From positions 1 to 23,379 of the IMG/VR virus record IMGVR_UViG_3300042310_000189: a stretch of DNA of 23,379 nt, one strand, 5' to 3'. This document shows positions 1 through 23,379 of the stretch, piece after piece; position 1 is the first letter of the stretch, and each line of letters starts with the position of its first letter. Source of the stretch: a virus. The position numbers and the translations under genes are program-made. Below the pieces are notes generated by a model, which saw only the letters and a program-made list of their open reading frames with translations, was not told the origin of the DNA and did no database searches.

Positions 1-3000
1 GACAGTTACGCTGATGTTGAAGAAGGCGCTCAGTTAGAGTTATTTACCCAAAGCAAAAGAGCAGCTAATCGTCAACTTAAAGACATTAACGAACAAATTG
101 AAGAGCTTGGGCGAGTAAAAGATCTTAAAGATATTGGTTCTTTAGCAGAACTTAATAAACGCTTAAAAGAAACCGAAGAATGGCTTACTCAGTTTGCTAA
201 ACCTAGTGGCATGGGGCGTGCAACGCTTGCTTCGGCGCTTCGTCGTCCGGCATCTCAATATGCCAAAGACCCTTATTTTTACTATGCTCCTGATGGCACT
301 ATAGCAGAGCAAGTTAAAACGCTACAACAAGCTGCACAGAACGCTAAAGAAGAAAACGAACTTACAGATACATTTGCTGGCTATGTACGTTTACTTAATG
401 AAATAGCTAGTGAGCTTAGTCAGTTAAATGCAGACTATAGATTTGCAAATATTCCTGGATTTATTCGAGGTACAAGCGTTCGTACAGAAGAACAACAGCA
501 GCGTAAACAACAGTATTTTGATATTCGTAAAAAATTTATAGACCGCATAAAAGATATTGAAAACATAATAGGCGTAAAAGTATACGTAAAAGAAGATAAA
601 GCGTACGTTAGCCGTAAAGATAAAAAGCTAAAACCAAAAAGCGTTTACGAAACATTACTTACTAACGCTTCGTCTGAGCTAGAAGAAGTATTAATGGCTC
701 GTTATGCGCACCATAAAGCGGTTTTAGAGTCTATTAAAACTGCTCCTGAACGGCATTTGCATGCGTTAAAAATGCGCACTGCGGCTCAAGCTAAAATGGA
801 AGAGTACGATGCCAAGTTAAAAGTTTTACAAGCTAAAGAATTTAACGAGCTGCCCGCTACTAAAAAAGAACGTGAAGACACACTCGAAGCTAAAAAAGCG
901 GCAACGCAACTTTTTAGCTATTCAGACGAAACTATTAAGAGTATTGAATCTGCTTTAGATTTAGACAAAGTACGCGCTGCTGTAAACGCTGATGAAACTG
1001 TTGTAGAAGCTAGAAAAAAACTTAATGATTTACTTAAACAGTTTAAGCAACCTACAAAAGAACAAAAGCAAAGTATTTCTGCAGAAGGTAAAAATTTTAG
1101 AGATGAGCGTGCGCTACTTGATAAAACTATTGCGGAACGTGTTAAAGCGGCCGCGCAAGCTAATGCACAAATAGTAAGCCAAACTAAACAGTATCGTGTT
1201 GTGTACAACGGAATTACATACACAGTTAAATCTAGTACAAAAGTTAACGCTAAAACTTTAGAAACGTTACAAAAACAACGTGCTGCTGGCGCTGCTTTTG
1301 CGGCAGATCAAATGCAGATTACTTTGCTTGAAGACAAGATTGCGCGTCTTGAAGCACAAAAACTAGCAAGCGAAACGGGAGTAATACCTAAAACCGCTAA
1401 AAAAGTTAAAGAACTAACGCCTTTTGTTGATCTTGCAACTATTATTAAAGAGCTTGGGCCAAAAGAAAAAGCACCAGCAATTGAAATAGCTGTTAGTAAA
1501 AACGGTACACCAAAAAAATTAGGTGCGCAACAAGAAAAAGCGTTAACTAAAGCTTATGAAGATTTACAAAAAACAAAAGACAAAATGAAATTAGCTGTTT
1601 CTGCTGTGCAGAAATTAGCAATTACCCCAACCGAAACCAAATTAAAGTCTGAAGCAGAGCAGGCTGCGGATAAAACGCAAGCTATGATGATCATGTCGCA
1701 GACGCTTAATGCTAAGAAAAACGAATATCAAGATCAAATTTACGAGCAAAACAAACTTAAAGCGCCTAAAGAGCTTATTGATGAGCTAGAAAAGAAGAAA
1801 GAAGTTATTAAGCAAATGATAGGGCGTTTGAATGCCCGTGGCGAAAGAGCTTTGCGTGATATTAATCTTGAGTCTATTGAAAACGCAGTTGATTTTGTGC
1901 TTAGCTACAAAGCTCGTAAAGAAATCAAAGAAAGCACATCTGAAAACAGAATGTCTTTGCAAGAGCTAGAAGACACTATAAAAGACTTTAATGCGCAAGC
2001 TGTAGTTGCCGCTAAACTTGGAAACACAACAAATGCAAACGCTGCGCGTGAAGCAGCTAGAGAACTACAAGTTTTACTTAATGCAGAAAAAGATCTTTTA
2101 CGTATTGGTAATAATCCTGAAAAAGCTGTACATAAGCATGCGCTTCGTACAGGAACCAATAGTTTTGCTCGTGCTGCTGAAACTGTGGCTAAGAAAAAGG
2201 CCAAAGAACTTGGGTTACAAGGTGAAGCTTTTGATAAATACGTTGCTCTTAACAAAACAACGCTATACAACAAAGCGTTAGACGAATTTTATTCTCAAGG
2301 ACAAGTTGAAGCTGAATTTGACGATAAAGAAACAATTAACAGAACAATGTTCCGTGACAAACCCGGCAAATCGGGCGGCATTGATATGTTTGTTGCAGAC
2401 TCGTTTATTAATGACTTAATTAAAAAGCAAGGGTTTGACCCAACAAGGCGTGCTGTAACCACTGCTTTAGGCGCGTTTAGTCTGCCAATAAAAATACCTA
2501 AATTAGCCGATGTTAATGCTGACTTTAGAAAAATGATTGTTCAAAATGCTTTGAGTGGCTTATCTCTTGGCATTGACGATACTTCTGATTTTAGTGATAA
2601 CTTTTATAAAAAATACGGTACCCATTGGCCTGATGCTATGGGCGATCTTGAGCATAGTGCGGACAAAGTTACAGGTGGGGTGCTTACGTTATTTGAAAAT
2701 ACGTACAAAGCTATTTACAACAAAGACAAATTTGAAAAAGGCGTAGATAAAGCATCTGTTTTTGATGAAACTTTTAACAACGAAATATTTGAAGCATTAA
2801 GAAAACTTTACAACAAAGACAAATCAATAATTCATGAAAACTTTGTAGAGTACGCTAAAAAAGAAAATTACGAAGATTTTAAAGAATATATTGAATACAT
2901 GATGGCTACTGACAGAGGCCAAATAGGTAATGAATGGCACAAAGCACATTCTGCTTTATATATAGACGATTCTGTTGAATATAGTGCAACTGTTGCTCAA

Positions 3001-6000
3001 GCGTACAAAAAAGCACTTCAAGCAGTTGGTTTAAATACACAACAAGCTGAAAAAACTATTGAAGAAACAAGTAGTAAAAAAGTAACGTTAGCTACAGGCG
3101 TTAACTTTATATACGCTAAAAACATTTCTGATGCACCGCAACAATTTATAAACGATGCGGTTGCCGCTGGCAAAGACTTGACTAAAGTTCGTGGTGGCGT
3201 AATGCCTGATGGCACAGTAGTAGTTATTGGTGACGCGCACACGGACCTAAATGACCTGCAAGAAACCATTGAGCACGAGCTTATTGGACACTACGCAGTA
3301 GATACTTTACTTGGCCCGGCGGGCATGAAGGCGCTTGTTAAAAAAGTGTTTGCCGATGGAGAAGAAGGCGTACTTAAATTAGCTACTGAACTAGGTGTAT
3401 ATGATGATGTAACTGAAGCTTTTGCCGCAGCTAAAGGCACTAACATGTCTGAAGAAGCAATGCGCATGCTTGTTACTCGTGAAATGGTAGCACACACCGC
3501 AGAACGTCCGTTACCTAGCAAAGCAAGCTCAGCTTTAAAAGACTTTATTAAGATGATTGTTAACGCCGTGCGCAAGTTCTTTACGGGCGCTGGCTTTGAC
3601 AACATGCCTAGCAAAACAACGCAGGAAATATTTAATTTAATCCGCGAAGCTAAAAAGCAATATGAGGGTGGCAGGCTCGGAGCATACAGAACTCCTGACG
3701 GCAAAACAGCTTTCTTGGCCCCTACAAGTTACAGCCGTGAAGTAGAACAGAAGTCGATTGATGTTATTAACAAACTGTTTGCGCAGAAAAAATCAGTTAA
3801 AGATGGCATTTTTGCAAACGTGCTTGGCTTGCCTGGTTACACACAGTTTATTGACCGCTTAGCGCCTGCCACAAAGATTATAGAAAAAGCCGAGAGCGCA
3901 GGCATGATTGACTCTGTGTCAGCTTTGCAAACTACTATGTACTTACGTCAAACAGATCAGCGTTTAAATTTGACGGCTCAATCTGCTACTGATGGCGTAC
4001 CACAGCTAACTAAGAATGCCGCTGGTGAAATGGAAGTGCTTGGTAAAAAAGATGGCGCTAACTTAATTAAGGTTGGCAATATATTGCAACGAGCAAAAAT
4101 GCTTGGTAATGCGCAGGCCATTAATAATTTGTTTGGTTTGTATTTAGTAGCTATACGTGCTAAGCGTGTTGGGTTAAAAACGCTAGCTTCAGACTTACGG
4201 ATAACAGAAAAAGAATTAAAAGACGTTGTTGCTAATATTGAACAAGCCGGCGCTAAACCTATATTTGAAGAAGCGGCTAAAGTTTATGCTGAGTACAACA
4301 AAGATTTAATTAATTTTGCAGTTCAGACAGGCGCTATTTCTAAAGAAGAAGGTGCTCGATTAACTAAATACAACGATTACGTGCCTTTTTACAGGGTGCG
4401 TGACGGTATTGCGCAACTAGTTATCTCAGGCGAGCAAGTTATAAATGTAGGGCGTTTAACAGATCAGCCTTACCTAGATGAGTTGGTTGGCGGCAAAGAG
4501 ATGTTGGTCAACTTTGAAGAAAGCGCGTTTCAAAATACAGCTGTATTGGTTGATTTAGCTTTACGTAACTTAGCCACAGGTCAATTAGCCCAACAACTTG
4601 AGAAGATTGGCACAGGGCAGACTAAAATTGCCACACGTGTTAGCCCCAAGCTAACTGGCACAGACATTATTAGGGCAAAAATAGACGGTGTGGATGCGGC
4701 TTGGCGCTTGAATACCAAAGATACACCTTTTGAAGATATACCTGCTGACCTGTTAATTAAAGGGCTTGACGGTATTAAGCTGCAGATACCTGTGGCAGTT
4801 AAGATTTTAGGTTTGCCAAGCCGTTGGCTGCGCACCATGATTACTAGAGATCCTGCGTATTCTGTGCGGCAGATCATTAAAGACTCTACGGCAATGTGGC
4901 TTTACTCAGGCGCAAATGCTAAGCCTGTAATTGACGCTACCAAAGAACTTGGCAGCATGTGGGCTAACAAGAACCAGACTGAGAAAGAACTACAACGAGC
5001 TGGTTTAGTGGGCGGTCAACTGTTTACCGGTATGCCAGAGGACATGAGCAGAATCATGTTGCAGATTACCAGTGGTAAAACGGGTTGGCAAATGTTGCTA
5101 GCTAAATTAGATCGGGCCGCTATGAAGGGTGATGCGGCTACCCGTGTAGCTATGTACAACGCATACCTAAAACAAGGCATGACGCCTATGCGGGCTAAGC
5201 TAGCTGTTTTAGAGTCGCTAAACGTAAATAAGCGTGGTTTATCGCCAAGCGTGTATTGGATGTCTACTTTGGTACCGTTCATGAACACACAGGTTCAAGG
5301 TTTGACTATGTTTGCCAAGTCGTTTAAGGGAACTAGCAACCTAGGCGGACAAAAAGATTTGCGTATGAAGATGTTTAAGCGCGGTACGTACTTGGCGTTG
5401 TTTACCATGATGTACGCTGCAGCTATGCAAGACGACGAGGCATATAAAAATGCTGATCCGTTTGTTAAGTACAACAGTTGGTTTATCAGGGTGCCGTTCC
5501 TTGACGAACCGATCAGAGTCCCAACACCGTTTGAATTTGGATACGTGTTTAAGGGTTTACCCGAAGCAGTATTTAACATGATGTTTAATGACGAAGAAGC
5601 TAAGAACGTACTTAAGTTCTTCAAGCAAGCCGCTTCTAACAGTAACCCAATTGGTTTACCGCAGGCAATCAAGCCAGCAATCGAAGCAACTGCTAATTTC
5701 TCGTTCTTTACCGGTCAAGATATTGAGTCCGCAAAAGAGAAAAGAATGCTGCCCGGCTACAGAGAGCGCCCACAAACAACTGAATTAGCCAAGTGGGTAT
5801 CTAGCCTTGATAAAGAACTGCTATCGCCTGTGATGCTTGATTACTTAGCCAAGGCATACGGCGGTGGCCTAACGCTTGCGCTTACTAGCGCCTTAAATCC
5901 TGTGCTTGCACCAACAACAGACGTGGCTTCACCCACCAAAATGCCTAGCCAGTACCCAATTGTTGGCGGTTTCTTTCAACCTAACGATGCAAGCGGGGTA

Positions 6001-6300
6001 ATTAACGCAGCCTACGAGACCGCAGAGCGCGCGCAACAAGCTTCTAATACGCTAAAGCAGATTGCCGCCAAGGGCAACAAAGAAGAGATCGAAGCCTTTG
6101 TACGTAAATACAGCAACGAGTTGATGATTGAGCAAGCCGCCGGTGCGTTTACTAGAGAGATGGGTCAGCTAGCTGCCGCTGAAAAAGCGGTTCGTGAAGA
6201 CAAGCGCATGAGCGCTGACGAGAAAGCTGAGAAAATCAAGCAGTTACGCGCAATTAGAATCAAGATGGCTGAGGCGCTTAATAAGTCTAAACCCTCTTAA
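1..6300 (+). CDS. Giant polyvalent phage protein, 5'-truncated, LPD38-like C-terminus
   Basis: The frame is open from base 1, so the gene starts outside the window; the first internal ATG (211) is not the real start. The visible 2099 residues begin with about 700 residues rich in Lys, Ala, Glu and Gln, predicted by eye to be coiled coil. Near window residues 1092-1097 is HELIGH, an HExxxH motif like the HExxGH signatures of large phage polyproteins. YVPFYR lies near residue 1457. Residues about 1600-1960 (TRDPAYSVRQIIKDS, MNTQVQGL, PTPFEFGYVFKGLPEAVF) resemble large polyvalent protein-associated domain 38. Family knowledge suggests a virion-packaged, injected protein with possible peptidase activity; this is inference. 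Base composition rises from about 28% GC in a sampled early line to about 55% near the 3' end. It is probably a late gene, convergent with the - strand operon. Confidence 0.88.
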   Translation, partial: DSYADVEEGAQLELFTQSKRAANRQLKDINEQIEELGRVKDLKDIGSLAELNKRLKETEEWLTQFAKPSGMGRATLASALRRPASQYAKDPYFYYAPDGTIAEQVKTLQQAAQNAKEENELTDTFAGYVRLLNEIASELSQLNADYRFANIPGFIRGTSVRTEEQQQRKQQYFDIRKKFIDRIKDIENIIGVKVYVKEDKAYVSRKDKKLKPKSVYETLLTNASSELEEVLMARYAHHKAVLESIKTAPERHLHALKMRTAAQAKMEEYDAKLKVLQAKEFNELPATKKEREDTLEAKKAATQLFSYSDETIKSIESALDLDKVRAAVNADETVVEARKKLNDLLKQFKQPTKEQKQSISAEGKNFRDERALLDKTIAERVKAAAQANAQIVSQTKQYRVVYNGITYTVKSSTKVNAKTLETLQKQRAAGAAFAADQMQITLLEDKIARLEAQKLASETGVIPKTAKKVKELTPFVDLATIIKELGPKEKAPAIEIAVSKNGTPKKLGAQQEKALTKAYEDLQKTKDKMKLAVSAVQKLAITPTETKLKSEAEQAADKTQAMMIMSQTLNAKKNEYQDQIYEQNKLKAPKELIDELEKKKEVIKQMIGRLNARGERALRDINLESIENAVDFVLSYKARKEIKESTSENRMSLQELEDTIKDFNAQAVVAAKLGNTTNANAAREAARELQVLLNAEKDLLRIGNNPEKAVHKHALRTGTNSFARAAETVAKKKAKELGLQGEAFDKYVALNKTTLYNKALDEFYSQGQVEAEFDDKETINRTMFRDKPGKSGGIDMFVADSFINDLIKKQGFDPTRRAVTTALGAFSLPIKIPKLADVNADFRKMIVQNALSGLSLGIDDTSDFSDNFYKKYGTHWPDAMGDLEHSADKVTGGVLTLFENTYKAIYNKDKFEKGVDKASVFDETFNNEIFEALRKLYNKDKSIIHENFVEYAKKENYEDFKEYIEYMMATDRGQIGNEWHKAHSALYIDDSVEYSATVAQAYKKALQAVGLNTQQAEKTIEETSSKKVTLATGVNFIYAKNISDAPQQFINDAVAAGKDLTKVRGGVMPDGTVVVIGDAHTDLNDLQETIEHELIGHYAVDTLLGPAGMKALVKKVFADGEEGVLKLATELGVYDDVTEAFAAAKGTNMSEEAMRMLVTREMVAHTAERPLPSKASSALKDFIKMIVNAVRKFFTGAGFDNMPSKTTQEIFNLIREAKKQYEGGRLGAYRTPDGKTAFLAPTSYSREVEQKSIDVINKLFAQKKSVKDGIFANVLGLPGYTQFIDRLAPATKIIEKAESAGMIDSVSALQTTMYLRQTDQRLNLTAQSATDGVPQLTKNAAGEMEVLGKKDGANLIKVGNILQRAKMLGNAQAINNLFGLYLVAIRAKRVGLKTLASDLRITEKELKDVVANIEQAGAKPIFEEAAKVYAEYNKDLINFAVQTGAISKEEGARLTKYNDYVPFYRVRDGIAQLVISGEQVINVGRLTDQPYLDELVGGKEMLVNFEESAFQNTAVLVDLALRNLATGQLAQQLEKIGTGQTKIATRVSPKLTGTDIIRAKIDGVDAAWRLNTKDTPFEDIPADLLIKGLDGIKLQIPVAVKILGLPSRWLRTMITRDPAYSVRQIIKDSTAMWLYSGANAKPVIDATKELGSMWANKNQTEKELQRAGLVGGQLFTGMPEDMSRIMLQITSGKTGWQMLLAKLDRAAMKGDAATRVAMYNAYLKQGMTPMRAKLAVLESLNVNKRGLSPSVYWMSTLVPFMNTQVQGLTMFAKSFKGTSNLGGQKDLRMKMFKRGTYLALFTMMYAAAMQDDEAYKNADPFVKYNSWFIRVPFLDEPIRVPTPFEFGYVFKGLPEAVFNMMFNDEEAKNVLKFFKQAASNSNPIGLPQAIKPAIEATANFSFFTGQDIESAKEKRMLPGYRERPQTTELAKWVSSLDKELLSPVMLDYLAKAYGGGLTLALTSALNPVLAPTTDVASPTKMPSQYPIVGGFFQPNDASGVINAAYETAERAQQASNTLKQIAAKGNKEEIEAFVRKYSNELMIEQAAGAFTREMGQLAAAEKAVREDKRMSADEKAEKIKQLRAIRIKMAEALNKSKPS

Positions 6301-6475
6301 ATAGCACCCCGATCTTGCCGTTTTGTACACCAAACTCGGCTTTGCCAATGATGCCGCTATGTATGGCGGCTTTGAGCCCTTCTTCTCTAGTCTCTGCTAG
6401 CTTTAGCGTTGGCACAAAAAAAGCCCCCTTGACGGGGGTGTTAACCCAAGGGTAATGCACCTTAATTTTCCTCAT
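6287..6475 (-). CDS. Small conserved-looking phage protein (62 aa) with YPW...GAFFVPT motif
   Basis: This 62-residue protein follows the primase-helicase gene, with its ATG 14 nt inside that gene, and its stop overlaps the end of the convergent giant gene by 14 nt. The pattern YPW, then G-x-FFVPT, then TREEGLKAA, then G-x-x-GVLF-x-R recalls short proteins often seen at the ends of phage replication operons, all of unknown function. An intrinsic-terminator-like hairpin lies within codons for TPVKGAFF, so transcripts of the operon may often end before the gene is complete. The start has only a weak purine-rich site (AGAAGA). The family resemblance is from memory and was not searched. The alternative is that the frame is fortuitous read-through of a terminator region. 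Confidence 0.6.
   Translation of the reverse strand: MRKIKVHYPWVNTPVKGAFFVPTLKLAETREEGLKAAIHSGIIGKAEFGVQNGKIGVLFKRV
6416..6438 (-). terminator. Rho-independent terminator of the - strand operon
   Basis: On the - strand the sequence reads CCCCC-GTCAA-GGGGG-C followed by seven T residues: a perfect 5-bp G/C stem with a 5-nt loop and a U-tract. It starts 24 nt after the stop of the primase-helicase gene. No T-run exists on the other side, so it acts only on leftward transcripts. It lies inside the 62-aa coding sequence. Confidence 0.8.
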
Positions 6476-9311
6476 CGTCTTCTGTAATTGGGCGACATAT
6501 TCTTAAAGCATTGACACGCATTTCCGGACCACGCGTTCTAGACAGCATGTTTGGTTTACATGTATCTACCTTAAAGTTTGGTAGTTTCTCAAGCTGCTCT
6601 TTGAAGTCCGAGTAGCCATAACTCATAGCTACGCAGTGCGCCTTGATTAGTTGAATCTCAATGTAGTAGTTGACGTGCCCCGGCGTAAACCCATGCTCAA
6701 CTCGACCGGCTACATTAGTTCGAGTAATAGATTGGTCAATCTTACCATCGTCGCCAAGGGTAGCTTTTAACGTACCATCCACCATTTTGACAACCACAAA
6801 TTTGCCGTAGTGCTCACGGGTGTAAGCGTTAAGAATGTCTTCGGCACTTCTTTGACTACCATATATTGTGGAACGGGCGCTTACTACCATACCTTTTAAT
6901 ACATCAACAATCGGACCAATCGGTATGTCAATCAGGTTGGCATGCTTTTTACCGAGTAACTGAATCATGGTGATGATACAAGCGTTACCCGCAGTCCAAT
7001 AGCGCTCATCGTCGTTAGCTTGGAACTCTTCCTTTACGCGCTCATGCACCTCAAGGTAAAGCTTTCTAGCGGTTTCACGATTAGCCACAAGCCACTTGAT
7101 TAGTTCCCGACCAACCACGCCGTAGTTGTCCTTGAGAAGACCCAAAGTTTTGGCTTCATCAGGCGCCCACCTTAGCTTGCGGTTCATCTTTAACTCAAGC
7201 AGACGGAACATCTCGCCCTGAGACGCATGCTTACGCGCGCCTGACAGGTAGTCCATGACGTGGGTGTTGGATGAGAGAAGCACAAGCAGTTGCCAAGTAG
7301 AGTTATTGATACGCTCCTCGTTGGTGCCTTGCTTCATGCGGTCTTTGCCTTTACCCTGCGTTAAGTCAAGCAGGAACTCAGGTAGCCACTCGAAGTCGTC
7401 ACGGCTCTTACTGGTGGTCTCGTCAATAATGAACGGCAGACTGTTGAGCAAACCTTGGCGTTGTTGCGACGCAACGATAGATGTGCTTTGGGTTACACGG
7501 TAGCGCTCAGGGTGCCCGAAGAAACTAGCCGCTAACTCAAGGGTCAACGACTTACCTGTGCCGGATTCCGAAGAACCTAGGTGGTAAACGCAACCGTTGA
7601 ACTTGGTAAAGTCCATAAGCAAGGATGCCGGCCCGACAAGCGCCATGGCTAACAATTGCCACTCTTCTTTAGCAATCAGCATGTTGAAGACCTTGCGCCA
7701 GTTCTCTACGGTGCCGGTTGGCTTGGTCGCCTTGTTGATGTTGTCCAAAGCAGGGGTCGGTACATACACTTCCTTGCCGCCTTGATAGTACACGGTGCTG
7801 TTGTATACAAACGACTTGTCTTCTTGCCACCCGCAGTTAGTGGGCACCTTGATTGCACGCTTGTTGGCGCTTACAAACTCTACGCAACCACGCACATACT
7901 CAAACAGATTCTTGTCGTTACCTGAACCATACGAGGCGATGATGTTCTGATTAGCCAAAGCCTTAACCGTTTCATCTTTACTGACAACAGATTTCTGAGG
8001 AAGCAATATATCAATAGCTCCTTCGGGGCGCATAGCAATCATATGCACCAAGTGATCGCCCTCGTTGTTAAGAATGTCCACCGCAAACAGATCGTAAGGT
8101 AGTAGCATGACTTGTTTGCGCGATTTCTTGCCGTCCTCGTCGTCCAGTAGCTTGTCCATAAAGACACCACCGTTAGCGCCGTAGCTGAAATTCTTGGGCG
8201 GTGTGGGGCGGGTTATGGTTTTTGCCTCAGCTTCTGGTGTATCTTCAGCCTTCTCCACAACGACTTCCTTGGGAGCGTTATCAACCTTAATTTCTCTGCC
8301 TAGGGCTAGTGGGTTGGTAATCTTGCTAAAGTGTGGGCACTTCTCGCAGATGCCGGGGTTAGCTTCGTCAAACTTAAGACACCCATACGGACCCTTGATA
8401 GCGTTCCACTTCTCCATATGGCGGTCGATCTCGTAAGGGTGCATGGCTGAGATTGCCAAGCCTGCCTCTTCTCCATCGTCGCAATATTTAGCTATGCTGA
8501 GGATGCCACGCCACAGGGGTTCCATGCCGTCTTTGGTAGCGTTCTCACGGTAATAATTGATCTGCCCGCACTTATCGCCGATAGTTTTAAAGAATGTAAT
8601 GCTGTTCTCTATTAGCTTTACGCTATTGGCTGTTGGAGGGGCTTTGGGGCGTTTGCCGGGGATTTGCAAAGGCGCTATGGTTTCGTATGCCGACTGCCCG
8701 ATTAGGTCTCTCAGGGTCGTAGAAAGCGTCTCAAAATCAAACACGTCGCCTTTATGCTTGATCGTTACCTTGCGTGGCTTCTCTTGTTTGTAGTTGTGCG
8801 TATCAGGCACCCGTAGCACCCTAGCCGCATCGCCCGTAACTGCGGCATCAATCTTAAAGCCCTGCTTTCTGCAAAGCCGTTTGAGGTTCTCTGCAACAGG
8901 TTTCCAAGCTTCAATGGTTACTTCTTCGGTGAAAGGCCAATAGACATGTAGCCCACCCCCGCTTGAAACAATCCAAGGAGAGCCTAGCGAAGCAAGTCCG
9001 CTTTCTGTTATAAATGAATCTAATGCCTTAGCTGCCTCAGCTTTGTTGGGATACTCTTTTCCTTCTCCGCAATCAATATCCAAAAACAGCGACTTAATTT
9101 TTACTGCCGATTCTGCCTTACGTTCTTTGGCACTAAACGATGCAAGCGCGAAAAATGCGTTGTATCCCTTTGCGTCAAACGCCATGGCAGCACTATACAG
9201 TTCGTCGATTGTGTCGACAAACACGTGCTCTCTTTTTGCTGTGCTTATTTCAACGGTGCAATACAGACCCGAAGACGGTAGCACAGTCGCTAGGAATTCC
9301 TGCGACGCCAT
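6462..9311 (-). CDS. Primase-helicase: AEP/PrimPol-like primase fused to DUF927 ATPase
   Basis: The 949-residue protein probably primes and unwinds DNA at the phage fork. The N-terminus has an archaeo-eukaryotic primase-like core: LFLDIDCG with D78 and D80, SSGGGLHVYW with H122, and LRVPDTHNYK after it. A cysteine cluster (C311, C322, C325; CEKCPH) resembles the zinc-binding linker of phage primases. The C-terminal half resembles DUF927, a helicase-like P-loop ATPase: Walker A GSSESGTGKS at 579-588 and Walker B FIIDE at 627-631. The start is supported by AAGGGG seven bases before the ATG. It follows the HTH gene by 68 nt and is the last large gene of the operon. Fusion of primase and helicase is usual in phages and plasmids with this architecture. 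The domain family names are from motif memory. Confidence 0.9.
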   Translation of the reverse strand: MASQEFLATVLPSSGLYCTVEISTAKREHVFVDTIDELYSAAMAFDAKGYNAFFALASFSAKERKAESAVKIKSLFLDIDCGEGKEYPNKAEAAKALDSFITESGLASLGSPWIVSSGGGLHVYWPFTEEVTIEAWKPVAENLKRLCRKQGFKIDAAVTGDAARVLRVPDTHNYKQEKPRKVTIKHKGDVFDFETLSTTLRDLIGQSAYETIAPLQIPGKRPKAPPTANSVKLIENSITFFKTIGDKCGQINYYRENATKDGMEPLWRGILSIAKYCDDGEEAGLAISAMHPYEIDRHMEKWNAIKGPYGCLKFDEANPGICEKCPHFSKITNPLALGREIKVDNAPKEVVVEKAEDTPEAEAKTITRPTPPKNFSYGANGGVFMDKLLDDEDGKKSRKQVMLLPYDLFAVDILNNEGDHLVHMIAMRPEGAIDILLPQKSVVSKDETVKALANQNIIASYGSGNDKNLFEYVRGCVEFVSANKRAIKVPTNCGWQEDKSFVYNSTVYYQGGKEVYVPTPALDNINKATKPTGTVENWRKVFNMLIAKEEWQLLAMALVGPASLLMDFTKFNGCVYHLGSSESGTGKSLTLELAASFFGHPERYRVTQSTSIVASQQRQGLLNSLPFIIDETTSKSRDDFEWLPEFLLDLTQGKGKDRMKQGTNEERINNSTWQLLVLLSSNTHVMDYLSGARKHASQGEMFRLLELKMNRKLRWAPDEAKTLGLLKDNYGVVGRELIKWLVANRETARKLYLEVHERVKEEFQANDDERYWTAGNACIITMIQLLGKKHANLIDIPIGPIVDVLKGMVVSARSTIYGSQRSAEDILNAYTREHYGKFVVVKMVDGTLKATLGDDGKIDQSITRTNVAGRVEHGFTPGHVNYYIEIQLIKAHCVAMSYGYSDFKEQLEKLPNFKVDTCKPNMLSRTRGPEMRVNALRICRPITEDDEEN

Positions 9312-9379
9312 GTGATACCCCTTGAGTTATTTGATACGTTTAGTTAAGTGCCATTCGGTTTTAGATAGTGACGTAGGGT

Positions 9380-9643
9380 TTATTTGCGTATGCATTTTCT
9401 GAGTGCCTCTTCTGCTGAATGACTTGTGGATAAAATGTTCAACAAAGAACTTACGCTATTTCTGTATGAGGGCGTTACTTCGCTACCCTTAAACCAGTTG
9501 TATACCGTTTGCCTTGTTGCGCCTGTAAATTTGGCTATCTCAATGACTGGGAAGTCTAGATGAATAGCCCACCGCCCAAGTTGGTTTCCCAAAGACTTAG
9601 GCGCTTGTTTTGTTGCTTGTTTGATTTCTTCTGAATAAGCCAT
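9380..9643 (-). CDS. Helix-turn-helix DNA-binding regulator (87 aa)
   Basis: The core, FPVIEIAKFTGATRQTVYNWFKG, is a clear helix-turn-helix: helix, turn at TGA, recognition helix TRQTVYNWF. A second helical segment follows. It probably acts as a transcriptional regulator of phage genes. The frame can be opened upstream to an ATG at 9739, giving 119 residues, but that extension lies on top of a better gene in another frame, so I chose the ATG at 9643. No Shine-Dalgarno site is visible; instead a 6-bp G/C hairpin stands 8 nt before the ATG, so translation may be weak or coupled to the gene upstream. The palindrome at 11154-11169, two genes upstream, is a candidate target site (inference). Confidence 0.82.
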   Translation of the reverse strand: MAYSEEIKQATKQAPKSLGNQLGRWAIHLDFPVIEIAKFTGATRQTVYNWFKGSEVTPSYRNSVSSLLNILSTSHSAEEALRKCIRK

Positions 9644-9651
9644 GTTTGTTT

Positions 9652-9667
9652 GGGGGCTTGCGCCCCC
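9652..9667 (-). promoter_or_regulatory. G/C hairpin in the leader of the HTH gene
   Basis: The - strand reads GGGGGC-GCAA-GCCCCC, a perfect 6-bp stem with a tetraloop of GNRA type (GCAA), lying between the stop of the secreted-peptide gene and the ATG of the HTH gene. No U-tract follows (AAACAAAC instead), so it is not a standard terminator. It may stabilise the upstream message end or limit initiation of the regulator. Confidence 0.5.
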
Positions 9668-9671
9668 GTCC

Positions 9672-9827
9672 TTAAAAACAAGTACTGTTGCAATTACCCC
9701 ATTGGTCACAACACGTTGTACAGACGACCATTCTGCCATCAGGCGTCATGATTGTTGAAGTTCTGCATTGTGCGTAAACCGAGAGAGCGGTTAATGATAA
9801 AACAACTCCAAGAATCAGCTTATTCAT
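9672..9827 (-). CDS. Small secreted cysteine-rich protein (51 aa)
   Basis: A short gene between the SSB-like and HTH genes. The product starts MNKLILGVVLSLTALSVYA, a textbook Sec signal peptide: a Lys, a hydrophobic core and a VYA cleavage site. The mature part of about 32 residues contains six cysteines (counted from the upstream ATG at 9830: C22, C37, C40, C41, C47, C51), including CTTCC and a terminal CF. It probably folds in the periplasm with disulfides or binds metal; there is no lipobox, since the residue before the first Cys is Gln. GAGGAG lies 7 nt before this ATG; the preceding in-frame ATG at 9830 is only 4 nt away. The start overlaps the stop of the SSB-like gene, suggesting translational coupling. 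Function unknown; a role at the host envelope is inference. Confidence 0.8.
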   Translation of the reverse strand: MNKLILGVVLSLTALSVYAQCRTSTIMTPDGRMVVCTTCCDQWGNCNSTCF

Positions 9828-10719
9828 CATCCCACTCCTCAACGGTAGAGGCTAAGCTACTGGCTTTTTTCTGCGGAACAGCGTTTGGCTTTGTAGCTGG
9901 CTTGCGTTTCTCAGGCTCGTCAACATCGTCAGTCTCAACCTCAACTTGCGCTACCTTGGCTTTAGCCGCAGGCTTTGCACCTTCAAGTTGTAGTGGCTTG
10001 TCAGCAGGCTTGGATACAGACATTGTGATTGCGTTTTTAGCGCTTACAGACTGACCCTTCTCAATTACCGTTGCATACTCGTCTTCTTCTAAGTAACGCA
10101 CTGGTTGGAAGAACAACTTGGGTACTGCCGCCTTGGTATCAAAACGTAAGCGTGTAACAAGCATCTCAGGGCTAACATTCTGTGCCGCAAGGTAACGTGC
10201 GTACGCTTGTAGTGGGCGCTTGTCGCCTTCTTCTTTACCAAAGATTGATGTAGCCGCTAAAGTCAACTGCATTACATCACCACCAATGTCGTTGGCAAGA
10301 ACCACTGCAAGACGCTGAGAGAAACGGCAGGCTTTGGAATCGCCTTGACCCGAACCTTTAACGTTCATTGGGCATGATGCGCAGTCACTAGCTTGTGGCT
10401 CTTCAACGCTTGCATCAGGTTTCTCACCATCAGCAGACCAACAGTCAGGCGCTTTGTTGACGCCTTCTTCGTATGTGCCTGCATAGAATGTACGGCTGAT
10501 TTTTGGTGCTGCATTAACAATCACAACATCAAGGTGGCGGTCGTCGATTGATGTAATCTCTTTACCGTCAGCCATCAAGCGGAATACACCGCCCTTGATA
10601 GAAATGCGTTTGCTGTTTATGCCTACGCCACCTGCAAGGCTTTTGGCAAGATCGGATAATTCACCTTTGCGAGCAAAGGCGGGTACTTGTGCAGGATTAA
10701 ATTTGGCTATTTCGCCCAT
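9820..10719 (-). CDS. Putative single-stranded DNA-binding protein with acidic tail
   Basis: The 299-residue protein has an N-terminal folded region, a putative zinc site (C93, then C113-x2-C116, then C131, in PDCWSADG and DCASCP) and a long Lys/Ala/Pro-rich linker from about residue 225. It ends in the acidic EEWDDE tail. A globular domain, flexible linker and acidic C-terminal tip with an aromatic residue is the usual plan of phage and bacterial ssDNA-binding proteins, and the neighbours are a primase-helicase and an SNF2 helicase. The start is supported by AAGGA six to seven bases upstream. I do not recognise the exact family; an SSB or annealing role is inferred from tail and context. Confidence 0.7.
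   Translation of the reverse strand: MGEIAKFNPAQVPAFARKGELSDLAKSLAGGVGINSKRISIKGGVFRLMADGKEITSIDDRHLDVVIVNAAPKISRTFYAGTYEEGVNKAPDCWSADGEKPDASVEEPQASDCASCPMNVKGSGQGDSKACRFSQRLAVVLANDIGGDVMQLTLAATSIFGKEEGDKRPLQAYARYLAAQNVSPEMLVTRLRFDTKAAVPKLFFQPVRYLEEDEYATVIEKGQSVSAKNAITMSVSKPADKPLQLEGAKPAAKAKVAQVEVETDDVDEPEKRKPATKPNAVPQKKASSLASTVEEWDDE
9835..9840 (-). promoter_or_regulatory. Shine-Dalgarno GAGGAG for the secreted peptide, inside the SSB-like gene
   Basis: The hexamer encodes the two Glu residues of the EEWDDE tail and stands 7 nt before the ATG at 9827. It decides between the tandem ATGs at 9830 and 9827 in favour of the second. Confidence 0.65.
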
Positions 10720-10729
10720 GATGTTTCCT

Positions 10730-11140
10730 TCATTTAGTTGGTTTACGAACAGTTACTGCATACTCAGACATTGAATTCAAACCCGCAGGAACTACACCGG
10801 GGTTCTCTTCCAAGAACGTTGCCATGTTCTTCTGCGCTATGCGCTTCTCAAACAAATCCAACGCGTCATGCTCCACGACAAACGTCTTGAATGAATCCCA
10901 GTCGTCTGTATAGTAGCGAGTCTTTTGAGACAAGATGATTGTGCCCTCGGGCGTACGCACCGAGTTAGTTCCAAGCGCCATCATTTGGTCCTTCATGGCG
11001 TTCTTGATCTCATCTTGTTTGGCTTTAAGCTCTTCGATTTGGCTCTCGTACTCTTGAGTCAGTTCTTGAACTTTTGTATATATCTTGCGATACACACGCG
11101 CTAGTTTATCTAGCGGTATTACTTCATCTTCGTTTGGCAT
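10730..11140 (-). CDS. Coiled-coil phage protein of unknown function (136 aa)
   Basis: The first gene after the internal promoter at 11162-11190. Residues about 12-55 form a charged heptad-like helix (Lys, Glu, Gln, Leu), followed by a compact C-terminal part beginning VRTPEGTIILSQKTRYY. This order, coiled coil then a small domain, is reminiscent of Mu Gam-like and Gp157-like phage proteins that bind DNA ends or support recombination, but I cannot see decisive motifs. A strong AAAGGAG site lies 8 nt before the ATG. It is 10 nt upstream of the SSB-like gene, so a DNA-metabolism role is plausible. Confidence 0.75.
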   Translation of the reverse strand: MPNEDEVIPLDKLARVYRKIYTKVQELTQEYESQIEELKAKQDEIKNAMKDQMMALGTNSVRTPEGTIILSQKTRYYTDDWDSFKTFVVEHDALDLFEKRIAQKNMATFLEENPGVVPAGLNSMSEYAVTVRKPTK

Positions 11141-11153
11141 TTATATGCTCCTT

Positions 11154-11169
11154 TGTAAAATATTTTACA
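11154..11169. promoter_or_regulatory. Perfect 16-bp palindrome, candidate operator
   Basis: TGTAAAATATTTTACA reads the same on both strands. It covers the -10 box and probable transcription start of the promoter at 11162-11190 and ends close to the Shine-Dalgarno site of the 136-aa gene, as expected of a repressor site. The HTH protein at 9380-9643, in the same transcription unit, is the obvious candidate ligand. Confidence 0.6.
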
Positions 11170-11190
11170 CCTATAGAGACGACGTTACAA
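11162..11190 (-). promoter_or_regulatory. Sigma70-like internal promoter
   Basis: The - strand has TTGTAA (11190-11185), a 17-nt spacer and TAAAAT (11167-11162), matching 4 of 6 and 5 of 6 consensus positions. It sits in the only real gap in the middle of the operon (67 nt) and would drive the coiled-coil, SSB-like, secreted peptide, HTH and primase-helicase genes. The leader would be very short, about 15 nt. Confidence 0.6.
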
Positions 11191-11207
11191 CTGAAATAGG
11201 GTTTTCA

Positions 11208-12767
11208 CTAAGAACTAATTTCTTCCCTATACAGACTCAACAAGAGGTCATGTCCTTCGACACGCTTCTCAAGTTGTGCAAACATTCGTTTTTCTATTTC
11301 ACTACCTTGTAAGTGTATCACCGTTACGTTTGTGCTGGTTTGCCCAATACGATCTGCTCGTGCAATACACTGCAAGTACGTCTCTACAGACATAACTGGT
11401 CCGTAGAATATTACAGTATCAGCCGCAGTTAATGTTACACCATGTGATGCCGCTTGCGGTTGAATTACTAAAACGCGTGGCTTATCAGTAGTTTGGAAGC
11501 GCTTGAAAATATCTGTGCGCTTGTTGACCCCAACGTCGCCATGCACCACTTCACAATCTACGTTGTGTCTTTGCAAGAAAGTAGAAATCGTTTCAATGCT
11601 GTGCCTAAACGGTGCAAAGATAATAACCTTACGGCTAGTCTCTTCAAGAACTTCAAGTAGCACGTTCAGCCTAGGCGCGCAGTCAAACTCAACTACCTCT
11701 TTCTCATCTGTGTAAGCCGCTCCCGCAGAGATTTGAAGTAGCTTTGATACACCCGCCGCGGCGTTTACTGCTGTGATTGTTTCGCCTGCGGCTTGTAGCA
11801 CCATCTTGTCTTTGAGCAAGCGGTAATACTTAACTTGTTGTGCAGTCAAAGGTATTTCGCGGGTCTCGGTAAGCACAGGCGGTAGGTCGGTACATTCCTC
11901 TTTGGTGTATCGAATTGCGGGTTGCAACGCGTTGTACACTTCTTGTTGCGCATTGGGTTTGGGTAGCCACTTGAACTTGCTGACTTTAGCCATGACTTTA
12001 TCTTGCCATGCAGTAGCAAACTTGGGTACGCCGTTAGGATTCACTAACTTAGCCAAGCCGTAAGCATCGACAGGCGACTGTGATGCAGGAGTGCCAGTCA
12101 TCATCCAAAGCATGGTGTCAGGCTTTAATATCTTGTTGAGCGACTTCCAACGTTTGGTGCTTACGTTCTTGTATGCGTTTGCTTCGTCCACGATAACTAA
12201 ATCAAAGCGACCATCGTTAATAATCTCTTCTGCAATTAGGTTCAATCCATCGTAGTTAACCACCACAAACTCGTAGTCACCTTGCACCATTTCTATACGA
12301 CGTGTTGCTTGGACGTGATGAGCCGCGATAACTGAGCGATGAATGACGCTCTTGCCTATACTGCTAATCCATGCGTCGTGCATGATAGACAGGGGGCATA
12401 GAATCAAACACCTACGTACCTGCCCAAGATTCATCAGATAGTCAGCCGCCCATAATGCTGAGAACGTTTTGCCAGTTCCGGGGTCGTTAAACACAAACGC
12501 TCTGCGATTCATTGTCAAGAACGATGATGTATCGACTTGGTGAACAAATGGTTTGAAGCGTCCGGGCCAGTTGTACTTGGCGGTGATGGGCGATGGGGGG
12601 TTCTTCACACCTAGGTTGCGAAGCACGCGCACTTCATCTAACCCCCAGTGCACCGCTACTTCGTATGTGCCGTTGCTCTCGCTAACAATCTTGTGGCGGG
12701 GGATGATGCTGTATTTCTCAGGATTGCGTGTCTTAAATAACAACGCTTTGTTTTCTATGATCTGCAT
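11208..12767 (-). CDS. SNF2-type superfamily 2 helicase
   Basis: The 519-residue protein has the complete SF2 motif set: Walker A DPGTGKT (95-101), motif II DEAN (194-197), motif III TGTPAS (224-229), and the SNF2 motif VI QCIARADRIGQ (466-476) after VVHGDVG and a helicase C-terminal fold. It probably translocates on double-stranded DNA during replication fork remodelling or recombination, like other phage SNF2 proteins. The DEAN box replaces the usual DEAH/DEAD but keeps the catalytic Asp-Glu pair. The ATG follows the stop of the 127-aa gene after one base (TAACATG) without a clear ribosome site, so translation is probably coupled. It is the last gene before the internal promoter. Confidence 0.93.
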   Translation of the reverse strand: MQIIENKALLFKTRNPEKYSIIPRHKIVSESNGTYEVAVHWGLDEVRVLRNLGVKNPPSPITAKYNWPGRFKPFVHQVDTSSFLTMNRRAFVFNDPGTGKTFSALWAADYLMNLGQVRRCLILCPLSIMHDAWISSIGKSVIHRSVIAAHHVQATRRIEMVQGDYEFVVVNYDGLNLIAEEIINDGRFDLVIVDEANAYKNVSTKRWKSLNKILKPDTMLWMMTGTPASQSPVDAYGLAKLVNPNGVPKFATAWQDKVMAKVSKFKWLPKPNAQQEVYNALQPAIRYTKEECTDLPPVLTETREIPLTAQQVKYYRLLKDKMVLQAAGETITAVNAAAGVSKLLQISAGAAYTDEKEVVEFDCAPRLNVLLEVLEETSRKVIIFAPFRHSIETISTFLQRHNVDCEVVHGDVGVNKRTDIFKRFQTTDKPRVLVIQPQAASHGVTLTAADTVIFYGPVMSVETYLQCIARADRIGQTSTNVTVIHLQGSEIEKRMFAQLEKRVEGHDLLLSLYREEISS

Positions 12768-12768
12768 G

Positions 12769-13152
12769 TTAAGTGATGATTCTGTAAACCGCGTGATACT
12801 GGTTTACTAAGTTATGTTTTTCTAATTTGTTAGCGCCAAGCAAGCGAATTAATGCAAGCCTCCAAAAGTCATCGTCCATAAACTCAGTTTCGTTGACCCA
12901 CTGGTTATCCCAACGCATTGTCCACATATCAGCCAACGAACTTAACGGCGCTTGCATAGCGTCATGCTTTAGGTCTTGTTCTCGCAACGGTTTAATACCT
13001 ATGGTTGCTTGTTGTGCTGGGTAATGCAGTGCTCCTGTGGTTGTGTGTGCCCCCATCATTCGTTGTTTCTCTTGTTCCCTTATTATTGCTTGTGCTTGTT
13101 GTTGGTAGTGTTCATTAAGAGCCTTTGCATAGTCTTCGTCTGATATGCCCAT
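12769..13152 (-). CDS. Hypothetical phage protein (127 aa)
   Basis: Not recognised. The N-terminal third is a Gln/Glu/Lys-rich helix (residues about 5-32); the middle is Ala/Gln/Thr-rich and of low complexity; the C-terminus has an aromatic-rich region (MDDDFWRLALIRLLGANKLEK) that looks helical. No catalytic motif is seen. Its ATG shares one base with the stop of the HNH gene (TAATG), and the SNF2 helicase gene begins one base after its own stop, so the three are probably co-translated. A supporting role for helicase or nuclease is possible but rests on position alone. Confidence 0.78.
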   Translation of the reverse strand: MGISDEDYAKALNEHYQQQAQAIIREQEKQRMMGAHTTTGALHYPAQQATIGIKPLREQDLKHDAMQAPLSSLADMWTMRWDNQWVNETEFMDDDFWRLALIRLLGANKLEKHNLVNQYHAVYRIIT

Positions 13153-13409
13153 TATTTGATTGCCCCCTTTGACGTGCGCTTGTATGAGCGGTTTGCTGAT
13201 GCGGGTACGGCTTTTAAATTAGAGCGAACTGTTGTGCCACCCTTGCTTAGCGGTTTCTTATGGTCAACGTCTTTGCCGTCGCCTTTGTGTACCACACCTT
13301 CACGCTCAAGCATACGTCTTGCTTTGTTGCGTTGCGCGCGCTTCTTCTTTACCTTTTCGGTGCCGTCGTAGTTTGCGTATTCTTGTGCGTAGTTGCGTTT
13401 TGTTGCCAT
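13152..13409 (-). CDS. Small HNH-type endonuclease-like protein (85 aa)
   Basis: The core KDVDHKKPLSKGG, then SNLKAVPASANRS, fits a compact HNH (beta-beta-alpha metal) fold: D49-H50, N64 and N73, with the last conserved position Asn rather than His. No zinc-knuckle cysteines are present. The N-terminus is highly basic (RAQRNKARR), suited to DNA contact. Similar small proteins are frequent in phage replication regions. The start has a good AGGAG six bases upstream. Nuclease activity is inferred; the basic protein might only bind DNA. Confidence 0.85.
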   Translation of the reverse strand: MATKRNYAQEYANYDGTEKVKKKRAQRNKARRMLEREGVVHKGDGKDVDHKKPLSKGGTTVRSNLKAVPASANRSYKRTSKGAIK

Positions 13410-13418
13410 TTTGTTCTC

Positions 13419-14081
13419 CTAGTGCTTGGGGTTAAATTCACATGTCTTGACAGGACACCAACCGCATAAAGGCGTTTGCGTAGGGTTCCAAACATTATTG
13501 TCGTACGAAGCAGCAAGCTTGGCTACCCTCTCCCGATAGCGCCACCAATGCTCGTCTTTCTCTTCTACGGTCATCACTTGTGTGACCATCGAGTTCTTTA
13601 CAACGAATAGCAGAGCCGAGTTCACTTGACGGATGTGGGGGAAGTGGGCAAACACCATCAAAGACATCAGGGTTAACTGGTCGCGGTCAGGGTATTTGTC
13701 GTTGCCTGTCTTGTAGTCCACCACTCTAGCTTTGAGCCCATCGTCGTCAATGATTAGCAAGTCAGCTATGCCACGCACCCACACACCTGCATCGTTAAAA
13801 CTGCAAGGCGACAAATCCTCCTTAAGCCCCATCTCGTGCTCGGTCAGTTTGCGCCCTGTCTTCTTAAGCAGTGCGTCTAGGGTGGGTTGCATATAGTCAA
13901 ACTCAGGGGGTAATGGTACGCTATCACGTACGTATAGTTCAGCCGCTTCATGCACTTGCTTGCCGTAGATAGTGTGCGTAGTGTCTGTGAACGGGTAGTT
14001 CTTAAGAACCTTAACTTCGTGGTAACGTCTTGCACAACCCTCGAAGTCTTTAAGCCCTGAGTGCGACCATTTAATTTTCAT
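13419..14081 (-). CDS. PD-(D/E)XK nuclease, Cas4/RecB-like with four cysteines
   Basis: Of 220 residues, VRGIADLLIIDDDG (D107) and VVDYKTG (D122, K124) form the PD-(D/E)XK catalytic core, with H44 (GKQVHEA) at the usual preceding position and DRDQ (134-135) after it. C16 plus C206, C209 and C214 reproduce the one-plus-three cysteine layout that holds a 4Fe-4S cluster in Cas4 and AddB-type nucleases. It is probably a DNA end-processing exonuclease used with the SSB-like protein and SNF2 helicase. There is no CRISPR array in the window, so a CRISPR role is not suggested. Its start shares one base with the stop of the HExxH gene. Confidence 0.9.
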   Translation of the reverse strand: MKIKWSHSGLKDFEGCARRYHEVKVLKNYPFTDTTHTIYGKQVHEAAELYVRDSVPLPPEFDYMQPTLDALLKKTGRKLTEHEMGLKEDLSPCSFNDAGVWVRGIADLLIIDDDGLKARVVDYKTGNDKYPDRDQLTLMSLMVFAHFPHIRQVNSALLFVVKNSMVTQVMTVEEKDEHWWRYRERVAKLAASYDNNVWNPTQTPLCGWCPVKTCEFNPKH

Positions 14082-14386
14082 CAGAACCTCGCAGTCTTGA
14101 CGATTTGGTCTAAACGCTGAGAGAAGGCGGTTACAAACTTCTCGTCGTAGCTTAGTTTGTTCTTCATGTCGTGCAGTATGGCGTGAGTAATCTCATGCCA
14201 AAACGTTTCTCTGCGCTCTTCTCTACTGAAGAAGTTGCCTTGTATATCTTTTCTTGCTACATCAATGCTGTTGTCTGAGCGACAAAAACAACCTCTGCAT
14301 GGTTTACCGCGTACCATAAGCGACGTTGGTTGATTGATCTTGATTTTGGTCTTACCGACCGTTACTTCTTTGGGTATTGGCATCAT
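14081..14386 (-). CDS. Small HExxH zinc metallopeptidase-like protein (101 aa)
   Basis: The motif ETFWHEITHAIL contains HExxH (H64, E65, H68), the zinc-binding signature of zincins, followed about 14 residues later by acidic residues (D81, E82) that could supply the third ligand. The overall size and WHEITHAI recall phage proteins related to ImmA/IrrE-type peptidases, which cleave regulators. C30, C33 and C35 near the N-terminus form an additional unexplained cluster (PCRGCFC). The ATG overlaps the polymerase stop (ATGA), so it is translated with the polymerase. The substrate is unknown. A purely structural zinc fold is the alternative. Confidence 0.82.
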   Translation of the reverse strand: MMPIPKEVTVGKTKIKINQPTSLMVRGKPCRGCFCRSDNSIDVARKDIQGNFFSREERRETFWHEITHAILHDMKNKLSYDEKFVTAFSQRLDQIVKTARF

Positions 14387-16359
14387 TTTGCTTCTCCATA
14401 TCGTTTGTTACAGCCTGTTTCCGCATCAAGCGGAATTCCTTTCATATATGGTGGGTCTGCCACCATCTGCTCTAAAACCCAAGCCTCTGCTTCTTTGGCT
14501 TCGTCCTCGGGAACTAACACTACAACCTCATCGTGAACGGTTAATACGCAGGAATACCTCTTTTGTATCCTGAGCATGCCGTCTGTCATGACGCAACGTG
14601 CAACTGCTTGCACCACGTTTTCTACTACCTTACCGCCGTATAGCTTCTTTTTATCGACGCCATAATGCCACTGAACACGACCTTTTTCATCAGCCGAACC
14701 AGTTAAGTCAGGGTATCGTAAAGACAACCCACTTGGTAATCTTATGCTTTCTTTAGAAAATGTCAAGCACTTGTGCGTGTATTCTTTTCCGTCAGCTAAG
14801 CTGTGCTTAATTAGCCCACCACACAAATCCCAAAAGCTAACAACTTCTCTTGCTCTGCTTCGGTAGATGTCGATAATCTTTTTAGCAGACACGCAGTGCA
14901 CCAACAACTCATCATCTGTGCAAGTGCGTGGTATACCCGCCATCATCTCAAGGTTTTTCTCCCAACCAAGGAAGTCAGCGATGTCTTGTGAAGTTACCCC
15001 CAACTGCTTGGCAAACGCTTTGTCGTAGCGTGTGGGTGGTGCGCCTAGAAAGCCTGTAAGTAACTGTGCAGAGAATGAAGCCCAACCCATGCCATACCCA
15101 CATCCGAGTAGAGCGGACTTGGCTGACTGTCTGAGGTCTGCGTGGTCTTTCTTGTTAAGTCCAGGGATACCGAACATCTGCGCACCAAACGCCGCATATG
15201 CGTCTTGTCCCGATGCAAAGATTTCCAGTAGGGGTTGGTAGTCCGCGAGGTACGCAAGAACCCTTGGTTCAATTTGCGAAAGGTCGCATACAACGAGGGT
15301 GTAACCCTCCGGCGCACAGATACTTTTGCGTAAGAAAGACCCCCGCTTGAGGTTCTGTAGATTAAGCCCCGAACCCTTGGACGCAGACCAACGACCGGTG
15401 TGAGCGCCGTAGTAATGGAGCGGAACAGGGAGCGTACCTCGTCCCGCAATGTCCACAAAGCGTTGCGCTCTTGTGCGCTCAAGCGTGCTTTTAACTTTAA
15501 GACGCGCCTCACAGATGAGCGATACATCTTCATTATCGGAGTTGAGTAACGCTTGGAATAGAGCGTCGTTCTTGGCAAACGCATACGCTTCTTTACCTGT
15601 CGTCTTGCTAACTTTCTTCGGTGGCGTAACTCCAAGCCCAAGCAATACATCTGCAAACTGGTCGTTGCTTGCAAGCGCTTTCTCTTCCACCCCAATTTTT
15701 TCAAGCAAAGCTTCACGCTTTTCTTTCTCTTCCTCGATAGCCTCACTTAGCATCTCCTTATCAAGTTCAAGCACAGGGTTAATAAACATTTTGAGCGTCA
15801 TGTCAATGAGCTTTAACTCTTTAACTGGGTAGCCGCCCTCTACTTCCATGGCTAACTTCTCCAATATCTGTTGGCAAAGCGTTACGTCGTGCTTGCAATA
15901 CTCTGCAAGTTCTTGCTCTACTTCATACGACAAATCCGCCAAGCCGTTGCTACTGTTGATTGCCTCGCCCTTGGGCGGTAGCTTATACCGCTCAGCAAGC
16001 TTAGCCAAACTGTTGCCGCCTTCTACACCAAACAGCGCACGAGCCATAGACAGCGTGTCAAAGACAAAGCATGGCTTAGCGCCATACACCCAAGAGAGAA
16101 TAGCTACGTCGAACTGTGCGTTGTGTGCCACCACTGCCGTAGTATCCCAATCAATCGACTCGACCCATGCAGGAATGTCATCGTGCGACACCCATACAGG
16201 AGGCTCTTCATCTGCCAAATCTTTATACGCTAGACCAAACGCTTTGAACTGCGAGTGGCGTACGTACTGCTCGGTGGTCAGCTTTGATAGCGTGTAGGAC
16301 TTACTATCCCAACGTGTTTCAAAATCAATCACGAGCATGCGTTCAAATGGTGCGCTCAT
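14383..16359 (-). CDS. Family A DNA polymerase with 3'-5' exonuclease
   Basis: The replicative polymerase, 658 residues. The proofreading domain shows ExoI DFET (D12, E14), ExoII HNAQFD (D84) and ExoIII YCKHD (Y154, D158). The polymerase domain shows motif A DLSQIE (from D359), the O-helix RQSAKSALLGCGYG (R410, K414, Y422) and motif C VHDE (H609-D610-E611). By alignment to E. coli R754/K758/Y766, the position of Phe762 is L418. No 5'-3' nuclease domain is present, as usual for phage enzymes. The start overlaps the methyltransferase stop by 4 nt, with AAGGA upstream. The motifs are complete, so it is expected to be active. Confidence 0.97.
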   Translation of the reverse strand: MSAPFERMLVIDFETRWDSKSYTLSKLTTEQYVRHSQFKAFGLAYKDLADEEPPVWVSHDDIPAWVESIDWDTTAVVAHNAQFDVAILSWVYGAKPCFVFDTLSMARALFGVEGGNSLAKLAERYKLPPKGEAINSSNGLADLSYEVEQELAEYCKHDVTLCQQILEKLAMEVEGGYPVKELKLIDMTLKMFINPVLELDKEMLSEAIEEEKEKREALLEKIGVEEKALASNDQFADVLLGLGVTPPKKVSKTTGKEAYAFAKNDALFQALLNSDNEDVSLICEARLKVKSTLERTRAQRFVDIAGRGTLPVPLHYYGAHTGRWSASKGSGLNLQNLKRGSFLRKSICAPEGYTLVVCDLSQIEPRVLAYLADYQPLLEIFASGQDAYAAFGAQMFGIPGLNKKDHADLRQSAKSALLGCGYGMGWASFSAQLLTGFLGAPPTRYDKAFAKQLGVTSQDIADFLGWEKNLEMMAGIPRTCTDDELLVHCVSAKKIIDIYRSRAREVVSFWDLCGGLIKHSLADGKEYTHKCLTFSKESIRLPSGLSLRYPDLTGSADEKGRVQWHYGVDKKKLYGGKVVENVVQAVARCVMTDGMLRIQKRYSCVLTVHDEVVVLVPEDEAKEAEAWVLEQMVADPPYMKGIPLDAETGCNKRYGEAK

Positions 16360-17072
16360 TTTTTCCTTACGGCTAAATTATTCTGACCCATTGCTTTGAT
16401 CTCGTATCCCATACCTTGCAGATATTCAAACAAATCTTTGCGCTTCTCTTGATACCAAGGCTTCCATGTCCATGCCTCAAAGATAATCGGTGGGTAGTTG
16501 TTTTGTTTGAGAGTTTTTACCGCACCTTTGATAACCTCAAGTTCGTGACCCTCAACGTCAATTTTTATCAAGCGCACGTTCTTGTGTTGCCCGTCGTCTA
16601 GCGGGAATACAACCATGGGTTCAACTTTGCCCACAGTCGCACACTCGTAGTCGTTGGCACGTGTATCTTCGTCAATGCTAAACGCCCCGATGTTGGTTTC
16701 CTTTGCATAGTCAGGCATCTCAATCTCAAAGCGATCACGCTTGTTAGATAGCCCAAAGTTATGGCAGTGCACATTGTCCAAGCCATTTATGAACGCGTTG
16801 CCACAAAGTTGGTAGTACACAATACGTTGCGGTTCAAACGCGTGATATGTGTGCTTTGATATTTTCCTAGCAAGCGGTAGGCAAAACGATCCAAGGTTAG
16901 CGCCGATGTCTAGCACTGTACCCACCTCGTCATTAACCAAAAGCTTGAGGCATATCTGATGTATGTCGTTCTCGTACAGGTCTTTTCTCAAATAGTTTGA
17001 GATCAGGTCTTGCCCTTTAAAGATGAGAAACTGTGTGCCGTCGACTTTAAGTAGTTCGCAGTTAGGTAGCAT
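16356..17072 (-). CDS. FkbM-family SAM-dependent methyltransferase
   Basis: The 238-residue protein has the class I methyltransferase motif I VLDIGANLGSF (53-63), FEP (79-81) at the acidic end of strand 2, and the FkbM signature IKIDVEGHE (169-177). FkbM enzymes usually O-methylate sugars or small molecules. It follows a glycosyltransferase gene and a 60-aa gene in the same transcript, so it may cap a sugar added by the glycosyltransferase. The ATG lies 11 nt inside the 60-aa gene. Having these genes immediately before the DNA polymerase is unusual for tail- or envelope-glycan genes. The target (host surface glycan, virion glycoprotein, or modified base) is not determined. Confidence 0.9.
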   Translation of the reverse strand: MLPNCELLKVDGTQFLIFKGQDLISNYLRKDLYENDIHQICLKLLVNDEVGTVLDIGANLGSFCLPLARKISKHTYHAFEPQRIVYYQLCGNAFINGLDNVHCHNFGLSNKRDRFEIEMPDYAKETNIGAFSIDEDTRANDYECATVGKVEPMVVFPLDDGQHKNVRLIKIDVEGHELEVIKGAVKTLKQNNYPPIIFEAWTWKPWYQEKRKDLFEYLQGMGYEIKAMGQNNLAVRKK

Positions 17073-17244
17073 CTTTTAGCTTTCTGTGTGTTTCTTTAGC
17101 CGCATCCATAAGCCCTTTTGCAACCTCTGGATAATCCGCACGTAAACGAATAATTATTTCTCCCAACACATCTTCAAAATTTTCGTTTTTAAATGCAGGG
17201 CTAAGTACGTTGTCTACTAATTCTTTTCTTGTTACTTTTTTCAT
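17062..17244 (-). CDS. Hypothetical small helical protein (60 aa)
   Basis: A short, charged, probably all-helical protein (KKVTRKELVDNVLSP, then ADYPEVAKGLMDAAKETHRK) without cysteines or a membrane segment. It begins one base after the glycosyltransferase stop (TGAGATG) with AAGGGG upstream, and overlaps the methyltransferase start by 11 nt, so it is sandwiched between two sugar-modifying enzymes. Function unknown; it might be an accessory subunit, but nothing in the sequence shows that. Confidence 0.75.
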   Translation of the reverse strand: MKKVTRKELVDNVLSPAFKNENFEDVLGEIIIRLRADYPEVAKGLMDAAKETHRKLKDAT

Positions 17245-17245
17245 C

Positions 17246-18022
17246 TCACCCCCTTGGCAGTGTGCCGCTGAAGTTGTACGTACCGCTATGGGTTAGTTGA
17301 GCCCAAGGCGCCGCATATACCTTAAAGCCATTCTGTCTAGCCAGTTTGCAGAAGTGATAATCCTCAGAAAGCAAACGGTTGGATGTCTCGTCGATACTAG
17401 TTGCAAAATATTCATGGATGATTTTCTTCTGTGGGTTTTTGTCAATAATAAGAATCATGTCGTTGGTATAGGTTGGCACCTTGTCTTTGAGTGCCTCAAA
17501 TACCCCCCGTTTAATCAACATAAATCCTGTGCCGCCGTTGTCGATCTCCATCGGCTCATTGATGTTGCCTGTGGTCTCCATTGCACCGCCCACTAGGTTA
17601 ACTACAAACGACCCTGTGTAGTTTGGCAAGTCTTTGTAGTCCACACCCCGCTTGACCGCATCCGATACTAACTGCCAGTTGATTTCTTTCTTGGGATACA
17701 GACCACAGATGATGTCTTTGTCGGCGTTAATCATGCGCACGATGTCGGCGGGGTTAAAGCTTATGTCCGCATCAATAAACATTAGGTGGGTTGCGTCGGG
17801 TGTTGATAGGAAGTCGTAAGCTAATCCGTTACGCGCGCGGGTAATCAACGACTCATTCATCATATACGAGTAGTACATCTTGACGTTGTTCTGCATAAAC
17901 ACTTGAGTGCAGTTCAAGATACCCATGGTGTATCCACCTACACACATACCACCATACATTGGTGTAGCTACAAATAATATGGCGGGTTTCTTTGGTTCTG
18001 TTGCTTCTACATTTTCTAACAT
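17246..18022 (-). CDS. GT-A fold glycosyltransferase (family 2-like)
   Basis: The 258-residue protein starts with a Rossmann-like strand (PAILFVATPMYGG) and has the metal-binding FIDADISF (D84-x-D86, DxD motif), GGTGFMLIKR, LLSEDYHFC (the S/ED motif near 219-221) and a late HSG (from H245), in the order expected of a GT-A glycosyltransferase. It probably transfers a sugar from a nucleotide donor. No signal or membrane segment is seen, so it is cytoplasmic. Together with the FkbM-type methyltransferase it forms a probable glycan-modifying pair. The start follows AAGGAG and directly abuts the stop of a small membrane protein gene (TAAATG). Confidence 0.88.
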   Translation of the reverse strand: MLENVEATEPKKPAILFVATPMYGGMCVGGYTMGILNCTQVFMQNNVKMYYSYMMNESLITRARNGLAYDFLSTPDATHLMFIDADISFNPADIVRMINADKDIICGLYPKKEINWQLVSDAVKRGVDYKDLPNYTGSFVVNLVGGAMETTGNINEPMEIDNGGTGFMLIKRGVFEALKDKVPTYTNDMILIIDKNPQKKIIHEYFATSIDETSNRLLSEDYHFCKLARQNGFKVYAAPWAQLTHSGTYNFSGTLPRG

Positions 18023-18202
18023 TTACTGCTCCTTTTGAATTCGTTTCCAAATACTGCTAATTGATTTGTCTTTGATCTCGTTCCACCCAATATAAGTACA
18101 GGCAATCATAATGAACACGAAGAAACCAAACACAAGCATAAAAATTACCATGGCAAACGTAGCCACGAAAAGTATTAGTAAGTTAACTATGGTCGTAATC
18201 AA
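18023..18202 (-). CDS. Small integral membrane protein with TTG start (59 aa)
   Basis: About 34 consecutive hydrophobic residues (5-38, rich in Leu, Val, Phe, Ile) are followed by a basic, charged tail (KDKSISSIWKRIQKEQ). This is enough for one long or two short membrane helices. The frame extends to an ATG at 18259, but that would overlap the preceding gene by 61 nt. A TTG at 18202 has GGGGAGG exactly 7 nt upstream and overlaps the preceding stop by 4 nt (TTGA), so I prefer it. Function unknown. Size and plan would fit a holin-like or envelope-targeting protein, but the early-operon position makes lysis uncertain. Confidence 0.75.
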   Translation of the reverse strand: MITTIVNLLILFVATFAMVIFMLVFGFFVFIMIACTYIGWNEIKDKSISSIWKRIQKEQ

Positions 18203-18360
18203 AATGGTGCCTCCCCTAGTTGAGATAAATCGGGCTTGGCTACAGGCATGCGCACACACTTGAATGTCCAGCCCTCACGTTGTTCAACTATTTGCCTAGC
18301 TTCTTCTTGCCTAGCAACTGTGCGCATTAGTTCTTTGTCCTCGTCGTATATTAAGTACAT
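18199..18360 (-). CDS. Hypothetical small protein (53 aa)
   Basis: A short soluble protein, MYLIYDEDKELMRTVARQEE followed by a Trp/Phe core and a Pro-rich C-terminus (AKPDLSQLGEAPF). The pattern suggests a small alpha/beta fold. The frame could start at 18429, but that lies deep inside the preceding gene. The ATG at 18360 comes 2 nt after that gene's stop (TAACCATG) and is preferred. Function not recognised; no motif seen. Confidence 0.68.
   Translation of the reverse strand: MYLIYDEDKELMRTVARQEEARQIVEQREGWTFKCVRMPVAKPDLSQLGEAPF
18210..18216 (-). promoter_or_regulatory. Shine-Dalgarno GGGGAGG deciding a TTG start
   Basis: It lies 7 nt before the TTG at 18202, within the last codons of the upstream 53-aa gene. 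It is the strongest evidence for the non-ATG start of the 59-aa membrane protein. Confidence 0.65.
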
Positions 18361-18362
18361 GG

Positions 18363-18581
18363 TTAGTGTGCCATTAAGATGATGGTGCAAATGAACAAGA
18401 GCACAGCAACGTATATACGCTTTGCCCAATACTCTTTGTTTAACACGCGTGGGTCTTGAATCAAGTAGCTTTGTAGTTCTAGCATGTTGTCGTCATACTC
18501 TACGTATGGCGGGTTTATTATTTTATTTAAGTACCATGTTGAGCCGATACTTACCTTACCGTTGTTGTATGGTGTTTTCAT
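18363..18581 (-). CDS. Small C-terminally membrane-anchored protein (72 aa)
   Basis: The N-terminal 52 residues are polar, with Tyr/Asn-rich stretches (SIGSTWYLNK, NPPYVEYDDN). Residues about 53-71 (AKRIYVAVLLFICTIILMAH) form a single hydrophobic helix at the extreme C-terminus, preceded by Lys and Arg, so the bulk probably faces the cytoplasm. Function unknown. The start has GGAGA upstream and a 4-nt overlap (ATGA) with the preceding gene. With the 59-aa membrane protein it gives two tiny membrane proteins within 600 nt. Confidence 0.74.
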   Translation of the reverse strand: MKTPYNNGKVSIGSTWYLNKIINPPYVEYDDNMLELQSYLIQDPRVLNKEYWAKRIYVAVLLFICTIILMAH

Positions 18582-18799
18582 TGCAGCGTTCTCCCTTCTG
18601 TATCAAAACCCTCAGCCACTTGTTGAGCGGCTTCTAGTAAAAGCGACGGCACTTCCATCTCGTCGATGTTCAACCCATAGACTTTGACTGTGCTAGTTTT
18701 TTCGTTGACTATTACAACAACCGCGCAGTGCTGCGCTTCTTTGACGGTGCATTGATGTAGCGCGTCTTGCACAATCTTGTATGCTTCTTCTTTATTCAT
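18578..18799 (-). CDS. Hypothetical small protein (73 aa)
   Basis: A short alpha/beta-looking protein: MNKEEAYKIVQDALHQ forms a helix, HCAVVVIVNEKTSTVKVYGL two strands, and VPSLLLEAAQQVAEG another helix. No catalytic residues stand out; the two cysteines (C17, C25) may be incidental. It is bound by 4-nt overlaps to the VRR-NUC gene before it and the membrane-anchored protein after it. Function not recognised. Confidence 0.74.
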   Translation of the reverse strand: MNKEEAYKIVQDALHQCTVKEAQHCAVVVIVNEKTSTVKVYGLNIDEMEVPSLLLEAAQQVAEGFDTEGRTLQ

Positions 18800-19083
18800 G
18801 ATATATCCCTTAACATAATCTTTACGTCGTCAATGTTGTCCTCGTTGACAACGAGTGTTATTCCATTCGCTTCACGTATCTTGCGCATCTCGGCTTCTTG
18901 TAGTGCAGTAGGCTTGTTACTGCCTGCTTTACACTCAATACCAAAGAACACACCCCGATAACAACCAACAATATCAGGAACCCCACTACGCCCATAGCCA
19001 CCAGTAGCAGGGAAAAAATAGTAAGCGCCGTTTTCTTTAAGAACATTGACTACCCTCTTCTTTACTTTAGCCTCGGGGGTCAT
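18796..19083 (-). CDS. VRR-NUC domain nuclease (95 aa)
   Basis: The whole protein is one VRR-NUC (PD-(D/E)XK type) domain: E4 in the first helix, GGYGRSGVPDIVG with D37, then GIECKAG with E50-x-K52, and PTALQ with Q62. Stand-alone VRR-NUC proteins are common in phages and act as structure-selective or nicking endonucleases, for example on branched DNA. With the Cas4-like and HNH proteins it is the third nuclease in this operon. Start and stop both overlap neighbours by 4 nt. Confidence 0.93.
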   Translation of the reverse strand: MTPEAKVKKRVVNVLKENGAYYFFPATGGYGRSGVPDIVGCYRGVFFGIECKAGSNKPTALQEAEMRKIREANGITLVVNEDNIDDVKIMLRDIS

Positions 19084-19280
19084 GCATCCTCCTTGCCGTA
19101 ACGTCTGCGCACATCATCAATACGTTGTAGGCATAGCATGATCTGTTGGATTTGATTCTGCAACATCTGTTCATCGCCAACTGCGTTAGCTTTGAGAGCC
19201 AAGATAACCTCAGCTTCAAGGTTGCATAGCGCCGCGTTCTCACGCATCAGCTTCAATACTTCGGCTTCATCTATAGGCAT
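19080..19280 (-). CDS. Hypothetical helical protein (66 aa)
   Basis: The product is almost entirely helical, with charged heptads (MPIDEAEVLKLMREN, LEAEVILALKANA, DVRRRYGKEDA), and may dimerise as a coiled coil. The open frame extends to 19496, but that part overlaps the winged-helix gene and reads as a shadow. The ATG at 19280 has GAGGAG 7 nt upstream and overlaps the winged-helix gene by 14 nt. No function recognised. An accessory of the VRR-NUC nuclease or the winged-helix protein is possible from position only. Confidence 0.75.
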   Translation of the reverse strand: MPIDEAEVLKLMRENAALCNLEAEVILALKANAVGDEQMLQNQIQQIMLCLQRIDDVRRRYGKEDA

Positions 19281-19557
19281 GACGTAACTCCTCGAGAAAG
19301 CTAAGACCTCTGCCTGTCGTTTCAAACTCGTGCATGCGTTGGTCTTCGGACTTGACTTTGTGTATAAGTTTCTTGCGTTCAATCTGCTTGAGATACTTGT
19401 GCGTAGTCGCAGGCGACATGACATCTTGTTTCTCAGCAAGATTAAGAATACGCGTTGTGCTAATCGGCTCAAGCGCTCTGACCATACCCAATACATACTC
19501 CTCGGGCATAGTCACCTTGTGCTTGGCACGAATAGCTTGCGTCTTAAATGCGTTCAC
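19267..19557 (-). CDS. Winged helix-turn-helix protein, MarR-like (96 aa)
   Basis: The order helix, helix, recognition helix, wing is visible: ISTTRILNLAEKQD, then SPATTHKYLKQIERKKLI (recognition), then a wing HKVKSEDQRMHEFETTGRG, and a final helix LSFLEELRHAYR. This fits a MarR-like winged helix, probably a DNA-binding regulator of phage or host genes. Initiation is at GTG (19557), directly after a full AAGGAGG; an ATG overlapping it is in another frame. It follows the DUF3150-like gene after 9 nt, so it may control that cassette. Confidence 0.83.
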   Translation of the reverse strand: MNAFKTQAIRAKHKVTMPEEYVLGMVRALEPISTTRILNLAEKQDVMSPATTHKYLKQIERKKLIHKVKSEDQRMHEFETTGRGLSFLEELRHAYR

Positions 19558-19566
19558 ATTACCTCC

Positions 19567-20439
19567 TTAAAAAGAAAACTTGTTGAGAATATCATCAACC
19601 TGAGACTTGACCTCGGTGCGTGCACCCATGTCCTTGCGTAAGTCCTTGATGTCAACGCCGTTGATAGCTTTCTTCAGCGCCTTGCGTGCTTCTTCGATCT
19701 GCGGGTCGTTGATGATGTTGAGAGACTCAGCCAACTCACACAACTCATGGGCATTTTCTAGCAACGTCTCGTGGAACTTGCGTGGTCTAGCTTCGCCTGC
19801 GATGACGTCAACACCTAGCCTGTCCGACATACGCTTGAGATGCTCGAGAAGCCGTTGCTTGAAGCCGTTGATAGCTGACTCGACACGTTGGTCGGCAAGC
19901 TTGGCTAGCTTCTCTTGCAGTTCTTTCTGCGCCTCGTTGCCCACGTCAACCCTAAAGTCACCAGATGCAGGGACGGGCATGTAGTTGACGTTGAAACTAA
20001 AGCGGTGTGCGATGTCGTCCGCAGACGGGTAGTCTGTTCTGTTGAACATATCTCCAAGAGCCATGGCTTGTGCAGTAATAAGTGATGGGTAAACAGTAAC
20101 GAACTCTTGAACCAGTCCGTAAAACTTATCTTCTCGTTCTCGTAACTGGTCATTAAACTCCATGAACTTAGCGCTTGGCAACAAGCGTATACCCGAGTCA
20201 CTCCATGGCAACGTGTTGTCATACACAAAGCCACGAGTCTCTGTAACGTATTGGTTAATAACTTCTAGTTCACTACGCCCTGCGAGCAGGTGTTTGTTTA
20301 CACGTGCCGCGCCTTTGTCTTGTGCGTTCTTGTCTTTCACAAGTTCCTCAGTCGTGGACTTGTCTAGTTTCCTAGCAGTCCATTGTGAAACACTTAGTTC
20401 AACAAGCAACGCACATGTGTCGATGTTGTATCGTGTCAT
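19567..20439 (-). CDS. DUF3150-like protein of a MoxR/VWA cassette
   Basis: The 290-residue protein begins LLVELSVSQWTARKLDK, followed by mixed helical regions, a conserved-looking FNVNYMPVPASGDFRVDVG and a helix-rich C-terminus (ELQEKLAKLADQRVESAIN, EEARKALKKAINGVD). The opening and GDFRV region recall DUF3150 proteins, which occur with CobS-like AAA ATPases and CobT-like VWA proteins in plasmids and integrative elements. That same partnership is present here. Its biochemical role is unknown; it might be the adaptor or substrate of the ATPase. Its start shares one base with the previous stop (TAATG). The domain name is from memory and unsearched. Confidence 0.75.
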   Translation of the reverse strand: MTRYNIDTCALLVELSVSQWTARKLDKSTTEELVKDKNAQDKGAARVNKHLLAGRSELEVINQYVTETRGFVYDNTLPWSDSGIRLLPSAKFMEFNDQLREREDKFYGLVQEFVTVYPSLITAQAMALGDMFNRTDYPSADDIAHRFSFNVNYMPVPASGDFRVDVGNEAQKELQEKLAKLADQRVESAINGFKQRLLEHLKRMSDRLGVDVIAGEARPRKFHETLLENAHELCELAESLNIINDPQIEEARKALKKAINGVDIKDLRKDMGARTEVKSQVDDILNKFSF

Positions 20440-20852
20440 TATTTAATCCCTAGTTGTGAGAACAAATCGTCAAGGTCGTCAAGCTTCTCTGTGCGGGTAA
20501 GAACAACGGCTTTCTTGTCGGTCGTCGTGCCAACTTTGTGACAGCCATTACCCCACAGCTTAGTAGCCATAGATGATGCAGACCCATAGATGTGGTCAAC
20601 ATCAAACTGCCCGATCGGAATAGTTACCGTTTGATTTACCCCGCACGCCTCAACGTATGGTCTGATGTATGTGGAAATTGAACCATACGGATACTTTGAT
20701 GGCGCTTTCCTCTTCTTGCTTACTGCGGTCAAGTCGCCATGCAGATTACCCTCTACGTCTTTGATTGCATACTGCGCACCAATAGCGTTGAGTAGTTTGA
20801 TTGCGTTGGTTAATGCTTTTTCATGTAATACAGAAGTTCTGATCTGTTTCAT
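20439..20852 (-). CDS. Hypothetical protein within the MoxR/VWA cassette (137 aa)
   Basis: Not recognised. There is a helical N-terminus (HEKALTNAIKLLNAIGAQYA) and then an alpha/beta region with YPYGSISTYIRPYVEACG, IPIGQFDVDHIYGSASSMATKLWG and a C-terminus ending DDLDDLFSQLG. The Leu/Asp-rich tail could be a docking peptide. WG followed by a Thr-rich stretch and VVLTR suggests a compact DNA- or nucleotide-binding fold, but no motif is firm. It sits between the VWA protein and the DUF3150-like protein, one base from the latter, so it may be a fourth component. Its leader shares sequence blocks with the operon leader at 23223-23258. Confidence 0.78.
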   Translation of the reverse strand: MKQIRTSVLHEKALTNAIKLLNAIGAQYAIKDVEGNLHGDLTAVSKKRKAPSKYPYGSISTYIRPYVEACGVNQTVTIPIGQFDVDHIYGSASSMATKLWGNGCHKVGTTTDKKAVVLTRTEKLDDLDDLFSQLGIK

Positions 20853-20875
20853 AAGTTCCTCGTTTGGTTAGAAAG

Positions 20876-22087
20876 TTACTGCGAATAAATGCGAACTACT
20901 TTGCCCTCGGGGGGCGTGAAGTGGTCGTTGTCAACCACACCCCAAAGCGCAGGCATGCCTGTCTCTGAGTTAGAGCCGTCGAGGTAGCCGTCTGTTAACC
21001 AAACGATACCCTTGGGCTGATACTTCTTCTCGGTAATGTATTGCACAACACACTCAGGTGAAGTGCCACCACCACCGTTAGGCTTGAGCAAGCCTGCAAT
21101 CTTCTCGTATTCATGTGGCTTGAACACTTGCTCACCGCATACTGCTGAGTCCCACCAAATGACACGAACTGCATCGGGTCTGACGTTGTCGCAGATACGA
21201 GCAATCTCACCGAATACAGTAGGCAAGATGTCATACATAGAACCTGACGTATCGGTTGCCACAATCAACTCGCCTGTTGCCTCTGAGAAATGCGAAGGCA
21301 TGACGATACCCTGTGGTAGCAAACGTTTGTTGGGTGGGGCAAAGCGAGAATAGTCGTCGCCTTCACACAGGGCAGTAATCCACTCACGCATATGCTCACG
21401 CCAGTTGGTGTCACGTTTCTGTGTTGCCTTGTCCAACGGATTGTTGGCTGACCTCTTACCTGCCAACTTGTTGGCGAGAACCTTGCCTTGGCGTAGTGCG
21501 TCGTCAATCTGTCTGCCGTTCTCGTTGGCTTCCTTGCTATCCTTGGGTAGCTTGCCAAAGGTATGCGTGTCGAGTGGCTGACCCTGACCATCGCCCTCAA
21601 CATACTGAACACCGCCTACTTCAACTACTTTCACATTCTTTAATAAATCCTGCAACACCTCAATGAACGACCACCCCTGATACTTGGGGTCGAACAAAGG
21701 CACAGGCTCGGTGGTGCGTTCAATGAATTGGAAGTTGGGGTCAATCTCAAACAGCGTAGCGTTGACTACGTAATCCATCGCCATGTTGGTAAGCAAGGGA
21801 TACTTCTCGCTGATGGCTTGGTAGTTGGTGCAATGTTGTAAAGCCTTGTGCATAGCCTCATGCAACACAACAAAGCGCAACTGCTTGCGTGTCAAGCCCA
21901 TGACGAACTGCTCGTTGTAAATAACATCACGCCCATCTGTGCCTGCAGTCGGGCACTCTGTAACGAACTTGATGTCGCCCACGTAAACGACACCCGACAA
22001 CCCTGCGAAGTCTGCGTTGTTGCTGATGTCTACGTGCACCGCAATAATGCGGTTGTGTGCATCTAATTTTTCCCATGTTTTACTCAT
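20876..22087 (-). CDS. Metallopeptidase-like / VWA protein (DUF2201 type)
   Basis: The 403-residue protein has an N-terminal zincin-like domain with VVLHEAMHKALQH (H76, E77, H80) and a C-terminal von Willebrand factor A domain with a full MIDAS: DTSGS (D279, S281, S283), T342 in GGGGTSP and D366 in LTDGYLD. This is the DUF2201 arrangement, known from operons with MoxR-family ATPases. VWA proteins typically deliver clients to the ATPase, and the HExxH domain may be a true protease or a binding fold. It starts 9 nt after the ATPase gene with AAGGA upstream, so the two proteins are made together. All metal-binding residues look intact. Confidence 0.92.
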   Translation of the reverse strand: MSKTWEKLDAHNRIIAVHVDISNNADFAGLSGVVYVGDIKFVTECPTAGTDGRDVIYNEQFVMGLTRKQLRFVVLHEAMHKALQHCTNYQAISEKYPLLTNMAMDYVVNATLFEIDPNFQFIERTTEPVPLFDPKYQGWSFIEVLQDLLKNVKVVEVGGVQYVEGDGQGQPLDTHTFGKLPKDSKEANENGRQIDDALRQGKVLANKLAGKRSANNPLDKATQKRDTNWREHMREWITALCEGDDYSRFAPPNKRLLPQGIVMPSHFSEATGELIVATDTSGSMYDILPTVFGEIARICDNVRPDAVRVIWWDSAVCGEQVFKPHEYEKIAGLLKPNGGGGTSPECVVQYITEKKYQPKGIVWLTDGYLDGSNSETGMPALWGVVDNDHFTPPEGKVVRIYSQ

Positions 22088-22096
22088 GTTCTTTCC

Positions 22097-23212
22097 TTAC
22101 TTAGTTGCGAAATAAATGCGGTTGTCTTGCATCAACTGTTGGAACGGCTTGACTGTTACAAACAACGACGCACGTGTTGAGTTGGCGATGTTGTTGCAGA
22201 ACATTGACTGCAGTTCTCTGCGGTTGCGCATGACATACTCGGTGCAAGCCTCGGCTTCTTCCCTCGTGCTTGTTTGTGTAACGCATTTCAAGACGGTGAT
22301 AATCTGCGCCACAGGATTGCTTGGGATAGAGCAAGTGCTTGGAGAGGAAACGATCTTGCTAAACGCAGGGGTATCCTCACCGAACCGAATGAACGCACCC
22401 ATAATCTCAGCACCGGCACGACCGATAGTGCCTGTGAGTAGCGCTTGCAATGTGTCGGTGTCGTAGCCATCTTTCTCTGTGACGATGTCGCTAGCTGAGT
22501 GCAACGAGCGTGGTGTGATGTATGCCTGTTGCGACAAGCGTGGGTTGAAGATGAGGTCGTTCTCACGTGCTTGGTCTTTGCCTGCATACTTGCCACCTAC
22601 CTCGTAGTCAAGGAACGAGTCGAACCAATGTGGGTTCTCGTCGGTGCAAGCAATCACGATGGGGTTGATACCCGCATCAATAGCCCACTCACGCCACTCG
22701 GGTTGGGTTGGTTTGCGCATGGTGAGGAACACTAGCCTGTTGCGTAAGTGCGCTTGGATAGAATCACCCAAGCCCTCAACTGCTAGGTTGGTTGCGCAGA
22801 ACACAACGCTACCCTCAGCCATCTCGTAGTTACCAACACGTCGCTCATAAACAATCGGCGCAAGAACGTCTTTGATGTATTGCTTTGCCTTGGCAATCTC
22901 GTCAAGAAACACGAGAGATGGGCGCGCACCATTGACACCTTTCTGATTGAGTTTGCTCACCCCAAATCTTTCATTTGGTAGTTCCCTACTGACCCCTGCA
23001 TCTCTGTCAATGTCGGGCATCCACACAGAACCATCTGACATCTGCGTGCAGTCAAGCTTGACACCCACATGGTTTGCGAAGTCGGGGTCTTGCTCGAGTG
23101 CGTGGTATACACCAGTCTTGCCGACACCATTCTCACCTTGAATGATGATGGTGCGCTTGTGACCAACTGCTTTAACGGCTTGCTTTACTTGCTTGAAGTT
23201 TAGTAATTGCAT
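22097..23212 (-). CDS. MoxR-family AAA+ ATPase (CobS/NorQ-like)
   Basis: The 371-residue protein has Walker A GENGVGKT (26-33), Walker B LVFLDE (100-105, D104-E105), sensor 1 VFCATN (N142) and arginine-finger candidates in LRNRL (R157, R159): a complete AAA+ module followed by a helical lid and a C-terminal extension. Such ATPases remodel or activate partner proteins, usually with a VWA protein like the one encoded next. It is the first complete gene of the - strand block and lies behind an extended -10 promoter. The start has AGAGG about 5 nt upstream. The substrate in the infected cell is unknown. Confidence 0.93.
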   Translation of the reverse strand: MQLLNFKQVKQAVKAVGHKRTIIIQGENGVGKTGVYHALEQDPDFANHVGVKLDCTQMSDGSVWMPDIDRDAGVSRELPNERFGVSKLNQKGVNGARPSLVFLDEIAKAKQYIKDVLAPIVYERRVGNYEMAEGSVVFCATNLAVEGLGDSIQAHLRNRLVFLTMRKPTQPEWREWAIDAGINPIVIACTDENPHWFDSFLDYEVGGKYAGKDQARENDLIFNPRLSQQAYITPRSLHSASDIVTEKDGYDTDTLQALLTGTIGRAGAEIMGAFIRFGEDTPAFSKIVSSPSTCSIPSNPVAQIITVLKCVTQTSTREEAEACTEYVMRNRRELQSMFCNNIANSTRASLFVTVKPFQQLMQDNRIYFATK

Positions 23213-23255
23213 ATATTCCTCTTCGTTTGGTTTAATTTACTACTGCTTTTTAGAA

Positions 23256-23268
23256 AGTATAACATACT
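23256..23268. promoter_or_regulatory. Inverted repeat over the -10 box
   Basis: AGTAT-AAC-ATACT, 5-bp arms with a 3-nt spacer, exactly covering the -10 hexamer. It could be a regulator site; the arms are short, so chance is possible. It does not match the palindrome at 11154-11169. Confidence 0.35.
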
Positions 23269-23284
23269 AATTTATAGAAACTGC
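23256..23284 (-). promoter_or_regulatory. Extended -10 promoter of the MoxR-led operon
   Basis: The - strand reads TG-T-TATACT, an extended -10 (hexamer at 23261-23256); a 17-nt spacer leads to a poor -35 (GCAGTT, 23284-23279). Extended -10 promoters tolerate weak -35 boxes. The start site would be about 35 nt before the ATPase ATG. Confidence 0.5.
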
Positions 23285-23291
23285 TACGACT

Positions 23292-23378
23292 TTACACCCC
23301 CTTTCCTTGGGAATTACCCTTATCAACTAAGTAATAAGTTCTCGGCAACGCGTTGGGGAACTGTCCAAGTGGCACGTA
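23292..23378 (-). CDS. Possible 3' end of a further - strand gene (frame uncertain)
   Basis: Two - strand frames are open to the right edge. One, ending at a TAA at 23292, gives 28 residues ending YYLVDKGNSQGKGV; the other, ending at a TGA at 23323, gives 18 residues ending VPQRVAENLLLS. Both look like ordinary protein and only one can be the gene tail. It ends before the promoter of the ATPase gene. Too little is visible to assign a product. Confidence 0.35.
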   Translation of the reverse strand, partial: YVPLGQFPNALPRTYYLVDKGNSQGKGV

Positions 23379-23379
23379 A

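Follow-up and report, generated by a model that had tools for sequence, protein, structure and literature searches.

Machines built from a MoxR AAA+ ATPase and a VWA partner are known protein remodellers with cellular clients. NorQD and RavA-ViaA each combine a MoxR ring with a VWA protein, and the parts of their descriptions available to us contain no third, DUF3150 subunit. A third conserved protein is present in the vWA-MoxR ternary conflict systems, which are enriched in multicellular bacteria, where it is VMAP, iSTAND or another protein (PMC7159879). In phages, a MoxR ATPase adjoining a VWA protein with an N-terminal metallopeptidase is already known from group 2.2 jumbo phages; the accessible portion of that report proposes a role in virion assembly and makes no mention of a DUF3150 partner (PMC7824862). 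The equivalent genes of phage N4, gp24 and gp25, are core genes of the Schitoviridae (PMC4193335, PMC7650795).

Here we analysed a 23,379-nucleotide stretch of viral DNA (the window; IMG/VR record IMGVR_UViG_3300042310_000189) that carries a three-part version of such a machine on mobile DNA, with DUF3150 in the place held by VMAP, iSTAND or another protein in the conflict systems. The initial annotation had regarded the locus as the window's best candidate for an undescribed multi-gene system. Novelty does not hold for the phage pair of MoxR ATPase and metallopeptidase-VWA protein, as the jumbo-phage and N4 examples show, but we found no description of DUF3150 as a third partner of such pairs, and DUF3150 is not named in any paper of the literature searched.

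Components of the cassette

ORF calls on the window gave four minus-strand frames in the cassette, of 371, 403, 137 and 290 aa (Table 1), and the ORF positions and aligned-residue checks agree with the four genes and intact motifs first described. The intergenic gaps from the ATPase to the DUF3150 gene are 9, 23 and −1 bases, the last reflecting a one-base overlap between the stop of the 137-aa gene and the start of the DUF3150 gene. Purine-rich ribosome-binding sequences precede the starts of the ATPase, VWA and 137-aa genes. The core unit is three genes, encoding a MoxR-type AAA+ ATPase, a metallopeptidase-VWA (DUF2201) protein and a DUF3150 protein, and this three-gene composition is well supported. 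A fixed set of four was not upheld, as the 137-aa gene proved optional.

Table 1 Features of the cassette and its flanks in the window
Feature	Length	Coordinates	Strand	Family or remark
U326, 3' end, cut by window end	326 aa in L002	23292..23379	-	
MoxR-like AAA+ ATPase	371 aa	22097..23212	-	PHROG 1297 'ATPase' (N4 gp24 type)
Metallopeptidase (HEXXH, DUF2201_N) fused to VWA (DUF2201)	403 aa	20876..22087	-	PHROG 1314 (N4 gp25 type)
Accessory protein	137 aa	20439..20852	-	Present in 32/66 related DUF3150 loci
DUF3150 protein, proposed third subunit/adaptor	290 aa	19567..20439	-	Pfam PF11348
Winged-helix protein, non-core		19267..19557	-	Next gene downstream, 9-base gap

The ATPase matches phrog_1297 with an E value of 1.6e-37. 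Its score against AAA_5 (E 0.013) is under the Pfam cut-off, and its blast relatives carry the annotation 'MoxR ATPase'. Walker A, Walker B (D104, E105), sensor-1 N142 and a sensor-2-like R235 are invariant across 28 aligned sequences, so that the protein contains the AAA+ core motif set with its catalytic residues intact, as the initial annotation had claimed. A search of solved structures by sequence returned no useful match for it. The 403-aa protein scored above the Pfam cut-offs for both DUF2201_N (E 1.6e-11) and the DUF2201 VWA domain (E 8.4e-12). Its HEXXH (H76, E77, H80) and its MIDAS residues (DxSGS, T342, D366) are likewise invariant in 28 aligned sequences, in line with the earlier claim of intact metal-binding and catalytic sites. 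Structures matched by the predicted model of this protein (pLDDT 79.6) are VWA/MIDAS domains, among them those of MDN1-MIDAS and of the NorQD complex, and the model is similar to the MIDAS domains of NorD and midasin. Its matches by sequence to solved structures were designed SAKe proteins aligned over a short stretch, and these were set aside as not useful.

The 290-aa protein belongs to PF11348 (E 2.6e-8; 34 bits against a gathering cut-off of 24.9), and an independent profile comparison with canonical DUF3150 members gave an E value of 5e-7. The assignment to DUF3150 therefore stands. The protein, modelled at pLDDT 83.9, is mostly alpha-helical; no enzyme motif was recognised in it, there was no STAND match in Pfam and no PADLOC match, and comparison of the model with the PDB gave no fold match (best E 0.8). 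Against BFVD, the model had eight phage matches. Cultured phages with DUF3150 include Synechococcus phage MinM2 and Planktothrix phage Pag-Yong1.

The adjacent ATPase and VWA genes of the window share PHROGs 1297 and 1314 with N4 gp24 and gp25, at about 22–30% identity between the N4-type and window proteins. The genes of these two PHROGs are also adjacent in Vibrio phage 1.245.O. Unlike in the window, a profile search of Schitoviridae regions, those of Pollock and 1.245.O, gave no DUF3150. More generally, the N4-like and rV5-like phage regions examined contain the ATPase and VWA genes and gave no DUF3150 by profile, indicating that DUF3150 is not required by every ATPase/VWA pair.

Linkage of the three genes on phages, plasmids and ICE-like elements

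Every related viral contig of sufficient length has the ATPase, VWA and DUF3150 genes linked on a single strand. This linkage is more than chance would give, and the earlier expectation of co-occurrence was borne out for these three of the four genes. Because many viral loci are close kin, their synteny is not independent, and this is what would favour a reading in which unrelated genes are held together only by shared phage synteny. We consider that reading extremely improbable, as distant phages and plasmids keep the linkage with the genes in another order, and ICE/IncC-type elements show it with an ATPase/VWA pair that is not orthologous. The order is ATPase-VWA-DUF3150 in the clade of the window, DUF3150-ATPase-VWA in a distant phage clade and ATPase-DUF3150-VWA on plasmids; that linkage is kept despite these changes argues for function.

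Forty-four plasmids with a window-type DUF3150 were recovered, mostly from Burkholderiales. A VWA gene lies beside or within ~3 kb of DUF3150 in 41 of them, and an ATPase is detectable beside it in 27. Each of the three proteins of the window has a homologue in the Burkholderiales plasmid version (hhalign E 1e-57, 1e-44 and 2e-28), and the homology extends over most of the protein length; the triads of pBVIE02 and pRK1-1 are examples. The plasmid triads differ from the window in gene order, in having PRTRC or T4SS genes as neighbours, with a weak link to recombination genes, and in that some copies of the VWA protein have lost HEXXH while retaining MIDAS. On Ca. Manganitrophus plasmids, DUF3150 and an ATPase were found and the VWA gene was not detected. 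A related-locus scan of a genome collection with DUF3150 yielded 3 relatives only, and PF11348 was then searched in 399 genomes. Of 7 regions with DUF3150 taken from Pseudomonadota genomes, such a VWA protein occurs within ~6 kb in all 7 and the ATPase in 6.

A second, non-orthologous version on ICE/IncC-type elements consists of a CbbQ-type ATPase, a CobT-like VWA protein and DUF3150. It has the same three roles as the window triad and a homologous DUF3150 (E 5e-7), whereas its ATPase ('CobS') and VWA protein come from different subfamilies: the canonical ATPase matches that of the window at Walker A only, and the profile match of the CobT-like protein is limited to the VWA domain. The DUF3150 of this version is found in 1,168 plasmid records, of which 978 are conjugative; IncC plasmids, which spread drug resistance, are among them. 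Its triads are often adjoined by ssb/bet(recT)/exo recombination and transfer genes, an association that is strong on IncC/ICE-type elements and only regional in the phages. Sequence comparisons thus show that phages, plasmids and ICE-like elements have in common a conserved, linked trio of ATPase, metallopeptidase-VWA protein and DUF3150, the last of which occurs with two different MoxR/metallopeptidase-VWA pairs.

The initial annotation had likened the cassette to CobS/DUF3150/CobT-like sets. The likeness is sound for the architecture, which is found on plasmids, ICE-like elements and phages, but fails for cobaltochelatase kinship of the window proteins, which was rejected in the absence of any CobS/CobT match in Pfam or NCBIfam and with the CobT-like profile overlap confined to VWA. 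A role in metal insertion, like that of cobaltochelatase or NorQD, is accordingly very unlikely. The matches of the IncC/ICE-type versions to the CbbQ_C and CobT Pfam models would favour it, as would the insertion of iron by NorQD into its target (PMC13036017), but the window proteins match no CobS or CobT model, and neither a CobN-like large subunit nor an obvious metalloenzyme client was present among those scanned.

A possible remodelling machine of mobile DNA

The triad, fixed in a phage group and recurring on plasmids, looks like a real and undescribed protein-remodelling machine of mobile DNA. Our favoured interpretation, to which we give slightly less than an even chance, is that an AAA+ ATPase, a VWA protein and an adaptor remodel, and possibly clip, a protein complex during replication and recombination of mobile DNA. 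By analogy with its family, the ATPase would form a hexameric ring, on which the VWA protein would dock through its MIDAS domain and transmit mechanical force in the manner of NorD on NorQ (PMC13036017). DUF3150 may be a dedicated adaptor that chooses or presents the protein substrate, and any clipping of this substrate could fall to the zincin domain of the VWA protein. Since some plasmid copies without HEXXH keep MIDAS, the core activity is probably remodelling without cleavage. The three-protein association in this model rests on gene linkage, which is not equivalent to complex formation.

As to the target, we infer, more speculatively, that the substrate could be a protein complex on mobile DNA that is being replicated, recombined or established: in the phages the neighbours are DNA polymerase, nucleases and an SNF2 helicase, and on conjugative elements they are ssb/bet/exo and transfer genes. 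Knowledge of the client would explain a backbone part shared by conjugative elements and phages. In a broader and doubtful version of the proposal, the MoxR/metallopeptidase-VWA machines of mobile elements would generally have DUF3150 as their third subunit, a partner on which phages, plasmids and ICE-like elements would have converged at least twice. The complex would then serve widely in establishment, stripping a host protein complex from incoming DNA or processing it there, beside phage-type recombination.

A rival reading is virion assembly, in which the pair would assemble the structural proteins of the phage and mature them by proteolysis, and DUF3150 would be an accessory. Such a role has been proposed, in the part of the report available, for the jumbo-phage pairs (PMC7824862), and p618, the MoxR ATPase of Acidianus two-tailed virus, is part of the virion, binds the VWA protein p892 and has been assigned a role in tail development (PMC4124505). 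However, homologous triads reside on plasmids, which make no virions, and in the window the triad is on the strand of the DNA polymerase and helicase genes, opposite a large 2029-aa protein (211–6300). We therefore regard virion assembly as rather unlikely here.

Genes flanking the cassette

The cassette had been placed at the head of an early operon. The 88-base frame at the end of the window reads YVPLGQFPNALPRTYYLVDKGNSQGKGV followed by a stop, and the C-terminus of the L002 protein is YVPIGQFPNALPRTYYLVDKGNSQGKGV; the frame thus codes for the C-terminus of another same-strand gene, U326, which was detected by profile in 54 fetched loci, nearly always immediately upstream of the ATPase. A longer contig that shares 10.5 kb with the window at 99.9% identity has seven same-strand ORFs upstream, an amidoligase among them. 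The cassette is thus not first in its operon, and the argument for early use loses its basis. On the plasmids, the gene immediately preceding the ATPase was considered as a possible counterpart of U326, and the two showed no similarity.

Close relatives have an amidoligase/GATase pair upstream. Such a pair is discussed, in the portion of the source available, as a cell-wall modifier preventing superinfection (cited in PMC10580990), and this neighbour lends something to a counter-defence or host-takeover reading, in which the machine would disassemble or cleave a host defence or regulatory complex. The spread of the triad over phages, plasmids and ICE-like elements would also fit a shared anti-defence device. 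Against this, the proteins are unrelated to known defence families (weak AAA matches only in PADLOC), variable anti-defence genes less typically show such core-like conservation over entire clades, and a target candidate is absent; we judge this reading fairly improbable. The amidoligase and GATase were rejected as obligate partners of the triad, as only 6 fetched loci have them.

A promoter scan of the window alone found fewer promoter-like sites than in shuffles and was thus not informative, and a tRNA search of the window found none. On the downstream side, the winged-helix gene is probably on the same transcript as the cassette.

Gene content and limits of the module

The four minus-strand ORFs on this IMG/VR virus record of 23,379 bases lie exactly where the initial annotation had placed them, separated by 9, 23 and −1 bases from the ATPase through the VWA and 137-aa genes to DUF3150; a winged-helix ORF follows 9 bases on. 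The DUF3150-like call for the 290-aa protein and the intactness of the motifs were likewise borne out, the former by Pfam and the latter by an alignment of 28 sequences that shows no variation at the HEXXH and MIDAS positions of the VWA protein or, in the ATPase, at the Walker, sensor-1 and sensor-2-like positions. The PHROG family of the VWA protein carries the label 'HNH endonuclease', which RefSeq phage records also give to proteins of the N4 gp25 kind; the Pfam assignment of the window member is DUF2201 rather than HNH.

Features of the window and of related loci (L-numbers)
Feature	Location	Strand	Remarks
MoxR-type ATPase	22097-23212	minus	Several Pfam AAA models, weak; PHROG 1297, strong (E 1.6e-37)
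VWA protein, 403 aa	20876-22087	minus	Pfam DUF2201_N and DUF2201; PHROG 1314
137-aa protein	20439-20852	minus	ORF call
DUF3150 protein, 290 aa	19567-20439	minus	Pfam DUF3150 (E 2.6e-8)
Winged-helix protein and 138-aa ORF	19080-19557		Overlapping frames, relatives of both in many loci; winged-helix frame with GTG start and strong ribosome-binding site
FkbM-type methyltransferase and Anp1-like glycosyltransferase	16356-18022		Adjoin DNA polymerase gene; vary among relatives
101-aa protein	14081-14386		HEITH motif; weak likeness to SprT or IrrE-type metallopeptidases
2029-aa protein	211-6300	opposite to triad	LPD38 polyvalent-protein domain near C-terminus
Amidoligase and class-II glutamine amidotransferase-like genes	L002:2035-4505	as triad	Upstream of triad, here and in some other clades; 6 loci in all
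~600-aa and ~340-aa proteins	L083:2264-5096; L089:2056-4893		Occupy the U326 position in one phage clade; L083 copy of the ~340-aa protein matches peptidase family M28
HEXXH-less plasmid VWA genes	L105:8935-10221; L107:8914-10191		Variovorax SRS16 and P. dioscoreae; MIDAS retained
ATPase, DUF1257, DUF2997, DUF3150 in a row	L095:5866-8888		Ca. Manganitrophus plasmid; no VWA gene detected; possibly a separate DUF3150 system

Window-derived queries retrieved 66 viral loci via DUF3150 and 25 via the VWA protein. The ATPase, VWA and DUF3150 genes occur together on one strand in every contig long enough; those without the full set (L010, L012, L017, L034, L041, L047, L049, L061, L070 and L080) each end inside the module. 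A four-gene cassette had been proposed, but of the 66 loci retrieved via DUF3150 only 32 contain the 137-aa gene; the actual unit is the triad. Since the viral loci are related and partly redundant, independent cases weigh more. A distant phage clade (L016-L026; DUF3150 identity about 29-35%) has the order DUF3150-ATPase-VWA. DUF3150 is also present in two Planktothrix phages and in Synechococcus phage MinM2, where the ATPase flanks it on one side and the VWA gene on the other, with small genes between.

The module had also been placed at the head of an operon. However, the final 88 bases of the window encode the C-terminus of another gene on the same strand, and L002, a relative 99.9% identical over the 10.5 kb overlap, continues upstream with seven genes on that strand: U326 (326 aa), U150, U169, U76, a 339-aa class-II glutamine amidotransferase-like protein (Pfam GATase_4, E 4e-4, under the curated cut-off), a 471-aa amidoligase (Pfam, E 3.6e-7) and U195. 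The operon-head impression is an effect of the contig end. By profile search U326 is more regularly present than the 137-aa gene, being found in 54 fetched loci and directly before the ATPase in nearly all.

Triads on plasmids and a second partner pair

Window-type DUF3150 was found on 44 plasmid records. By coordinate comparison, a VWA gene adjoins it or lies within about 3 kb on 41 (one across the record start) and a detectable ATPase adjoins it on 27, the order being ATPase-DUF3150-VWA. All three proteins are homologous to those of the window (profile comparison, E 1e-57, 1e-44 and 2e-28). Virion assembly, put forward for a jumbo-phage pair (PMC7824862) and supported by Acidianus two-tailed virus (PMC4124505), is unlikely to be the common function of such machines, as triads on plasmids speak against it. 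A counter-defence role would fit the joint occurrence on mobile elements, but PADLOC returned weak AAA matches only and we regard this role as doubtful.

A scan of 399 Pseudomonadota genomes found DUF3150 in 10, with 9 above the family cut-off. Seven regions were extracted for their strong matches. Each has a CobT/VWA-model protein no more than about 6 kb away, with HEXXH in six of these proteins, and six regions contain a MoxR-type ATPase; AAA_5/CbbQ_C matches were confirmed in all four ATPases scanned with Pfam. A canonical DUF3150 query matched 1,168 plasmid records, and conjugative plasmids account for 978; the records include many near-identical clinical plasmids and a handful were opened, so that the triad there, unlike DUF3150, is known from examples. 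Among the examples inspected, two genome regions with YqaJ exonuclease, a Citrobacter plasmid, pPm60 and IncC plasmid pNDM-116-17 (with the AAA ATPase gene upstream of ssb) have the triad close to ssb, bet or recT, to a lambda-type exonuclease gene and to transfer genes. A Stutzerimonas plasmid carries the triad without bet/exo.

DUF3150 is homologous between the two triads (profile comparison, E 5e-7), whereas the ATPases align at Walker A only and the VWA proteins in the VWA domain only. DUF3150 thus accompanies two distinct MoxR/metallopeptidase-VWA pairs, which is the strongest argument for it as their third working part. MoxR-VWA machines and phage MoxR/metallopeptidase-VWA pairs are already known, as are other MoxR-VWA ternary systems (PMC7159879). 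Our literature search, which subscription papers or other names may have escaped, retrieved no paper naming DUF3150; as far as it shows, a DUF3150-containing ternary system is undescribed as such.

Predicted mechanism

Structural matches of the modelled VWA protein (pLDDT 79.6) are VWA/MIDAS domains, among them those of midasin and the NorQD complex. The DUF3150 model (pLDDT 83.9) is mostly helical, and a search of solved structures returned no relative. In NorQD, the ATPase hexamer is the docking site of the VWA partner, and the twisting of a linker remodels the client (PMC13036017). By analogy, the ATPase ring would drive the VWA protein and DUF3150 would select or present the client, which the zincin domain of the VWA protein might cleave. 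Because two of six aligned plasmid VWA copies (Variovorax SRS16 and P. dioscoreae) lack HEXXH and retain MIDAS, the core activity is probably remodelling rather than proteolysis. Metal insertion by the triad seems very improbable, as neither a client nor family matches for it turned up among the window proteins scanned.

The phage neighbourhood includes a family A DNA polymerase, VRR-NUC-type and PD-(D/E)XK nucleases and an SNF2 helicase. Taken with the conjugation genes and the ssb/bet/exo set of ICE/IncC-type elements, these neighbours point to DNA replication and recombination as the setting of the putative client.
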